Origin: Gammaproteobacteria bacterium
GTDB taxonomy: Bacteria > Pseudomonadota > Gammaproteobacteria > Pseudomonadales > JAUIET01
NCBI GenBank assembly: GCA_030429735.1
Contig: JAUIET010000002.1
Span: 62,001-126,000 of the forward strand
DNA length: 64,000 nt
Direction: 5' to 3'
A model generated the notes under the pieces. That model had not been told where the DNA came from. It was given only the letters and a program-made list of their open reading frames with translations, and ran no database searches. Of this stretch, positions 1-64,000 are shown one piece after another; position 1 is the stretch's first letter; each line of letters begins with the position of its first letter. Made by a program: the position numbers and the translations under genes.

Positions 1-801
1 CGTCTGATCGGCAATCAAGCGCAGAGTGTCTTCGTCCAGATCCGCCGACGGGTTCTGCCGGCGTGCCCCGAAGGTGGTGCCAAACAAACCACCTGTGACC
101 ATTTCATCGGCACCCATGCCAATGGTGTAGATTTTTACACCGGCTTCTGCTGCCAGCTCGGCGGCCTGGCGTGGGGGTACGGCGCCGGCAGTGTTTGCGC
201 CATCGGTTAGCAGAATCAAAACGCGGCTGCTCTCTTCATTGCCTTGCAGACGCTTGATGGCCAAACCGATGGCATCACCGATGGCCGTCTTTTCGCCGGC
301 GAAGCCAATTTGGGCTTCCAGTAGCAGTTGGTGCAAGGTATTGCGATCAAACGTCAGCGGTGTTTGCAGATACGCCTGGCTGCCAAACAGAATCAGGCCT
401 AATCGGTCACCGGCGCGCTGTTGCACGAAATCACCCACCACTTCTTTGACCACCTGCAAACGATTCACGCGTTGATCATTCAATACCATGTCTTCGACCT
501 GCATACTGCCGGAAATATCCACGGCCAGCATCAGATTGCGCCCTGTTGCCGGCAGGTGTACTTGTTCGCCCAACCAGCTTGGTTTTGCTGCCGCCGATAC
601 AAGCAGCAACCAGCACAATGCCAACAGTATCACGGCAAACAGCGAGCGCTTGCCCGTACTGCTGGATTCAGCTAATGGCAGGCGTTGATAGAAAGGGGTA
701 TAGAGTGCAGCATTCTGCTGTAACGCAGGCGGCACAAAGCGGTATACCAGCCACGGCAGCGGGAGTAACAGGAACAATAAAGGAAGTTCAAAGCTAAGCA
801 T
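1..801 (-). CDS. VWA domain membrane protein, BatA-like (3' end outside window)
   Basis: The frame opens at ATG 801 and is still open at base 1, so 267 codons are visible and the C-terminus is missing. Hydrophobic stretches lie at about residues 5-20 and 53-72, followed by a von Willebrand A domain with a complete MIDAS set: D95-x-S97-x-S99 (DISGSM), a threonine near 171, and D199 in LLTDG. This arrangement matches the BatA-type proteins found beside MoxR and DUF58 genes. The domain should sit on the periplasmic face and bind a divalent metal and a protein ligand. It is the last visible gene of a four-gene minus-strand block; 8 bp separate it from the DUF4381 gene. Function is inferred from the family; the exact substrate is not known. 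Confidence 0.88.
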   Translation of the reverse strand, partial: MLSFELPLLFLLLPLPWLVYRFVPPALQQNAALYTPFYQRLPLAESSSTGKRSLFAVILLALCWLLLVSAAAKPSWLGEQVHLPATGRNLMLAVDISGSMQVEDMVLNDQRVNRLQVVKEVVGDFVQQRAGDRLGLILFGSQAYLQTPLTFDRNTLHQLLLEAQIGFAGEKTAIGDAIGLAIKRLQGNEESSRVLILLTDGANTAGAVPPRQAAELAAEAGVKIYTIGMGADEMVTGGLFGTTFGARRQNPSADLDEDTLRLIADQT

Positions 802-809
802 TCGTTCCG

Positions 810-1310
810 TTAGGGGTGGACCTTCACCCATTTAAGGGCAGCGCGGTGCAGTGCACGGGTGTGTTGTTCAGCCTGCTCATTATCAAGCGGCCGATAATGA
901 GCATCTGCCATATCCGGGTCGACCTGTCCTGCGAATATTGGCGTGCTGCAACAGGAATCCAGATAATCAAACCATTCTTGTCCGGCCAGCGGGGCAATGG
1001 ATCGTCGATTGACAGAATCGCGGTGCAAGGCAGCTCTGCGCAACACGATATTGCAAAGCTTTAAGTAGGCTTGTGCGTCGTGGTTTTTCTTAAACTGCTT
1101 CCAGCCACTCTCCAGTTCGCTTTGCGCCTGGCGGCGATAGTTGTTATCGCGCCAGTTTTTCAGCCACTTGCCGAATACAAACACGATCAGCGCCAGTACC
1201 AGGGCTGCCAGCAGCCACCAGCCGGGTGCCGGTGGCCACCAGCTAACCGCTTCCGGTAGATGGATGTCGCGCAATTGGGCAAGAGGATCGTCAGGCATTG
1301 GTTCACTCAT
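810..1310 (-). CDS. DUF4381 domain membrane protein
   Basis: A 166-residue protein. After a short acidic N-terminus (MSEPMPDDPLAQLRDI) there is a Pro/Trp-rich segment and a single membrane helix at about residues 27-46, then a basic cytoplasmic-type domain rich in Arg, Gln and Asp. That pattern, the conserved start 'PLAQLRDIHLP' and the position between a DUF58 gene and a VWA gene identify DUF4381. Its molecular role is not established. In such loci it is thought to be part of a membrane assembly with the VWA and MoxR proteins. It lies 2 bp after the DUF58 gene, so translation is probably coupled. Confidence 0.85.
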   Translation of the reverse strand: MSEPMPDDPLAQLRDIHLPEAVSWWPPAPGWWLLAALVLALIVFVFGKWLKNWRDNNYRRQAQSELESGWKQFKKNHDAQAYLKLCNIVLRRAALHRDSVNRRSIAPLAGQEWFDYLDSCCSTPIFAGQVDPDMADAHYRPLDNEQAEQHTRALHRAALKWVKVHP

Positions 1311-1312
1311 TT

Positions 1313-2263
1313 TTATTTGAATCCGCGCTGTAAAGTGTAGTACTTCCTCAGCTCGGCCAATGCATCACAGCCGGTCTCCAATGCCACGAGCGGCACACCA
1401 CTTTTGGCCAGGTTGTTTTGTAAATCGTTCTGCCAGCGCGTAAAAAACTGTTGGTATTTTGTGCGTGTTTGCTCGCTCTGCGTGTTGAGCAGTCCTTTAC
1501 TTGTACCGTCGGTGACCTCATAGCTGCCAGCAGGTGGCAGTTGCCGCTCCATTTGATCAAATACCATAAACGCGGTTACTTCATTGTGTTGCGCCAAATG
1601 AAACAGTTGCTTGCTGCTTTTTTCATCAAAGTCGTGAAAATCACTGATGATAAAAATGGCACTGCCTGGCTTATTCAGGCGTCTGCTGTCTTCCAGCGCG
1701 CTACTAAGACGGGTTTTGTGCTCATTACTAATTGCTCGTTGAGCCGACAGTGCGTGGTTCTGTTCGTGAACCGAGTGCAGGAACCGCAGCACACTGGACT
1801 TGCTGCGCTTGGGTTTCACTTCGTACACATCGTCGCTGCCCATTACCAGGCCACCCACACGATCGTTTTGTTTTAATGCAGACCAAGCCAGCAAGCCGGC
1901 CACTTCGGCGGCCAGCACGGATTTAAAACAACGCTGGCTGCCGAAGTACATTGGCTGCCGTTGATCGGCCAGAATAAATACCGGGCGCTCGCGCTCTTCG
2001 CGAAACACTTTTGTGTGTGCGTCGCCGGTGCGCGCGGTTACCCGCCAATCGATGGATCGAACATCATCACCGGGCTGGTAATTCCGTACCTCTTCAAAAT
2101 CCATACCGCGCCCGCGGAAGCTGGCACGATAGGGACCTGCCAGGGCGCTAAGGCTGCGTTTGTGTGAACTGAGTTTCAGCCGAGCCTGGAACCGCAAACC
2201 GATCAGTGCGGATTGTTCGGTATTGGCGCCGCGCGGCCCTTTATCAGACACAACTGAGCTCAT
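1313..2263 (-). CDS. DUF58 domain protein
   Basis: A 316-residue soluble protein. The family signature RNYQPGDDVRSIDWRVTART sits near residue 60-80, and the C-terminal two thirds form a VWA-like fold (FIISDFHDF near residue 200). DUF58 proteins are almost always encoded next to MoxR ATPases, as here, and are believed to be clients or partners of the ATPase. There is no signal peptide and no membrane helix, which fits a cytoplasmic partner. Only 8 bp separate it from the moxR-like gene. Assignment of the family is firm; the cellular process is not. Confidence 0.9.
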   Translation of the reverse strand: MSSVVSDKGPRGANTEQSALIGLRFQARLKLSSHKRSLSALAGPYRASFRGRGMDFEEVRNYQPGDDVRSIDWRVTARTGDAHTKVFREERERPVFILADQRQPMYFGSQRCFKSVLAAEVAGLLAWSALKQNDRVGGLVMGSDDVYEVKPKRSKSSVLRFLHSVHEQNHALSAQRAISNEHKTRLSSALEDSRRLNKPGSAIFIISDFHDFDEKSSKQLFHLAQHNEVTAFMVFDQMERQLPPAGSYEVTDGTSKGLLNTQSEQTRTKYQQFFTRWQNDLQNNLAKSGVPLVALETGCDALAELRKYYTLQRGFK

Positions 2264-2271
2264 AGCAGCTG

Positions 2272-3234
2272 TCAGGCCACCGGCACTTGCGCAAGCAGTT
2301 CCGCAATCGCTGTATCAGCGTCGATGCCGTTGGCTTCTGCTTCATAGCTGAGTATCAGCCGGTGACGGAACACATCGTGAATAACCGCTTGTACATCATC
2401 TGGGCTGACATAGTCTTTGCCATTTAGCCAGGCCAGTGCACGCGCGCAACGGTCAAGCGCAATCGTTCCACGCGGGCTAGCGCCGTAGTCGATCCAGCTG
2501 GCAAGATTGGCGCTGTAAGCCCCAGGTTGCCTGGTCGCCATGGTAAGCGCCACTATATAGTCTTCCACCGCGTCGCTCATATGCAGTTCCAGCGCTGCTT
2601 GCCGTGCAGAGAACAGGTCTTGTTGGGTGAGTGCTGAGATGGGTGTGGCCGGCACTTGGCGCTGCTCATCACGCACCAGTTTTAAAATACTCAGCTCGGC
2701 TTCGCTGTCCGGGTAATCCACAGTGACGTGCATCAAGAAACGATCCAGTTGCGCCTCTGGCAGTGGATAGGTGCCTTCCTGTTCGATGGGATTCTGAGTG
2801 GCCATCACCAGAAACAGAGGCGGCAGTTCGTAACTGGTGCCGCCCACACTAATCTGCCGTTCAGCCATTGCTTCCAGCAGTGCCGATTGTACTTTCGCCG
2901 GCGCCCGGTTGATTTCGTCGGCCAAAATCAGGTTATGAAATAGGGGCCCCTTCTGGAATTCGAAACTGCCGTCTTGCGGGCGAAATATCTCGGTACCGGT
3001 AATGTCGCCCGGTAACAGGTCTGGTGTGAACTGCACTCGCTGGAAATCGGCTTCCAAACCATCAGACAAAATTTTGATTGCCTTGGTTTTGGCGAGCCCG
3101 GGCGCGCCTTCCACCAGCAGGTGACCATCCGCGAGTAATGCGATCAATAAACGGTCGATTAGTTCGGCCTGACCAATGATCTGGCTGCTTAGCCAGGCTC
3201 TTAACTGCTCGATATTGCTGTGGATTTGTGTCAT
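2272..3234 (-). CDS. MoxR family AAA+ ATPase
   Basis: 320 residues from ATG 3234. A TTG nine codons upstream would extend the frame, but the ATG version begins MTQIHSNIEQL, which is the normal MoxR length. The Walker A region is GAPGLAKT (about residue 46-53), Walker B is LILADEINRAP (about 103-113), and sensor-1 MATQNPIEQEGTYPLPEAQLDRF is clearly readable. MoxR proteins are chaperone-like ATPases acting with VWA proteins, often in metal insertion or envelope stress. This gene heads the minus-strand block and diverges from gdhB, so the 119 bp between them must hold both promoters. Confidence 0.95.
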   Translation of the reverse strand: MTQIHSNIEQLRAWLSSQIIGQAELIDRLLIALLADGHLLVEGAPGLAKTKAIKILSDGLEADFQRVQFTPDLLPGDITGTEIFRPQDGSFEFQKGPLFHNLILADEINRAPAKVQSALLEAMAERQISVGGTSYELPPLFLVMATQNPIEQEGTYPLPEAQLDRFLMHVTVDYPDSEAELSILKLVRDEQRQVPATPISALTQQDLFSARQAALELHMSDAVEDYIVALTMATRQPGAYSANLASWIDYGASPRGTIALDRCARALAWLNGKDYVSPDDVQAVIHDVFRHRLILSYEAEANGIDADTAIAELLAQVPVA

Positions 3235-3353
3235 ATGCTCTGTGTCTGTGAACCAGGTCAAAAATTATTCAATTGATTGTTACTGTGTGACGCACTTTTA
3301 CTCGAAATGCCTACTATTTAAACAAGGAAAAGCAACATTTCAACGGATCGATT

Positions 3354-6300
3354 ATGGCAACCATGAATACACCACGCAACGCAGAACTGGTCGAACAAAT
3401 ACTGTTACAAGTCGACCGAAGGGTAGAGGGGGCAGAACGGCAGCAACTGGTGCCGTTTGTACAGGCCTTCTACAGTGCGTGTGCCACTGATGAGTTGCAG
3501 CACCGTGATCCGCAAGACGTGTACGCCACCACCTATGCATTGTGGCGTTTCGTTCAGCGTGTGGACGCAAATTCACCAAAAATTTCACTGTTTAACCCCG
3601 ATTTCGAGCAACATGGCTGGCAGTCGCAGCGAACCGTACTGGCCGCGCTGGTGGAAAATTCGCCATTTATCGTAGACTCTATCCGTATCGAGCTGAACCG
3701 GCGCGGAATCGCAATTCACAATATTCACAGCGCCACCTTGACGGTTGCCCGATCCGAGGATGGTACCTTGCAGGGCGTGCAAACGCCGAACGCACGATTA
3801 CAGCGTCGTGATGACAGTCTGGTGCGCCAGGAAGCGCTGGTGTTTATGGAGGTTACTCGCCAGAGCGATTCCGCCACCTTTGCTGAGCTGAATGAGTCAC
3901 TGCACAACATACTGGTTGATGTAAGGGCGGTCGTTGCAGATTTCAAGCCTATGCGCGCGCAAGCGACGGAGTTGGCAGAGGCACTGAAACGCGATTTAAA
4001 GCAACGCATCGACAGCACATCGCGGTATGACAAAAATCAGATTAAGGAAGTAGCTGCATTTCTTGGATGGTTGGCCGATGACCACTTTACGTTCCTGGGT
4101 TACCAGTCCTACGCCATCACTGACAGTGGGCAGCAAAAAACCTCCGAGGAACATTTCAAACTGGGGTTGTTCAACACCGATTGCGACAATTACACGGCTG
4201 ATGTGCAGCTGGAATTGAGCAAGCGTGCGCAAAATCCCGCCCTGGATGGCGGCCTGATCGCATTTTCGAAGTCAGCGATTCGGTCCAGCGTGCATCGGCA
4301 TGCCTACGCAGACTACATATGCGTGCAAATGCCTGATGCCACAGGCAAGGGTATAACCGAACACCGCTTTCTGGGCTTGTACACCTCAAAGGCGTACAGC
4401 GTAATTCCGTGTTCGGTTCCCCTGTGGCGCCAAAAGGTCGCGGCTGTCGAACAGGCCAGTGGTCTGAACATGTGCAGCCATGATGGCAAAGAACTTCGGC
4501 AGATTATCAATACCTTCCCTCGCGATGAGATTGTGCACAGCAGCACCGGTGAGCTGTTAGAAACCATTATGGGTGTTTGGAAAATCCAGGAGCGTCGTAA
4601 AGTACGAATGTTTCTGCGCCCGGACCGTTTTGGCAAATTCATCAGCGCTATGGTGTACACACCACGCGACATGTACAAAACCGAAGTAAGAACCCGTATT
4701 GAGGATATTCTATGGAAATCCTTCGGTGCCAACGACGTGGATTTCACCACGTATTTCTCCGAGAGCATTCTCACCCGCACGCATTTTGAATTCAGGGTTG
4801 ATCCTGAGCAAGCGGTTCAGTTTGATGGTAAAGAGCTGCGCCAGAAAATCACGCAGGCCGCGCAACAGTGGTCTGACCGGCTTGACGTTGCACTGACCGA
4901 TGATCTTGGTGAAGAACAGGGCACCAAACTTGCCCGTCGCTACGACAATGCCTTTCCGGCCGGCTATCAAGACGACTACGACCCACGCTCTGCGATTGGC
5001 GACATCAAGAAAATAGAGTGCCTGAGTGATGACAATACCCTGGAAATGAAAGTGTACCGGGTACCGGAAGAACCGGATCATATGCTGCATTTCAGGCTCT
5101 ATCATATGGATAAGCCGTTGGCATTGTCCGATTTGCTGCCGCCGCTGGAGAACATGGGTGTGCGCGTAGTGGGTGATCGCTCGTATCAGATCCAGCACCT
5201 GGATGGCAAAAGCGTCTGGATGCACGACTTCAGCCTGAGCTATGGCCTGGCATCCGAGATTAAACTTGAGGACGTTCGTGACAAGTTCCAACAGGCGTTT
5301 CGGCGCGTGTGGGAAGGGGATGCGGAAAGCGATGCGTTTAACAAGCTGCTGTTGGGCACTCAGCTGGATTGGCGTGAGTGCGCCCTGTTAAGAGCCTACG
5401 CGCGTTATATGCGCCAGATCGGGTTTAATTTCCGGGACGAATACATTGCCGAGACTCTGGGCAAGTATCTCAGTCTGACCAATAAGATTGTGTCATTGTT
5501 CAAGCACCGATTCGACCCGCAACAGGCAGCGCAGCCGGGCACCGGTGAACAAGCCGTGATGGCTGATATAACAGCGGCGATAGATGATGTTGAAAATCTA
5601 AACGAAGACAGTATTTTCCGCCAGTATCTTGCGCTCATACAGGCCACACTTAGAACCAATTATTTTCAGTGCGATAACAACGGTGAGTTGAAGGGCTACT
5701 TTAGCTTTAAGCTGCAGCCCGCCTTGATTCCAGACGTACCGGCGCCGGTACCCATGTTTGAGATCTTTGTGTATTCGCCACATGTTGAAGGCGTGCATCT
5801 GCGAGGCGGCAAAGTTGCCCGGGGTGGCTTGCGCTGGTCGGATCGCCGTGAAGATTTTCGCACCGAGGTGCTGGGCCTGGTCAAGGCACAGCAGGTGAAG
5901 AACTCCGTGATCGTACCGGTGGGGGCGAAGGGTGGCTTTGTTGCGAAATCAATTGCGCCGGATGCGAGCCGGCAGGAATTTCAGGAAGGTGGCATAACCG
6001 CGTATAAAACGTTTATCTCGGGCTTGTTGGATGTCACCGACAATATTGTCGATGGCAAAGTACAGCCCCCCGAGAATGTGATTCGCCATGATGAAGATGA
6101 CCCCTATCTGGTGGTTGCTGCCGACAAAGGCACGGCAACGTTTTCCGACATAGCCAACGGTCTGTCAGCGCAATACAACTTCTGGCTTGGCGATGCGTTT
6201 GCCTCAGGTGGCAGCATTGGTTATGACCACAAGGGAATGGGGATTACCGCCAAGGGTGCATGGGTGTCGGTACAAAGGCATTTTCGTGAGCGCGGTATTG

Positions 6301-8243
6301 ATGTTCAGAAAAACGATTTCAGTGTGGTTGGCATCGGCGACATGATGGGCGATGTGTTTGGCAATGGCATGCTGCTCTCTGAGCACACCTGTCTGAAAGC
6401 AGCATTTAACCACATGCACATATTCATCGACCCCAACCCGGATGCGGCAAGCAGCTTTGCAGAGCGTCAGCGCTTGTTCCAGTTGGAAAGATCAAGTTGG
6501 GATGACTACACGCGTGAACTGATCTCGGCCGGTGGCGGAGTATTTCTGCGCAGTGCCAAGTCGATTCCAATCAGCGCGGAGATGAAACAGGCTTTCGATC
6601 TGACCGAAGACAGCATGGCACCAAACGCATTGATTAAAGCGCTATTGAAGGCCCCGGTAGACCTGTTATGGAACGGCGGAATCGGTACATACATCAAAGC
6701 GCGCTCAGAGTCGCATGCCGATGTGGGCGACAAGGCCAACGACGTGCTGCGTGTTGATGGCGCTGAGCTGCGCTGCAAAGTGATAGGCGAGGGCGGCAAC
6801 CTTGGGGTTACCCAGTTGGGTCGAATCGAGTTTGCCCTGAATGGCGGTGCTGTCAATACGGACTTTATTGACAATGCAGCCGGTGTTGATTGTTCAGACC
6901 ACGAAGTGAACATCAAAATATTGCTCAACGACGTTATCGTTGCTGGCGATATGACCGAGAAGCAGCGTCGTAGCCTGCTCGAAGAAATGACTGACGAAGT
7001 GGGTGAACTTGTACTGCGCAACAACTACATGCAGGTGCAAGCCATCAGTATTGCCGAAAGCGAGGCGAAAATGCGCTTTGCAGAATATCGCCGGCTAATG
7101 AACCATATGGCGGAGGCAGGTAAGCTCGATCGAGAGTTAGAGTTCTTGCCCAGTGAAGAACAATTGCTGGAACGCGATGCACAAGGCAAACAGCTAAGCC
7201 GGCCGGAGCTTTCGGTATTGATTTCCTATATAAAGTCGCAGCTAAAAGAAGATCTGTGTTGTAGCGATATCTGTGAAAACGAATACGTTGCCAAAATTGT
7301 ACAAACGGCGTTTCCGGGAAGGTTGTCGCTTGAGTTCCCTGAGCGCATCAGCTCGCACAAACTGCGGTGCGAAATCATAGCGACGCAATTGGCCAATGAC
7401 ATGGTCAATCATATGGGTATTACCTTTGTTGATCGAATGCGTCAGGCGCCTGGTATCAGCTGCAGCGATGTTGCACTGGCTTATGTGTGCGCGCGCGACG
7501 TGTTCTCGGTGCCGAAGTACTGGCGCATGATCGAAGAGCTCGATCATCAGGTAGACGCACGGTTGCAGATGCGACTGATGTCAGACTTGATGCGCCTGAT
7601 GCGACGGGCCAGCCACTGGTTCCTGCGTAATCGCCGGGCTGGTCTGGATCCTGAGCAGGAAGTGTTGCGATTCAAACCAAGCGTGAACACCATCAGTGAA
7701 AACCTGGGTAATTTCCTGAAAGGTCATATGCGCGATTCCTGGCAGAAGCGCCAGGAAACATTGGCGGAGCAGAACATTCCACCACAGCTGGCGCATTTTA
7801 TTGCCGCGGCACCCAGCCTGTATTCATCATTGAGCATTGCGGAGGCAGCGAAAGACACCGACATGCACGCCGCGCTGGTGGCTGATACTTTCTTCAGCCT
7901 GGGCGACAAGCTGGATTTGCACTGGTTTCACAAGCAGATTTCCGATCTGGGCGTGAAGTCGCAATGGCAAGCGCTGGCCCGAGAAGCCTATCGCGATGAT
8001 CTGGAAGCGCAACAAGGTTCGATCACCACCAGCGTATTGATGAGTATGGATGATCAGCTGCAGGACAATGTTGAAACCAGCATTGAAACCTGGTTGCAAC
8101 AATCGTCCGACGCAATCGGGCGCTGGCAACACCTGGTGGGCGAGATACGCGCGGCCAATGTGGGTGACTTCTCGGTGTATACAGTAGCTAACAGAGCGCT
8201 CACTGATCTTGCCGAACATTGCCAGCACAATAAAGCGGCCTAA
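3354..8243 (+). CDS. gdhB: NAD-specific glutamate dehydrogenase, large (180-kDa) class
   Basis: 1629 residues, the usual length for the large tetrameric NAD-GDH of proteobacteria. It deaminates glutamate to 2-oxoglutarate and ammonium, feeding the TCA cycle. The N-terminal half holds ACT-like regulatory segments. The catalytic domain begins at about residue 760, with the substrate-binding lysine region VGAKGGFVAK at about 855-864 and a Rossmann-type GEGGNLGVTQLGR at about 1143-1155. A long helical C-terminal domain follows. The ATG at 3354 is used; a second ATG four codons later is possible. It is a single-gene unit with a hairpin just after its stop. No frameshift is seen. Confidence 0.97.
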   Translation: MATMNTPRNAELVEQILLQVDRRVEGAERQQLVPFVQAFYSACATDELQHRDPQDVYATTYALWRFVQRVDANSPKISLFNPDFEQHGWQSQRTVLAALVENSPFIVDSIRIELNRRGIAIHNIHSATLTVARSEDGTLQGVQTPNARLQRRDDSLVRQEALVFMEVTRQSDSATFAELNESLHNILVDVRAVVADFKPMRAQATELAEALKRDLKQRIDSTSRYDKNQIKEVAAFLGWLADDHFTFLGYQSYAITDSGQQKTSEEHFKLGLFNTDCDNYTADVQLELSKRAQNPALDGGLIAFSKSAIRSSVHRHAYADYICVQMPDATGKGITEHRFLGLYTSKAYSVIPCSVPLWRQKVAAVEQASGLNMCSHDGKELRQIINTFPRDEIVHSSTGELLETIMGVWKIQERRKVRMFLRPDRFGKFISAMVYTPRDMYKTEVRTRIEDILWKSFGANDVDFTTYFSESILTRTHFEFRVDPEQAVQFDGKELRQKITQAAQQWSDRLDVALTDDLGEEQGTKLARRYDNAFPAGYQDDYDPRSAIGDIKKIECLSDDNTLEMKVYRVPEEPDHMLHFRLYHMDKPLALSDLLPPLENMGVRVVGDRSYQIQHLDGKSVWMHDFSLSYGLASEIKLEDVRDKFQQAFRRVWEGDAESDAFNKLLLGTQLDWRECALLRAYARYMRQIGFNFRDEYIAETLGKYLSLTNKIVSLFKHRFDPQQAAQPGTGEQAVMADITAAIDDVENLNEDSIFRQYLALIQATLRTNYFQCDNNGELKGYFSFKLQPALIPDVPAPVPMFEIFVYSPHVEGVHLRGGKVARGGLRWSDRREDFRTEVLGLVKAQQVKNSVIVPVGAKGGFVAKSIAPDASRQEFQEGGITAYKTFISGLLDVTDNIVDGKVQPPENVIRHDEDDPYLVVAADKGTATFSDIANGLSAQYNFWLGDAFASGGSIGYDHKGMGITAKGAWVSVQRHFRERGIDVQKNDFSVVGIGDMMGDVFGNGMLLSEHTCLKAAFNHMHIFIDPNPDAASSFAERQRLFQLERSSWDDYTRELISAGGGVFLRSAKSIPISAEMKQAFDLTEDSMAPNALIKALLKAPVDLLWNGGIGTYIKARSESHADVGDKANDVLRVDGAELRCKVIGEGGNLGVTQLGRIEFALNGGAVNTDFIDNAAGVDCSDHEVNIKILLNDVIVAGDMTEKQRRSLLEEMTDEVGELVLRNNYMQVQAISIAESEAKMRFAEYRRLMNHMAEAGKLDRELEFLPSEEQLLERDAQGKQLSRPELSVLISYIKSQLKEDLCCSDICENEYVAKIVQTAFPGRLSLEFPERISSHKLRCEIIATQLANDMVNHMGITFVDRMRQAPGISCSDVALAYVCARDVFSVPKYWRMIEELDHQVDARLQMRLMSDLMRLMRRASHWFLRNRRAGLDPEQEVLRFKPSVNTISENLGNFLKGHMRDSWQKRQETLAEQNIPPQLAHFIAAAPSLYSSLSIAEAAKDTDMHAALVADTFFSLGDKLDLHWFHKQISDLGVKSQWQALAREAYRDDLEAQQGSITTSVLMSMDDQLQDNVETSIETWLQQSSDAIGRWQHLVGEIRAANVGDFSVYTVANRALTDLAEHCQHNKAA

Positions 8244-8251
8244 TGCGCACA

Positions 8252-8274
8252 GTGCCGGGTAGCTTGCCCGGCGC
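8252..8274 (+). terminator. Hairpin after gdhB, possible terminator
   Basis: GTGCCGGG (8252-8259) pairs with CCCGGCGC (8267-8274), giving an 8-bp stem with one G-U pair and a 7-nt loop. It starts 9 bp after the gdhB stop. There is no T tract, so intrinsic termination is uncertain; it could instead stabilise the mRNA 3' end. Confidence 0.4.
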
Positions 8275-8282
8275 TGACGTTT

Positions 8283-8328
8283 GCATCGGCACTTCGGTGC
8301 ATCAGTGCATCGGAGCATCGGCGCATGG
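8283..8328. repeat. Short tandem repeats and a UUCG hairpin between gdhB and the next gene
   Basis: Four imperfect 8-bp units (GTGCATCA, GTGCATCG, GAGCATCG, GCGCATGG) run from 8297 to 8328. Just before them GCAC-TTCG-GTGC (8289-8300) would form a UUCG-tetraloop hairpin in RNA. The rest of the 225-bp gap (8244-8468) shows nothing else that I recognise. Confidence 0.5.
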
Positions 8329-8468
8329 GCCGAGACTACCGATTGGTCATTCTTGCGCGCCGCTTAATCCGGTAACATTCTGCCTTAATCGAACGCTTGT
8401 GATTTGCAGCGAGCAGTGTTCGATTGCAACAATCAGCCCGCATTGTCGAGCAAGCGCAGGAATAGCCC

Positions 8469-9605
8469 ATGATTACCAGTTTTGACGATTTTTGTATTCA
8501 TCAAACCGCCTTACCAATAGCCGAGCCTTCACAGAGTGATCGCAATTTTTACGACCGTTACTGGTTCAATGGTATCGAGCCGGAATCGGGTGAATGGCTG
8601 TTCGAAATTGGTTTTGGTGTGTATCCCAACCGACGGGTGATGGATGGCCACTTTGGTGTGTCTGTCGGCAACAAGCAGATCGCTTTTCATGCGTCTCGGC
8701 GCGCGCCGAAAGACCGGAAAGAGACCGAGATCGGACCGCTTGCGGTGGTTGTCGAAGAGCCTTTGCGCACGGTGCGCGTCACGCTGTCTGCCAACGAACA
8801 TTCGATTGAGTGCGATTTGTTGTTCACAGCCAGCAGTGTGCCACACCAGGAACCGGCCAACGTCATGCACGATGACGGCCATCTGATTATGCACAATTCG
8901 CGCTTCACGCAAATGGGCTTGTGGCAGGGGTGGTTTAGTATTGATGGCCAACGCTATGAGGTGAACCAGGCCATTGGCACGCGCGACAAGTCATGGGGCG
9001 TTCGGCCCGTCGGTGAACCCGCTGGCGGCGCGCCGGGCCTGATGAACAACGAGCCGGGTGTGTACTGGCTTTGGAACCCGATCAACTTCGGCGAGTTTTG
9101 CACACAATTGGGCACTTTCGAAGACCGCGATGGCCGACCAACCCAATTGAGTGCGGACCGAGTGCCGTTGTATCGCAACATAGACGATATCCCTGTAGGC
9201 GAAGATCCCGGCATTGTTGGCATGCGTAACATCGAGCACACCGTGAACTGGCGAACAGGCACACGCAGAGCCGCCTCGGCTGACATGCGTTTTGAAGACG
9301 CTAACGGTCGTAAATATCACTACTCAGTTGAAGCGGGGCAAATTTTTTACATGCTCGGGATTGGTTACGGGCACGCGGAATGGGGGCATGCATTCTGGAA
9401 AGGCGAATGTGAAACTGCGCGCGAAGAATGGAATCTTGATGAGATCAACCCGCTTGATATGCAGTTCATTCACAACCATCAGGTTGTCAAAGCGCAGCTG
9501 GATATAGACGGTGACAAGCACCACGGCGTTGGCACACTGGAGACCATAGTGATTGGCCGACATGCCCGTTCCGGGTTTGAAGATTTCTTCGATGGGGCGA
9601 AATAG
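8469..9605 (+). CDS. CrtC/AttH-like lipocalin-type protein (DUF7064-like)
   Basis: 378 residues, starting at ATG 8469 with AGGAA 7 bp upstream. No signal peptide or membrane helix is seen. The text IGTRDKSWGVRPVGEP (about residue 165-180) and the pattern of beta strands with FWNPINF-type turns resemble the hydroxyneurosporene hydratase (CrtC)/AttH superfamily and related domains of unknown function, which are tandem lipocalin folds acting on terpenoid or other hydrophobic molecules. There is no carotenoid pathway beside it, so a carotenoid hydratase role is unlikely. It stands alone, convergent with sufE. Family placement is by motif recognition and moderately sure; substrate unknown. Confidence 0.6.
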   Translation: MITSFDDFCIHQTALPIAEPSQSDRNFYDRYWFNGIEPESGEWLFEIGFGVYPNRRVMDGHFGVSVGNKQIAFHASRRAPKDRKETEIGPLAVVVEEPLRTVRVTLSANEHSIECDLLFTASSVPHQEPANVMHDDGHLIMHNSRFTQMGLWQGWFSIDGQRYEVNQAIGTRDKSWGVRPVGEPAGGAPGLMNNEPGVYWLWNPINFGEFCTQLGTFEDRDGRPTQLSADRVPLYRNIDDIPVGEDPGIVGMRNIEHTVNWRTGTRRAASADMRFEDANGRKYHYSVEAGQIFYMLGIGYGHAEWGHAFWKGECETAREEWNLDEINPLDMQFIHNHQVVKAQLDIDGDKHHGVGTLETIVIGRHARSGFEDFFDGAK

Positions 9606-9623
9606 GGTGTGTGCAGGAAGGCG

Positions 9624-10058
9624 CTAAACAGCGTTTCTGGCAATATCTTGTATGCGAGCCACCATTGCCTGCAAGCCGTTGCCGCGCGTTGGCGACAGAT
9701 GCTGCATTAAATCAAGTTGCTGAAAATACTCGTCGATGTTGAAATCCAGAATGTCCTTGGCTGAAGCATTGTTGTAAGCAGCCAATACCACGGCAATCAA
9801 ACCTTTGACAATAAACGCGTCACTGTCCATCGTGAATTGCAAACGCTCATTCTCTACGCTTGAGTCAATCCACACTTTGCTCTGGCAACCGCGAATCAAA
9901 CGCTCTTGCGTGTGCAGATCTTCGGGCATGGCCGGCAGCTCTTTGCCCAGATCAATAATGTACTTGTAGCGGTCTTCCCAATCATCAAAGAAGCCAAGGG
10001 TTTCAATAACGTCTTCGGCCTTTATCGTGTACCCAAACGGGTTAGTGCTGTTACTCAT
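9624..10058 (-). CDS. sufE: SufE cysteine desulfuration protein
   Basis: 144 residues. The sulfur-accepting cysteine is C58 in the motif LIRGCQSKVW. SufE takes persulfide sulfur from SufS and passes it to the SufBCD scaffold. The flanking sequences (YIIDLGKELPAMP and the C-terminal LSPTRGNGLQAMV) are typical, and length is normal. It is the last gene of the suf operon, 13 bp after sufT, and converges with the gene on the plus strand. Confidence 0.96.
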   Translation of the reverse strand: MSNSTNPFGYTIKAEDVIETLGFFDDWEDRYKYIIDLGKELPAMPEDLHTQERLIRGCQSKVWIDSSVENERLQFTMDSDAFIVKGLIAVVLAAYNNASAKDILDFNIDEYFQQLDLMQHLSPTRGNGLQAMVARIQDIARNAV

Positions 10059-10071
10059 GATATCGGGTCGC

Positions 10072-10614
10072 TTAAAAGAACAGGCCGGTTTCCAGTTGCG
10101 CTTCTTCGCTCATCATGTCACGGTTCCAGGGTGGATCGAATACCAGCTCTACGCGCACCTCACGCACATGGGGTACTTGTTTTACGCGGTATTTGACATC
10201 GCCAACCAATACCGGGCCCATGCCACAGCCAGGCGCGGTCAGTGTCATGTCAATCGTCACGGCGCCCGCCTCCTGATCAATGTCTAATTGATAAATTAAA
10301 CCCAGGTTGACCAGATCCACAGGAATTTCAGGGTCGTACACTGTGTGCAAGGCTTCCCATACCTGTGCTTCAGAAATCTTGCCATCGGCAGGGGTATCAA
10401 ATTTGAGTTTAGTTGGTTCAAAACCAAGCGCGTCCGCATCGGTGCCATCAACCCGCACCATATTGCCGTTATAAACCACCGTGTAATTGCCACCCAACGA
10501 TTGCGTTAACGTGACAAACGTGTGGGCCGGAATGGTCAGCGGATCACCTACTGGAACCAGACGGCCAGGGCAGTCTCGCGTTGTGGTGAGCAGTGTGCGT
10601 TCTTGGGCGCTCAC
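10072..10614 (-). CDS. sufT: SufT, DUF59/MIP18-type Fe-S assembly factor
   Basis: About 180 residues from GTG 10614, which lies 2 bp beyond the sufA stop; the longer open frame overlaps sufA and is less likely. The N-terminal extension (RTLLTTTRDCPGRLVPVGDP) is specific to SufT, and the DUF59 domain follows with DPEIPVDLVNLGLIY and the conserved TAPGCGMGP cysteine. SufT proteins help mature Fe-S enzymes, especially under high demand. Position inside a suf operon between sufA and sufE supports the call. The start codon is inferred from the junction, with only a weak GTAGGG upstream. Confidence 0.9.
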   Translation of the reverse strand: MSAQERTLLTTTRDCPGRLVPVGDPLTIPAHTFVTLTQSLGGNYTVVYNGNMVRVDGTDADALGFEPTKLKFDTPADGKISEAQVWEALHTVYDPEIPVDLVNLGLIYQLDIDQEAGAVTIDMTLTAPGCGMGPVLVGDVKYRVKQVPHVREVRVELVFDPPWNRDMMSEEAQLETGLFF

Positions 10615-10616
10615 TA

Positions 10617-10973
10617 TTACCCTACGCTGAAACTTTCGCCACAGCCACATTCGGCCGTCACGTTCGGGTTTTTAAACGTCAGCGTTTGATTGATGCCCTC
10701 GCGAGCGTAATCAATTTCAGTACCTTGTAAAACGCTGACCGCTTCTTTGCTGAGATGCAACGTAAGTTCGTTATCGAGGTCCAGTGTTATGTCGTCGACC
10801 TCGGCCTGCTGCACTTCCTCAACCACGTACTTGAAACCGGTGCAGCCGCTTTCCTGCACGCTGATTCGCACGGCATTGGCATCCGAGCCATTCAGACTGT
10901 TCAGAAAGTGCTTTTGTGCCGCTGGTGTCACGGTCAGCAACTGCTGGTTAAAATCAAATGTTTCGACGCTCAT
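10617..10973 (-). CDS. sufA: A-type Fe-S carrier SufA/ErpA
   Basis: 118 residues with the three invariant cysteines of A-type carriers: C44 in ESGCTGFKY and C109/C111 in ECGCGESF. These proteins receive Fe-S clusters from the SufBCD scaffold and hand them to apo-enzymes. Length and fold pattern are normal. It follows sufS by 17 bp and precedes sufT with a nearly overlapping junction. Sequence alone does not separate SufA from ErpA or IscA; the operon position argues for SufA. Confidence 0.93.
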   Translation of the reverse strand: MSVETFDFNQQLLTVTPAAQKHFLNSLNGSDANAVRISVQESGCTGFKYVVEEVQQAEVDDITLDLDNELTLHLSKEAVSVLQGTEIDYAREGINQTLTFKNPNVTAECGCGESFSVG

Positions 10974-10990
10974 TACTCTCTCCTGAAGCC

Positions 10991-12238
10991 TTACGACAGC
11001 AGTCGCAGTGCTTTCTCCAGACCCGCGAACAGCCGGTCCACGTCATCTACCGTATTATAGATTGAATACGAGGCTCGAACTGTGCCAGGTAACTCAAAAT
11101 GTTCCATTAAAGGTTGTGCGCAGTGATGGCCGGTTCGTACCGCGATGCCCTGCTGATCAAGCAGCATACCCACGTCTGACGGGTGAGTGCCGTCAATCAG
11201 AAAGCTGAAAATGCCCGCCGCATGGCGAGGCGCACCCACTCTGCGCAAGGCCGGCATATCGGCGCCTCGCTGCACGGAAAGATTCAACAAGTGTTCCTCA
11301 TGCAGGGCGGCACCTTCGCGATCGATTGACTGAACATAGTTGATGGCCGCAGCAAATCCCACCGCTCCAGCAATATTGGGGGTGCCGGCTTCAAATTTAA
11401 AGGGCAGCGTATTGAAAGTGGTGCCCGAAAAGCTGACTTGATCGATCATCTCCCCACCACCCAGAAACGGTGGCATGCTCTCCAATAATTCTTCGCGGCC
11501 CCACAATGCGCCCATGCCCGTTGGCCCAAACAACTTGTGCGCCGAGAATGCATAAAAGTCGCAACCAAGCGCCTGCACATCTACTGGCCAATGGGCCACA
11601 GCCTGTGCGCCATCAATCAGTACTTTGGCACCCGCTTTTTTTGCCATAGTGCATATCTGGGACACCGGGTTAACTGTGCCCAGCGCATTCGACACATGGC
11701 CGACGGCAACTAACTTGACCCGTTCATCCAGTAAACCTGCCAATGCGTCAAGGTCAATATCGCCACTGGTCTCTACCGGTATCGGAATCACTTCAGCGCC
11801 ACACTGCGCGCTGATCATCTGCCAGGGCACAATGTCAGCGTGGTGCTCCAGCCACGAGACCAGAATGCGGTCGCCTTTACCCAGAGTGTTTCGCGCCCAG
11901 CTGTAGGCCACCAAATTGATGGACGCTGTAGTGCCACTGGTCCAGATCAGCTGCCGCGAACTTGGACTGTTAATAAACTGCGACACAGTTTCTCGAGCCT
12001 GCTCAAACGCCTGTGTGGCCCGGTCGCTCAGTGCATGCACGCCGCGGTGTACATTGGCGTTGTCACGCCGGTAATAGCTGGCAATCGCATCAATAACGGC
12101 ATTGGGTTTTTGCGTGCTTGCCGCATTGTCCAAATACACCAGGGGATGGCCGTTAACTTCCTGGTCAAGAATCGGGAAATCCTGGCGTATCCGATTAACA
12201 TCAAATACCGGTGCGGACGATTGCTGTTGCGCGTTCAT
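10991..12238 (-). CDS. sufS: SufS group II cysteine desulfurase
   Basis: 415 residues. The PLP lysine is K235 in SAHKLFGPTG and the catalytic cysteine is C373 in RTGHHCAQPLMEHF, the short-loop arrangement of group II desulfurases that need SufE. N-terminal YLDNAASTQKP is also typical. It converts cysteine to alanine and supplies persulfide sulfur. Its ATG overlaps the sufD stop in an ATGA, so the two are translationally coupled. Confidence 0.97.
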   Translation of the reverse strand: MNAQQQSSAPVFDVNRIRQDFPILDQEVNGHPLVYLDNAASTQKPNAVIDAIASYYRRDNANVHRGVHALSDRATQAFEQARETVSQFINSPSSRQLIWTSGTTASINLVAYSWARNTLGKGDRILVSWLEHHADIVPWQMISAQCGAEVIPIPVETSGDIDLDALAGLLDERVKLVAVGHVSNALGTVNPVSQICTMAKKAGAKVLIDGAQAVAHWPVDVQALGCDFYAFSAHKLFGPTGMGALWGREELLESMPPFLGGGEMIDQVSFSGTTFNTLPFKFEAGTPNIAGAVGFAAAINYVQSIDREGAALHEEHLLNLSVQRGADMPALRRVGAPRHAAGIFSFLIDGTHPSDVGMLLDQQGIAVRTGHHCAQPLMEHFELPGTVRASYSIYNTVDDVDRLFAGLEKALRLLS

Positions 12239-13533
12239 ATCAGGTGCCTGGCCAGTTGTGCATCACCGGCGAAACGGCGAGCGAGAAACGGGCGCAGATA
12301 CTCGCGCAAAGCCTCTAGGCGGATACCGTCAACCAATTCATTGATAAAGCCAAAGCTCAGCATCACTTCCGCCTCCGCCCGCGAGATACCGCGTGAACGC
12401 AAGTAGTGCAGGCTGGTCTCATCAAGCTGTGCAACCGTCGCCCCGTGAGCGCATTGCACGTCGTCTGCATAAATCTCCAGCTCGGGTTTGGTATTGATCT
12501 CTGCCTGGTCACTGGTCAGCAAATTTCGGTTGCTGAGCTCTGCGCGGGTTTGCTGCGCGTCGGGATGAATATGAATTCGACCGTTAAACACAGCGCTTGC
12601 CTGATCAGCGACAATGCCGCGGAAGTTCTCATCCGTGGTGCAGTGCGGTACTGCATGTTCAATACAGGTATGCACATCAATATGCTCGCTGCCTTGCGGA
12701 AGATAAATGCCATTCATCTCGCAGTGCGCGCCGGAGCCTGCATGGTGTGTCACCACATCCAGACGCTTTAGTTTGCTGCCGGTAGTGACGAAGAAACTGC
12801 GAAGGCAGGCGTTGTCTGCCAGTTGACTATGGATGCCCGCTACATGCAATGCGGCGGCTCGTTCCAGATTCAGTCTGTAATATTCAAGCACTGCACCGTG
12901 TTCCAGAACCAACTCGGAAATCCCATTGGTAAACACTGTGCTTGTTTCATTCCTATTTACGAAATGCTCGATAAGTGTTGCTTTGCTGTTGGTCCCGGCC
13001 ACCACTAACAGACGCTGATTAACCGTGTAGGCAGGCTTCTGTCCACTGCTGATCCACACCAGGTGAATAGGCTTGTCAACGACTGCGTTGGCAGAAATAT
13101 CAATAAACAGACCGTCGTTCAAGGCCGCATCGTTTAAGCTGGCAAACACATGGTTGCTGGCGTCAACTGATTTTCCCAGCTGTGACTTGATACGTTCAGC
13201 ATCAACCTCATTCGCGTCTGTGAAACGCACAACACGAACACCGACCTGGGCAAATTCTGAAGACAGCTGTGCTTGATACTGACCATCCAGAAACACCAGA
13301 CGATGCTCTGATAGTTCGGGCAGGTCGCTAACATCTGCGACGCCAGGGTCTTGCGGGGCTGCGTCAAACGGTTGTTCAAGCGGGTGCAGTGATGTGTACT
13401 TCCATGCTTCGGTTTTACGGCTTGGCCAGCGTTCACTTTGCCATTGCGTTCTGCCCGTATTCAGCACGTCGCCAAGCCAGGCGGGTGCGCTGCTTGCCGC
13501 TGAATCAAGCACTGCTTGCATATGTTCGCTCAT
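12235..13533 (-). CDS. sufD: SufD, Fe-S scaffold subunit
   Basis: 432 residues. The C-terminal half carries the SufB/SufD beta-helix core (LEHGAVLEYYRLN, HIHPDAQQTRAELSNRNLL, CAHGATVAQLDE) and ends with the helical tail containing SRGISRAEAEVMLSFGFINE. SufD forms a heterodimer with SufB in the SufBC2D scaffold. The start overlaps the sufC stop and the stop overlaps the sufS start, both as ATGA. Confidence 0.96.
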   Translation of the reverse strand: MSEHMQAVLDSAASSAPAWLGDVLNTGRTQWQSERWPSRKTEAWKYTSLHPLEQPFDAAPQDPGVADVSDLPELSEHRLVFLDGQYQAQLSSEFAQVGVRVVRFTDANEVDAERIKSQLGKSVDASNHVFASLNDAALNDGLFIDISANAVVDKPIHLVWISSGQKPAYTVNQRLLVVAGTNSKATLIEHFVNRNETSTVFTNGISELVLEHGAVLEYYRLNLERAAALHVAGIHSQLADNACLRSFFVTTGSKLKRLDVVTHHAGSGAHCEMNGIYLPQGSEHIDVHTCIEHAVPHCTTDENFRGIVADQASAVFNGRIHIHPDAQQTRAELSNRNLLTSDQAEINTKPELEIYADDVQCAHGATVAQLDETSLHYLRSRGISRAEAEVMLSFGFINELVDGIRLEALREYLRPFLARRFAGDAQLARHLI

Positions 13534-14282
13534 CAGGCGACCTCGTCTTCAATCCAGGCGTAGCCACGTTCCTCAAGCTCCAGTGCCAATGACTTGTCGC
13601 CAGAACGCACGATACGGCCGCCAGACAGCACGTGCACGAAATCGGGCTCTATAAAATTAAGCAGTCGTTGATAGTGGGTTACCAGAACAAAAGAACGATT
13701 CTCGCTGCGCATTGAATTCACACCGGCAGCAACTACCTGTAACGCGTCGATGTCCAGACCGCTGTCGGTTTCATCCATAATGGCCAGGCTGGGCTCCAGC
13801 AGCAGCATTTGCATCAGCTCATTGCGTTTTTTCTCACCGCCCGAGAACCCTTCGTTGACACCGCGCTTTAAAAACGCGGGGTCCAGGTCAACGGTTTTGC
13901 TCGCTTCACGGGCCATTTTCATAAATGTCACAGCATCCAGCGCCTCCTCGCCACGGTGCTCGCGGGCGGCGTCTACTGAGGCTTTTAGAAACTCCATATT
14001 GCTAACACCCGGAATTTCAACAGGGTACTGAAATGCCAGAAACAAGCCATTTCGGGCACGTTCCTCGGTATCTTGCTCGAACAGGTCCCTGCCCATGTAG
14101 CTGACCGTACCAGCCGTCGCTTCATAACCGGGGCGACCAGCCAGAACGTGACCCAGGGTGCTCTTACCAGAACCGTTAGGGCCCATGATGGCGTGTACTT
14201 CGCCAGGGTTTACCGTTAAGCTCAAGCCGTTCAAAATGGTTTTTCCATCAACGGTTGCGTGCAGATCGTTAACAACTAACAT
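13533..14282 (-). CDS. sufC: SufC ATPase
   Basis: 249 residues. An ABC-type nucleotide-binding protein with Walker A GPNGSGKST (residues 34-42), signature FSGGEKKRNE (about 150-159), Walker B LAIMDETDSGLD and the H-loop LVTHYQRLL. It powers the SufBCD scaffold and is cytoplasmic, with no transmembrane partner. Length matches the family. It lies 36 bp after sufB. Confidence 0.97.
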   Translation of the reverse strand: MLVVNDLHATVDGKTILNGLSLTVNPGEVHAIMGPNGSGKSTLGHVLAGRPGYEATAGTVSYMGRDLFEQDTEERARNGLFLAFQYPVEIPGVSNMEFLKASVDAAREHRGEEALDAVTFMKMAREASKTVDLDPAFLKRGVNEGFSGGEKKRNELMQMLLLEPSLAIMDETDSGLDIDALQVVAAGVNSMRSENRSFVLVTHYQRLLNFIEPDFVHVLSGGRIVRSGDKSLALELEERGYAWIEDEVA

Positions 14283-14318
14283 ACGTGATATTCCACAATT
14301 GAATTAAACGTGATGGGT

Positions 14319-15758
14319 TTAACCCACCGAGCCTTCCAGGCTGACTTCCAATAATTTTCCAGCTTCTACCGCAAATTCCATCGGCAGTTCTTTAAACACT
14401 TCCTTGCAAAACCCATTCACTATCATCGACACCGCTTTTTCAGGGTCCAGCCCGCGCTGCTGGCATAGATACATCTGGTCATCGCTGACTTTGGAGGTGG
14501 TTGCCTCATGCTCAATCACCGCCGATGGATTTTTTGTTTCAATATATGGGAAGGTGTGTGCTGCACATTTGTCACCTAACAATAGCGAGTCGCATTGTGT
14601 GTAGTTTCGCGCGCCACTCGCGCGCGGGCTCATTCGAACCAGGCCGCGGTACGCGTTGGAGCTTCTGCCGGCGGATATGCCTTTTGAGATAATCGTAGAG
14701 CGAGTGTTTTTACCAAGATGAATCATTTTGGTGCCGGTGTCGGCTTGCTGCAGATTATTGGTCAGGGCAACAGAATAAAATTCACCAATACTGTTATCTC
14801 CTCTCAGCACGCAGCTCGGATACTTCCATGTGATGGCAGATCCGGTTTCCACCTGTGTCCAGCTGATTTTCGCATCGTTATGCGCAACTCCGCGTTTGGT
14901 CACAAAGTTATAGATTCCGCCTTTGCCTTCGGCATCACCGGGGTACCAGTTTTGCACGGTAGAGTATTTGATTTCGGCGCGATCGAGGCAGACCAACTCT
15001 ACTACAGCGGCATGCACCTGGTTATCATCGCGCATTGGGGCAGTACAGCCCTCCAGATAGCTGACGTGGCTGTCTTCGTCGGCAATGATCAAGGTGCGTT
15101 CAAACTGACCCGTGTTTGCCTCGTTGATACGAAAATAAGTAGACAATTCCATTGGGCAACGCACACCCTTTGGAATGTATACGAACGAGCCGTCACTGAA
15201 GACAGCACTGTTTAACGCGGCGTAGAAGTTATCTTTGCGCGGCACCACGCTACCCAGATACTTCTTAACAAGCTCCGGGTGCTCGTGAACCGCTTCTGAA
15301 ATAGGGCAGAATATTACGCCGGCTTCGGCCAGTTTGCTGCGAAACGTGGTCGCGACTGACACAGAGTCAAATACTGCATCCACTGCAACGCCGGCCAGCA
15401 TTTCCTGCTCATGCAGTGGAATGCCTAATTTTTCGTAGATTCTAAGCAGCTCCGGGTCTACTTCATCCAGACTCTGCGGGCCATCTTCCATGCTCTTTGG
15501 CGAGGAAAAATAAGAGATGGCGTCAAAATCTATTTTTGGGTAATGAACATGGGCCCATTCGGGTTCCGCCATTTCCAACCAACCACGGTAAGCTTCCAGG
15601 CGCCATTCCAGCAACCACTCCGGTTCGTTTTTCTTGGCCGAAATAAAACGAATAACCTCTTCGTCCAAACCCGGCGGCAAGGTATCGGATTCGATCGCCG
15701 ACACAAATCCGGCGGCGTATTCCTTATCGATGGCCTGGTTAATCTGTTCTTGAGACAT
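14319..15758 (-). CDS. sufB: SufB, Fe-S scaffold subunit
   Basis: 479 residues, normal length. Recognisable blocks are [59 protein letters not shown] and [19 protein letters not shown]. The last contains the cysteine used in sulfur transfer and cluster assembly. SufB is the site where the nascent cluster is built. It is the first structural gene after iscR, with a 40-bp gap. Confidence 0.97.
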
Positions 15759-15798
15759 ACTGTGATCTTCAATCGCCTGAGTTAAAAGTCTGCACGGC

Positions 15799-16281
15799 CT
15801 AGCGGCTGGCTGCTATTCGGTTGGTGTCATCTGTTACGCTATCCACCGCTGCGAGTTGGCGCCGAGCCACGGCCTGTACCTCATTTCTGGAAACCAGGTC
15901 GGCGAGGCTGATATCGCCTAAAAAATTGCGTATCTGGTCACTTAAGTCCATCCACAGATGGTGGGTTAAGCAGGTGCCGCCATGCTGACAGTTGCCGCTG
16001 CCGCCGCAACGGGTAACGTCTGTATCTTCATTCACGGCCGCAATCACCTCCGCAACACTGATATCCTCAGCATTTTTGGCTAAATGATAACCACCACCTG
16101 GACCGCGCTGGCTTTGAACCAGGCCACGGCGACGAAGCAGGGAAAACAGCTGCTCGAGGTACGACAGCGAAATATCCTGGCGCGTCGAAATCATGGCCAG
16201 ATTAGCCGGCCCGGACTGACTGTTAACCGCAAGGTCGAGCATGGCTGTCACGGCGTAGCGGCCGCGAGTGGTTAGTTTCAT
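15799..16281 (-). CDS. iscR: IscR, Rrf2-family Fe-S regulator
   Basis: 160 residues. It begins with the typical Rrf2 winged-helix start [18 protein letters not shown] and carries C92, C98, C104 and H107, exactly the cluster-binding positions of E. coli IscR ([20 protein letters not shown]). It senses Fe-S status: the holo form binds type-1 sites and represses its own operon. Here it leads a suf rather than an isc operon, an arrangement found in several proteobacteria. A type-1 box is present upstream, so autoregulation is likely. Confidence 0.95.
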
Positions 16282-16324
16282 TGGGTCACACAGAAGTTAC
16301 GAGTATTCCAGTGCTAAGGTTCAC

Positions 16325-16349
16325 ATAACCTAGTAAATTAGTCAAGTTT
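16325..16349 (-). promoter_or_regulatory. Type-1 IscR binding site in front of iscR-suf
   Basis: Read on the minus strand this 25-bp stretch begins AAACTTGACTAATTTACTAG and ends GTTAT. By my count it agrees with the published type-1 consensus (ATASYYGACTRWWWYAGTCRRSTAT) at 21 of 25 positions. It lies 44 bp before the iscR ATG. The promoter itself is less clear: TTGGCC followed 16 bp later by TAAAAC just upstream of the box is one reading, TTGACT inside the box is another. Confidence 0.7.
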
Positions 16350-16382
16350 TATGGCCTGGATAGTCTCGGCCAAAAGCATGAA

Positions 16383-17204
16383 TTAGATTGGCCAGTTTAG
16401 CCAGGCTGGAGTGTCCATTGCGCGCCATTCATCCACGCCCATTCGCAGGCGATCAGACAGCACATAATGCACTCTGGGATTGAATGCCATACCCAGATGT
16501 GTACTGTTTACTCGAATGTTCTGCCGCTGCGGGCCGCTGGATATTGCCGCAATGCTCGGGTCTACAATGCCGTCGCTGTCGCTATATACACAAGTAAATG
16601 GAACGTCTTTTAGCGGCTTGTCCAGGCCACGAAGCCATTGTGCAACGTCAGCGTCACTGCTGGTTCGAGTGCCACTGGCATTCATCAGTGCATAAATAGC
16701 AGTGGCACGAGGGTCGCCAAGCGGGCTACCCATCGTAATAATCTGGCGGACACTGTCTGGTATGGCGTGTGCAACTTCAAGCGCGTGAATACCGCCCAGG
16801 CTCCAGCCTATCAAACTGACAGCTTGCCCTACGTCATTTGCCAGCTTTTCGACCTGTTCGGTCAGGCGTGCTGACACTAATTGCCGTTGCTGCAAGGCCT
16901 CATTCATTGAATCTGAGTGACGGGTCTGCTCGTTAATGCCCAGATCCCAGCCATGAACATCATAACCCCAGCGTTCAATTTGCTTACGCAAACGGCTGGT
17001 GATCTGGTCGCTGGCCATAAACGGCGGCAGCACCATGACCGGGTGCCCATCGCCAGAGGGAAGCTGATTAAGCAGCGTAGCAGACCACTGGCTGGTCATT
17101 AATTCGAGCGGAAAGCGCACTGGCTCTAGCGCGGTAAACAGCAATCTCGAGCGGGGATATTCTGGAGAATCGATGGCCTGATTCGGACTTGCGTTTACAA
17201 TCAT
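16383..17204 (-). CDS. Alpha/beta hydrolase
   Basis: 273 residues, cytoplasmic. The nucleophile elbow is GWSLGG with S135, preceded by a substrate-side strand VMVLPPFMASD and followed by TMGSPLGDP. A likely acid is in YSDSDGIVDPS and the histidine in STHLGMAFNPRV. This pattern resembles hydrolases annotated as esterase/lipase near lipid genes, but no substrate can be read from it. GGAGA lies 6 bp before the ATG. It is divergent from the SDR gene at 17336, and its stop is 101 bp upstream of iscR. Confidence 0.85.
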   Translation of the reverse strand: MIVNASPNQAIDSPEYPRSRLLFTALEPVRFPLELMTSQWSATLLNQLPSGDGHPVMVLPPFMASDQITSRLRKQIERWGYDVHGWDLGINEQTRHSDSMNEALQQRQLVSARLTEQVEKLANDVGQAVSLIGWSLGGIHALEVAHAIPDSVRQIITMGSPLGDPRATAIYALMNASGTRTSSDADVAQWLRGLDKPLKDVPFTCVYSDSDGIVDPSIAAISSGPQRQNIRVNSTHLGMAFNPRVHYVLSDRLRMGVDEWRAMDTPAWLNWPI

Positions 17205-17335
17205 GGTTTTCTCCAGCGTTAAGCTCCACTATAGTGGCTGAAAATAGACTAAGCACTCTAATTACGGGCGCTGGTTTGTAATAGGGATGAATAATAAGTA
17301 ATCTCGAAAAAGATAAAAATTATGAGGTGAATACA

Positions 17336-18349
17336 ATGCGAGTTTTTGTTACCGGCGGCACCGGTTTTATCGGTTCACATACTTGCAATGCACTGCTGAA
17401 AGCAGGTCACTCGGTGAAGCTGTTTGTGCGGAACAAGAAAAAGGCAAAAGACCTGTTTGGCAGCAAGGTGCGCTCGATTGCTGTGGGTGATATCGCCAGT
17501 GCGAGTGATGTGCGCAAGGCAATGCGTGGCTGTGATGCGGTAATTCATATGGCGGCGATGGTGTCTACCAGCAAAGACGACGCTGAGCTTGTTTATGAAA
17601 CGAATCTTTCGGCAGCAGAAAATGTATTAGGGCAGGCGGTGGATTTGGGCTGCAAGAAAATAATCCATGTTTCCAGCGTAACAGCCCTGTATGACCCAAA
17701 AGCGAAAGTACTGAATCATAAATCTCCGCCAGGATCTGCGCAAAACGCTTACGGCCGCTCGAAAGTAGATTGCGAAAAATACGCACGCCGCTTACAAGAA
17801 GAAGGCGCGCCACTGCATATTACCTATCCTGCAAGTGTGATTGGTCCGGATGATCCGGGTTTAACTGAGCCGCACGCCGGTTTGATTGCAAATCTGTTTG
17901 GTCTGGGACTGGATATGCCCAGTGGCAATCAGTACGTGGATGTGCGCGATGTCGCGCGTGCCCATACGGCATTGCTTACCAAGCGACTGAAGCCCGGCCG
18001 CTATATGTTGGGGGGGCACTATGTAAGTTGGAAAGACTTGTACGCCACACTTGAGCGACTCACCGGCCGCGATCTGCTGATGTTGCCCATACCGGGTGCG
18101 GCTATGCGTATGCTGGGTCGAACACTGGATGCCCTGAAACCGCTGGTTGACAGCAAAACACCGATTACCTACGAAGCGATGGTGTATGCAACTAAATGGA
18201 TAAAGATGGATAACAAACAAACAGAGAAAGACCTGAAGCTTCGATTCAGACCGTTCGAGGAATCTCTGGTGGAGTCGATACGCTGGCTGGAACGCGAGAA
18301 CTACATTACCAGAGACCATGCCGGCAACTTATCGCGGCATTGCATCTGA
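17336..18349 (+). CDS. Extended SDR (NAD-dependent epimerase/dehydratase family)
   Basis: 337 residues from ATG 17336, chosen because GAGGTGA is well placed upstream; a GTG three codons earlier would also fit the frame. N-terminal GGTGFIG (7-13) binds NAD(P), and the active-site pair is Y139-x3-K143 (NAYGRSK) with S113/S114. The C-terminus (SIRWLERE) resembles 3-beta-hydroxysteroid dehydrogenase/dihydroflavonol reductase-like members. The substrate is unknown. It is divergent from the hydrolase and followed by the minus-strand HxlR regulator. Confidence 0.85.
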   Translation: MRVFVTGGTGFIGSHTCNALLKAGHSVKLFVRNKKKAKDLFGSKVRSIAVGDIASASDVRKAMRGCDAVIHMAAMVSTSKDDAELVYETNLSAAENVLGQAVDLGCKKIIHVSSVTALYDPKAKVLNHKSPPGSAQNAYGRSKVDCEKYARRLQEEGAPLHITYPASVIGPDDPGLTEPHAGLIANLFGLGLDMPSGNQYVDVRDVARAHTALLTKRLKPGRYMLGGHYVSWKDLYATLERLTGRDLLMLPIPGAAMRMLGRTLDALKPLVDSKTPITYEAMVYATKWIKMDNKQTEKDLKLRFRPFEESLVESIRWLERENYITRDHAGNLSRHCI

Positions 18350-18382
18350 TAAAAGCCACTCGGACATTGCTCAAGGTTTGCG

Positions 18383-19312
18383 TTAATCGCCCAGGCTAAA
18401 CTCTACGTCTTTAGCGCGAAGCACACCCTTGCATTCGCTGCAGGTAGCCTGGCCACGCAGCGTCAAGCCACACGGTTTGTGAACCAAGCGCATGGGCTTG
18501 CCTTTCTCAGGCGTGTCACACCACTTGTCGCCCCATTGCAAAATGCTGACAAACCACGGGTACAAAGCGTCGCCTTTCTCCGTGAGTCTGTACTCGTAAC
18601 GTTTTGGCCGCTCTAGATAGAGCACTTTCTCAAAAATGCCTTCTTCGACCAAAAACTTAAGCCTATCTGTTAGAATGTTGGTTGCAATTGGCAATTCGCT
18701 GTGGAACTGGTCAAAGCGGCGCAAGCCATGAAACGACAGGGCAATCACATTGGCTGTCCAGCGGTCGCCAACAATATTAATCAGATTACGATACACACTG
18801 CGCTTGCTGGGGACATTTTCCACGGATATTGACGAGCGGCGGCGTACTTTCTTATCGCGGTTATCGCGCGCCGCACCTGGCCCTGGTTTGTATTCAATGT
18901 CTTTTGCCTGAACTTCCCAGTTGCAGCCTCGACAGCGCATCTGTGGACTAAACACCTTGCCGCAGCTTTTGTGCGTTAGTTCCACAGCGTCCAATTCCGG
19001 GTTGCTGAAAAAACGCCGCTCCCACGCCAGTGCCATCAATGCGCTGTCGTAGATTTCGATGGATTTTGGGGTGAGGTGGTAAACAAGTCGTTTACCGCCT
19101 TTGCGGTCCGGTGCTTTTTTCAGGCAGCCTACCGACTCCAGCCATTGCAAACGGTCAGAGAGCACGCCACGAGAGACGCCCATGGTTTCTTTCATTTCAT
19201 TGAAAGAATTGATGCCCCAAAAAACCTCCTGAAAAATGAGCAGGCACCACTTGTCGCCTATTTGATCCATTGCCCGGTTAAACGAGCTTGCTCGAGTATT
19301 TAGCTTTTCCAC
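18383..19312 (-). CDS. Tandem HxlR regulator (two winged-helix domains in one chain)
   Basis: About 309 residues from GTG 19312, which follows the FAD gene stop by 2 bp and has AGAGAA upstream; a GTG seven codons earlier is also possible. Two HxlR units are fused: GDKWCLLIFQEVFWGI...SDRLQWLESVGCL (about 20-70) and GDRWTANVIALSFHGL...TDRLKFLVEEGIF (about 180-230). Each is followed by a C-x9-C-x2-C motif (CGKVFSPQMRCRGC and CGLTLRGQATCSEC), so the whole unit was duplicated. Ordinary HxlR proteins are about 110-150 residues and act as dimers; this one may act as a single-chain pseudo-dimer. It is probably co-transcribed with the FAD gene fragment. Confidence 0.88.
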   Translation of the reverse strand: MEKLNTRASSFNRAMDQIGDKWCLLIFQEVFWGINSFNEMKETMGVSRGVLSDRLQWLESVGCLKKAPDRKGGKRLVYHLTPKSIEIYDSALMALAWERRFFSNPELDAVELTHKSCGKVFSPQMRCRGCNWEVQAKDIEYKPGPGAARDNRDKKVRRRSSISVENVPSKRSVYRNLINIVGDRWTANVIALSFHGLRRFDQFHSELPIATNILTDRLKFLVEEGIFEKVLYLERPKRYEYRLTEKGDALYPWFVSILQWGDKWCDTPEKGKPMRLVHKPCGLTLRGQATCSECKGVLRAKDVEFSLGD

Positions 19313-19314
19313 GC

Positions 19315-19917
19315 TTATTCTCTGATGCCGCACGCCGCCACGGGCGTGCCTTCAAGAATCATAGTGACGGCCTCGCGAGCCGATGCCGCCGCACTTTCGG
19401 TGCCGATAGTGCCAGGTGGCGCGGCGCAATAGCCCTGAAAGAGATTTTTTACTTCCGCACAATCAGTGTACTGATCGAACCATTGGCGGGTGTTGATGCT
19501 GTCGAGCGGAGTCCATTGAAACAGCGCATTTTGAATCTGCTTGAACAGAGCTTTTGCCTTGGCTTCATCGCGCATAGCAAACTCAATCATGCCATAAAGC
19601 CCGCCGCCGCCCGGTGGCAAGTCGTAATCACCGTGTGCCAGTCGATAGCGCATGCGTCCAGTCAGATCCACCATGCCCATCTCCGCTCCCACCGCGTCGA
19701 AGGCCTGGCGTATAGCGCTGTTCGGCCCCATTGGAATCATCAACGCGCCAGTAGTTACCAGGCAGTCCTGGCGCTCACGGTGCCCGCAGCGTCCACCCAG
19801 ATGGGGTGATTTTTCCAGCAGCAGCACTTTCATGCCCGCTCCGCTCAGACGCGCTGCTGCGCAAATACCACCTACACCCGAACCGATAACTACTGCATCA
19901 TAGTTTTTGCTGGTCAT
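19315..19917 (-). pseudogene. FAD-dependent oxidoreductase, N-terminal part only
   Basis: 200 residues from ATG 19917 (a GTG five codons earlier is possible). The N-terminus is a clear Rossmann FAD-binding motif, VVIGSGVGGICAAARLSGAG, followed by LLEKSPHLGGRCG, as in phytoene desaturase-like and related amine-oxidase-fold enzymes. These are normally near 450-550 residues and need a C-terminal substrate and FAD-closing part, which is absent: the frame ends in TAA and the HxlR gene starts 2 bp later. I could not find the missing part in another frame nearby. It may be a deletion remnant or a short protein still made with the regulator. Confidence 0.6.
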
Positions 19918-19980
19918 TGTTTGATTTCTCACGGTGGATCAGCGCCGGTTGCAACACTTGATTATATGCTCGAGGTCTGG

Positions 19981-19995
19981 TTATACAAGTTTAAG
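19981..19995 (+). promoter_or_regulatory. Candidate operator A1, TATAMAAGTT motif
   Basis: TTATACAAGTTTAAG between the FAD/HxlR unit (minus) and the ligase gene (plus). The core TATACAAGTT recurs in the divergent regions at 23550 and 26117. The site is 64 bp upstream of the ATG at 19917. Confidence 0.4.
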
Positions 19996-20076
19996 CGCTG
20001 CCGTTATGCGGTGCGCTGACTCAGCTATTCGCCTTATTGCTGGGGAAATATCGTTCGTTTATACTCGAAGTCTTTT

Positions 20077-20094
20077 TATAAAAGTTGTATAAGT
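20077..20094 (+). promoter_or_regulatory. Candidate operator A2, paired TATAMAAGTT motif
   Basis: TATAAAAGTTGTATAAGT contains the core on the plus strand (TATAAAAGTT) and an overlapping related copy on the minus strand (TATACAACTT). It also offers -10-like AT sequence 34-50 bp before the ligase ATG, so a bound regulator could block the promoter. Confidence 0.4.
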
Positions 20095-20127
20095 GAGAAG
20101 CAAAAAAGGCCATAAGGAAGACGCGCA

Positions 20128-21741
20128 ATGATCACCTCTCCGCAAGATCGCATAGCAGCATTGACTTCCACCGGCAGCTGGGGAAATGACACCTTGCATG
20201 GGCTGCTGGCAAAACACGCCGAGCAGCATCCCGAACGACTGGCAGTCAAAGACCAACCCAATCGTGAGCAATTGACTGGTGACCAACCGCGCAGTCTCAG
20301 CTGGGGGGAACTGAAAAACGCCAGTGACAACCTGGCACGCCAGTTACACGAACTTGGTGTGAGTGAGGATGATCGCGTGATCATTCAACTGCCCAATATT
20401 TCTGAGTTGTTAGTTAGCTACTACGCCATCAGTTCTCTGGGTGCAATCGCTTCTCCGGTTCCCGTTCAATACGGTCGACATGAAATTCAGCACATGGCCG
20501 CTGAGCTTGATGCCGGCGCAATGATCACCATCGAACGATTTCGGGATGATCAATTGGAGGATGATGCGCGCACGTCTTTACCCGATGGCAAGGTGTTGGT
20601 GTTTGATAAGGAGTTGCAGCTCAATACCGCTGCGGGCGAGCCTTTTTCCAGTGGCGTTGAGGATGACGCCAATAAAATACTGACAATTTGCTGGACGTCA
20701 GGCACTACCGGCACTCCGAAGGGTGTTCCGCGCTCGCACAATATGTGGCTGGCATCCGGGCGCTGCACAGTCAGTGCCGGAGACTATCGAGCGGATGACC
20801 GGCTGCTCTGTCCCTTTCCTATGGTGAATATGTCAGCGCTGGGTGGCTTTGTGTTCCCATCAGCCAACATAGGGTGTTCGTTAGTTCTGCATCATCCGTT
20901 AGACCCACCGCTGTTTTTGCAGCAGACTCAAGACGAGCGAATCAACTTTACCATCACCCCACCGGCATTATTGAACCAGCTGGCCAAAGCGCCTGATATG
21001 TGGAATCAATATGATTTCACTTCGCTGCGACGAATTGGTTCCGGTTCTGCGCCATTATCACCTGCAATGATCGACACATTCGCAAGCCAATACGGTATCG
21101 AGATCGTCAATATTTTTGGTTCCAATGAAGGCATTGCATTGTACTCCGCACCTGAAGAGGCCCCGGACCCGGAAGTGAGGGCCACCATGTTTGCCCGCCC
21201 TCACTCTGATATTCTGGCGATTAAAGTTGCCGATCCGGAAACCGGCGAGGAGCGGACCAGTGTCGGTGAGAGTGGCGAGCTGCTGGTCAGCGGTCCAACC
21301 GTGATTGATGGCTACTTTAATCACGATAACATCGATGTGTTTACTGTTGACGGGTACTTTCGTACCGGCGACATGGTCGAAATATGCGGTGAGAATGCCA
21401 ATTTCTATAAGATAATCGGGCGATGCAAAGACATCATCAACCGGGGAGGCATGAAGATTTCGCCCGTGGAGTTGGATATAGCCTTGGAAGCGCATCCCGA
21501 CATAATGGAAGCGGCAGTTTGTGCCTACCCTGATGAACGCCTGGGTGAAAAAATCTGCGCGTGCCTGGTGATGAAGCCAGATGCGGAATTGCTCAGCATG
21601 GCTTCGCTGCAGCAGTATTTGTTAGGGATGGGTTTGGCGAAGTTCAAATTGCCTGAACGTATCGAGGCGTTGGATGCTTTACCGCGGAACCCTCTTGGTA
21701 AAGTACAACGCTTTCTTTTGCAGGAGCGTTTCAGTGTTTAG
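20128..21741 (+). CDS. Class I adenylate-forming acid-CoA ligase
   Basis: 537 residues; ATG 20128 has AAGGAAG upstream. The AMP-binding P-loop is ICWTSGTTGTPKGVP (about 190-204), followed by NIFGSNEGIA, the hinge region YFRTGDMVEI and GRCKDIINRGGMKISPVELD, and the catalytic lysine in PRNPLGKVQR near the C-terminus. It should activate a carboxylic acid as acyl-AMP and transfer it to CoA. The resemblance is to aryl- and medium-chain acid ligases of the DhbE/benzoate type. Its divergence from the HxlR unit and closeness to a carotenoid-oxygenase gene suggest an aromatic or terpenoid acid, an inference only. Confidence 0.9.
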   Translation: MITSPQDRIAALTSTGSWGNDTLHGLLAKHAEQHPERLAVKDQPNREQLTGDQPRSLSWGELKNASDNLARQLHELGVSEDDRVIIQLPNISELLVSYYAISSLGAIASPVPVQYGRHEIQHMAAELDAGAMITIERFRDDQLEDDARTSLPDGKVLVFDKELQLNTAAGEPFSSGVEDDANKILTICWTSGTTGTPKGVPRSHNMWLASGRCTVSAGDYRADDRLLCPFPMVNMSALGGFVFPSANIGCSLVLHHPLDPPLFLQQTQDERINFTITPPALLNQLAKAPDMWNQYDFTSLRRIGSGSAPLSPAMIDTFASQYGIEIVNIFGSNEGIALYSAPEEAPDPEVRATMFARPHSDILAIKVADPETGEERTSVGESGELLVSGPTVIDGYFNHDNIDVFTVDGYFRTGDMVEICGENANFYKIIGRCKDIINRGGMKISPVELDIALEAHPDIMEAAVCAYPDERLGEKICACLVMKPDAELLSMASLQQYLLGMGLAKFKLPERIEALDALPRNPLGKVQRFLLQERFSV

Positions 21742-21953
21742 ACGCTGAACTTGCGCATTCTGATTGAACGCTTTTCATGTTTTGTCCGCAAAAATCAGGT
21801 GCCTGCAAGAGTTCATGAACAAGTAACGTTCTTACTGTTGTGATTATTAGCCAGTGGAATAGAGTTTTCTTGATTCCGGCGATAGTTGAAGCCTACACTT
21901 GGGTAGCGACGCGTAGGTTGGCGATCGGGTAAAGTAGAGACACACCCACATTG

Positions 21954-23453
21954 TTAGTAGATGTCTTCGCCGCGCGCCCAACTGGCGTGGAAGCCGGCGG
22001 GTACCCGATGCGGTAGCTGTACTCTGGCGATGGGGCCTTGCGCAATATCTTTAGCGTCGAACACCAGAGATTCGGACTTCCAGGTATTGCTGTCAGTGAC
22101 TATTGTAATCACATAGCCATCATCTTCGTCGTTGTCGCGTGTTGCGCCTTTAACCGGGGCAAAGCCGGCCTCACTGCCAAAAACGCCTTCCCCATAATCC
22201 CATTTCTCATACTGGCCGGTATCATTGTTGTATTTGACCAGTGCGTTGAAACGCAGCGTTGCGCCATTTTCATGCAACAGTGGAATGTGTTGGTGATAGG
22301 CGTACTTGCTTTTCACACCATGAAACAGCTGATTGGTCTTGTTAAACTCAGTGTTTAAATCGTCAATATCACCTTCGCGCACTTCTCCGGTTTTGCGGTT
22401 AAAACGCCAGCGATAATTGTTCGTTTCGTTGCGCATATACACCAGCATGTGCGCCAACTCGCCGCCGCCTTGCGGTGCACGGAGAGGATCTTTTGCACGT
22501 GAGCCATCCATCACCACCCAGTCTCCATCGTCCCAGCAGTTGGAGACATGCAAGATAAAACAGGGCTCGCATTCAAACCAGCGTATGTCAGCGGAATCGC
22601 CGTAGCGCGGGATAATGCCAAAGCGGGCTGGTATGTCCCTGTGAAAATCCAGCACCATCTTTCCGTGTCTACGCAGCAAGTTTATGTCGTGGAATAGCGG
22701 AAGATCATGCAGAATTGTGTAATTGGCGGTGAACCCCAAATCATGAGGTCTGCGCGGCCCTGGCAAGTCGATCGGTATTTCCATGCGCAGCGACCCGTCT
22801 GGGTTGCCTACACCGTAAGTCATGTACGGGGCGTCGTCGAAGTAATCCATGAACAGCATTTCGCCGGTATTCCAGTCCACATGGTTGTGCGCTGACATAT
22901 TGCGGCGTGTGCGGCCCGGCAGAGTGTACTCGCCCTCGTTCTTAAGGGTTAGCGGGTCCATCTTGTATGGCCTGCCTGAGTGATACCAGGTGGGCATTAA
23001 CTTGCCGGCCCAAACAGTAACATCTGTGTTGCAGGTGTCTCTGATCGGAAAGTCGGGCATGGAAAAATCGAAAGTTCCCATGACACCAGGCCACAGCGAT
23101 CGGCCTTCCTGCTGTTCCATCAGAAAACCCTTGGTATGCACGTAACTGTTTCGGTAAGCGGCCTGGCCATCACGAAAATGCACCGCGTGAATCATGCCAT
23201 CGCCGTCGAATGGGTGAAACAAACCCTCAGGCTTGTGCACGGTATTGGGACCATTACGGAAGTACGCGCCCTCCAGGTCGTCGGGTAACTCACCAATGAC
23301 CTCAAGCTTGTCTGCGGCTATCTCTTCGGTGGTAGGGGCATAAACACCGTGCAGATAGGGGTTGTCTACCTCGTAAATCCACGAAGGCGCATCGTTGAAT
23401 TGAGTGACGTCACCGATGCATTCTTCGGTGATTGGATAGGCTGTTGCGCTCAT
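21954..23453 (-). CDS. Carotenoid oxygenase family dioxygenase (RPE65/lignostilbene type)
   Basis: 499 residues from ATG 23453, which has AGGAC 9 bp upstream; the frame extends further only through non-ATG codons. Four iron-binding histidines of the seven-bladed propeller are visible: H189 (SAHNHVD), H237 (RPHDLGFTANY), H302 (FILHVSNCWDDGD) and H489 (PAGFHASW). Family members cleave C=C bonds in carotenoids, apocarotenoids, stilbenes or phenylpropenes with O2. Lack of carotenoid synthesis genes here and the presence of ligase, PaaN and thiolase genes favour a stilbene- or phenylpropanoid-like substrate. It is divergent from a luciferase-like gene with a shared motif between them. Confidence 0.93.
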   Translation of the reverse strand: MSATAYPITEECIGDVTQFNDAPSWIYEVDNPYLHGVYAPTTEEIAADKLEVIGELPDDLEGAYFRNGPNTVHKPEGLFHPFDGDGMIHAVHFRDGQAAYRNSYVHTKGFLMEQQEGRSLWPGVMGTFDFSMPDFPIRDTCNTDVTVWAGKLMPTWYHSGRPYKMDPLTLKNEGEYTLPGRTRRNMSAHNHVDWNTGEMLFMDYFDDAPYMTYGVGNPDGSLRMEIPIDLPGPRRPHDLGFTANYTILHDLPLFHDINLLRRHGKMVLDFHRDIPARFGIIPRYGDSADIRWFECEPCFILHVSNCWDDGDWVVMDGSRAKDPLRAPQGGGELAHMLVYMRNETNNYRWRFNRKTGEVREGDIDDLNTEFNKTNQLFHGVKSKYAYHQHIPLLHENGATLRFNALVKYNNDTGQYEKWDYGEGVFGSEAGFAPVKGATRDNDEDDGYVITIVTDSNTWKSESLVFDAKDIAQGPIARVQLPHRVPAGFHASWARGEDIY

Positions 23454-23545
23454 AATCTTAGTCCTGTCTTGGAGGCGGGTGGAGTGATTCCTGATCAACT
23501 GTTGTCCGGCCGAAGGCTGCGCTCTCCATGAATTATAGGGATATT

Positions 23546-23561
23546 AACTGTAACTTGTATA
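23546..23561 (-). promoter_or_regulatory. Candidate operator B, TATAMAAGTT motif
   Basis: On the minus strand this reads TATACAAGTTACAGTT. It lies 93 bp before the carotenoid oxygenase ATG, in the 261-bp divergent region 23454-23714, which otherwise shows nothing beyond AT-rich -10-like sequence. It shares TATAMAAGTTACA with site C at 26117. Confidence 0.45.
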
Positions 23562-23714
23562 AATAGACTAGCATCAATGAGCGCGGTATACTAGTGCTCT
23601 TCATATTACGTTGGTCGCTAGCAGACTGTGAACCCAATAGCGACGCCTGCCCGCCGTTGCCAGGTAACAGGAACATGCACTGGCAGCCATTCAAGCACAT
23701 AGACGGAGTATTGC

Positions 23715-24689
23715 ATGACGATCAGTGTTGTCACACCTCTTTGGCAAGATCAACCAGCCGGCGACAATGTAGACATTGCGTTAAATGCTGAACGACACGG
23801 TTTTTCCGATCTGTGGATTGGCGAAATGGCCACATATGATGCGTTCGCTTTTGCGACAGCCGTCGGTGTCAAACCAGGCAATATGGCGCTGAATATAGGC
23901 CCACTCGCGGTTGATGTGCGTACACCAATGACGATGGCTATGGGGGTTGCGTCTGTCGCTGAACTAACCGGTCGCACTACACGCCTCGCCATCGGCAGCT
24001 CCAGTAAAGTGGTGGTGGAAGAGTGGCATGGTAGGCCACGTCTTCGTACTGCGAAACACCTGAGCGAATCAGCAAGCATTCTGAGAGGCTTGCTGGACGG
24101 CGAGAAAGTGAAATTCCAGGGCGAGCTGGCCACCTGCAATGGATATCACTTGCGAACTGACGCGCCAGGCGCGCATATCACCGTTGCCGCATTCGGCTCG
24201 CTGGCAATCAAAGCAGCGGCGCTGCACGCCGACCGCATGCTGCTCAATATTGTATCCGCGCAATCGGCGGCCAGGCTGAAACAGCAACTTGAAGATGCGG
24301 CAAAGAAAGCCGGGAAAAACGTACCGACAGTGGCGGCCTGGGTGGCCTGCGCGGTTGACCCCAGCCCTGAAGCAATCAATCAAATGCTCCGCTCCAAGGT
24401 GGCGTATCTGGCAGCTCCGGGTTACAGCGATATGTTCGTAGAAGCAGGCTTTGGCGATATGGTTGAATTTGCCAAAACGCGGCCACACCCCAAGGAAATT
24501 CTGGCAAGAATGCCTCCTGAAATGGCGGGTGTGGTCGGCATGGCGGGTGATGCGAATACGATTCGCAGACGAATGGCCGAGTATCGTGCCGCCGGTGTCG
24601 ATGAGATATGCATAGTGCCCACCACTGCAGATGATCCAGCCGCCGAGCGAACGTTCAGTGCAGTAAAAGCGATACAGGACCAGGGCTAG
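23715..24689 (+). CDS. Luciferase-like (LLM class) flavin-dependent oxidoreductase
   Basis: 324 residues; CGGAG lies 9 bp before the ATG. TIM-barrel pattern of the bacterial luciferase superfamily: WIGEMATYDAFAF, LNIGPLAVDVRTPMT, RLAIGSSSKVVVEEWHGR, VAAFGSLAIKAAA and the C-terminal VGMAGDANTIRRRMAEYRAAGVDEI. Members use FMNH2 or F420H2, and the sequence alone does not decide which; F420 is uncommon in gammaproteobacteria, so FMN is the safer guess. Reactions range from Baeyer-Villiger oxygenation to hydride transfer. It is divergent from the carotenoid oxygenase gene. Confidence 0.88.
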   Translation: MTISVVTPLWQDQPAGDNVDIALNAERHGFSDLWIGEMATYDAFAFATAVGVKPGNMALNIGPLAVDVRTPMTMAMGVASVAELTGRTTRLAIGSSSKVVVEEWHGRPRLRTAKHLSESASILRGLLDGEKVKFQGELATCNGYHLRTDAPGAHITVAAFGSLAIKAAALHADRMLLNIVSAQSAARLKQQLEDAAKKAGKNVPTVAAWVACAVDPSPEAINQMLRSKVAYLAAPGYSDMFVEAGFGDMVEFAKTRPHPKEILARMPPEMAGVVGMAGDANTIRRRMAEYRAAGVDEICIVPTTADDPAAERTFSAVKAIQDQG

Positions 24690-24720
24690 TTTCTGCGACA
24701 GTTGCTGCTAAAACCGAAAA

Positions 24721-24760
24721 GCGCTGCGCGCACTTATCTCAACACACCGTAACGCAGCGC
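24721..24760. terminator. Inverted repeat between convergent genes
   Basis: GCGCTGCG (24721-24728) and CGCAGCGC (24753-24760) form a perfect 8-bp stem with a 24-nt loop. It lies between the LLM gene and the thiolase gene, which converge. No T tract follows on either strand, so terminator function is a guess. Confidence 0.3.
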
Positions 24761-24836
24761 GATGAGTGCACTGCTTCGAAACCCTATGGGTAAAATGCTG
24801 CGTTGTGAGTTAAGCAACGATTTCGCCTGATCGCAC

Positions 24837-26042
24837 TCAGGTAACTCGCTCAATCATCAATGCGCTGCCGGCACCGGCGGCACCGGCCGCCGCAACAATA
24901 CCTGTTTTCAGATCGCGACGTTCCAGTTCATCGAGCAAGGTGCTTGTCATGATTGCGCCGGTAGCCCCTAGAGGATGGCCCAGGGCAATGCAACCGCCGT
25001 TGACGTTCAGCTTATTCTCATTGATCCCCAGCGCTTGCTGGCAATACACCATTGTGGCGGCAAATGCTTCGTGAATCTCGAAAAGATCCACGTCGCTCGA
25101 TTTCAGATTCTCCCTGCGCATCAGTTCTTTAGTAGCGGCTACGCAGCCAGCGATAACAGTATGGATATTATCGTTGACAGTGACCATGGCGCGAATACGG
25201 GCTCGTGGTTTTATCGATAATTGTTCGCCTGCATCGCGCGATGCGATCAGAACAGCTGCGGCACCATCAGCCATTGCCGGCGAGTTGGCCGCCGTATGAA
25301 TATGCGTGATTGCGTCAAGCTCGGGATAGTGACGCAGGTAATCGGCATCTATACCGCGTTCTCCCAATTCGGCAAACGAGGGCTCCATGCTGGCCAATGT
25401 TTCTGAACTTGTTTTCGGTCTGATTAATTCATCGTGTTCAACATATATGTTTTTGACCGGGTTCTGAACTGGAATGATCGACGTGTAGTAGCCGTTTGCA
25501 CGCGCATGCATGGCACGCTGGTGACTTTGCAGTGCCACGTGATCGGCTTGCTCGCGACTGACGTTATGCAATGAGGCCACCAGGTCAGCACCACAGCCCA
25601 TCATGTACATTCCCATTTTTTCGGCAAGTACAGGGTCGAGAAAGGGGGCTGGTTTATCCGAAAACATGGCAATTCGAGACAGCATTTCAACGCCACCAGC
25701 AACAACCATATCGTCAACCGAGGTCATTACTTTCATTGCGGCAAGATTGATGGCATCAACCCCGGAAGAGCAATACCTGTTAACTGTGATCCCGGGTATG
25801 TTGGTTGGCCAGCCGTGATGTAGGGTTGATGTTTTTGCAATATTGCCTGCTAATTCGCCGTGTTGGGTGGCACAACCGAGTACGACGTCGCCAATTTTGG
25901 CGGGGTTCAGACCAGTGCGCTGCTCCAGCGCAGCGTACAGCGGGCTTAACAGTTCATACGGGTTTAAATCATGCAAGCCGCCATCGGCGCGTGCTTTACC
26001 GCGGGGGGTGCGCACGGCATCAAAGATATAGGCGTCTTTCAC
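24837..26042 (-). CDS. Thiolase family protein lacking the C-terminal catalytic cysteine
   Basis: 401 residues from GTG 26042. The nucleophilic cysteine C91 (NRYCSSGVDAIN), the histidine in IHEAFAATMV and GHPLGATGA are all in place. The second active-site cysteine, normally in a C-I-G-G-G motif before the final strand, is replaced: the sequence there is IVAAAGAAGAGSALMIER. Canonical thiolases need that cysteine as acid/base. Either this enzyme works differently or it has another activity, such as acyl transfer. Function in a CoA-thioester pathway is suggested by the neighbouring paaN and ligase genes. It is divergent from paaN with a shared motif between. Confidence 0.85.
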   Translation of the reverse strand: MKDAYIFDAVRTPRGKARADGGLHDLNPYELLSPLYAALEQRTGLNPAKIGDVVLGCATQHGELAGNIAKTSTLHHGWPTNIPGITVNRYCSSGVDAINLAAMKVMTSVDDMVVAGGVEMLSRIAMFSDKPAPFLDPVLAEKMGMYMMGCGADLVASLHNVSREQADHVALQSHQRAMHARANGYYTSIIPVQNPVKNIYVEHDELIRPKTSSETLASMEPSFAELGERGIDADYLRHYPELDAITHIHTAANSPAMADGAAAVLIASRDAGEQLSIKPRARIRAMVTVNDNIHTVIAGCVAATKELMRRENLKSSDVDLFEIHEAFAATMVYCQQALGINENKLNVNGGCIALGHPLGATGAIMTSTLLDELERRDLKTGIVAAAGAAGAGSALMIERVT

Positions 26043-26116
26043 AGTGTATTCTCATTGCTCGCAAGCCTGATATTGTAGCAGCGACTCGGTTCTATCAGTA
26101 GCTTTCGTTAAAAGAC

Positions 26117-26130
26117 TATAAAAGTTACAC
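26117..26130 (+). promoter_or_regulatory. Candidate operator C, TATAMAAGTT motif
   Basis: TATAAAAGTTACAC, in the 196-bp divergent region between the thiolase gene and paaN. It is 108 bp before the paaN ATG and 75 bp before the thiolase GTG. It matches site B at TATAMAAGTTACA. Confidence 0.45.
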
Positions 26131-26238
26131 TGGCGATCTGCGTTAGAGTGATATGCGATTTGCTCGAGCATCAAATTTGCGTGTGCACTGAGTGTAAAGA
26201 TCATGGTAAAAACGTTACGTTTGCGGGGGCAGAATTGA

Positions 26239-27915
26239 ATGCAACACTTTTTCGAAAAGCACGAAGCGACATTGAACAAGGCCATTGACGCCTGTAAGAA
26301 ACGTTATGCATGGACCGCCTATGTTGAGAGCCCCAGCAGCAAAATTCATGGCAAGGACATTCCTGCCGCCGGAAAACACACGTTTGAACAGCTGTTGGGT
26401 AAGGATTACGACCTGCAGCAACCCGGAGAAATTGGCCGTGTTGGCGAGGAGATCTCGCCCTACACCCGCCAACCATTAGGCGTTAGCTACCCAAAGGTTG
26501 ATGTTGAACAATTGTATTCCGCCATTGGCGTCGCAATGCCTTCCTGGCGCGACGCCAGTGTGGAAACACGCACCGGAGTCTGTCTGGAAATACTCGACCG
26601 TTGCAGTCAGCAGTTGTTCGAAAATGCTCACGCTACCATGCACACTGCCGGACAAAGCTACATTATGGCGTTTGCCGGCAGTGGCGCAAATGCATTGGAC
26701 CGTGGCTTGGAAGCTCTGGCGTATGCGTACCAGGCGATGAAAGATGTGCCGCAAAGCGCTGAATGGGAACGCGCGTTCGGGGGGGATGGAAATGCCAAAC
26801 TGACAAAGCACTACAAGTTGATGCCCAGGGGGGTAAGCGTGGCAATATGTTGTGCCACCTTTCCATTGTGGAATGGCTACCCGGCCTTGATCGCCAGCCT
26901 GGCAACAGGTAACCCAGTGGTATTCAAGCCGCACCCCAATACGGTGTTACCTGTTGCATTGGCGGTAAGTATTTGCAGAGAGGTATTGAGTGAGGCGGGC
27001 TTTGATCCAAACCTGGTCACTATGGTGGCCGATACGCGTGACGAGCCGGCAACAATGGCATTGCTGGAGCATCCCTCAACGGCGATTATCGACTTCACTG
27101 GCAGCCCTCGCTTTGGTCAGTGGATAGAAAGCCATTGCCGCAAGGCACAGGTGTATACCGAGACGGCAGGCTGCAATTCTGTGGTGATTGAGTCAACGGA
27201 TAATTTACCGGCAATGTGCAAGGCTATTGCGCATTCGCTGTGTCAGGCGTCTGCACAGATGTGTACAAGCGTGCAGAATATTCATATTCCAGCGAACGGA
27301 ATTGTGGCCGCCGGTGAACAGGTCAGCTTTGATCAGCTAGCGGATGCCTTAGTGCATGCGGTAGATCAGCATCTGGCTGACCCTAAAATGGCAACGTTTT
27401 TGTGTGGTACGCTAGTCAGCGATGATATTTATCAGAATATTGATCGTGCGCGCGAAGCTGGCAAAGTGCGTGGAAAAATACTGCGCGACTCGGCGCCTTA
27501 TAACGCCGAAGATTATCCGGATGCGCGCACTGCTACGCCGTTAATGCTGGAAGTAACTCAAGCTGAGAGTGATTTGTATCGTGCGGAACATTTTGGCCCC
27601 ATCTCTTTTTTGATTAAAGGTGATAGCGCTGAACACTGTCTGCACGCAGCGACGACCGATGCACGTGAATGCGGCGCAATTACATCGCATGTGTATTCCG
27701 TGAATGAGCAGTTTCTTGACGCAGCACAAGATGCCTACAACCTGGCGGGCGCATCCGTCGCGTGCAACTTGATGGGCATGCCCATTAATTTCGCAGCCGC
27801 CTACAGCGACTATCACGTGACAGGATTAAATCCGGCAGGCAACGCCTGTTTAGCGGATCTTGCATTCGTGGCCAATCGCTTTCGCATAGTGCAACGTAAA
27901 GTGATGTGCTCGTGA
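26239..27915 (+). CDS. paaN: PaaN, phenylacetate-pathway aldehyde dehydrogenase
   Basis: 558 residues, the length expected of stand-alone PaaN. Characteristic text is HTAGQSYIMAFAGSGANALDRGLEALAYAY, the ALDH-type substrate and NAD segments FKPHPNTVLPVALAV and DFTGSPRFGQWIE, and the catalytic cysteine in CQASAQMCTSVQNIHIP. PaaN-type proteins oxidise the semialdehyde formed after ring opening in phenylacetyl-CoA breakdown. No other paa genes are visible here, so it may act on a different aldehyde in this cluster. GGGGG lies 11 bp before the ATG. It is followed by the lipocalin-like gene in the same direction. Confidence 0.88.
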   Translation: MQHFFEKHEATLNKAIDACKKRYAWTAYVESPSSKIHGKDIPAAGKHTFEQLLGKDYDLQQPGEIGRVGEEISPYTRQPLGVSYPKVDVEQLYSAIGVAMPSWRDASVETRTGVCLEILDRCSQQLFENAHATMHTAGQSYIMAFAGSGANALDRGLEALAYAYQAMKDVPQSAEWERAFGGDGNAKLTKHYKLMPRGVSVAICCATFPLWNGYPALIASLATGNPVVFKPHPNTVLPVALAVSICREVLSEAGFDPNLVTMVADTRDEPATMALLEHPSTAIIDFTGSPRFGQWIESHCRKAQVYTETAGCNSVVIESTDNLPAMCKAIAHSLCQASAQMCTSVQNIHIPANGIVAAGEQVSFDQLADALVHAVDQHLADPKMATFLCGTLVSDDIYQNIDRAREAGKVRGKILRDSAPYNAEDYPDARTATPLMLEVTQAESDLYRAEHFGPISFLIKGDSAEHCLHAATTDARECGAITSHVYSVNEQFLDAAQDAYNLAGASVACNLMGMPINFAAAYSDYHVTGLNPAGNACLADLAFVANRFRIVQRKVMCS

Positions 27916-27952
27916 TTGCGGCAGGCTGCAGCACCAACCACAAGGAAATACC

Positions 27953-28354
27953 ATGATCGATGTATTGGGCAGCTGGGCGCTGGTGTCTTGCACAAGTTAT
28001 AAAAATGGCAACGGCACCCCGAGTTTCGGTAACCCTCCGATCGGGCAGATTCAATACACAGCGGATGGCAGAATGTCAGCGTTTCTAATGGATCCCGCCT
28101 GGATGGAAAAAGGGGACCCAAAAGCCGATGGGCTGAGCGATTTTTTTTCTTACGCAGGTCGTTGGACTTTGAATGGTGACCAGGTGCGCCATGAAATAGA
28201 AATTTGCTCGATTCCTAAAAAGGTAGGCACTGCATTTGTACGTACGGTTACGCCAACCGACGCTGACCATATGGAACTATCGACCGCTCCGGAAACATCG
28301 AAGTCTGGAGCCGTGTATGTGACAGTGCTTCGTTGGAAGCGCGTGGGTTCTTGA
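27953..28354 (+). CDS. Lipocalin-like domain protein
   Basis: 133 residues, no signal peptide. The pattern LGSWALVSC...GQIQYTADGRMSAFLM...YAGRWTLNGDQVRHEIE...VLRWKRV is that of the small lipocalin-like domain family (PF13924 type), single-domain beta barrels that often accompany aromatic or polyketide catabolic genes and bind small hydrophobic molecules. A good AAGGAAA lies 6 bp before the ATG and the gene follows paaN by 37 bp, so the two are probably one transcript. The ligand is unknown. Confidence 0.8.
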   Translation: MIDVLGSWALVSCTSYKNGNGTPSFGNPPIGQIQYTADGRMSAFLMDPAWMEKGDPKADGLSDFFSYAGRWTLNGDQVRHEIEICSIPKKVGTAFVRTVTPTDADHMELSTAPETSKSGAVYVTVLRWKRVGS

Positions 28355-28454
28355 ACAATGCGGGCTCGCTTCTGTATCGCGTTCGGCTTCAATATGAGTG
28401 CAAACCGTGAGCGATGACGCAAGGACGGAATGACGGGGGACTTTAGCGGGCGTG

Positions 28455-28586
28455 ATGGAATCAAACACCTTTGGACTGGAGCAACTTGCGCAGACGGCGC
28501 TTGACGATGCATTCGCAGCAGATTGCGTCTTGTCGTATCAAAGTGCCAGCAAGGAATTCGAGCATTTCATGCAATCGCTGGCATGA
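28455..28586 (+). CDS. Possible small ORF (43 aa)
   Basis: In the 340-bp gap 28355-28694, an ATG at 28455 opens 43 codons beginning MESNTFGLEQLAQTAL and ending in TGA. GGGGGAC and GCGGGCG lie upstream, neither at a strong position. I do not recognise the product. It may be chance; the other notable features of the gap are the Anr/FNR-like box and -10 that follow. Confidence 0.2.
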   Translation: MESNTFGLEQLAQTALDDAFAADCVLSYQSASKEFEHFMQSLA

Positions 28587-28602
28587 TTTCTTGGTAAGGA
28601 AT

Positions 28603-28644
28603 TTGATCTGGCTCAAGGCCTCTCGCCGGTGTAGCCTCTACACT
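28603..28644 (+). promoter_or_regulatory. Anr/FNR-like box with -10, class II arrangement, before the Usp gene
   Basis: TTGATCTGGCTCAA (28603-28616) differs from the FNR/Anr consensus TTGAT-N4-ATCAA at one base. TACACT at 28639-28644 fits a -10 (4 of 6). If transcription begins near 28651, the box is centred at -41.5, the spacing used by FNR-type activators at class II promoters. The Usp ATG follows at 28695. Many usp genes are induced by low oxygen, which fits. Confidence 0.45.
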
Positions 28645-28694
28645 ATTTGGCCAGTGTACAAACACTGTCGATGAATAATAAATGAGGGTATCCA

Positions 28695-29531
28695 ATGTCT
28701 ATCAACAGCATACTTGTTGCTATTGACCCAACACGTTCGGCTGACTGCTTGTTGATGCGCGCGGGTGAAACCGCGCATGCAACCAATTCATCACTGTTGC
28801 TTTATCTGTGCCTGAGCAAAGAGTTGCTATCCGGTTCGGAGCCGAACCAGCGAGAGGATCTGGAAGCCGATTTTAACAAGCGTTTACAGGAGTATGCCGA
28901 GCGGCTCAAAGAAACCGGAGTTCGCGAAGTGCAGACTCTGCTCGAGTGGAGCGATGACTGGCCGATGGCTATTGTTGCTGCGGCCCATAAAACGCAGAGC
29001 GATATGTTGCTCAAGATTTCCTTCAATCACAGTCAGCGAGACAGAGGCATGAGGGAAACATCTGATTGGAAGATTTTGCGTTCTTCGAGTTGCCCGGTTT
29101 TACTCATCAAGGAGCAGCGCGACTGGAGTGGCCAGCGTATTATTGCGGCGGTGGCACCCTCGGGTGATGACTCGGCGCACCGCACACTCAATAGCAATAT
29201 CATTAGAATTGCGGCGGAATTTTCGCAAGCCTACGGTGCCACTACCCACTATGTATCGGCGTATCAACATAAGTACAAGCGACCGGAACTTGAAGAAATG
29301 ACCCAGCTGTTCAACGCCGAGCCACACAGAATACATATTGAAGAAGGTTGGGCCGACGAAGTCATCGTAAAGAAAGCGGCCGAATTAAGTGCAAACTTGA
29401 TCCTGATTGGTACGGTTGGGCGCAGCGGTGTGAAGGCATCGGTGATTGGCAATACCGCTGAAAAGGTGTTGGATAAAATAGAATGCGATGTGCTAGTGCT
29501 GCCCGCAAATACAAAGCCCGGAGGGTTGTGA
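28695..29531 (+). CDS. Two-domain universal stress protein (UspE-like)
   Basis: 278 residues made of two Usp domains in tandem: the first begins INSILVAIDPTRSADCLL, the second covers about 150-278 and ends with the ATP-binding style motif GTVGRSGVKASVIGNTAEKV then CDVLVLP. GAGGG precedes the ATG. Cytoplasmic, no membrane segment. Tandem Usp proteins are linked to growth arrest and oxygen limitation. An Anr/FNR-like box upstream suggests induction under low oxygen. Confidence 0.92.
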   Translation: MSINSILVAIDPTRSADCLLMRAGETAHATNSSLLLYLCLSKELLSGSEPNQREDLEADFNKRLQEYAERLKETGVREVQTLLEWSDDWPMAIVAAAHKTQSDMLLKISFNHSQRDRGMRETSDWKILRSSSCPVLLIKEQRDWSGQRIIAAVAPSGDDSAHRTLNSNIIRIAAEFSQAYGATTHYVSAYQHKYKRPELEEMTQLFNAEPHRIHIEEGWADEVIVKKAAELSANLILIGTVGRSGVKASVIGNTAEKVLDKIECDVLVLPANTKPGGL

Positions 29532-29608
29532 TCCACTCGTTTGCGAAAATTACACCACGGGCGTTTCTACAGAAAATGCTTTAATCGGGAACGTCTGACG
29601 GACTTGCT

Positions 29609-30844
29609 ATGACTACAAATACCTCACCTTTCGACCCCATTCAGATTGGTGCGCTGTCATTGCGCAACCGGTTTATCAAGTCGGGCGCAAACGAAGCAAT
29701 GTGTAAAGAGGGCAGGCCGACACACGCGCTTGTAAAACACCATCGAGATCTGGCAGCTGGTGGCGTTGCGATGACTACAGTGGCTTACATGGCGGTGTCT
29801 AAGGTGGGAAGAACCTTGCCCAACCAGATCTGGATGCGCCCGGATATTGTTGAAGATCTCAAGATTCTTACAGACGCCGTGCATGCCGAAGGTGGCGCGA
29901 TCTCTGCCCAGATCACCCATGGTGGCTCATTCGTAACAGGAATACATGTTAATCAGCGACTGATGAGTACATCGTCAGGGTTTAACCCCGCTGGCATAAT
30001 GAAGGGTAACTTTTTTACCCGTGGAATGAATCAGGAAGATATGCGCACCGTGATCGCGCAGTTTGTTGCCGCAGCCGAGCTGGCTAGAGATGCAGGCTTC
30101 GATGCGGTTGAGCTTCACATGGGTCACGGTTACCTGCTGAACCAGTTCATATCACCTTTGAATAATCGCCGTAAGGATGACTACGGCGGCCCTGCCGAAA
30201 ACCGTGTGCGTTTCCCCGCCCAGGTGTTAAAAGCGGTGAAAGACGCTGTTGGCAACGAGGTGGCTGTGCTGGCTAAGATCAATGTGTCAGATGGCGTGAG
30301 GCGGGGTGCCGATCATAACGATGCTATTGTCACGGCGAAAGCACTGGAGCAAGCCGGTGCGGATATGCTGGTGTTGTCTGGTGGTCGCAATGTGGAATCC
30401 ACCTGGTTTATGTTTGGCAGCAATATGAATCGCAAAGTGATCAGCGATATGCTGCGTTCTCAGCGGGAATGGCTTGCTGCGTTTATGATGAACGCGGCGG
30501 CCCAATCAGAACCGAAAATATCGTTTAAGGAAATGTACTTTCTTGAGTACTCGCGCGCCATTCGAAAAGCTGTGCGAATACCGCTGGCGTATTTGGGTGG
30601 TGTGAAGTCTTTGGCAAATGCGCAACAGGCCATGGATGAAGGCTTTGAGTGCGTTGTATTGGCGCGGGCTTTGCTTCATGAACCGGCACTGGTGAACAAG
30701 TTCAAGTCCGGAGAACTCAGCGCTTCAGGCTGCGATAACTGCAATGCCTGCGTGGCGTATATCTACCATCCTGATGGCACGCGCTGTGTTTATCGGCCAG
30801 CGAATGATCCGGCGTTGTCTGTGTTGGCAACGACATCGCTCTAG
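29609..30844 (+). CDS. Old Yellow Enzyme-like NADH:flavin oxidoreductase with a C-terminal four-Cys motif
   Basis: 411 residues. The FMN-binding TIM barrel is clear: FDPIQIGALSLRNRFIKSG at the start, the proton-relay segment HMGHGYLLNQFISPLNNRR, then YGGPAENRVRFP and VLARALLHEP. After the barrel, C375, C378, C381 and C393 form C-x2-C-x2-C-x11-C, the same spacing as in the FadH-like protein at 40587, where it holds a 4Fe-4S cluster. Here the FAD/NAD(P) domain that follows in FadH is missing. An external electron donor would then be needed. It is separated from the Usp gene by 77 bp. Confidence 0.9.
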   Translation: MTTNTSPFDPIQIGALSLRNRFIKSGANEAMCKEGRPTHALVKHHRDLAAGGVAMTTVAYMAVSKVGRTLPNQIWMRPDIVEDLKILTDAVHAEGGAISAQITHGGSFVTGIHVNQRLMSTSSGFNPAGIMKGNFFTRGMNQEDMRTVIAQFVAAAELARDAGFDAVELHMGHGYLLNQFISPLNNRRKDDYGGPAENRVRFPAQVLKAVKDAVGNEVAVLAKINVSDGVRRGADHNDAIVTAKALEQAGADMLVLSGGRNVESTWFMFGSNMNRKVISDMLRSQREWLAAFMMNAAAQSEPKISFKEMYFLEYSRAIRKAVRIPLAYLGGVKSLANAQQAMDEGFECVVLARALLHEPALVNKFKSGELSASGCDNCNACVAYIYHPDGTRCVYRPANDPALSVLATTSL

Positions 30845-30865
30845 CTCGTATTTTTCAGAGCTTTC

Positions 30866-31169
30866 CTAGTGTCCCTTAACATAAGTTCGTACCATTTAGC
30901 CCGTCATTCGAGGCCTCCAGCGAGGCGAACTCTGCAGTGAATACCCAAAACACTCGCGTCGCTCGCGGGGCAGGCTCTAGCGGGCTCTATTCGCAAAGAG
31001 TCCAACGAAGCTGGAGGCCTCGAACGGCGGGCCCTCCGGGAGCCAGCACAATGGCGTTCTTCGTTGTTGTGTCCCTTGCTAATATAGTCGATATTCCCTG
31101 CGGAACACGCCTAGAAGAACGCCATTGTGCTGGCTCTAAATGGTACGAACTTATGTTAAGGGACACTAG
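30866..31169. mobile_element. 304-bp nested palindromic element (MITE-like)
   Basis: The ends are a perfect 34-bp inverted repeat (30866-30899 and 31136-31169), beginning CTAGTGTCCCTTAACATAAG. Inside are two further stem-loops: 30901-30921 with 31010-31030 (19 of 21 pairs), and 31041-31062 with 31114-31135 (22 of 22). CTAG at both outer ends is palindromic and could be a 4-bp target duplication (YTAR, as in IS5-type elements) or part of the repeat. No transposase ORF is present. It fills the gap between two convergent genes and could also end transcription on both strands. Confidence 0.8.
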
Positions 31170-31184
31170 TGTATTTATTGCGCC

Positions 31185-33476
31185 TTAGTTCAATTGAATA
31201 GTCACAGTATCCAAAATCCCGCCGTTGAAAGGGTAACCCAACGGCGTGTCAGGCGGATAGGTGCCGGCAGGCGAACCGGTGTCAAGACCTACATCAAAAG
31301 TTTCGTCTATCGAAAAGTATGAAGGCGGGGTGACCCCAATGCGCCCGCTATCAACCGGTTTGCCATTGACGCGCAATGTAAACACTCCGCCTCGAGCGTA
31401 GCCTCCACCGTCGTAGTCAAAAACAAGCGATAGATGCTGCTCGCCGTGCAAACTACGTTTGCCCTGCAGGGTAATCTGATCACGTTCGAATGTCTTGTAA
31501 TGAAAGACCGGTCTTGATTTGCCGTCCAGATATAACGACCAACCGCCAACTGTACCCCCCATTGTGGCCAATACACCGCGTGGCGCATCGCCTGTCCAGC
31601 GCGCGTGCAGCGACCATGAGCGGTTTTTTATAGGTGGTGCGTTGTTTTCAGGAATGCCCACCGCACCGGCGCGATAGGTAAACTCCTTACGCCCGGCAGC
31701 GAGATTGGGTGGCGGGTACTGGTGCATTGCATCCATAGCGCTGCGCAGGGGCAGGATACCAAGCCGTGCGGCATCTTCTCGAAACATGGCCTGCAATTCC
31801 GCCAGTTTTTGCGGATGTGTCTCTGCCAGGTCCTTGGATTGACTGTAATCGGTGTCAAGGTGATACAGTTCCCAACGGTCATCTTCCATGGGGGTGGGCG
31901 GCACCGCAACGCCCACACTCCATGGCAGGCGTTGATGAAATGCCGAGGCCATCCAGCCCCGGTGATACATGGCTCGGTGACCGTACACTTCGAACAACTG
32001 CTTTGGGTGGTGCTCGGCTGCATTGGCTTCGCTCAGGCTGGCCAGCAAACTACTGCCGTCCATGGGCAGTTGCGCAACGCCATTGACAGTTTCGGGTGCT
32101 TCAAGACCAATGGCATCGAGAATAGTCGGAACAATATCGTTGACGTGTGCAAACTGGCTGCGCAGCCCACCAGCCTGCTTGCTGATCTTGCGCGGCCAGC
32201 TGATCACGGTACCTACTCTTGTTCCGCCAAGATGCGAGGCCACTTGCTTAACCCACTGGAACGGCGAGGTCAGCGCCCAGCCCCAGCCCACCGGGTACTG
32301 GGGAAAACTCTGTTTATCACCCAGTGTGTCTATTGCGGCAAGCTGTTGTTGCAGCGTTTCAGGCAACCCCTGTAGAGCGCCAGCGTAGTTGATACTGCCC
32401 ATGGGACCACCGGCAGACCCGCTGCCATTGTCACCGGCGATGTAAACAAACAAAGTGTTGTCAAACTGGCTGCGTTGTTTGAGAGACTGAATTAAACGGC
32501 CAATCTGCACATCAGTGTGCTCGAGAAAACCCGCATAGGTTTGCATAAACCGTGCAGACACGCGCTGCTGGTCCTCGCTCAAGCTGTCCCAGGCCGGCAT
32601 TTGTGCCGGTCGAGGTGTGAGTACGGTATCGGCGGGCACAATACCCAGTGCTTTTTGACGTGCGAGATTTGCTTCGCGGAGTACGTCCCAGCCTCCGTCA
32701 AATGCACCGTTGTATTTGTCAATCCAGGGTTTGGCAACTTGCAGTGGCGCGTGCGTGGCGCCAGGCGCCAGATACAGAAAAAAGGGTTTATCGGGTCTTG
32801 CACCTTGCGTTGCATCCACCCAGCGAACGGCTTGCTCGACAATGTCTTCGCTAAGATGGTAGTTATCACCCGGTGGCCGATGTATCGGCCTGGTGCCGTC
32901 ATACAATGTGGGTTCGTATTGGTCTGTTTCACCGCCCAGAAAGCCGTAAAACTTGTCGAAACCAACGCCCGTAGGCCAACGATCAAAGGGGCCGGCCTGG
33001 GAAGTTTCCCAAGTGGGTGCCAGATGCCACTTGCCAAACGCAGCCGTGGCGTAACCATTCTGCCTTAACACCTCCGCGATGGTTGCTGTTTCCGCCCGCA
33101 GCATGCCCTGGTAACCCGGCAGAGCGTTGGCCGTGTTAAGCACGGTGCCCACATTGGTTGCGTGTGAATCTCGCCCGGTTAGCAGGGAGGCCCGGGTAGG
33201 CGAGCAGATTGCCGTGGTGTGGAATCGGTTGTAGCGCAGACCTTCTTTGGCCAGGGCGTCGAGAGCGGGTGTTTTTACCGGGCCACCGAATGTTGATGTG
33301 GCACTAAAACCCACGTCATCGAGCAACACAATCACCACATTGGGTGCGCCTGCCGGCACCTTGCTTAATGACATCGATTCACTGTCGGCAACGCTGCTGC
33401 CGGAAGCGAGAAATGCAAACCCTTGCAAGAATAAGATGACAGCGCTTCGCCATCCTCGCGCGGAAATTTGACGCAT
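31185..33476 (-). CDS. Secreted arylsulfatase (type I, formylglycine-dependent)
   Basis: 763 residues with a signal peptide (about 1-30). C91 in CSPTRASLLTGR is the site converted to formylglycine, and D53/D54 in LLDDVGFS plus FVYIAGDNGS bind calcium and the sulfate. The last 150 residues form a concanavalin-like domain (SWSLHARWTG...FTLRVNGKPVDSGRIG), as in AtsA-type enzymes of this length. It should hydrolyse sulfate esters in the periplasm, releasing sulfate or opening sulfated marine organics. No anaerobic or aerobic maturase gene is next to it. The stop lies 15 bp from the palindromic element. Confidence 0.93.
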   Translation of the reverse strand: MRQISARGWRSAVILFLQGFAFLASGSSVADSESMSLSKVPAGAPNVVIVLLDDVGFSATSTFGGPVKTPALDALAKEGLRYNRFHTTAICSPTRASLLTGRDSHATNVGTVLNTANALPGYQGMLRAETATIAEVLRQNGYATAAFGKWHLAPTWETSQAGPFDRWPTGVGFDKFYGFLGGETDQYEPTLYDGTRPIHRPPGDNYHLSEDIVEQAVRWVDATQGARPDKPFFLYLAPGATHAPLQVAKPWIDKYNGAFDGGWDVLREANLARQKALGIVPADTVLTPRPAQMPAWDSLSEDQQRVSARFMQTYAGFLEHTDVQIGRLIQSLKQRSQFDNTLFVYIAGDNGSGSAGGPMGSINYAGALQGLPETLQQQLAAIDTLGDKQSFPQYPVGWGWALTSPFQWVKQVASHLGGTRVGTVISWPRKISKQAGGLRSQFAHVNDIVPTILDAIGLEAPETVNGVAQLPMDGSSLLASLSEANAAEHHPKQLFEVYGHRAMYHRGWMASAFHQRLPWSVGVAVPPTPMEDDRWELYHLDTDYSQSKDLAETHPQKLAELQAMFREDAARLGILPLRSAMDAMHQYPPPNLAAGRKEFTYRAGAVGIPENNAPPIKNRSWSLHARWTGDAPRGVLATMGGTVGGWSLYLDGKSRPVFHYKTFERDQITLQGKRSLHGEQHLSLVFDYDGGGYARGGVFTLRVNGKPVDSGRIGVTPPSYFSIDETFDVGLDTGSPAGTYPPDTPLGYPFNGGILDTVTIQLN

Positions 33477-33582
33477 ATTATTGTTCTCCTAGCGGGTTCG
33501 CCGCGCGGACTTAACTGTTTGCACCGTCTCGCAAAAACGTCGCCAGTGCGCTCGTATTGTATACATAAACTCACTATCAAAG

Positions 33583-33600
33583 GTATTTCATAGGAAATAC
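33583..33600. promoter_or_regulatory. Inverted repeat, candidate operator
   Basis: GTATTTC and GAAATAC separated by ATAG, 107 bp upstream of the sulfatase ATG. The TGTATACA palindrome lies 17 bp nearer the gene. Either could be a regulator site; no regulator gene is adjacent. Confidence 0.3.
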
Positions 33601-33627
33601 AATGGCAGTCAGATTCAAGGAGTGGCT

Positions 33628-33699
33628 ATGCACGACACAGTAATAACAATTAGCGCTGAACAAGCCCAATATGATTCTGGACTTGCCAGCTGGCGGTAA
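33628..33699 (+). CDS. Possible 23-aa ORF with strong Shine-Dalgarno
   Basis: MHDTVITISAEQAQYDSGL then ASWR and TAA. AAGGAG is 6 bp before the ATG, better than for many genes here. It may be a leader peptide, the start of a decayed gene, or chance. The product is not recognised. Confidence 0.25.
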   Translation: MHDTVITISAEQAQYDSGLASWR

Positions 33700-33955
33700 T
33701 CGTTTAATGCCGCGTGCCATGGTTACACGCATGTGTTTGTCGTTGGCGAGTAGGTCATGCGAAATGGCTATCCGCCAGGTGCATAACCCGGGCGACCTAT
33801 TCATGGTGCGCAAAAGGGAGTTCGCTGAGAAATTTCTTCAAAACGGGCAAGTGTGACTCACAAACGTTGACTAAATTTATGCTGTAAATTCGGTTTAGAC
33901 GTACTAATGTGCTTGGAGCGGACTAATCTTGCCGGTGGGCACTTGGAGGAGGGCA

Positions 33956-34726
33956 ATGAATAAATACGACGGTTTGAACAAGGCAATGGTGGAGCAGTAT
34001 GCACCTCGGCCAGGGCGGCGACCTCTGCTCCCGGAAATGAGCAGTAAAGCGCAAGTGGCACTAATGTGCCGCATGTTGTTCAAGGAAGGCTGGAACGAAC
34101 ACATTGCGGGCCATATTACGGTACGCCAGTCCGATGGAATGATCTTGACCAATCCCTGGGAGCTGGCCTGGGATGAGTTAACCGCCAGCGACATCATGAC
34201 GCTTGACGAGGAAGGTAAAATAATAGATGGCGAGTGGAATATCACGCCAGCGATCGGCTTGCACATTCAGTTGCATGCTTTGCGGCCCGAGATAAACGTG
34301 GTGATTCATAACCATGCGCACTGGAGCGGAATCTGGGCGAATCTGCAACGCGTACCCCCTGTGTATGATCAAACCGGTGCACATTGTGGTGCGGCTTTGC
34401 CTTTATACAACGAATACACCGGTACTTTTGAAAATGAAGTAAGCAGTTTATCCGCCGCGGAAGCTCTGGGTGAACATAAGTGGGCGCTGTTGGCTAATCA
34501 TGGTTCATTGGTCGTTGGCAAAGACCTTCGCCAAGCCCATCTGCGAGCCATTACACTGGAGTGGCGATGCAAACGTGCCTATGAAGTAGAACTGGCGGGG
34601 GGAGGTGTGCCGCTGTCCGATGAAGAAATTGAAAAAGTCAGTATTACCGATGCTAATGGTTTTCCGTTCTGTTGGGAGGCGATGGCCCGCAGGGAGCTGC
34701 GCCTGGACCCAGGGATACTTGAGTGA
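33956..34726 (+). CDS. Class II aldolase/adducin family protein
   Basis: 256 residues from ATG 33956, preceded by GGAGGAGGG; the open frame begins nine codons earlier with a TTG. The metal-binding histidines are in NVVIHNHAHWSGIWA and a third in LLANHGSLVVG; GWNEHIAGHITVR is the typical N-terminal block. Family members cleave sugar phosphates or act as decarboxylases and dehydratases, and relatives without a sugar substrate accompany aromatic catabolism. The gene sits 73 bp upstream of the TauD-type dioxygenase, in the same direction. Substrate not determined. Confidence 0.88.
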   Translation: MNKYDGLNKAMVEQYAPRPGRRPLLPEMSSKAQVALMCRMLFKEGWNEHIAGHITVRQSDGMILTNPWELAWDELTASDIMTLDEEGKIIDGEWNITPAIGLHIQLHALRPEINVVIHNHAHWSGIWANLQRVPPVYDQTGAHCGAALPLYNEYTGTFENEVSSLSAAEALGEHKWALLANHGSLVVGKDLRQAHLRAITLEWRCKRAYEVELAGGGVPLSDEEIEKVSITDANGFPFCWEAMARRELRLDPGILE

Positions 34727-34799
34727 GCAGGGTAAATACACAGCAGGTGGACTGCGCTAACTATGCACCACTGAACGAGCACCGACCAAGGAACCAAAA

Positions 34800-35723
34800 A
34801 TGACTTTCACTGTAACTCCACTGGAAAATGTTGGCGTTGAAGTCTCCGGTTTTGACATCAACGAACCGATGACCGACGAGAGCAAAACCGAGCTAAAGGC
34901 GCTTTGGTACGAGCATGCGATCCTGTTGTTTCGCAACCAGGATATTACGCCTGAAAAGCAAATTGAGTTCAGCCGCATTTTCGGTCCATTGGAATTGCAC
35001 CCGTTGAAGGCCACTACCAGGGATGAGTACCCGGAGTTATTCGTTCTGGAAAATGGCAGCGAAAATGACAAATTTCACACGGCCTACTATGAGGGCAAGG
35101 AAGTGGTGGGGCGCCTGGACTGGCACATGGATTTGCATTACACAGCGCGCCCCAATCATGGCGCATTGCTGCGGGCCCTCGTGGTTGCCGAAGAAGACGG
35201 ACTGACCGGATTTGGTGATCTGGCAAAAGCCTATGATGCCCTGGACGACGAAACCAAAACATTGCTCGAAAAACTGGAAGTAGCTTATACCTTCAGTATG
35301 CAGCGTCGCCACATGCGTTATGTAAACCTGGAAGGGTATGAGCCGGGCCCTTATAGCCCAAAAAAGCCATCGGACGTTAATTTCCCTGATTTTCCAGATG
35401 CCGTCTACCCGGCGGTTGTCACCCACCCCGTCAGCGGTCGTAAAGTTCTGGAGATTGTAGAGCAGTTTCTCGATCGAGTGATCACCCCTCAACAGTTTGG
35501 TTTGTGCAACGACGAGTCAATCGAACTGCTGGAGCGCTTAGTAGCACACGGTCAAAAACCGGAATTCACTTATTTCCACAAATGGCGAGAGGGAGACATG
35601 GTGCTATGGGACAATTGGCGAGCAATGCACTGCACCACGGGCACCAAGCCGGGAGTGAAGCGAGTTATCAATCGCACAACTATTCAAGGTGACATAACGC
35701 TCGGACGTGTTCTGAGTTCATGA
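34800..35723 (+). CDS. TauD/TfdA-type Fe(II)/2-oxoglutarate dioxygenase
   Basis: 307 residues. The iron facial triad is H109-x-D111 (DWHMDLHY) and H277 (MHCTTG), with R292 (VINRTT) for 2-oxoglutarate. Such enzymes hydroxylate beside a heteroatom in taurine, alkyl sulfates or aryloxyacetates, releasing sulfite, sulfate or a phenol. With an arylsulfatase gene close by, an organosulfate or ether substrate is possible but not shown. AAGGAA precedes the ATG. Confidence 0.92.
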   Translation: MTFTVTPLENVGVEVSGFDINEPMTDESKTELKALWYEHAILLFRNQDITPEKQIEFSRIFGPLELHPLKATTRDEYPELFVLENGSENDKFHTAYYEGKEVVGRLDWHMDLHYTARPNHGALLRALVVAEEDGLTGFGDLAKAYDALDDETKTLLEKLEVAYTFSMQRRHMRYVNLEGYEPGPYSPKKPSDVNFPDFPDAVYPAVVTHPVSGRKVLEIVEQFLDRVITPQQFGLCNDESIELLERLVAHGQKPEFTYFHKWREGDMVLWDNWRAMHCTTGTKPGVKRVINRTTIQGDITLGRVLSS

Positions 35724-35757
35724 ATATGAGGTTTTTTAGAGAGGCTGTCTCGTGTGG

Positions 35758-35799
35758 TTTGCCTCCTCGGCAGCATCAATGATTGAGCCGGGAGGCAAA
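35758..35799 (+). terminator. Long hairpin between the dioxygenase and SGNH hydrolase genes
   Basis: TTTGCCTCC (35758-35766) pairs with GGAGGCAAA (35791-35799), and CGGC (35768-35771) with GCCG (35787-35790), leaving one bulged T and a 15-nt loop. No T tract follows. It could terminate, attenuate or protect the mRNA. Confidence 0.4.
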
Positions 35800-35825
35800 G
35801 CCAAGACCTTACTCTTGATGCGACT

Positions 35826-36548
35826 ATGTCACTAAAACTGAAATTCACTTTCGTACTGTTTGCTCTGTCCATACTCCTGATCGTTTGGTTAGGCATCAGG
35901 GTTTTTGAGGAACTGAGTAAAAGTGCGAGCGAAGATCCCACGGTCTGGGAAAACGATATCGTGGCATTCGAAACCGCGGCTCAGGTGTCACCGCCCCCTG
36001 AAAATGCCGTGGTGTTTGTGGGCAGCTCCAGCATTCGTTTATGGGACACTCTGGCGAGCGATATGGCGCCGATACCCGTGATTCAGCGTGGTTTTGGCGG
36101 CGCCAAACTCAACGACCTTGTGCATTATGCTGACCGGCTGGTAACGGCCTATCGTCCCTCCGCGGTTGTTGTATTCGCCGGCTCGAACGACATCACTCCG
36201 GATGATGTGAAAAGCCCGGAACAACTACTGAATAGCTATCAGCAATTCGTCGCAAGGGTTCGGGCAGATAATCCGGAATTGCCAATTTACTACATCGCCA
36301 TCACTCCTTCGCCTATGCGCTGGGAGGTGTGGCCGAGCGTACAGGCAGCCAATGCAGCGATCAAAGACTACAGTGAAAGTAGTTCAGGGTTGTTCTATAT
36401 TGATACCGGACCGGCGTTGTTGAATGCCAATGGAGAACCCGAAACGGATAACTACGCATTCGATACCTTACATCTCAGTGACAAAGGTTACCGCGTGTGG
36501 ACATCCATCATTCGCCCTGTTTTACTCAGAGATTTTCCGCACGCTTAA
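35826..36548 (+). CDS. Membrane-anchored SGNH/GDSL hydrolase
   Basis: 240 residues with an N-terminal membrane helix (about 5-25), so the enzyme faces the periplasm. SGNH blocks: catalytic S68 in VGSSSIRLW, the glycine in RGFGGAKL (about 88-95), N121 in AGSND, and D213/H216 in DTLHLSDKGY. It should hydrolyse an ester, for example on a lipid or acetylated sugar. The final four bases TTAA serve as overlapping stop codons with selB on the other strand. Confidence 0.9.
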   Translation: MSLKLKFTFVLFALSILLIVWLGIRVFEELSKSASEDPTVWENDIVAFETAAQVSPPPENAVVFVGSSSIRLWDTLASDMAPIPVIQRGFGGAKLNDLVHYADRLVTAYRPSAVVVFAGSNDITPDDVKSPEQLLNSYQQFVARVRADNPELPIYYIAITPSPMRWEVWPSVQAANAAIKDYSESSSGLFYIDTGPALLNANGEPETDNYAFDTLHLSDKGYRVWTSIIRPVLLRDFPHA

Positions 36549-38491
36549 TCGCCGCTTTTTTCCAGTAAAGCGGCAGCTTCATTGCAAATCACCCGCGCAT
36601 TGCCTTTTCGTTGCGTGAAGCCAATTTGATCGAAGAACTCGAGTATTTCAATAGTCAGGTTTCTGCCTAAGCCGAATACCTGCTTTGCTTCAACTACGCT
36701 TATCTCGCCCGATGCGCCAGCGAATTCTCGTACTAGCGCCGCCAGTTCCTGCAGAGTGACAGGCAATGCAAGTCGCTTCTCGCCAACCTCGAAAAGATCA
36801 CCGGACTTGATGGCGGGGCGAGTAAGTCTATCCAATTGCTGTGCGCTAAAACCGGTCTCTTTCTGAAGCTCGGAGCGCAGCGGAATGTGAAGAGCACTTG
36901 CCAGCAGGCAAGATTCAAGTTGCTGCCACTCCTTTTGCACCTGGGGAGACAGCGTGGGTTTGTGTCCAAGCACCTGCACCAGTTGGTCTTTAAAAGTGGC
37001 GTGGTTGGTACGAACACGATCATTCAGTACAGGCCGAAACATCACAGCGGGAATTTCTGCGTTCAGTTGGGTCTGCAGCAACTCGGGATGTATACCTGGC
37101 TCCATCGGGCGGGTGCGATGCCACTCGGCCAACCGATGATCAAAACACTGCAGAAACCTATTCCATTCCTGCTTCGACACTATCAGCTCGTCGATCTCGG
37201 TACGAATTCTGATAGAACTGCCTTGCCGAAAGGGCGGCATACCCAGGATTTCATCCAATTCATGCTGCGACAGATTCCATACCCGTTTACACCACTGCAG
37301 ACTAACGATATCACTTTGTTGGAAAAAAAGTTGTTCAAGTACCAAAGGCGGTGAAGCAGCTTCCATTGTCTCCAGCAGAGTGAGGCGCTGCTGGCGCGAG
37401 GTTCCTGACTTCCTGGCTTTCGGTGCAGCGGGGTCAATAACTATCCCACCGCCAAGAGTTTTGCTTTCACTGTCATCGCGCAATACAAAACGATCACCAG
37501 CGAACGCGAGAACTTCGTTGTCGAGGATAAGCTGGATGAGTCGGGAGGAAGGGTCACTTGCATCAGAGTCGAGGAAATACGTTCGAGCGGCGATGCGTCG
37601 CGTACCAATATAAAGCTTTACTCGGCCAAGATGTTTGAGCAGATGCTGTGACTCTTCCGCCGCCCAGCAGCGCGTGTCGAGGCGCTGGGCAGGCTCTGCA
37701 GTAGGATGAGCACACAGGAAATCGCCTCTGTGTACCCTCTCCAGCGAGATTTTCCCGGCCAGATTCAGCGCGCATCGCTGGCCGGCGTACCCCACTTCAG
37801 CAGCTGCGCCCTGGGCGTGAATTTCGCGGACTCGAGTCGTGTATTTCTGACGGGTGTGCTCGCCAGCGGTGTGCAGTGTCAGTTCCTCCCCGGTACTGGC
37901 CGACCCGGAAAGACACGTACCGGTAACGACTACGCCAGCGCCTTTTTTTACAAATACCCGGTCTATATACATGCGAAACTGGGTTTCAGAATGCCGCTTG
38001 GGCAGGTTCTGCAATCGATCTTGTAATACAGTCTGCAGCCGTGTTACGCCATCACCTGTCAGGTTGGAAATCGGGCATACGCTTGCGCCTGGAATCAACG
38101 CCGAGGTTTGTTCGATAACCTGCTGCAATCGAGAGTTTGATACCAGGTCGCTTTTGCTGACCACGCCGATAAAGCGCTTTACACCCAGCAAATGCAACAG
38201 TTGCAGATGCTCCAGCGTTTGCGGCATCACTCCGTCGTCTGCGGCAACGACCAGCATGCCGAGATCGATGCCGGTGATGCCCGAGATCATGGTGTTGATG
38301 AAACGATGATGGCCGGGTACGTCGATAAAGCCAATGGCCTGATTCGCATCGTGCTCGACAAATGCGTAACCCAGCTCAATAGTGAGGCCGCGTTTTTTTT
38401 CCTCGGCCAACCGGTCGGTATCTGTGCCTGTCAGGCGTTTCACCAAACTGGTTTTTCCGTGGTCTACATGTCCGGCGGTTGCAACAAGCAT
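36545..38491 (-). CDS. selB: SelB, selenocysteine-specific elongation factor
   Basis: 648 residues. The EF-Tu-like G domain begins AGHVDHGKTSLVKRLTGTDTDRL with the selB-type switch EEKKRGLTIELGYAF, then DVPGHHRF and VSKSDL. Domains II and III follow, and the C-terminal third has the winged helices that bind the SECIS hairpin. It delivers Sec-tRNA to UGA codons. selA, selD and selC are not in this window, and none of the genes here appears to encode a selenoprotein, so its clients lie elsewhere. Convergent with the SGNH gene. Confidence 0.95.
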   Translation of the reverse strand: MLVATAGHVDHGKTSLVKRLTGTDTDRLAEEKKRGLTIELGYAFVEHDANQAIGFIDVPGHHRFINTMISGITGIDLGMLVVAADDGVMPQTLEHLQLLHLLGVKRFIGVVSKSDLVSNSRLQQVIEQTSALIPGASVCPISNLTGDGVTRLQTVLQDRLQNLPKRHSETQFRMYIDRVFVKKGAGVVVTGTCLSGSASTGEELTLHTAGEHTRQKYTTRVREIHAQGAAAEVGYAGQRCALNLAGKISLERVHRGDFLCAHPTAEPAQRLDTRCWAAEESQHLLKHLGRVKLYIGTRRIAARTYFLDSDASDPSSRLIQLILDNEVLAFAGDRFVLRDDSESKTLGGGIVIDPAAPKARKSGTSRQQRLTLLETMEAASPPLVLEQLFFQQSDIVSLQWCKRVWNLSQHELDEILGMPPFRQGSSIRIRTEIDELIVSKQEWNRFLQCFDHRLAEWHRTRPMEPGIHPELLQTQLNAEIPAVMFRPVLNDRVRTNHATFKDQLVQVLGHKPTLSPQVQKEWQQLESCLLASALHIPLRSELQKETGFSAQQLDRLTRPAIKSGDLFEVGEKRLALPVTLQELAALVREFAGASGEISVVEAKQVFGLGRNLTIEILEFFDQIGFTQRKGNARVICNEAAALLEKSGD

Positions 38492-38558
38492 TATGGATTA
38501 TTTTTACGAATTCACTGGGTCAGCAATTCCGGGTAGCCACGCAAGGTAGTATTGATGG

Positions 38559-39761
38559 CTATTCCTGGTTCAATCGTAACGGTACCAGGATAATGGCCGC
38601 CACAACTAACACGGCGCTAAACACGTTAAGTAACATCACGTAGTTACCGGTCATGTCCACCAGCTTACCAGACACAACAAAGCCTGGCATAACGATCAGA
38701 CTGATCAATGGCGACATCAAACCCATTGCCCGACCATAACTCACCAGCCCAAAGGCTTTAGCCATCATTGCCCCCCAGACCGGTAACTGGCCGCCGGCAG
38801 CAAGGCCAAGCAACGCAGACGCCAGTATCATCATTAAAAAACCTGGTTCAGTTGCGAGAATCAAGAAACCACCAGCCACCAATGCCATCGCCAGCCAAAG
38901 CCCCACTTTCAGGTTCATTTTGTCTGCGGCAAAACCGAACGCGACCTTACCCACTATGCCACCAATAGCAATTACAGTGATCAGCTGCCCGGCTTGTTCA
39001 GTGCTTGTGCCGAGTGCGGTTGCGTAGGGCGTTATGTTCGACAGTATCGCGGTGTACACACAAAACAGTAAGCTTAGCGGAATGCCAATCAGCCAATAAG
39101 AGGGATTCGTCAGGATATCTTTCGTGGTTAACGCGCCAATCGCAGTGGTTCCACCGGTTTGAAGGTCAGCGTCCTCAATCTCGCTTCCTGCCTCAGCAGG
39201 TGTACCGCGAATTGTCAGAACGATAATCGGCAGCGCGATCAGCGCAACGCCGTAGGAGAAATACGCCAGTGCAGTGCGCCAGCCATAGTGTTCTATCCAG
39301 TAAGCCAACAGTAAAGGTACAACGATGCCGCCCACCGAAGTACCCAGTGCGGAAATACCCAGTGCTCTGCCACGACTGGTGGTAAACCAGCGCGAAATCG
39401 TTGTGGCTGAGGACTGTGAGCCCGCCAGTGCGTTACCCAGGGCCATGGTGAGCCCAAACAACAGCACATATTGTGTGATTGAAGTGGACGCCGACAGCAG
39501 GTAAAGGCCGAGTGATACAAGCGCAGCGCCCGCTGCCATTACCCAGCGGGTTGAATAGCGATCAATCAGAATGCCCCCCACCGGCATCGCGATCAGCGCA
39601 AACAAAGTACCCAGGCTCAGGCTGTACATCACTTCTTCGAGACCCACACCGAATTCGGTTTGGACAGGAGCTACGAGCAGGCTGACTGCGTAGGTGAAGA
39701 AACCAATAAGAAACAACTGCGCAATGAACGTGCCGCCAACAACATACCAGCCAAAGAACAT
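38559..39761 (-). CDS. MFS transporter, monocarboxylate/oxalate-formate-like
   Basis: 400 residues with about 12 membrane helices and short loops. The N-terminus MFFGWYVVGGTFIAQLFLIG and the loop GGILIDRYSTRWVM (between helices 2 and 3) are typical of the MCT/OFA branch of the major facilitator family. It probably carries a small organic acid. It is the last gene of a run with SDR and FadH-like genes; only 2 bp separate it from the SDR gene, so it is likely translated with it. Confidence 0.88.
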   Translation of the reverse strand: MFFGWYVVGGTFIAQLFLIGFFTYAVSLLVAPVQTEFGVGLEEVMYSLSLGTLFALIAMPVGGILIDRYSTRWVMAAGAALVSLGLYLLSASTSITQYVLLFGLTMALGNALAGSQSSATTISRWFTTSRGRALGISALGTSVGGIVVPLLLAYWIEHYGWRTALAYFSYGVALIALPIIVLTIRGTPAEAGSEIEDADLQTGGTTAIGALTTKDILTNPSYWLIGIPLSLLFCVYTAILSNITPYATALGTSTEQAGQLITVIAIGGIVGKVAFGFAADKMNLKVGLWLAMALVAGGFLILATEPGFLMMILASALLGLAAGGQLPVWGAMMAKAFGLVSYGRAMGLMSPLISLIVMPGFVVSGKLVDMTGNYVMLLNVFSAVLVVAAIILVPLRLNQE

Positions 39762-39763
39762 AA

Positions 39764-40561
39764 TCAGACTCCGAAATCTGTTCTAGGCATTTCTACTGGT
39801 GTTCGAGCTACGCCACCATTAACGCCATAGATTTCGCCGGTCACATAGTCTGCGGCGGGCGAGGCGAGAAACAGCACGCAAGCGGCCACGTCCTCGGGTT
39901 GGCCAAGTCGAGCCAAAGGCGTATGTTTCAGCATGGCAGCTTCCATGTCCTCGTTCATAAACCCTTCCAGGGCGGAGGTGAGCGTGGTCCCCACAGCGAT
40001 GGCATTGACGCGCACAGTCGGCGCAAAATCCTGCGCCAGATTACGAGTCAGCATATCCATGGCGGCTTTTCCTACTCCGTATGCCGCGAAACCTGGTTGC
40101 GCGAAACGGGCGGCCACCGAAGAGATGTTAACGATTGACCCTTTGCCGGTTTTGGCCATGTGCGGGGCGGCTAGTCTGGACATTGCGAAAGCAGACGTGC
40201 AATTAAAATGCAATACCGCGTCGAATTCCTCAGGTGTGGTGTCGAGCGCCGGTTTGGGGCCGGCACCTCCGGCGTTGTTGACCAGAATGTCAAGGCGGCC
40301 AAATTCCGCCAGCGCCTGCTCAACCACTGATTGACGTTGCGCTTCGTTGGTTGCGTCGCATTGCACCACCAGCGCTTTGCGACCACGCTGACGAATTTGC
40401 TCAGCAGTGTGTTCCAGTTGGCTTACTGTGCGCGCAGATACCACGACATCGGCACCGGCATCGGCCAGTGCGATCGCACTGGCCTGGCCAATGCCTCGGC
40501 CAGCACCGGTAACGATAGCCACCTGTCCGTCCAGGCGAAATTTGTCCAGAATACTGTTCAT
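39764..40561 (-). CDS. SDR family oxidoreductase
   Basis: 265 residues from ATG 40561, which has AGAGGA 7 bp upstream; the open frame reaches further into the next gene. Classical SDR motifs: TGAGRGIG (18-25), NNAGG (95-99), S147/S148, Y161-x3-K165 (YGVGK) and a C-terminal SPAADYVTGEIYGVNGG. It would reduce a ketone or oxidise an alcohol with NAD(P)H. It lies 25 bp after the FadH-like gene and 2 bp before the MFS gene; a common substrate is likely. Confidence 0.9.
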   Translation of the reverse strand: MNSILDKFRLDGQVAIVTGAGRGIGQASAIALADAGADVVVSARTVSQLEHTAEQIRQRGRKALVVQCDATNEAQRQSVVEQALAEFGRLDILVNNAGGAGPKPALDTTPEEFDAVLHFNCTSAFAMSRLAAPHMAKTGKGSIVNISSVAARFAQPGFAAYGVGKAAMDMLTRNLAQDFAPTVRVNAIAVGTTLTSALEGFMNEDMEAAMLKHTPLARLGQPEDVAACVLFLASPAADYVTGEIYGVNGGVARTPVEMPRTDFGV

Positions 40562-40586
40562 GATATTTCCTCTGTTGGCTGTCGAT

Positions 40587-42707
40587 TTACAGCGCGACAG
40601 CAAGCTCAGCCGCCGACTCGATGGCGCCTTCGATGTAACTCACACCGGTGCAATCGCCAATTGCGTGCGTGGTAAAACCGGCCGCGCGAAAGCGATCAGC
40701 AAGTCGCTCATCACCGGTGGCTCCTTTGGCAACAATCACGTGGTCAGCAGCAATACGGCGCGCCTGGCCGCGATAATTGGAATAGCTGACCAGGTTTTTG
40801 CCAATACTGATGTCACTGGCCCCATTGAGCACACGTACACCAAGATGCTCCAACTCTTCCAGCAAACGCATGCGCCGTACCAGGTACAAGCCTTTACCCG
40901 CACGTTTTGCTTCATCAATAACGGTCACCTGTCGGCCGCGCTCTGCCAAAAACTCGGCCAGCTCAAGGCCCACCAGCTCGGCACCGATAATTGTGATGCG
41001 ACCGCCAAGCGGTAGCCAGGCTTTAGTGATTTGGCGCACCACGGGCCCGAGCTGCGATAAGCGCGTTAATGAACCCATGGTGGCCATAAAGCGGGTAAAT
41101 GACGAGGTCTTGCGGTTCAGTTCGGGGTGGTCATCTGACATGACCATGGCGCGCATTTCATCACCGCTGAAGACAAAGTCCTGATCATTACCGGGAATGT
41201 CTGGCATATCGCGTTTTGCGCCGGTGGCCACAACCACTTCGTCGGCACCCAGTCGCTTGACCTGTTCCGGCGTGGCTTCGCAATTCAGATGCACTTTCAC
41301 ACCGGATTGCTTTATCTGGCGGCGCAACCAGTGCAGTAACTTCTCGTTTGCAGGGTAGGCAATGCCTGCAAATTGCAGGGTGCCGCCCAGCCTGTTGCTT
41401 TTCTCAAGCAAGCTGACCTGGAAGCCGCGTTTGTCGAGTCGGATCGCCGCTTCCATACCACCCGGGCCACCACCAATCACTGCAATGTGCTTTGCCGTAT
41501 CTGTCGCAATCAAAGCCCGTTCTTTTTCTTTTCCGGTTTCAGGATTTACCGCACATTTAATCGGGCGGCGTATGTAAATCTGACTGACGCAGCAGTAGCA
41601 GTACACGCAGGGGCGGATTTGTTCAGGTGTTCCGGCGGTCACTTTGGCGGGCAAATCCGGGTCGGCCAGCATTTTTCGACCCATTGCTAAAAAATCGAAA
41701 TTGCCCTGTTGTATGTGGCGATTTGCGGATTCCGGCTCGACACGACCTGAGGCAATCACCGGTACGCCAACCGCCTGCTTTATGGCGGTCGCGTTGGCGA
41801 TCATGCGTTCAGGAACGTGCGGAATATTCGATTCGGAATGCAGTGATCCTTTGCCAGTGTCGTGGTACGCACTGACTGTAATCGCATCCACGCCGGCGTT
41901 CTCGGCCATGCGCGCAGTGGCTTTGGCGTCTTCCAGGCAAATACCCTCTGCCAATCCGAACTCTTCCGAATCCAGTTTGCACCATAAGGCCAGCTTATTG
42001 CCTACCGCTTCTCGTATGCCGCGAATAATTCGTATCAACAGGCGCGCGCGATTTTCCAGGCTACCGCCATAGTCATCATCGCGATTATTGGTTCGCGGTG
42101 ACAAAAATTCAGAGATGATGTAACCGTGGCCACCGTGTATTTCAATCGCATCAAAGCCAGCCGCTAACGCTCGTACCGCAGCTTGTGAAAAGAGCGCCAC
42201 CAACTGGTCTATATCCTGCTCGGTCATCACGTGCAACTTCGGTGCCGGTGCGTTTGGGTCGAACATCGCCGCAAGTTCACTGCCGAGAAAGGCATTTGCA
42301 AAGCTGCCTGTTGGTGGTTCCGGGTAGGAAGGTACCCACTGGGGGCGGCCTTCGCGGCTGTCTTCGGTTGCCACCATACCGGCGTGATGTAACTGCGCGG
42401 CAATTTTTGCGCCATGCTGATGCACGGCATCCGTCATTTTGCGCAGCCCTGGAATAAAACGGTCATCTGAGATGGCCACTTGATGTGGCATGTTTCCGCC
42501 ATGTGGCCAGCCTACGCCGGTCACACCCAGCACAATTAAACCCGCACCGCCTTTGGCCTGGCGTTCGTGAAAGTCTATGATGCGCTGCCCGACATAGCCT
42601 TCTGGCTCGGCCAGGTTGATGCCCATGGCGCTGACCACCATGCGATTCTTGATCGAAACATTGCCTATCTGACCTGCCTGAGTCAGGGCCGAAAAGGAAG
42701 TTGACAT
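40587..42707 (-). CDS. FadH-like FMN/4Fe-4S/FAD oxidoreductase
   Basis: 706 residues from ATG 42707 (GAGGG upstream). N-terminal OYE-type FMN barrel with HGGHGYIISEFLSP and YGGSLENRARL; then C367-x2-C370-x2-C373-x11-C385 for a 4Fe-4S cluster; then a GGGPGGMEAAIRLDKRG FAD motif (about 415-430) and an NAD(P) Rossmann segment (TIIGAELVGLELAEFLAERG). The layout is that of 2,4-dienoyl-CoA reductase and related enone reductases, which reduce conjugated C=C bonds. Genes for SDR, LLM and a TonB receptor nearby suggest a cyclic enone or steroid-like substrate rather than fatty acids; this is inference. Confidence 0.92.
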   Translation of the reverse strand: MSTSFSALTQAGQIGNVSIKNRMVVSAMGINLAEPEGYVGQRIIDFHERQAKGGAGLIVLGVTGVGWPHGGNMPHQVAISDDRFIPGLRKMTDAVHQHGAKIAAQLHHAGMVATEDSREGRPQWVPSYPEPPTGSFANAFLGSELAAMFDPNAPAPKLHVMTEQDIDQLVALFSQAAVRALAAGFDAIEIHGGHGYIISEFLSPRTNNRDDDYGGSLENRARLLIRIIRGIREAVGNKLALWCKLDSEEFGLAEGICLEDAKATARMAENAGVDAITVSAYHDTGKGSLHSESNIPHVPERMIANATAIKQAVGVPVIASGRVEPESANRHIQQGNFDFLAMGRKMLADPDLPAKVTAGTPEQIRPCVYCYCCVSQIYIRRPIKCAVNPETGKEKERALIATDTAKHIAVIGGGPGGMEAAIRLDKRGFQVSLLEKSNRLGGTLQFAGIAYPANEKLLHWLRRQIKQSGVKVHLNCEATPEQVKRLGADEVVVATGAKRDMPDIPGNDQDFVFSGDEMRAMVMSDDHPELNRKTSSFTRFMATMGSLTRLSQLGPVVRQITKAWLPLGGRITIIGAELVGLELAEFLAERGRQVTVIDEAKRAGKGLYLVRRMRLLEELEHLGVRVLNGASDISIGKNLVSYSNYRGQARRIAADHVIVAKGATGDERLADRFRAAGFTTHAIGDCTGVSYIEGAIESAAELAVAL

Positions 42708-42825
42708 GCCGCCCTCGTTTTTCTGATCTATTGTGACGCTGGCACTACTATGCCGCACTCATCCGGCTTTCGCCATAGCGAAAGGCGTCGCGTGCATATA
42801 CATCTGGGTTCAGAAACAATGTAGG

Positions 42826-43935
42826 TTAGTGCAAGCCCGGGTGTTGTTCAGAATGCATGTGGTTTTCGCGATAGGCGCTTGGTGTCATGCCAACCCAGCT
42901 TCTAAAAGAACGCACGAATGAACTTGGTTCCGCAAATCCCAGCAGTTCTGCCAATTCGTTAATGCGGGTATTGCGGTTGCGAAGATGCTCGATCGCGAAC
43001 TCGCAGCGCAGTTGATCTTTTATCTCCTGATAGCTGGTGTCTTCCTGCTGCAGCCGGCGTCGCAAGCTTGATTCAGAGCAGTGCAGGTAATCGGCTATTT
43101 CCCTGAAGGAGGGCATTCCCTGGGTGAAATCGCGAGTGATGAGCGAGCGAATAGCGGCCGTTGTACTGCGTTGTTGATCGCCGGCGGCAATCAGCTCGTA
43201 CACACTATTTTCCAAAAAGCGCTCAAGTGATTCCGGGCCGTGTACCAAACGCCGCGCCAACACGTCGGCCGAGCCGCGCAAACAGGATGTGTCAGAATCG
43301 AATTGAATCGGGCATTGAAACACGCGTTGTGCGCCTTGATCATAGGCTTGCGATACTGATGAAGCAGCTACATGAACAACATTGAGCTCAATGGAATGAC
43401 CTACCAGCCAGGACGCAAACTTGAACCACACCATCAAGCCAGACACATGAGATACCGCGTCGAAATGCTCTGCCCAATCCCAGCGCTCGGGCACAAACGC
43501 TTGCTCAGAGGATTGCGTGCGCACGTGATAATGCAGCTCGAATTCAGTGGCGCTGGTCTTAAGGCTCATTTTGTAGCCAAGTAAGGGGTACAGCAAATGG
43601 TCAAAACGTGCCGCACGCTGCAGCGCGTCGCCCAGGGTTTTGCAGCTGATCAGGCTAAAGCACATCAGCTCAAACGCATCGCTGCCAATGCCTGCTGCCC
43701 AGGGTATGGGCCGGCGCAGTGACTGCATTTGCTTTACGGCGGCTGCGTACAGGCGCGAAAAATCAGCCACCGGCAGCAGCTCATCATCGTTCAATTCGGC
43801 CAGCGTTGCCCCGTTCAGGCCAGCAGCGGCCAGGGCGTCATCCGGCTGCAAGCCAATCGCACTCATGTAATTGATTACACGGCGAAATTTTTTAACGGGT
43901 ACCTGGCGGTTAATCTGGCGCGCACGCTTGCTCAT
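42826..43935 (-). CDS. AraC-family regulator
   Basis: 369 residues from ATG 43935; a TTG twelve codons upstream also fits the frame. The N-terminal part is the long effector-binding domain seen in OruR/ArgR-like AraC proteins (RVINYMSAIGLQPDDALAAAGL...), and the C-terminal 100 residues are the two-helix-turn-helix domain (FREIADYLHCSESSLRRRLQQEDTSYQEIKD then INELAELLGFAEPSSFVRSFRSWVGMTPSAYR). It probably senses the substrate of the flanking catabolic genes and activates them. Confidence 0.9.
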   Translation of the reverse strand: MSKRARQINRQVPVKKFRRVINYMSAIGLQPDDALAAAGLNGATLAELNDDELLPVADFSRLYAAAVKQMQSLRRPIPWAAGIGSDAFELMCFSLISCKTLGDALQRAARFDHLLYPLLGYKMSLKTSATEFELHYHVRTQSSEQAFVPERWDWAEHFDAVSHVSGLMVWFKFASWLVGHSIELNVVHVAASSVSQAYDQGAQRVFQCPIQFDSDTSCLRGSADVLARRLVHGPESLERFLENSVYELIAAGDQQRSTTAAIRSLITRDFTQGMPSFREIADYLHCSESSLRRRLQQEDTSYQEIKDQLRCEFAIEHLRNRNTRINELAELLGFAEPSSFVRSFRSWVGMTPSAYRENHMHSEQHPGLH

Positions 43936-44034
43936 GCGGCCCAGTTTCTCAAACCGAACCGGCAGTAACAAGCGGCGATAGTGTGCGCTTGAAAGGGTTA
44001 ATTTTTGTTTAGATTGGCTCTCCCGCGTGCGGCG

Positions 44035-44904
44035 CTAGCCGCGGATAACCGATTCGGCGTAGGTATTCACGGTGTCTATTTTCTGCTGCAGCGTTCGCGT
44101 ATCTTTTTTTCCGGAATAGATGTTGTGAAATCCAACGAATACCAGGTCTACACCGGCCTCGCTCAGCTTTTGGATGCCTTCTTTTGAGTAGGCCTCAAGG
44201 CCTGTGGCATGCACCTCAAACGCTTGATCTTCCCGTCCATATTCCCGGCGCAGGTCATGAAGTGTTGCGATCATGTCTTTGAGTTCAGTGAGCTCGCCAC
44301 CAGCCGCTACCCAGCCATCGCCCAGTCGCGCGGCGCGTTTCAGAGCGGCAGGTGAGTGCCCGCCCAGTAGAAGCGGCACCCGTTGATCTGGCACCGGACA
44401 CAGTTTGATTTCCGGTATGGATAATAATTCGCCTTCGAAGCTGAAATACTCGCCACTCATCAAACCGTTAATGATTTCAATCTGCTCATCCATGCGCTTG
44501 CCGCGTTTTGCCCAGGGAATCTGGGTGGCTTGAAAATCTTCCTCCCAGGGGCTTAAGCCAACGCCGATCGACAAACGATTATTGCTCATGACTGCCAGGG
44601 TACTGAGCATTTTGGCGACCACTACCGGTTGGCGCACGGCCAGTTTGATCACCGCGGTAGTGAAATGTATGCGCTCGGTGACAGCCGCAAGGCGAGCGAT
44701 CTGCAGGAACGGGTCCATAAACGGAATGCCGTCCAGAAAATCATTACTGCCGTCAGCGTTGTAAGGGTATTTGCTGATCGTTTCTTTGGGAAAGCAAATG
44801 CTGTCTGGAATCGTGATGGCATCAAAACCAGCCGCTTCGGCTGCCTGGGCCAGAGGCACATAATGATCATTCGGCTCTGACGACAAATTCATGGAAAATC
44901 GCAT
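44035..44904 (-). CDS. Luciferase-like (LLM class) flavin-dependent oxidoreductase
   Basis: 289 residues. Bacterial luciferase-fold text: AQAAEAAGFDAITIPDS, FTTAVIKLAVRQPVVVAKMLSTLAVMSNNRLSIGVGLSPWEEDF, the GKRMDEQIEIINGLMSG segment and VPLLLGGHSPAALKRAARLGDGWVA. It may act with FMN or F420; the cofactor cannot be settled here. It is the second LLM gene in the window and is not closely similar to the one at 23715. It follows the SDR at 44943 by 38 bp, suggesting co-transcription. Confidence 0.88.
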   Translation of the reverse strand: MRFSMNLSSEPNDHYVPLAQAAEAAGFDAITIPDSICFPKETISKYPYNADGSNDFLDGIPFMDPFLQIARLAAVTERIHFTTAVIKLAVRQPVVVAKMLSTLAVMSNNRLSIGVGLSPWEEDFQATQIPWAKRGKRMDEQIEIINGLMSGEYFSFEGELLSIPEIKLCPVPDQRVPLLLGGHSPAALKRAARLGDGWVAAGGELTELKDMIATLHDLRREYGREDQAFEVHATGLEAYSKEGIQKLSEAGVDLVFVGFHNIYSGKKDTRTLQQKIDTVNTYAESVIRG

Positions 44905-44942
44905 GGCTCTTTCCTTTTTTACTGGGCGTTGGTGGCGCGCTA

Positions 44943-45704
44943 CTAAAACTGATCCGGGCGCAACATCGCATCATGCCCGCCATCAACAAAGATAACGCTG
45001 CCACAAATAAAACTGGCTGCATTGCTGAGCAGAAAAGACGCGGCGTTGGCCATGTCCTCAGGTTGCCCGGGTCGTCCGACCGGAATACTTGCCATAAAAT
45101 CGCGGATGGCCTGGCCATATTCTTCGCTCTCTTCCACTGCCTGAGTCATTGGTGTTTGCGTGTAACCTGGTGCAATGGCATTGATTCGCACACCTTGTTG
45201 CGCAAAGCGATTCACATTGCGTCGCATCCAGCGGGCCACCGCCTGCTTGCTGCCGCTGTACGCAGCTTGCCCATCAATGCCCTCCACGTGCGCAAGTGCT
45301 GCGTTTTCATCCGCGTCGAGCAACAGCTCAACAAACGCACTATCAGTTGACATTGGGGCTGAATTCGATGAAATCAGCAGCACAGAGCCCTTGCTGCTGG
45401 CCAGTAATTCGGCAAGTCCATCCACCAGTTCTGTGGTACCAAAGTAGTTTACGGCCGGTATCAATTGTTTGTTCGGTACATGAGTTGCCACGCCGGCACA
45501 GGCAATAAACCCATCCAGTTTGCCAGCACAGGCCGTGCTGATGCCGTCAATCGCCGCCTGTCGGCCTTCTTCGTTGGACAGGTCAGCAATAATATCGGCA
45601 TCTTTGATGTCGGCCACAATTACCGTGTGCCCGTCTTTTCTTAAAGTTTCCTTAATCGCCGCGCCTATACCGGTAGCGCCGCCTGTCATCGCGTAGGTAG
45701 CCAT
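44943..45704 (-). CDS. SDR, 3-alpha-hydroxysteroid dehydrogenase-like
   Basis: 253 residues. TGGATGIG (7-14), S112/S113 and Y149-x3-K153 (YSGSK) are in place. The middle is shortened compared with classical SDRs and carries an insert rich in Asp, Glu and Ala before the active site (VELLLDADENAALAHVEGID), as in HsdA-type 3-alpha-hydroxysteroid dehydrogenase/carbonyl reductases. That would fit a steroid or polycyclic ketone substrate for this cluster. It is divergent from the TonB-dependent receptor gene. Confidence 0.82.
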   Translation of the reverse strand: MATYAMTGGATGIGAAIKETLRKDGHTVIVADIKDADIIADLSNEEGRQAAIDGISTACAGKLDGFIACAGVATHVPNKQLIPAVNYFGTTELVDGLAELLASSKGSVLLISSNSAPMSTDSAFVELLLDADENAALAHVEGIDGQAAYSGSKQAVARWMRRNVNRFAQQGVRINAIAPGYTQTPMTQAVEESEEYGQAIRDFMASIPVGRPGQPEDMANAASFLLSNAASFICGSVIFVDGGHDAMLRPDQF

Positions 45705-45972
45705 CGTTACACCCTCGTATCCAGTTCTGAATCAACATTCTACTTCCTGTTCGTGATGCGATCACAGCACACAAGCCGCCAGAAAATAGGCCGCAGGCGT
45801 CAGTTGTTGCTTCACTTGGAAAAATCTACAGAAAGTTTGAACCCTAATATCAATTTTATGGTGTTTTGCGTTCTTATGCTGCGCCAGCGTGTTGGCCACA
45901 ATACGTACCAAGTGTACAAGCCGTCTCACCGATGGTGGTCAATTTCAGAAGCTTATAACGAGGACAATGAAC

Positions 45973-48342
45973 ATGAGAGCACACCGACTAAGTGCATTGG
46001 CAATTGCCATTGCTGCCAGCCACGCGTCAGTAACGGCAGTGGCACAGGAACCCAGCCTTGTTTTAGAGGAGATAGTGGTTACGGCTCAAAGACGTGAAGA
46101 GTCGCTCACTCAGGCGCCCCTCACCGTTAATCTTCTCAGCGAAGATGCCATGCGCAGTGCTGCAATATTGCAGGGTGATGAGCTGGGTAAGCTGACCGCC
46201 GGTGTTGAAATTCGCTACGAAGGCGACAGCAACGTGGGAGTGGGTATCCGCGGTATTGGTACCTTCGCGCAACAATCAGCGCCACCTCGTGTATCCACAT
46301 ACCTGGATAACTACTTCGTGGCCGGCTCGCAAACCGATTTCGCGTTTGCCGCGTTGTTTGATATGAAGCAGGTTCAAATTCTGCGCGGCCCACAGGGTAC
46401 GCTTTACGGCCAGCCTTCACCAACCGGTGCGGTTATTCTGGAAACAGCTGATCCAAACCTGGAAGAAATCGAAGGTAACATTCGTGCCTCCTATATTGCC
46501 GACCCGGACGGTTACAATATTCAGGGCGCAATCTCGGTACCAATTATCGAAGGTTCACTGGCTGCACGGGTGGCCGTACTGTCGGATGACAGAGATACCG
46601 GTACTGAGAATATTTTCCGTGGCTACGATGAAGCGCGTAATCGTGAAGGTGTACGTGCAAAACTGCTGTGGGAACCTACCGACAATTTTTCGGCGAAGCT
46701 GGGTTATACCTGGATGCGTTCTGAAAACTCCGACACCTTGCGGATAATGGAATCAACCGATCCTGCCAGTGATTTTCAATTGACGGCATCTGATCGTGCT
46801 TCCATCGCAGGTTCGCCAGACGAAATTCTCTACAAGAAAGACTGGCTGGCCACGCTGCAGTTGAACTATGAGGCCGATTGGGGCAGCGTCAGCTGGTTCA
46901 GTGGCGACTTCGGTAGCGACAACACACGCGATGATGACCTGGACAATACTCAGTACCCGGCCCTGACACTTGACAACACTTACACCAAGTTCAAGAAAAA
47001 TGTTCAGCACGAGTTGCGCATTAGCATGTCACCTACCGATTGGTGGGATGTGCAGTTTGGCGGTTACTATGCAGATTCAGAAGCAGCAACAGACGTGGTG
47101 AACTACGCAGATGTGCCATTTGCAGGTACGTTTGAGATACTGTTGGAAATTCCCACGCTGAGTGAAACCACTGCGTTCTTCGCGCACAACGATTTTCACA
47201 TCAGTGATGAAACCAGTGTTACTGTTGGCGTTCGATACAATATATTCGACCAGAACAATATCAACGGACTGAACAACAACTTCCTGTTCGGTGGCTTTCT
47301 GGACAATGACAACAATTTGTCTGACCCAGCCTTTGTTATCCCTAATGCATTGCCTTGTGTTATTGATCAAACAGCCATACCGCAAAGTGTGATCGACACT
47401 TTCCCAGCGGGTACTTGCGTCAATCGTCGGGCAACAGAGTCTAAGGAATGGACTGGTACCATCAAGCTGTCGCACAGTTTCAGCGATGCGGCGAACATGT
47501 ATGTGACGCTAGACCATGGCTTTCGACCAGGTGCACCAAACTTTGACACCAATGGCTCCTTCCAGCCAACGCCGGAAGACCCAACATCAGGTCTGAATTT
47601 CTACGGCGGTGAAACCGTAAACAGCATTGAAGTGGGTCTGAAAGGGTCGATCTGGGACGGTCGCGGCCAGTACACCAGCGCGGTGTTCTACAGCATCTAT
47701 GACGACTATCAGATTCGGCCTACGTTCGCCGCGTTCAATGGCGCTGGTGGTTCTGTTGCAACGATCTCCAATGCTGAGGTGAATGTTGAAGAAGCCACGC
47801 AAACGGGGTTCGAAGGTGAATTGCGTTACCTGGCAACGGAAAACCTGGAGCTGTTTGGTTCGTTCACCTACTCAAAGGTTGAATTCTCCAGCGGTACCAT
47901 TCCTTGCACCGATGCAACGCAGCCAGCTCTTGACGCCACCAATCGTTTTAACGTGTGTGATGCAGACGGTACGGCAGCAAGCCCGCAGCCGGAGCTGTTC
48001 CTTACGTTAAAAGCGGATTACAGCCTGCCAGTCGCCTTCGGTGAGTGGTATCTGAGTGGTTTGTTTAATCATCGTGGTGATATCGAAGCGCCTGGTGATA
48101 TCGCTGGCCGTTTCTCGTCTGACAGCTACAATACGCTGGACTTGTTTACCGGATTGCGCGGTGAAAGTTGGGATGCGCAATTGTTTGTCAAGAACGCCAC
48201 CGATGAAGAAGGCATTCTGGCTCGTCGACCATCTGATGGTGCAAATGGCACAGCAGGCGTTGCCGGTGGAACGGCGTTGTACAACAACCTGACGGTTACT
48301 GCGCCACGAACTGTTGGTGTTACCGCAAGCTACTATTTCTAG
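45973..48342 (+). CDS. TonB-dependent outer-membrane receptor
   Basis: 789 residues from ATG 45973, favoured because GAGGA is 8 bp upstream; ATG 45967 is also in frame but too close. The signal peptide ends near VAQ, and EEIVVTAQRREE is the TonB box and plug start. Plug domain to about 160, with the typical QVQILRGPQGTLYGQP. The 22-strand barrel ends in ASYYF with the terminal aromatic residue. IVVTAQRR receptors of this branch take up large or hydrophobic organics as well as siderophores. With the divergent SDR and LLM genes it forms a likely uptake-plus-catabolism unit. A strong terminator follows. Confidence 0.94.
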   Translation: MRAHRLSALAIAIAASHASVTAVAQEPSLVLEEIVVTAQRREESLTQAPLTVNLLSEDAMRSAAILQGDELGKLTAGVEIRYEGDSNVGVGIRGIGTFAQQSAPPRVSTYLDNYFVAGSQTDFAFAALFDMKQVQILRGPQGTLYGQPSPTGAVILETADPNLEEIEGNIRASYIADPDGYNIQGAISVPIIEGSLAARVAVLSDDRDTGTENIFRGYDEARNREGVRAKLLWEPTDNFSAKLGYTWMRSENSDTLRIMESTDPASDFQLTASDRASIAGSPDEILYKKDWLATLQLNYEADWGSVSWFSGDFGSDNTRDDDLDNTQYPALTLDNTYTKFKKNVQHELRISMSPTDWWDVQFGGYYADSEAATDVVNYADVPFAGTFEILLEIPTLSETTAFFAHNDFHISDETSVTVGVRYNIFDQNNINGLNNNFLFGGFLDNDNNLSDPAFVIPNALPCVIDQTAIPQSVIDTFPAGTCVNRRATESKEWTGTIKLSHSFSDAANMYVTLDHGFRPGAPNFDTNGSFQPTPEDPTSGLNFYGGETVNSIEVGLKGSIWDGRGQYTSAVFYSIYDDYQIRPTFAAFNGAGGSVATISNAEVNVEEATQTGFEGELRYLATENLELFGSFTYSKVEFSSGTIPCTDATQPALDATNRFNVCDADGTAASPQPELFLTLKADYSLPVAFGEWYLSGLFNHRGDIEAPGDIAGRFSSDSYNTLDLFTGLRGESWDAQLFVKNATDEEGILARRPSDGANGTAGVAGGTALYNNLTVTAPRTVGVTASYYF

Positions 48343-48430
48343 CAGCTATTTCCCGGACAGGACACTAAACAACACCCAACAAAAGGGGTACTGCTATCTG
48401 GCCTGCCTCTCGTTAAAAGCAAAACCTCGT

Positions 48431-48467
48431 TGCCCGAACTGCTAACGCAGCTCGGGCATTTTTTTGT
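48431..48467 (+). terminator. Intrinsic terminator after the TonB receptor gene
   Basis: TGCCCGA (48431-48437) pairs with TCGGGCA, the inner CTGC with GCAG across a TAAC loop, and seven T residues follow. This is the clearest rho-independent terminator in the window. The rest of the 233-bp gap 48343-48575 shows nothing else. Confidence 0.88.
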
Positions 48468-48575
48468 TCTATATGGCGAAGTTGTTGCATTCATAGCCCG
48501 CGGCCATGTGGTAAAACGCCAGCGAGCCTCTGAACAAGTATACTATCCAAAAGTAGGGAGCGAGGTGCGCGCGCA

Positions 48576-49985
48576 GTGCAACAATTATCCGGGCTTGATG
48601 CTGCATTCATCCATCAGGAAAGTTCAGTAGCGCCTATGCATGTAAGCGCGGTGCTGATTTATGGCCCGGGCACTGCCAAAGGCAAACGCAAGCGCAAAAG
48701 CCTGGATAAAAAAATGCTGGCCCGGGTATTGCTGGGAGCGTGCGAGCATATCCCTTTTCTGACCCAGAAACTAAAGACGCTGCCAATGGATATGGATGAA
48801 CCCTATTGGATCAGAGATACTAACTTTGACCTTAGCAGCCACCTAGCACAACATTCGTTGCCCTCTCCAGGCAATTGGCAGCAACTCACACAACGGCTTG
48901 CCGACATACATGCCAGGCGGCTTGATAGATCCAAACCATTATGGCGTGCCGAACTGATTACTGGTTTGGATGATTGTTCTGATTTCCCTGCAGGCAGTGT
49001 CGCCGTGATGCTGAAAGTACATCATGCGTGTATTGATGGTGTTTCACTGGCGGCAATGGTGTCGACAATGCACAGCAATGACCTTGGCGGCAGCGATAAC
49101 CGTCCTGCCAAGGCGCAAATCAGTGATTATGAGTTGTGGAATAGAGCAAGCATCAAAACCTGGACCAGGCCCTTAAAGTTTGCCAGTACCTTATCGAGTT
49201 TGCTGCCGAAAGTGTTGCAGAGACCTGACGACGAGGCGGTGTATGAGGGAAGCGACACCAGCCACAGACAAACCATTCTCAATGCGCGAGTAACACGTAC
49301 CCGCACCCTGGGGTCTGTGTTACTACCGCTGCCTGAGCTTGAAGACATAAAGCGACGAGTACGGCGGGTAACGTACAACGACATCGCCTTGGCGATTGTC
49401 AGCGGTGCGCTTCGGTCTTACTTGCTGAACCGCGGCGAGCTGCCGAACAAATCTCTGATTGCCGGCGCACCGATGAGCCTCAGGAAGCGCCAGGACACCA
49501 GCCACGGCAACAAGCTGGCAACGCTGCAGGTTGGTCTTGCCACTGATATTCATGACCCTGTGGAACGTTTGAGAGCGATACACCAGTACGCAGTGCACGC
49601 CAAGAAGAAACTGAACACGATGGGCAGCGGCACCATCATGGATATCAGCGACAGTGTTGCTCCAGGTGCGCTGGCAGAGGGTTTACGTGCTCTTAGTTTT
49701 GCCTCCACGGCATTGACCGATATACCGGTACCGTTCCATGTGATGGTATCGAACGTTCCAGGTCCACGGCAGGCAATGGATCTTGCCAGTTGCCCTTTAC
49801 ACTCGCTGCTGGGTTTTGGGCCGATACGCCATACGATGGGTTTGTTCCATATTGTGACCCAGGCGGAGCAAAGACAAAGCATCAGCTTTGTCAGTTGCAA
49901 CACGATTATTCCAGATCCTGAGCACTATGAGGAATGCTTGCAAAACAGCTTTCTCGAGCTGTATCGCGCCAGTGAGTCTTGCTGA
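48576..49985 (+). CDS. Wax ester synthase/diacylglycerol acyltransferase 1
   Basis: 469 residues from GTG 48576 (MQQLSGLDAAFIHQES), with GGGAGCGAGG upstream. The catalytic motif HHxxxDG is H149-H150-x3-D154-G155. The C-terminal marker blocks are NVPGPRQAMD and the PLHSLLGFGPI segment. It joins a fatty alcohol or diacylglycerol to acyl-CoA, making storage wax esters or triacylglycerol at the inner membrane. Length and motifs are normal for the bacterial family. A second, longer paralogue follows at 50370. Confidence 0.94.
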   Translation: MQQLSGLDAAFIHQESSVAPMHVSAVLIYGPGTAKGKRKRKSLDKKMLARVLLGACEHIPFLTQKLKTLPMDMDEPYWIRDTNFDLSSHLAQHSLPSPGNWQQLTQRLADIHARRLDRSKPLWRAELITGLDDCSDFPAGSVAVMLKVHHACIDGVSLAAMVSTMHSNDLGGSDNRPAKAQISDYELWNRASIKTWTRPLKFASTLSSLLPKVLQRPDDEAVYEGSDTSHRQTILNARVTRTRTLGSVLLPLPELEDIKRRVRRVTYNDIALAIVSGALRSYLLNRGELPNKSLIAGAPMSLRKRQDTSHGNKLATLQVGLATDIHDPVERLRAIHQYAVHAKKKLNTMGSGTIMDISDSVAPGALAEGLRALSFASTALTDIPVPFHVMVSNVPGPRQAMDLASCPLHSLLGFGPIRHTMGLFHIVTQAEQRQSISFVSCNTIIPDPEHYEECLQNSFLELYRASESC

Positions 49986-50018
49986 GCATTCACTGGCCTA
50001 ATCGCACACCTCTCAACC

Positions 50019-50048
50019 CTGACAGTTTTGGTCATCCAAGACTGCCAG
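50019..50048. repeat. Imperfect hairpin between the first WS/DGAT and the 78-aa ORF
   Basis: CTGACAGTTTTGG (50019-50031) and CCAAGACTGCCAG (50036-50048) pair with two or three mismatches. No T tract follows. It may separate the upstream transcript from the next gene set. Confidence 0.3.
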
Positions 50049-50136
50049 TTACGGCACTACTGAAATAGTCACCATTCGCTAGAATTTGGGTGTCTATTCA
50101 GTAACTCCTTTTAGGGCCGATCGAAAGGTACATCTT

Positions 50137-50373
50137 ATGAAACCAGTTGCGAATAATAATTCTGGCAATGCGAATGTGTGCTTCTCCCTGGGGGCCGCCG
50201 TTGTTGAGGACGATATTGGAGGTACGTCTGGGCAGAGCAAATCGGTTGATCAGGATTATTGGGGCAGTAGCATGAGTTTGCATGCGGTACAGGAAGGCCG
50301 CATATTTGGTGTGTTTGGTGTTGCCCGTAACCCTTCGCTTAACAATAATCGCCTGGCTGGAGCGGTAGTATGA
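50137..50373 (+). CDS. Unknown 78-aa protein, coupled to the second WS/DGAT
   Basis: From ATG 50137, with AAAGG 8 bp upstream, to a TGA that overlaps the next ATG as ATGA. It begins MKPVANNNSGNANVCFS, has one cysteine, is Gly-, Ser- and Asn-rich, and shows no signal peptide or membrane helix. I do not recognise it. The overlapping stop/start and the neighbours are the main support that it is a real gene. Confidence 0.5.
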   Translation: MKPVANNNSGNANVCFSLGAAVVEDDIGGTSGQSKSVDQDYWGSSMSLHAVQEGRIFGVFGVARNPSLNNNRLAGAVV

Positions 50374-51938
50374 AGCAGTTGGGTGTATTGGATAGTGCTT
50401 TTATCAATCTGGAGAGCCCTAATACGCCCCAGCATGTTGGTGGTCTGGGTATCTACGACCCATCCACAGCTCCCGGCGGAACAGTTCGCTTCAAGGAAGT
50501 GATTACAAATTTTGAGCAGCGTTTGAATACGATGCCTTTGTTTAGAACGCGCGTTGTGGATGTGCCGGGTAAAATCGACCGCCCGTACTGGGTGCAGGAC
50601 ACAAACTTCGATGTCGAGTTTCACTTACGCCATGTGGCGCTGCCGGCCCCCGGTGATTGGCGCCAGCTGTGGATCCAGGCGGCGCGTTTGCACGCCAGGC
50701 AATTGGATATGTCACGGCCGTTGTGGGAAGCCTACATCATCGAAGGGCTGGACAATATTCCGGATGTACCCACAGGTGCTTTCGCAATCTACACCAAAAT
50801 GCACCATAGCCTGGTTGATGGGGCAGGCGGTGACGCATTTATGATGGCTCTGCACGACACGATGGCGGTGCCCGCCGGCAAACCGGCAGAGCCCGACGTT
50901 GTGTTTGCAGATCGCCAACCCTCGGGAACAGAGTTACTTGCCCGTTCCGTTGTTAACCGTGGTCGCAACAGCGTCAACCTGGTGCGCGGTGCCGCCAGTA
51001 CTTTAGTAAAAACCGTTAAACACCAAGCCGCGATAGCGCGTGACGAAATCCCTCCGTCTGACCTGAATGCGCCAAAAACCCGGTTTAATAACCCGGTTGG
51101 TCCGCACCGTGTGGTCGATGCTGCAGTGTTTGACCTGAACGACTTCAAAATCATCAAAAACGCATTTGACGCCACCATTAACGACGTGGCATTGGCCGTT
51201 GTTGGCGGTGCCATGCGTCATTACCTGCTGGCGCATGATGAGCTGCCTGACGCCTCACTTGCGGCAGGAATTCCGATGAACATGCGCACACGGCGCGATA
51301 TGACGGACGACAACAATCAGGTTGGTTCAATGTTCTGTGAGATTCACACTAACATTGCCGATCCCGTTGAGCGGCTGCGCGCGGTGCATCAGAGCGCAAT
51401 CGATGCCAAAGCGAGCAATGAAGATAACCCGATGGTTGAAATACTTCGGCTGGCCGGTGTGCTGTCGCCGGCAATTTCGCAGCGCGCCGCGCAGCTCTGG
51501 TCAAAACACCAACTGAGTAAATACGTTCCGGCGAATATCAGCACGGTCATTTCCAACGTGCCTGGCCCGACAATACCGCTGTACAGCGCCGGTGCGCAAA
51601 TGGTGCGTTATCACTCGCTGGGCTTGCTGACCCCCGGTTGCGGTTCGTTTCACCTGGTGTTCAGTTGTCAGGGGCGCATCACGGTCACGTTTTTAGCAGA
51701 TCGTGACATTGTTCCCGACCCAGAGTTTTACCGGGAATGCCTTGAGCGCTCATTTCAGGAATTGCTCAGTGCTGCATCCAGTTCAGCACCACGGCCTGGC
51801 AGGACGGCGAAAAAGGGATTGACCAAGGGTAAAAAGCAAGCTGGTGTGAGGAAAAAAGCACCGCGAAAAGCGACAGCAGGGACTCAAAAGAAGACAAAAA
51901 AAGCGACCACACCACGTAACGCTCAATCGAAAGGATAA
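50370..51938 (+). CDS. Wax ester synthase/diacylglycerol acyltransferase 2 with a lysine-rich tail
   Basis: 522 residues. HHxxxDG is H145-H146-x3-D150-G151. NVPGPTIPLYSAGAQM and the CGSFHLVFSCQGRIT blocks are typical. Unlike its paralogue at 48576 it ends in about 50 residues dominated by Lys, Arg, Ala and Thr (for example KKGLTKGKKQAG, KKAPRKATAG), which could bind acidic lipid or nucleic acid. Its ATG overlaps the 78-aa ORF and the TIR-like gene follows by 4 bp, so the three are probably translated together. Confidence 0.93.
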   Translation: MKQLGVLDSAFINLESPNTPQHVGGLGIYDPSTAPGGTVRFKEVITNFEQRLNTMPLFRTRVVDVPGKIDRPYWVQDTNFDVEFHLRHVALPAPGDWRQLWIQAARLHARQLDMSRPLWEAYIIEGLDNIPDVPTGAFAIYTKMHHSLVDGAGGDAFMMALHDTMAVPAGKPAEPDVVFADRQPSGTELLARSVVNRGRNSVNLVRGAASTLVKTVKHQAAIARDEIPPSDLNAPKTRFNNPVGPHRVVDAAVFDLNDFKIIKNAFDATINDVALAVVGGAMRHYLLAHDELPDASLAAGIPMNMRTRRDMTDDNNQVGSMFCEIHTNIADPVERLRAVHQSAIDAKASNEDNPMVEILRLAGVLSPAISQRAAQLWSKHQLSKYVPANISTVISNVPGPTIPLYSAGAQMVRYHSLGLLTPGCGSFHLVFSCQGRITVTFLADRDIVPDPEFYRECLERSFQELLSAASSSAPRPGRTAKKGLTKGKKQAGVRKKAPRKATAGTQKKTKKATTPRNAQSKG

Positions 51939-51942
51939 GCAA

Positions 51943-52584
51943 GTGACCACACTGAAAGTTAACGCCGACAGGATCAGCCACGCTGTTTGTTGCGAACCCG
52001 GCGGGCCAAGTGTTTCGTCCAGTCAGTACCATCTGCTGAGCTACCCAAATAATTCTGCCGAGCCTGAGACGCTTCCCAACTTATTGTTCACCTGCGACAC
52101 GGAACAGGACTTACCCTATGTGACCGCGTTCTGTGAGCTGTATGCTCAGCATTTTCATTGTACCCTCGTTGAGCCGTTTTGTAGCCAGGACGCTGATCGC
52201 AAAGACTATGTACGGTGGCTAAGCGCTGGGCAAATACAGCCTAACAATACGGTTGTTGTGGCCTTGGTGGGCCCCACTACCTCCACGTGTGCGAATGTTG
52301 ACTGGGATATTGCTACGGCCTTGACAGATGTTGGGCATGGCACTGCCGGGCTGGTGGGTATCATGCTTCCTCACTATTTCGATATGGCCACTGAAGTGCG
52401 CAATTTGCGTATCATTCCTCACAGGCTTTCTGCCAACGCGGCCAGCGGCTACGCCACGCTTTACACCTGGCAGCACGTGATGCGCAGCTTGTTCAATGCG
52501 CAAGTGATGGTGCAAAACGCACTGGAAACCAGCCGCTTGTCGTTCGTTGAACCAGTCAACAGCTTGCCACTAAAGAAATCCTGA
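51943..52584 (+). CDS. TIR-like (MTH538/DUF1863, ThsB-like) domain protein
   Basis: 213 residues from GTG 51943, with AAGGA 7 bp before it. After a 45-residue N-terminal part, the fold reads LLFTCDTEQDLPYVTAF (about 47-63), RKDYVRWLSAGQIQPNNTVVVALVG (86-110), VDWDIATAL (119-127), GLVGIMLP (136-143) and IPHRLSANAASGYATLY (158-174). That order matches the MTH538 TIR-like family, which includes the Thoeris signalling protein ThsB. Position 122 is Asp where relatives usually have Glu. No ThsA, nuclease or other defence gene is adjacent; the gene sits directly after a lipid acyltransferase. Family by recognition of motifs; function open. Confidence 0.68.
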   Translation: MTTLKVNADRISHAVCCEPGGPSVSSSQYHLLSYPNNSAEPETLPNLLFTCDTEQDLPYVTAFCELYAQHFHCTLVEPFCSQDADRKDYVRWLSAGQIQPNNTVVVALVGPTTSTCANVDWDIATALTDVGHGTAGLVGIMLPHYFDMATEVRNLRIIPHRLSANAASGYATLYTWQHVMRSLFNAQVMVQNALETSRLSFVEPVNSLPLKKS

Positions 52585-52632
52585 TTCGCCGATTGAGTCG
52601 CGTTATGTTCGATCGTTGGCAGTCGCGCTCCC

Positions 52633-54342
52633 TCACTCCTGGGTGACTGCCTCACGCAGTTGGTTCTTTAACACTTTGCCAGCTGCATTGCGCGGTAGCG
52701 GTTCTTGTCGAATAGACACGATAGCGGGTACTTTAAATGCGGCGAGCTGCTGTTTCGCGAGCGTTCTAACATCGTCTTCACTGAGACGGTGGTCAGCTTT
52801 CGGCACAATTGAAACCGCTACCACTTCGCCAAGCTTATCATCCGCTACGCCATAGGCCGCCACTTCCTGCACTGCCGGGTGCTCGGCCAGAGCGGCCTCA
52901 ATTTCAGCGGGGTAAATATTCTCACCACCACGAATAATCATGTCCTTAGCCCGGTCCGACAAGTACAAATAGCCGTTTTCATCGAAGTAGCCGATGTCTT
53001 CGGTGTCGAACCATCCGTTTCGAAAGCTCTCGGCATTCGCATCCGGCCGGTTCCAGTACTCGCTCACCAACGTGGGAGTTTTAATCCATAAGCGGCCAGC
53101 AACGCCCGGTGCCAGTTCCTCACCTTGGTCGTCGTATACTTTGACTTCCACCGTGGCATGACAAAAGCCGGCACTGCCTGGGTTGTCGATAAACGCTTGG
53201 CCGGTAAAGGCAGTACCTATCGAGTTGGTTTCGGTCATGCCCCAGCCGGTACCGGGGTATAGCCCATCGATTTTTTCGTTCATTAAACCGGCCACGCGCG
53301 TCGGTGTGGCTGAGCCGCCGCCACCAAGACTGCACAGGCTGCTGGTGTCGTAATTATCAAACTCGGGAAATTCCAGAAGTTGCAACAGCATGGACGGGGC
53401 AGCGCTAAGCACGGTCACCCGTTCGCGCTCAATCGTTTGCAGAGCCTGCTCGGCATCCCATTTGTACAACATCACGATCTTACGGCCGGCACGCAATGCG
53501 GTGAGAAATATCGCGTGCAGTCCACTCACGTGAAACAAGGGTACAGCCAGCATCTGCACGGGCTCAAAGCCTTTGTTGAGCATTTTGCCGATCAACTCCG
53601 GGTTGGCCATGGCCGATGCGGCTGCCGTGCAGTCGAAGTTCATGATTGCCTGGCAAATTGCACGATGTGTGGATACGGCACCTTTTGGTGTGCCGGTGGT
53701 TCCTGATGTGTACATAATCATTGCCTTATCGGCATCACTGATGTCCGTCTCTGGCCGTTTGGCGCTGCCTGCGCTGTCGGTTTTGGCAATAAACTCTTCC
53801 AAAGTCAGTCCGCACGAGGGGTTGGGGCGCTGTTCGGCACGGGCAATAATGGCCTGTATACCCGACTCGGACAGGCCATCGGCCATCGCGTCGTAACGCT
53901 GCTGGTCACAAAACACGGATTTGCAGCCGCTGTCGCGCACGGCGAACAATAACTCACGCGCTTTGCCCCAACTGTTGACCGGTACGGCAACCGCACCAAT
54001 TGATGTGATAGCGATAAACGTGCTCAACCATTCCGGGTAATTTCGCATCGCAATGCCAACACGGTCACCCTTGACAATCTTGTGCTGCTCGCCGAGTGCG
54101 GCGGCGAGTGACCATGCCTGCTGCAACAACTGCCTAAAACTCCAGCGTTCATTCTGGTAAACCAGGCATTCCCGGTCGCCGTATTGCTCCGCCTCGTGAA
54201 ACACTGCGAGTAAACTGGTGGGGGTTTGCGCGTACATCGTGTAGTCAACATCGTCGATTGTGCGGCGAACCACCTCGAAAGCCTGGCCTTTTTGGGTCAG
54301 CGAGGCCAGTGCCTGATCGAACGCCTGTTTATTCTTGTCCAT
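52633..54342 (-). CDS. Acyl-CoA synthetase (class I adenylate-forming)
   Basis: 569 residues. P-loop MIMYTSGTTGTPKGAVSTH (about 195-213), the aromatic-glycine pocket segment GWGMTETNSIG, hinge motifs GWFDTEDIGYFDENGYLYLSDRAKDMIIRGGENIYPAEIE and the catalytic lysine in PRNAAGKVLKN. The sequence resembles fatty-acyl and aryl-CoA ligases of the FadD/CaiC group. In this location it probably supplies acyl-CoA for the WS/DGAT and reductase enzymes. It is convergent with the TIR-like gene and divergent from the AraC gene. Confidence 0.9.
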   Translation of the reverse strand: MDKNKQAFDQALASLTQKGQAFEVVRRTIDDVDYTMYAQTPTSLLAVFHEAEQYGDRECLVYQNERWSFRQLLQQAWSLAAALGEQHKIVKGDRVGIAMRNYPEWLSTFIAITSIGAVAVPVNSWGKARELLFAVRDSGCKSVFCDQQRYDAMADGLSESGIQAIIARAEQRPNPSCGLTLEEFIAKTDSAGSAKRPETDISDADKAMIMYTSGTTGTPKGAVSTHRAICQAIMNFDCTAAASAMANPELIGKMLNKGFEPVQMLAVPLFHVSGLHAIFLTALRAGRKIVMLYKWDAEQALQTIERERVTVLSAAPSMLLQLLEFPEFDNYDTSSLCSLGGGGSATPTRVAGLMNEKIDGLYPGTGWGMTETNSIGTAFTGQAFIDNPGSAGFCHATVEVKVYDDQGEELAPGVAGRLWIKTPTLVSEYWNRPDANAESFRNGWFDTEDIGYFDENGYLYLSDRAKDMIIRGGENIYPAEIEAALAEHPAVQEVAAYGVADDKLGEVVAVSIVPKADHRLSEDDVRTLAKQQLAAFKVPAIVSIRQEPLPRNAAGKVLKNQLREAVTQE

Positions 54343-54498
54343 GATGCTCTCCTGAGGGCTGAATTTGTGAACGGGTATGCGTATTATGGGCTCACAGTAA
54401 GCGGAGTTCCGATTGGGAACCAGTGCCTAAAACTGCAGAATTGGTTGACCGATTCTTGCGCGGCAGATCGCAATAAAATAACGATATCGTGGCGTGCT

Positions 54499-55563
54499 AT
54501 GCCCAGATTTATGTCATTCCAGCAACTGCGCAGCAGCCTCGACCTGTTTGGCCTGCCGGAGAGTGTTCTGCGTGATGAAGCCGTTGAGCAAGGCATTGAT
54601 CTGGAATCATTAAGTGCCAACCCACAAGCCTGTATCAGTGCGCAGGACTTCGGCCGCTTGTTTATTGCCGCTGTGCGGCGATCGCAGCGAGAGATCAGCG
54701 CCAATGATGCCGAACTGGATTCTGTGTTGCACCTCAGTGCCTATCGCGTGCTGTTCGTTTACATCATTCACGCAGCCACGTTAAAAGAATGCCTGCAAAG
54801 GGCCGCAACTTACTTTACCCGTTTTGAGTCAGAGCGTCGAAGTTTCAGTATCACCACCGAAGGCGATACTGTGCGTTGGCGCTTCGATCTCGGCGAGATT
54901 GATTCGCAAGCGGTGCCCGCGTCGGCCGACTTCACGATGGATGAGTTGCGTTGGTTGCCAGGCTTGCCCGGGCGCATGTTGGCGATGTACTTGTGGCACA
55001 GGCAAGCCAGTTGGTTAACGGGCAACTTTATTGACCTGATCGGTGTACATTTCGATTGCGCGCCGTATGGGTCCGCCAATGCCTATACCGCGTCGTTTGG
55101 CGCGCCAGTGTACTTCAATGCGGATTGGTGCGGCCTGGAATTCCACGCACGCTATCTGGATGCACCACTGGTGCAAAATGAAAATGGCCTGGACCGCATG
55201 CTGGCCACGTTTCCCGCCGAGTTGATAGAGGTTGATGAGCTTGCCAGCAGCGTCTCAGCGCGTGTTCGAGGCTTGATAGGCACCGATTTCTCAACACCCA
55301 TCCCCAGCCTTGAAGAAGTTGCTGAGCGCTTGTTCACGACACCGCCGACGTTACATAGACGCTTGCGCGATGAGGGCACGTCATTTCAAAAGCTCAAAGA
55401 TTCCTGCCGTCGTGACGCGGCGATAGAATTGCTGCGCGACAACTCGCACACAGGAACATCAGTCGCGGAGATACTGGGTTTCTCGGACCCAAGCACGTTT
55501 TATAGAGCGTTCAAAAAATGGACCGGTCTAACGCCGCAGCAATTCAAAGCCCGCAAGGCCTGA
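54499..55563 (+). CDS. AraC-family regulator
   Basis: 354 residues from ATG 54499 (ATG 54511 is an alternative). The frame is open further upstream only as a shadow of the divergent synthetase gene. N-terminal effector domain (MSFQQLRSSLDLFGLPESVLRDEAVEQGIDLE...), then the double helix-turn-helix (LEEVAERLFTTPPTLHRRLRDEGTSFQKLKDSCRR and SVAEILGFSDPSTFYRAFKKWTGLTPQQF). It lies between the acyl-CoA synthetase and the fatty acyl reductase genes and may control them. GTTCC-GATTG-GGAAC at about 54405 in the divergent gap is a possible operator. Confidence 0.9.
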   Translation: MPRFMSFQQLRSSLDLFGLPESVLRDEAVEQGIDLESLSANPQACISAQDFGRLFIAAVRRSQREISANDAELDSVLHLSAYRVLFVYIIHAATLKECLQRAATYFTRFESERRSFSITTEGDTVRWRFDLGEIDSQAVPASADFTMDELRWLPGLPGRMLAMYLWHRQASWLTGNFIDLIGVHFDCAPYGSANAYTASFGAPVYFNADWCGLEFHARYLDAPLVQNENGLDRMLATFPAELIEVDELASSVSARVRGLIGTDFSTPIPSLEEVAERLFTTPPTLHRRLRDEGTSFQKLKDSCRRDAAIELLRDNSHTGTSVAEILGFSDPSTFYRAFKKWTGLTPQQFKARKA

Positions 55564-55569
55564 CAAAAC

Positions 55570-55605
55570 AGGCCAGTGCATTCTGCGGATTGCCGCAATT
55601 GGCCT
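55570..55605 (+). terminator. Compound hairpin after the AraC gene
   Basis: AGGCCA (55570-55575) pairs with TGGCCT (55600-55605), and inside them TGCGG-ATTG-CCGCA (55584-55597) forms a second stem. It follows the AraC stop by 6 bp. No T tract, so only a possible terminator. Confidence 0.35.
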
Positions 55606-55697
55606 TCTGGCTGGTTCGAATACACTGTTTGCAGTTGATGGATGGCGTAGTACCAATCCTTACACGATAAAAACTCGATAATTATTTGGAGAAGACT

Positions 55698-57686
55698 ATG
55701 AAATATTTCGTAACAGGTGGCACCGGTTTTATTGGCAAATACCTTGTTGAACGGCTGCTCGAACGCGGCGGTACCGTGTATTGCCTGGTCCGAAAAGAAT
55801 CCAAGCACAAATTTAAAGAGTTGAAAGCCTCATTGGCAGCCAGTGACAAAAAGCTTATCCCTGTGACGGGTGACCTGGCAAAGAAGAACATGGGTTTGCG
55901 CAAAGCCGATCTTGAGATGCTGACCGGCAAGGTGGCACATTTTTATCACCTGGCTGCAATTTACGACCTGCGCGCGTCAGCAGAAAGTCAAATGATTGCC
56001 AATGTGGAGGGAACGCGCAACGCGGTTCATGCGGCAATTGCAATGAAGGCCAAGTGTTTCCAGCATTGCAGCTCGATTGCAGCCGCTGGCAAGTTTGTCG
56101 GCACGTTCCGTGAGGACATGTTTGAAGAGGCCGGTGACCTGGAACATCCATACTTCCTGACCAAGCATCAGTCCGAGGCGATTGTGCGCAAGGAATGCAC
56201 CATACCCTGGCGAGTGTATCGTCCGGCGTCGGTGGTGGGCCACTCAGAAACGGGTGAAATCGATAAGGTAGACGGGCCCTACTACAGTTTTAAAGTCTTG
56301 CAGAAAATGCGCAATATGCTGCCGCCATGGTTTCCGTTGGTTGGCGTCGATTCTGGCAGTTTTAACGTAGTGCCGGTCGACTACGTGGTCAATGCAATGG
56401 ATCATATTGCGCATAAAAAGGGCTATGACGGCAAATGCTTTCATCTGACCAACCCGGACCACTACTCCTCGGGTGAATTGCTTAACATCATAGCCGACGC
56501 GGCACATGCTCCGCGCTTTGCGATCAGACTGGATACAAAAATATTCTCGTTTGTTCCCAATAGCCTGGTGTCGATGCTGACCAAGGTACCGGCGGTTCGC
56601 AAGCTTATCGATTCCACGCTGGAAGGTTTTGGTATGCCATCGGATGCAACCATGTTCTTCAGCTGGAACACGCGATACGACAATCGGGATACCGAAGATG
56701 CGCTGCGTGGCAGCGGTATTGAGGTACCTAAGTTACACAGTTATGCCGCAAAGCTTTGGGACTATTGGGAGCGCAATCTGGATTCTGATTTGTTCATCGA
56801 CAAAACGCTGAAAGGTAACGTGGCTGATAAAGTCATTGTCATTACCGGGGCGGGCAGTGGTATTGGCCTATCCAGTGCCATGCGACTGGGTGAGGCGGGC
56901 GCAAAATTGATTATCTGTGGTCGCACCGTTGAGAAGCTGGAAGACGCCAGGAAAGACATTGAAGCCGTAGGCGGTGAAGTGCACACCTATGCCTGTGATT
57001 TGTCGGATATGAAGTCCTGCGACGAGTTCATGAGCAAGGTACTTAAAGAGCATGGTCGCGTGGACATTCTGGTGAATAATGCAGGCCGCTCTATTCGTCG
57101 TGCAGTGGAAGATTCCTACGACCGCTTCCATGATTTCGAGCGTACTATGCAGATCAATTATTTCGGCGCATTGCGCTGCAGTCTTGCCGTGTTGCCAGGT
57201 ATGAACGAGCGTAAATCAGGCCACATCATCAATATTTCGTCGATGGGCGTTGTTGGGCCACCCGCGAGATTTTCAGCGTACATCGCGTCAAAGTCCGCGT
57301 TGGAAGGCTGGACACGGTGTGCCGAAGCCGAGTTTTGCGACCGCGATATCAGCTTTACCAACATCAACATGCCGCTTGTGAAAACGCCGATGATAGGTCC
57401 TACCAAGGCGTATGAGTACGCGCCCACGCTGACGCCGGAAGAGGCGGCGGATATGGTGGTAGATGCGATTATCAATAAGCCCAGCCGCATCACCACTGGC
57501 ATGGGGCGTGCTTTCCAGGTGCTGAATCTGGTGGCGCCGAAACTGGCGGCAACCACAATGAATATGCCGTTCAGAATGTTTGACGAGAAGAAAGCGTTAG
57601 AAGCGCTGGATACCAGCAAGCCGGTCGCAGAACCGTCTGCGGAGCAGGTAGCGGTCGCAGCGCTGATGAAGGGTGTGCATTACTAG
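55698..57686 (+). CDS. Bifunctional fatty acyl-CoA/ACP reductase (alcohol-forming)
   Basis: 662 residues from ATG 55698 with GGAGAAG upstream. Two reductase domains are fused. The N-terminal extended SDR has GGTGFIG (7-13) and Y152-x3-K156 (YFLTK); the C-terminal classical SDR has TGAGSGIG (383-390), S514/S515 and Y528-x3-K532 (YIASK). This size and order match the Marinobacter enzyme Maqu_2220, which reduces acyl-CoA or acyl-ACP through the aldehyde to the fatty alcohol. The alcohol would be the co-substrate of the WS/DGAT enzymes encoded upstream. Its last four bases CTAG double as stop codons for the convergent MscS gene. Confidence 0.92.
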   Translation: MKYFVTGGTGFIGKYLVERLLERGGTVYCLVRKESKHKFKELKASLAASDKKLIPVTGDLAKKNMGLRKADLEMLTGKVAHFYHLAAIYDLRASAESQMIANVEGTRNAVHAAIAMKAKCFQHCSSIAAAGKFVGTFREDMFEEAGDLEHPYFLTKHQSEAIVRKECTIPWRVYRPASVVGHSETGEIDKVDGPYYSFKVLQKMRNMLPPWFPLVGVDSGSFNVVPVDYVVNAMDHIAHKKGYDGKCFHLTNPDHYSSGELLNIIADAAHAPRFAIRLDTKIFSFVPNSLVSMLTKVPAVRKLIDSTLEGFGMPSDATMFFSWNTRYDNRDTEDALRGSGIEVPKLHSYAAKLWDYWERNLDSDLFIDKTLKGNVADKVIVITGAGSGIGLSSAMRLGEAGAKLIICGRTVEKLEDARKDIEAVGGEVHTYACDLSDMKSCDEFMSKVLKEHGRVDILVNNAGRSIRRAVEDSYDRFHDFERTMQINYFGALRCSLAVLPGMNERKSGHIINISSMGVVGPPARFSAYIASKSALEGWTRCAEAEFCDRDISFTNINMPLVKTPMIGPTKAYEYAPTLTPEEAADMVVDAIINKPSRITTGMGRAFQVLNLVAPKLAATTMNMPFRMFDEKKALEALDTSKPVAEPSAEQVAVAALMKGVHY

Positions 57687-58534
57687 GTGGCCTGGCGCGG
57701 TCTGGCCACATCAACCTGGTAGTTCACAGCCACCATCCAATCCTGGAATTTGGGAACATGCTGCTTGAGAGATTCGCACAGCATGTTCTTGAAGCTTGTC
57801 TCCAGTGGTTGGCCCCGGCCAGGCCAGATTCGAAACTTGACGCGATAGTAGTGATTACCCATTGATGTTTCGGTCCAGCCCTCCAGTTCCACCGGGCCGC
57901 GCAGAATAGCCGGGAATTGCTCCTCAATGGCTGTGGTCATATTTGTTATCGTTTGTCCGATGAGAGTGCGCTCGCTACCGCTGCACGAGTCAGGTACCGA
58001 GACATCCACCAGGCAGCGTACATAACCATATGGGTAATTGATCACATTGGTAAGGGCACGATTTGGAATAAAAACCTCAGCCCCCATAGGGTTTTTTAAC
58101 AGCGTAAATCGAATGCCAACCCGTTTGACGATACCGGTCTGGCCACCGATCTCTACCATATCACCAACATCAAACAGGTCAGTGAAGACGACGGTCAGCC
58201 CAGTGATCACGTCTTGCACCAGATTTTGCGAGCCGAACCCAACCGCAAGCCCAATGATGGACGCACTGGCCAGGTACGCTTTCAGCGATACGCCAAATTC
58301 AGACAGAATAAAACCGAACACCAGAAAGTAGATGGTGAAAATAAACATGCTGGTCAGCAGACTGACAACGGTGCGAAGCTTGGAGTATTTGCGCTCGCTT
58401 AGCTGGCGTTCATTGAGCTGGATACTGTAGCGACTGACCCATCGGGCCAGAATGTGCCCGGCAACCGCAATCAGTAGCAGGGCGATTATTTTCTGCCCGA
58501 TGGGGAGTTCGTTGAACAATTGAAGCAGTTGCAT
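57683..58534 (-). CDS. Small-conductance mechanosensitive channel (MscS family)
   Basis: About 283 residues from ATG 58534; a TTG 21 codons further upstream is in frame and neither start has a good Shine-Dalgarno. Three membrane helices come first, with PIGQKIIALLLIAVAGHILA and later the pore helix YLASASIIGLAVGFGSQNLVQDVITGL. The beta domain follows (FDVGDMVEIGGQTGIVKRVGIRFTLLKNPMGAEVFIPN), then an alpha/beta end. It releases solutes on hypo-osmotic shock. It is convergent with the acyl reductase gene and divergent from the SDR at 58742. Confidence 0.92.
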   Translation of the reverse strand: MQLLQLFNELPIGQKIIALLLIAVAGHILARWVSRYSIQLNERQLSERKYSKLRTVVSLLTSMFIFTIYFLVFGFILSEFGVSLKAYLASASIIGLAVGFGSQNLVQDVITGLTVVFTDLFDVGDMVEIGGQTGIVKRVGIRFTLLKNPMGAEVFIPNRALTNVINYPYGYVRCLVDVSVPDSCSGSERTLIGQTITNMTTAIEEQFPAILRGPVELEGWTETSMGNHYYRVKFRIWPGRGQPLETSFKNMLCESLKQHVPKFQDWMVAVNYQVDVARPRQAT

Positions 58535-58741
58535 AAACCAGACATGGAGTGTGATTGAATCATCTGCGAGTGTGCGCAAAGTTTTTTGTTCGGTCAATAA
58601 AATAGCTACAGCGACGCCAGGGTTAATTGAACGAAATCGTCACCCGAAATGACCTCTGTTGTGCTGCGGTGATGGTATCTACTGGAGTACACTGGGGCTC
58701 ACAGAATATGTCCATAGTGATTACTGCGGGAGCGCAATAAA

Positions 58742-59500
58742 ATGAAAAGCCTGGAAGACAAAATTGTATTAGTAACCGGTGGCGGCAGTGGTATTGGCCG
58801 GGCAATCTGTGAAGTAATGGCTCGCGAAGGTGCCTCGGTGGTGGTTGCCGACTTTAATGCAGAGGTGGGTGAGCAGACCGCGGCCGATCTGAAAGCAGGC
58901 GGCACGAACGCGCTGTTTGTGCAAGCTGACCTAACAAAAGAAGATCAGGTGGAAGCCATGGTCAAAGCAGCAGTAGACCACTTCGGGCGGCTGGATTGCG
59001 CCTGCAATAACGCGGCCTTGAGCAGAGGTCGCGGTGCAATAGAGGAGTTTTCCCGGGAAGATTTCGAATTTGCTCTCGAGTACTCGCTGACCAATACCTG
59101 GTTGTCTATGAAATACGAGATTGCCGCTCTTCGCGCAAACGGTGGTGGCGCCATAGTCAATATTTCGTCGAATGCGTCTTTGCGGGGTGACGCATTTAAT
59201 ACGCCCTATGCCACCGCTAAAGGCGGCGTTAACACGCTGACCAAAAGCAGCGCGGCAGAACTGGCGAGGGCGGGTATTCGAATTAACGCCGTGTCTCCCG
59301 GCGTAATTAGAACGCCGGGTGTGCAAAAATACATAGATGAAAACCCGGACGTGGAGAAACAACTCAATAAAGCATCAGCGGTGGGTCGAATGGGTGAGCC
59401 GAGTGAAATTGCCGAGGCCGTCGCCTTTTTCTGTTCTGACCGCGCGTCATTCATCACCGGCCAGCTGCTTTCCGTGGACGGCGGCGCCACCGTCAAGTAA
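58742..59500 (+). CDS. SDR family oxidoreductase (FabG-like)
   Basis: 252 residues, preceded by GGGAG. TGGGSGIG (12-19), CNNAA (88-92), S142/S143, Y156-x3-K160 (YATAK) and the C-terminal SFITGQLLSVDGGATVK are all standard for classical NAD(P)-dependent SDRs. Substrate unknown. The last codons (GATVK, stop) are the first copy of a 21-bp tandem repeat that continues past the stop. Confidence 0.9.
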   Translation: MKSLEDKIVLVTGGGSGIGRAICEVMAREGASVVVADFNAEVGEQTAADLKAGGTNALFVQADLTKEDQVEAMVKAAVDHFGRLDCACNNAALSRGRGAIEEFSREDFEFALEYSLTNTWLSMKYEIAALRANGGGAIVNISSNASLRGDAFNTPYATAKGGVNTLTKSSAAELARAGIRINAVSPGVIRTPGVQKYIDENPDVEKQLNKASAVGRMGEPSEIAEAVAFFCSDRASFITGQLLSVDGGATVK

Positions 59501-59566
59501 AAAGGCGCCACCGTAAAATAAGAAGACGCCACGGTAAACCTAGCTGGCGCCACAGCCAAGAGCGAG
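59483..59566 (+). repeat. Four-copy 21-bp tandem repeat across the SDR stop codon
   Basis: Units start at 59483, 59504, 59525 and 59546. Unit 1 (GGCGCCACCGTCAAGTAAAAA) includes the stop TAA; unit 2 carries a TAA at the same place; units 3 and 4 have diverged. The first units would encode GATVK-stop, GATVK-stop, DATVNLA and GATAKSE. It looks like slipped-strand duplication of the gene's 3' end. The next gene starts 8 bp after the last unit. Confidence 0.85.
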
Positions 59567-59573
59567 CAATACA

Positions 59574-60026
59574 ATGCAACTACGATTTTTATTGGCAAGT
59601 GCGTGCTTGCCTCTCTGTCTGGTACTGGCATCCTGCAATGTTGTCAGTTCTGCTGAGGGGAATGAACATGCTGCGTCGCCGTGGGGGCAAGCCCTGACAG
59701 GCGCGGAAATACGCCAGGCATTTCACAATGTGCGCGACGATGCCGACATTCAGGATGAGGCGCGCACTACTGCGGTCAACCATTGGTATGCGGACGGACG
59801 CTTCATCAATCAATGGCAAAATGCAACGAGCAGCGGCAAGGTGACCGGCAGTTGGCGAGTGCTTGGCAACAAGCGTTGTGTGTTGATCCGTTCAGGGTTG
59901 GAGGGCTCGATTGGCAAAGAAAAGTGCAGCCCCCTGTACAAGTCAGGAGAGCGCTACGTATCAGTGAATGCAGATGGTAGCGTGCACGCCTTCCATAAGC
60001 TAACGCCATTAACGAGCGCGCAATAA
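59574..60026 (+). CDS. Hypothetical lipoprotein
   Basis: 150 residues. Signal sequence with a lipobox LASC (C21), so the mature protein is membrane-anchored by lipid. Two further cysteines (KRCVLI and KEKCSPL) could form a disulfide. The central HWYADGRFINQW...GKVTGSWRVLGNKRCVLI looks like a small beta-rich domain that I do not recognise. It directly follows the tandem repeat of the SDR gene. Confidence 0.75.
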   Translation: MQLRFLLASACLPLCLVLASCNVVSSAEGNEHAASPWGQALTGAEIRQAFHNVRDDADIQDEARTTAVNHWYADGRFINQWQNATSSGKVTGSWRVLGNKRCVLIRSGLEGSIGKEKCSPLYKSGERYVSVNADGSVHAFHKLTPLTSAQ

Positions 60027-60261
60027 TACTTAAAACAGAAACTATTGGTTTTGCTGCAGAGAGATTAACGACAATACTTGGCTGCGGTTAGACCGCTGGT
60101 CGTGACGGACGGCCGTTTAGGCCGCTATTGACTGTGTTTTTAGCTCGCAAATTGTTGAATTTAATCAATTATTTACAGATTGACGGCAAGCCTTGACGGC
60201 GCATTGCGTTGCGCCCAAAATGCAGGCTTGTTTAAAATATGATCATCTACATCGAATTTCT

Positions 60262-62730
60262 ATGAATGTGCCAACAATAAGCAATGCGCTGTCGAGCCGA
60301 TTACGTCGAGTTTTCTCAGTAACCGCAGTCAGTGTGTTACTGATTGCCTGTGGTGGCGGTGGTGGAGGCTCACAAGCAGGAGCTACACCCAATGTGCCGG
60401 CTTCTCCCGCGAACCCGACAACACCCACGACGCCGACAACACCCACGACGCCAACAACACCACCGTCGCAACCAGGCAACACGCCAATGGCGCCGAACAT
60501 TGTGGAAGACCAGGGCTCTGTATTTGCAGTTCAAAGCGGTAATGTAGAGTTTGTGGTCGACAAACAATCGTTCGACATGCGGGCAACGCGCAGCGGCGCC
60601 GCATTGATCAATTCCATAGGCGCAAGTGTTGGCTTCAATGGTCAGACGCTGAGTATTGGTAATCCGCAGTTCAATGCCTCTGGCCCCGACTGGATTCAAC
60701 AACAAGGCTGGTTCGGCCAGGCAAGCAACCTCTGGTACGTAGCGCGGTTCCGATTCTGGCAAGACCAACCGTTTGTACACTTGGCCTTTTCAGTCACTGA
60801 TCGTCATGAAGACAATGTGACCGAGGCGCATTGGGACAACCGCTGGCAGCAACGTGAAATCAGAGATTTGCAGCTGTCGGTAGAAAGCACAGCGGTGGTG
60901 CCAAATCGCTCGCTCACCCAGGAAAACGCATTCTCTGGCGGGAATCTGACGACAGACCCGCGTATTCAGGAAGTTGCGGCCAACGAACAGGTTCATTGGC
61001 GACAAACCCAGGTTGATGATGATTCTGTGCAGCTTCAGCATGACCGCGACAACTCGCGACAAACCTACCTGACAATTCACCCGCGTCAAACAGGCACCTT
61101 TAGCCTGAGCTTGCATCAGCAACCCCTGTTTAACCCCTATCCGGCTGCAAATGCTGTGGACGTTGAAGTTCACCACGCCAATGGTATGACGGTTCAAACA
61201 ATCGACCAGGCAAGTACCAGCAATTCGCTGGGTAGCTTTACTCTGAACCAGCAATCTTTCGTCAAAATTGTGGCGACAGGCGAGTCTGGCGACATAGTTG
61301 TGTTCGGTCGTCTGGAGCTTACAGATGGCGCCGGAAATACGCAGGTAGTGCAAGCCAGGCGCTTGCAAGACAACTTGATCGATGACGCACCAATCGGTTT
61401 GGTCGTGAAGGATTTTTGGCAAAAGTTTCCAATTAACGTGACGACTGGCGGCAATACCCTGGCCCTGAACGCAATTCAGGACCCGGTGAGGTTGGTTGGG
61501 GGTGTGGGCTTCACGTTCGATATTGGTATTAACGCAGACACGACGGCTGCACAAAACTCGGAGTTAGCGTCCAGATTGCGGGCCACACCCGCTGTGTCAT
61601 ACCCGCAGTGGTGGCCGGATCTTGACGGTCGTGTGGTGGATAACGCGGCTTATCGTGCTTTGCAGGCGATGACCACGCAGGTCATCCAGCGAAACGATGA
61701 GATTAATGGCAACTACGGTCTGATGAACTGGGGTGACTATCAGATAGGGCGCTCTTATTTCCTGAACGGCGACGCCTATCAGAACTGGGGGTCGCTGCAG
61801 TATGACCTTGGCATGGGTCTGCTGAACGCCTGGGCTCAGACAGGTGATGAGTACCTGTTTAATCGCGCGCAGGCTGCTGTTCGAAACAGCATGGACATTC
61901 AGATTGCCAAGTTTGAACCGTACGCGCAAAAGCGCTCAGGGGCCGGTGTTCGCAAAGGCGAATGCGCGGGTACCCACTGGTGTCAGGAAAACATTCCGGA
62001 GTACAACTATCACAGCCGCTCACTGCTGTTGTACAGCCATTTAACCGGTGAACAATGGCCTAGAGAGATTGCGCAGATGGTGATTGATAATTCCGCGTAC
62101 TTCTCCTTAACGCGTCGCCCGTGGACTCTCGACCATTCACGCATTCTTGGCTGGGCACTGCGCAATTTGTATTACGGCGCGGAAGAGTTTCCCGAGGGAA
62201 CACGGTACAACGACCGGCTGGAAGCGGGTGGCTACCCGCATATGGCGAGCGGTACCTCCTACGTTGAATTGCTCAATAGCCTTGTGTCCGACACGGTGGC
62301 CAGAATTGAACAAACCGGTCAGCTTCCCGGTGATCAACCTGTATGGGGCGGCCAGACCATAGAGGGCTTGATTATCGCCTATGAAAGCGGCCATCTCAGC
62401 GCGGCTTTGGCGAACAGGACCCGCAGCGCGATTGATACTGCGCTTCGATTTTTTCAGGCAAACCATATGCGTGGTGACAGTACCAGTGGCTATGAGATTG
62501 CCTACGCATTGGATAATTCATGGCGCGATGCCGAGGCATACGGCTGGTTCTGGGTGAATAATTTTGCCTGGGCGAGTGCGAATCTGGACAGCTCTTACCG
62601 GTCAAGCTTTGAAGAATTTTACGATTGGCTTGATTCGCGGTTTCGCTCGGACAGCAGTTTGCAGAGTATTCGCCAGTGGACCGGCGTGATCGGTTTCTCA
62701 GCCTATGCCGCGGAGCAGCGCAACCAGTAA
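60262..62730 (+). CDS. Large lipoprotein, YetA/PcRGLX-like (polysaccharide lyase candidate)
   Basis: 822 residues from ATG 60262. Signal and lipobox LLIAC with C30, then a glycine run and a Pro-Thr-Thr linker of six repeats (about 58-75) that spaces the domain from the membrane. The body begins with a beta-rich region (FAVQSGNVEFVVDKQSFD...), a middle sandwich with GLVVKDFWQKFPINV, and an alpha/alpha toroid-type C-terminal half rich in Trp and Tyr (GLMNWGDYQIGRSYFLNGDAYQNWG, ENIPEYNYHSRSLLLYSHLTGE). This resembles the RIFT-barrel YetA/exo-rhamnogalacturonan lyase group. Substrate and activity are inferred only; moderate confidence. Confidence 0.6.
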   Translation: MNVPTISNALSSRLRRVFSVTAVSVLLIACGGGGGGSQAGATPNVPASPANPTTPTTPTTPTTPTTPPSQPGNTPMAPNIVEDQGSVFAVQSGNVEFVVDKQSFDMRATRSGAALINSIGASVGFNGQTLSIGNPQFNASGPDWIQQQGWFGQASNLWYVARFRFWQDQPFVHLAFSVTDRHEDNVTEAHWDNRWQQREIRDLQLSVESTAVVPNRSLTQENAFSGGNLTTDPRIQEVAANEQVHWRQTQVDDDSVQLQHDRDNSRQTYLTIHPRQTGTFSLSLHQQPLFNPYPAANAVDVEVHHANGMTVQTIDQASTSNSLGSFTLNQQSFVKIVATGESGDIVVFGRLELTDGAGNTQVVQARRLQDNLIDDAPIGLVVKDFWQKFPINVTTGGNTLALNAIQDPVRLVGGVGFTFDIGINADTTAAQNSELASRLRATPAVSYPQWWPDLDGRVVDNAAYRALQAMTTQVIQRNDEINGNYGLMNWGDYQIGRSYFLNGDAYQNWGSLQYDLGMGLLNAWAQTGDEYLFNRAQAAVRNSMDIQIAKFEPYAQKRSGAGVRKGECAGTHWCQENIPEYNYHSRSLLLYSHLTGEQWPREIAQMVIDNSAYFSLTRRPWTLDHSRILGWALRNLYYGAEEFPEGTRYNDRLEAGGYPHMASGTSYVELLNSLVSDTVARIEQTGQLPGDQPVWGGQTIEGLIIAYESGHLSAALANRTRSAIDTALRFFQANHMRGDSTSGYEIAYALDNSWRDAEAYGWFWVNNFAWASANLDSSYRSSFEEFYDWLDSRFRSDSSLQSIRQWTGVIGFSAYAAEQRNQ

Positions 62731-62765
62731 TGGATTTAATGGCGCTGCTGCCCGCCAAGTATGCG

Positions 62766-63335
62766 TCAGCGCACAGATAAATTATTCAGCACTTTGGCAA
62801 CGCCGGCAACGCCCGTGGCCACTTTTTCGGCTGAGCTGCGCTCATGGTCCGAGTCAACAAAGCCACTTAAGCTGACCACACCACGGTTAACCTCTACATT
62901 GATCTCAAACGCGCTGGTATCAGCGTTCTTGGTGAGCGCCGCTTTTACCCTGGCCAGCAGTAGTTTGTCATCCACGTAGCGACCGGCACTTCGTTTGCCC
63001 TCCGCCAGACTCAGGCGATTATCAACCGAGCGTACACCACTGATGCTTCTGGCAATTTTGCCAGCTTGATGAATCTCTTGCTCGGAATCGGCGAAACCGC
63101 TTAGCCGCACTGAACCTCGGTCAACGTCTACATCAATGTCCAGTCCATCGGTTACCCCGTCGGCAAGCAACGAGGCTTTTACCTTGGTAGCAATCGCCGT
63201 ATCATCCAGTACTTCGCCCGCCGAGCGTTTGTTTGGTGAGCCGGCACACGCGGTCAGAACAGTGGTCAACAAGGCCACTAACACCATTTTGCCGACTGGA
63301 ACGCGCGCGTTGTTGACTAAAAAACCCTTGCTCAT
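62766..63335 (-). CDS. BON-domain lipoprotein (OsmY/DolP-like)
   Basis: 189 residues. Lipobox LTAC with C30. Two BON domains follow, about 45-110 and 115-189, each with the DGLDIDVDVDRGSVRLSGFADS or FEINVEVNRGVVSLSGFVDS core. Such proteins bind phospholipid at the outer membrane and support envelope stability under stress. It is convergent with the large lipoprotein gene and divergent from the NUDIX gene. Confidence 0.92.
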   Translation of the reverse strand: MSKGFLVNNARVPVGKMVLVALLTTVLTACAGSPNKRSAGEVLDDTAIATKVKASLLADGVTDGLDIDVDVDRGSVRLSGFADSEQEIHQAGKIARSISGVRSVDNRLSLAEGKRSAGRYVDDKLLLARVKAALTKNADTSAFEINVEVNRGVVSLSGFVDSDHERSSAEKVATGVAGVAKVLNNLSVR

Positions 63336-63534
63336 AATAGTTCACCGTTGAATACTGAAATAGCGAATGTAGATACTAGCAAAGCAACTGCGTTTTAAAC
63401 ACTTGAATCGGAGCTCAACACAACAGTTTACAGATGAATGTCTATCACACTGAAATACCATCACAGTATTCGCAAGGCGGCCGTCTGCTCATTTTTAGGT
63501 GCGGAATTGTCAGCGGGTTTAACGGAGGTGTCGC

Positions 63535-64000
63535 ATAGCCAGGTATTGCAGTGAGTGCGGTGAGCCAATGGAAAACCGCATACCGAAGGGTGATAACCGC
63601 GAACGCCAGGTATGTTCTAATTGTGGGCATATTGACTATATCAACCCCACCGTGATCGTTTCATGCCTTGCGTACTTTGAGCAGAAACTGGTTTGGGTGA
63701 AGAGAGCTGAGGAGCCGCAGCGAGGTTTCTGGGTTATTCCCGCCGGGTTTCTGGAATGCGATGAATCGCTGGAGCAGGGCGCCTTGCGGGAATTGTACGA
63801 GGAAACTCAGCTCACCGCGCGCGCCGACAGCGTTGAGCTGTACACCATGGGAACGCTGCGGTATACCAACGAAGTGTATATCGTTTTTCGTGCCGAGCTT
63901 GAACACATGGATTTCCGGCTCAATCATGAAGTGCTGGAGGTCGGCTTGTTCGAACAGCACAACGCTCCCTGGAATGAATTGGCCTATCCGGTTATGGAGA
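63535..64000 (+). CDS. NUDIX hydrolase with N-terminal zinc ribbon, apparent AUA start (3' end outside window)
   Basis: The frame runs off at base 64000. The NUDIX box is GFLECDESLEQGALRELYEE, and a zinc ribbon precedes it (CSNCGHIDYINP). Relatives begin with a first CxxC pair within the first ten residues; here that pair, ARYCSECGEP, lies upstream of the first ATG (63568). The only start before it, after an in-frame TAA at 63520, is ATA 63535, which has a perfect GGAGG 6 bp upstream. So translation probably starts at this AUA. The enzyme would hydrolyse a nucleoside diphosphate derivative such as NADH or ADP-ribose. Confidence 0.8.
   Translation, partial: MARYCSECGEPMENRIPKGDNRERQVCSNCGHIDYINPTVIVSCLAYFEQKLVWVKRAEEPQRGFWVIPAGFLECDESLEQGALRELYEETQLTARADSVELYTMGTLRYTNEVYIVFRAELEHMDFRLNHEVLEVGLFEQHNAPWNELAYPVME

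What the first reader, a model, noticed from the sequence alone, without database searches (positions are those of the whole stretch)
50137..52584. TIR-like (ThsB-type) gene in a tight unit with a wax ester synthase
The protein at 51943-52584 has the motif order of the MTH538/DUF1863 TIR-like family, known from Thoeris anti-phage signalling. Yet it starts 4 bp after a WS/DGAT acyltransferase gene, which itself overlaps an unknown 78-aa gene. No ThsA, SLOG or nuclease gene is nearby. A TIR-like protein in a storage-lipid operon suggests either a nucleotide signal that controls lipid synthesis or an uncharacterised defence module using a lipid enzyme. Asp instead of Glu at position 122 may mean altered or lost catalysis.
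Basis: partly seen in the sequence, partly recalled or inferred. Interest (0 to 1): 0.72.

Follow-up and report, generated by a model that had tools for sequence, protein, structure and literature searches.

The report
Altered immune-type protein in lipid-storage operon
A protein related to a bacterial anti-virus signalling enzyme, but with its key catalytic residue replaced, is kept directly behind a fat-storage enzyme gene in two related bacteria, which suggests an immune part that was put to a metabolic use.

Summary
The 213-aa ORF (51943-52584) scores above Pfam's cut-off for ThsB_TIR (PF08937) and starts 4 bp behind a WS/DGAT gene. The only clear ortholog (54.5% identity) lies in the one other genome held for the genus and family, in the same place. 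The other 242 genomes searched in the order gave no match at E 0.001. The 78-aa ORF is not conserved. Both orthologs carry Asp where 74 of 74 other aligned TIR rows carry the catalytic Glu. They carry Asn four residues before it, where 56 of 74 carry Trp and 2 of 74 also Asn. Yet this segment is the most constrained part of the protein (74% identity, pN/pS 0.22). So it is not a decaying gene. It is more likely a domesticated ThsB-type TIR protein that lost standard NADase chemistry and serves as a binding partner or sensor in the lipid operon. That role is inferred; no experiment and no good model of the protein itself supports it yet. Thoeris membership fails on the catalytic residue and on the effectors searched for (two families). 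Verdict: new variant of a known kind, restricted to one lineage.

The parts
51943..52584 (+). ThsB_TIR-like protein, 213 aa; Asp122 at the catalytic-Glu column, Asn118 four residues before it
50370..51938 (+). WS/DGAT acyltransferase, 522 aa, with a Lys-rich C-terminal tail
50042..50060 (+). 19-bp element CTGCCAGTTACGGCACTAC, identical but for one position before the orthologous WS/DGAT; possible promoter or operator
50137..50373 (+). 78-aa open frame overlapping the WS/DGAT start; not conserved, probably leader sequence or a lineage-specific ORF
52633..54342 (-). acyl-CoA ligase, convergent neighbour, conserved in place in the ortholog locus
54226..55563 (+). AraC-family regulator; start uncertain (first start as listed)
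55686..57686 (+). fused male-sterility-type reductase/SDR protein, PRK07201-like, conserved in place

Best explanation
The gene is a ThsB-type TIR protein that was taken into a lipid-storage unit in an ancestor of this genus and kept there under selection with its catalytic pocket altered (Glu to Asp at the catalytic column, usual Trp to Asn four residues before it). Most likely it no longer makes cADPR signals at a useful rate and works as a non-catalytic TIR module. It would be made together with the WS/DGAT enzyme (inferred from the 4-bp spacing and an AAAGGA just before the WS/DGAT stop codon) and would either bind a nucleotide such as NAD(P) or an ADP-ribose or CoA derivative, or bind the acyltransferase or lipid granule, and so tune storage-lipid synthesis to the cell's state. 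Shown: family, position, conservation in two diverged species, residue replacements, purifying selection. Inferred: co-transcription, loss of NADase activity, and the link to lipid control.
For: PF08937 above cut-off for both orthologs. Same block and same position behind the orthologous WS/DGAT in both genomes, although synonymous sites of the gene are near saturation (pS 0.81) and the order upstream of the block differs. pN/pS is 0.35 for the gene and 0.22 for residues 101-143, the segment with both replaced residues, at 74% identity. Asp in 2 of 2 focal proteins against Glu in 74 of 74 other unique rows; Asn in 2 of 2 against Trp in 56 of 74. An autoactive ThsB needs this Glu (E85) to form cADPR isomers and to stimulate ThsA (PMC10022894, passages). 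In SARM1 the mutants examined, W638 and E642 among them, lost about 100- to 400-fold in kcat (PMC8266388, passages). The C-terminal IPxRLxxNxxxGYA motif of the subfamily is kept.
Against: Only two genomes carry the arrangement, one of them a metagenome bin, so function by neighbourhood rests on one conserved pair. In the ortholog the gap to the WS/DGAT is 58 bp, not 4. Asn at -4 is not unique: 2 of 74 others with intact Glu have it (L083, L113), and Cys51 occurs in 1 of 73 others, L043, a relative with intact Glu; of these four changes only Glu-to-Asp and Phe48-to-Leu are exclusive in this set. Asp could still act as a catalytic carboxylate. The model of the protein itself is poor (pLDDT 42.6). 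No transcript data.
Confidence: 0.4

Rival explanations
1. Passenger: an old, orphan TIR-like protein with a cellular role unrelated to lipids that happens to be transcribed behind the WS/DGAT. The order persists only because the two species are relatives.
For: Arrangement in only two genomes of one genus; 28 other WS/DGAT loci examined in the order lack it; a relative with intact Glu lies alone in a chromosome between unrelated genes (L043).
Against: Synonymous sites are near saturation and gene order upstream of the block differs between the two genomes, yet this block is kept.
Confidence: 0.3
2. Altered enzyme: Asp122 is a working catalytic residue and the protein makes a different nucleotide product from NAD(P)+ or another dinucleotide, which acts on the lipid enzyme.
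For: The altered pocket is the most conserved segment; a carboxylate is kept at the catalytic column in both; Asn at -4 and Cys at 51 occur singly in a few TIRs with intact Glu.
Against: The usual Trp(-4) and Phe48 are replaced too; no effector of the two families searched reaches its cut-off.
Confidence: 0.17
3. Anti-phage module: a diverged Thoeris-like sensor whose effector is the WS/DGAT or another gene of the genome.
For: Relatives with intact Glu sit on IMG/VR contigs, plasmids and in multi-TIR clusters.
Against: No PADLOC match for the protein or ten neighbours; only weak, below-cut-off matches to STALD (13.8 bits) and ThsA_Macro (15.1 bits) in the own genome, none in the relative; catalytic Glu lost; lipid block with base composition like its neighbours; the WS/DGAT scores as an ordinary member.
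Confidence: 0.1

Closest known systems
ThsB of Thoeris (PF08937; PDB 6lhy, 9b7d ThsB1; 8wcf E. coli ThsB)
   Same: TIR-like core and the VVxLxGxxTxxxxVDWxI segment; a profile of six sequences (the focal pair and four relatives) finds 9b7d, 6lhy and 8wcf at E 3.3e-6 to 6.8e-6
   Different: Asp for catalytic Glu, Asn for the usual Trp(-4), no ThsA of the two kinds searched, lipid operon, N-terminal extension of about 45 residues
WS/DGAT family (TIGR02946, PF03007/PF06974)
   Same: The neighbour is a full member
   Different: No TIR-like gene within 1.5 kb at 28 other best WS/DGAT loci of the order
TIR-like proteins of the same subfamily (L043, L044, L046, L054, and plasmid-borne L128-L131)
   Same: 24-27% identity with the PxRLxxNxxxGYA-type motif
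   Different: All eight keep Glu and W, H or Y at -4; contexts are solitary, an unknown partner gene, SLATT, TPR or other TIR genes

Membership tests
ThsB_TIR (PF08937) | Whole-protein score over Pfam gathering cut-off (21.2 bits) | tested here: met
   23.0 bits, ortholog 24.7; partial match, profile 40-96 and 52-95 of 100
ThsB_TIR (PF08937) | TIR fold of the protein itself | tested here: inconclusive
   Model pLDDT 42.6; relative L054 modelled at 77.7 and best PDB match EcThsB 8wcf, E 6e-4
Catalytic TIR NADase/cyclase | Conserved catalytic Glu (ThsB E85, SARM1 E642) | tested here: not met
   Asp122 in 2 of 2; Glu in 74 of 74 other unique rows
Catalytic TIR NADase/cyclase | NAD+ cleavage or cADPR formation | not testable with these tools
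   needs an assay
Thoeris system | ThsA-type effector gene beside ThsB | tested here: not met
   Ten neighbours without PADLOC match; PF18185 and PF20016 not over cut-off in G000 or G003. Other effector types were not searched genome-wide
Thoeris system | Match to PADLOC ThsB models | tested here: not met
   0 families for the window protein at E 10; the ortholog has only E 0.024, 13 bits
WS/DGAT | TIGR02946 over cut-off and HHxxxDG motif | tested here: met
   418.4 against 309.95 bits; HHSLVDG in the translation, by eye

The most novel reading that the evidence does not exclude
An immune TIR signalling enzyme has been domesticated as a pseudoenzyme (or altered enzyme) that senses a nucleotide and controls storage-lipid synthesis by direct action on the WS/DGAT: a TIR protein working in metabolism, not in defence.
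Probability: 0.25. Interest if true: 0.8.

Novelty: new variant of a known kind. Interest (0 to 1): 0.47.

Why it matters
TIR proteins of bacteria are studied mostly as defence or virulence parts. A selected, active-site-altered ThsB relative fixed in a lipid operon would be a test case for non-immune, possibly non-catalytic use of the TIR fold in bacteria, and a handle on how WS/DGAT enzymes are regulated, on which little is known (both general points are my own knowledge, from no call).

Tried and rejected
Rejected: decay of a defence gene (constraint strongest at the replaced residues); recent horizontal arrival (GC and GC3 like the neighbours); the second PF08937 hit of the genome (18.6 bits) as another TIR gene (it lies in an ORF that by eye is AroQ-like; a third hit has 13.1 bits and was not looked at); the 78-aa ORF as a system part (no counterpart); the 19-bp upstream element as a genome-wide regulon site (with up to 3 mismatches 3 places in G000 and 6 in G003, against 1 and 6 for the reversed control).

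Led nowhere: phage records (one hit at E 0.3); PDB by the single sequence (best E 0.16); structure of the window protein (pLDDT 42.6 with two rows; not searched against libraries). By oversight alignment A4 had relative L054 as its first row, so the second and last structure job modelled L054, not the window protein. Plasmid records: 6 of 72,556 hold a match at E 0.001, 28-35% identity; four of the six were opened.

Limits: the WS/DGAT check covers one best locus per genome, for 30 of the 58 genomes with a match, with about 1.5 kb flanks. The PF08937 check covers the 58 loci handed out, not all matches. The alignment for residue counts was seeded with six rows, four with Glu and two with Asp, and gathered by an iterated search at E 0.01 (80 rows, 76 unique), so very different TIRs are under-represented.

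Full report
What is there. The ORF 51943-52584 (+) codes for 213 aa and starts with GTG 4 bp behind the stop of a 522-aa WS/DGAT gene (50370-51938); by eye a Shine-Dalgarno-like AAAGGA lies just before that stop. The WS/DGAT gene overlaps a 78-aa ORF (50137-50373) by ATGA. Downstream, 48 bp away, an acyl-CoA ligase gene converges on it; then follow an AraC-family regulator and a fused reductase/SDR gene. A second, more distant WS/DGAT gene lies upstream at 48576-49985.

Is it TIR-like? Pfam PF08937 (ThsB_TIR) matches residues 81-143 at E 1.1e-4, 23.0 bits, cut-off 21.2. NCBIfam has no meaningful match (best E 0.13, far below its cut-off); PADLOC and PHROGs have none. This is thin for one sequence: the same model scores 18.6 bits at a place of the same genome that lies in an ORF which by eye is AroQ-like. 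The case becomes firm through relatives. The ortholog passes the cut-off too (24.7 bits), and a profile of the two finds, in other families of the class, four proteins (E 1.6e-17 to 7.7e-8) that have 44 to 74 Pfam bits for PF08937. A profile of the pair and these four finds ThsB1 (9b7d), 6lhy and E. coli ThsB (8wcf) in the PDB at E 3.3e-6 to 6.8e-6. AlphaFold2 gave a poor model of the window protein (pLDDT 42.6); a relative, L054, was modelled at 77.7 and its best PDB match is EcThsB (E 6e-4).

Conservation. The only clear ortholog found is in the single other genome held for the genus and family (G003; contig JAUIHW010000011.1, a Gammaproteobacteria MAG). Of 244 genomes of the order, 2 have a match at E 0.001 (these two). 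In a draw of 369 genomes of the class, the two-row profile finds 6 with a match at E 0.01: the own genome, the four relatives above, and one weak hit with stops inside. In the ortholog locus the block WS/DGAT, TIR-like, acyl-CoA ligase (reverse), AraC, reductase, SDR is kept, while the order upstream differs and, only in the window, a gene that by eye codes for a mechanosensitive channel lies between reductase and SDR. The two TIR-like proteins are 54.5% identical over 211 aa; pN/pS is 0.35, against 0.12 to 0.37 for six neighbours. Synonymous sites are near saturation (pS 0.81), so the ratio overstates dN/dS. The gap between WS/DGAT and TIR-like gene is 58 bp in the relative. The 78-aa ORF has no counterpart; instead a 19-bp element, CTGCCAGTTRCGGCACTAC, is shared upstream. 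It is not frequent elsewhere in the two genomes.

Linkage elsewhere. Of 244 genomes of the order, 58 have a WS/DGAT match at E 1e-60. For 30 of them the best locus with about 1.5 kb flanks was examined: the TIR-like gene and the ligase are present in 2 (own and genus mate) and absent in 28. Of 58 PF08937 loci handed out for order and class, one (the genus mate, L084) has a WS/DGAT gene in its flanks. In a tree of 33 WS/DGATs the two TIR-linked enzymes form one clade (100/99); the second copies of the same two genomes lie in another branch of the same group of six (100/99). So the linked enzyme is one of several paralogs of this lineage.

The active site. In an alignment of 76 unique TIR rows gathered from these loci, the column of the catalytic glutamate is Glu in 74 of 74 others and Asp in the two focal proteins. 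Four columns before it the others have Trp in 56 of 74, His in 5, Tyr in 4, Phe in 1, and eight have other residues, Asn among them in two (L083, L113); the focal pair has Asn. Column 48 is Phe in 71 of the 72 others that have a residue there (Tyr in one) and Leu in the two. Column 51 is Tyr, Phe or His in 72 of 73 others, Cys in one (L043) and Cys in the two. So Asp122 and Leu48 are exclusive to the pair in this set; Asn118 and Cys51 are rare but not exclusive. Eight relatives set beside the pair, four of them plasmid-borne, all have Glu and W, H or Y at -4. An autoactive ThsB needs this Glu (E85) to form cADPR isomers and to stimulate ThsA in vitro (PMC10022894, passages only). In SARM1 the mutants examined, W638 and E642 among them, lost about 100- to 400-fold in kcat (PMC8266388, passages only); W638 and E642 are four residues apart by number, as are our columns. 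The match of E85 to our Asp column follows from the alignment printed, where the chain number is one or two higher than 85; the offset is my inference. The segment 101-143 with both replaced residues is the most conserved of the protein: 74% identity, pN/pS 0.22, against 0.31 for 46-100, 0.29 for 144-213 and 0.64 for the N-terminal extension. The altered pocket is therefore under selection, not drifting.

Defence context. Ten neighbours give no PADLOC match. PF18185 (STALD) and PF20016 (ThsA_Macro) do not reach their cut-offs in either genome; the own genome has weak matches of 13.8 and 15.1 bits. Other effector kinds were not searched genome-wide. Base composition of the gene is like that of its neighbours. 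By contrast, relatives with intact Glu lie beside an unknown partner gene (L044, L050, L052, L054), a SLATT/DUF4231 gene (L046), or in TIR-TIR-TPR-TIR clusters on Acinetobacter plasmids. These look like defence units; ours does not.

Reading. The best account is a ThsB-type TIR protein domesticated in a lipid-storage unit, probably without standard NADase activity, acting as a binding partner or sensor for the acyltransferase. The passenger reading is the main rival, since everything rests on two related genomes. An Asp-based altered enzyme is possible; a defence module is unlikely. In the one open-access library held, no paper holds both 'Thoeris' and 'wax ester' or 'TIR domain', 'diacylglycerol acyltransferase' and 'NADase' together; one holds 'wax ester synthase' and 'TIR domain', a fungus-plant transcriptome by its title, not opened. 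Searches gave long, capped lists and show nothing either way.

Noticed in passing
L044:6345-7405(-), L050:4004-5112(+), L052:1-1175(+), L054:3869-5049(+); perhaps L053:3216-4477: TIR-like gene with intact Glu followed directly by a gene for an unknown 157-232-aa protein (alignment A5; some copies with an N-terminal membrane segment by eye). Copies tested had no Pfam or PADLOC match at E 0.1 (L044, L050, L054) and no PHROG match (L044, L054); a possible two-gene defence unit.
   Followed up: partly
L046:6695-7644(-): TIR-like gene overlapping a SLATT_1/DUF4231 gene, with a large TIR protein nearby.
   Followed up: partly
L129:185-3031(+), L131:687-3531(+): TIR-TIR-TPR-TIR gene clusters on Acinetobacter plasmids, as annotated.
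   Followed up: no
window about 51765-51935; L015-L049: Many WS/DGATs of the order carry long C-terminal tails rich in Lys and Ala, some over 100 residues; a likeness to histone H1 or PhaF tails is recalled, not tested.
   Followed up: no
L043:7286-7891(+): Solitary TIR-like gene with intact Glu, but with Cys at column 51 like the focal pair, between genes that by eye are ExbB/ExbD/TonB-type and CheW-like.
   Followed up: no
window 50042-50060; L003:6181-6199: 19-bp upstream element shared by the two WS/DGAT-TIR units; binding factor unknown, possibly the AraC-family regulator next door.
   Followed up: partly
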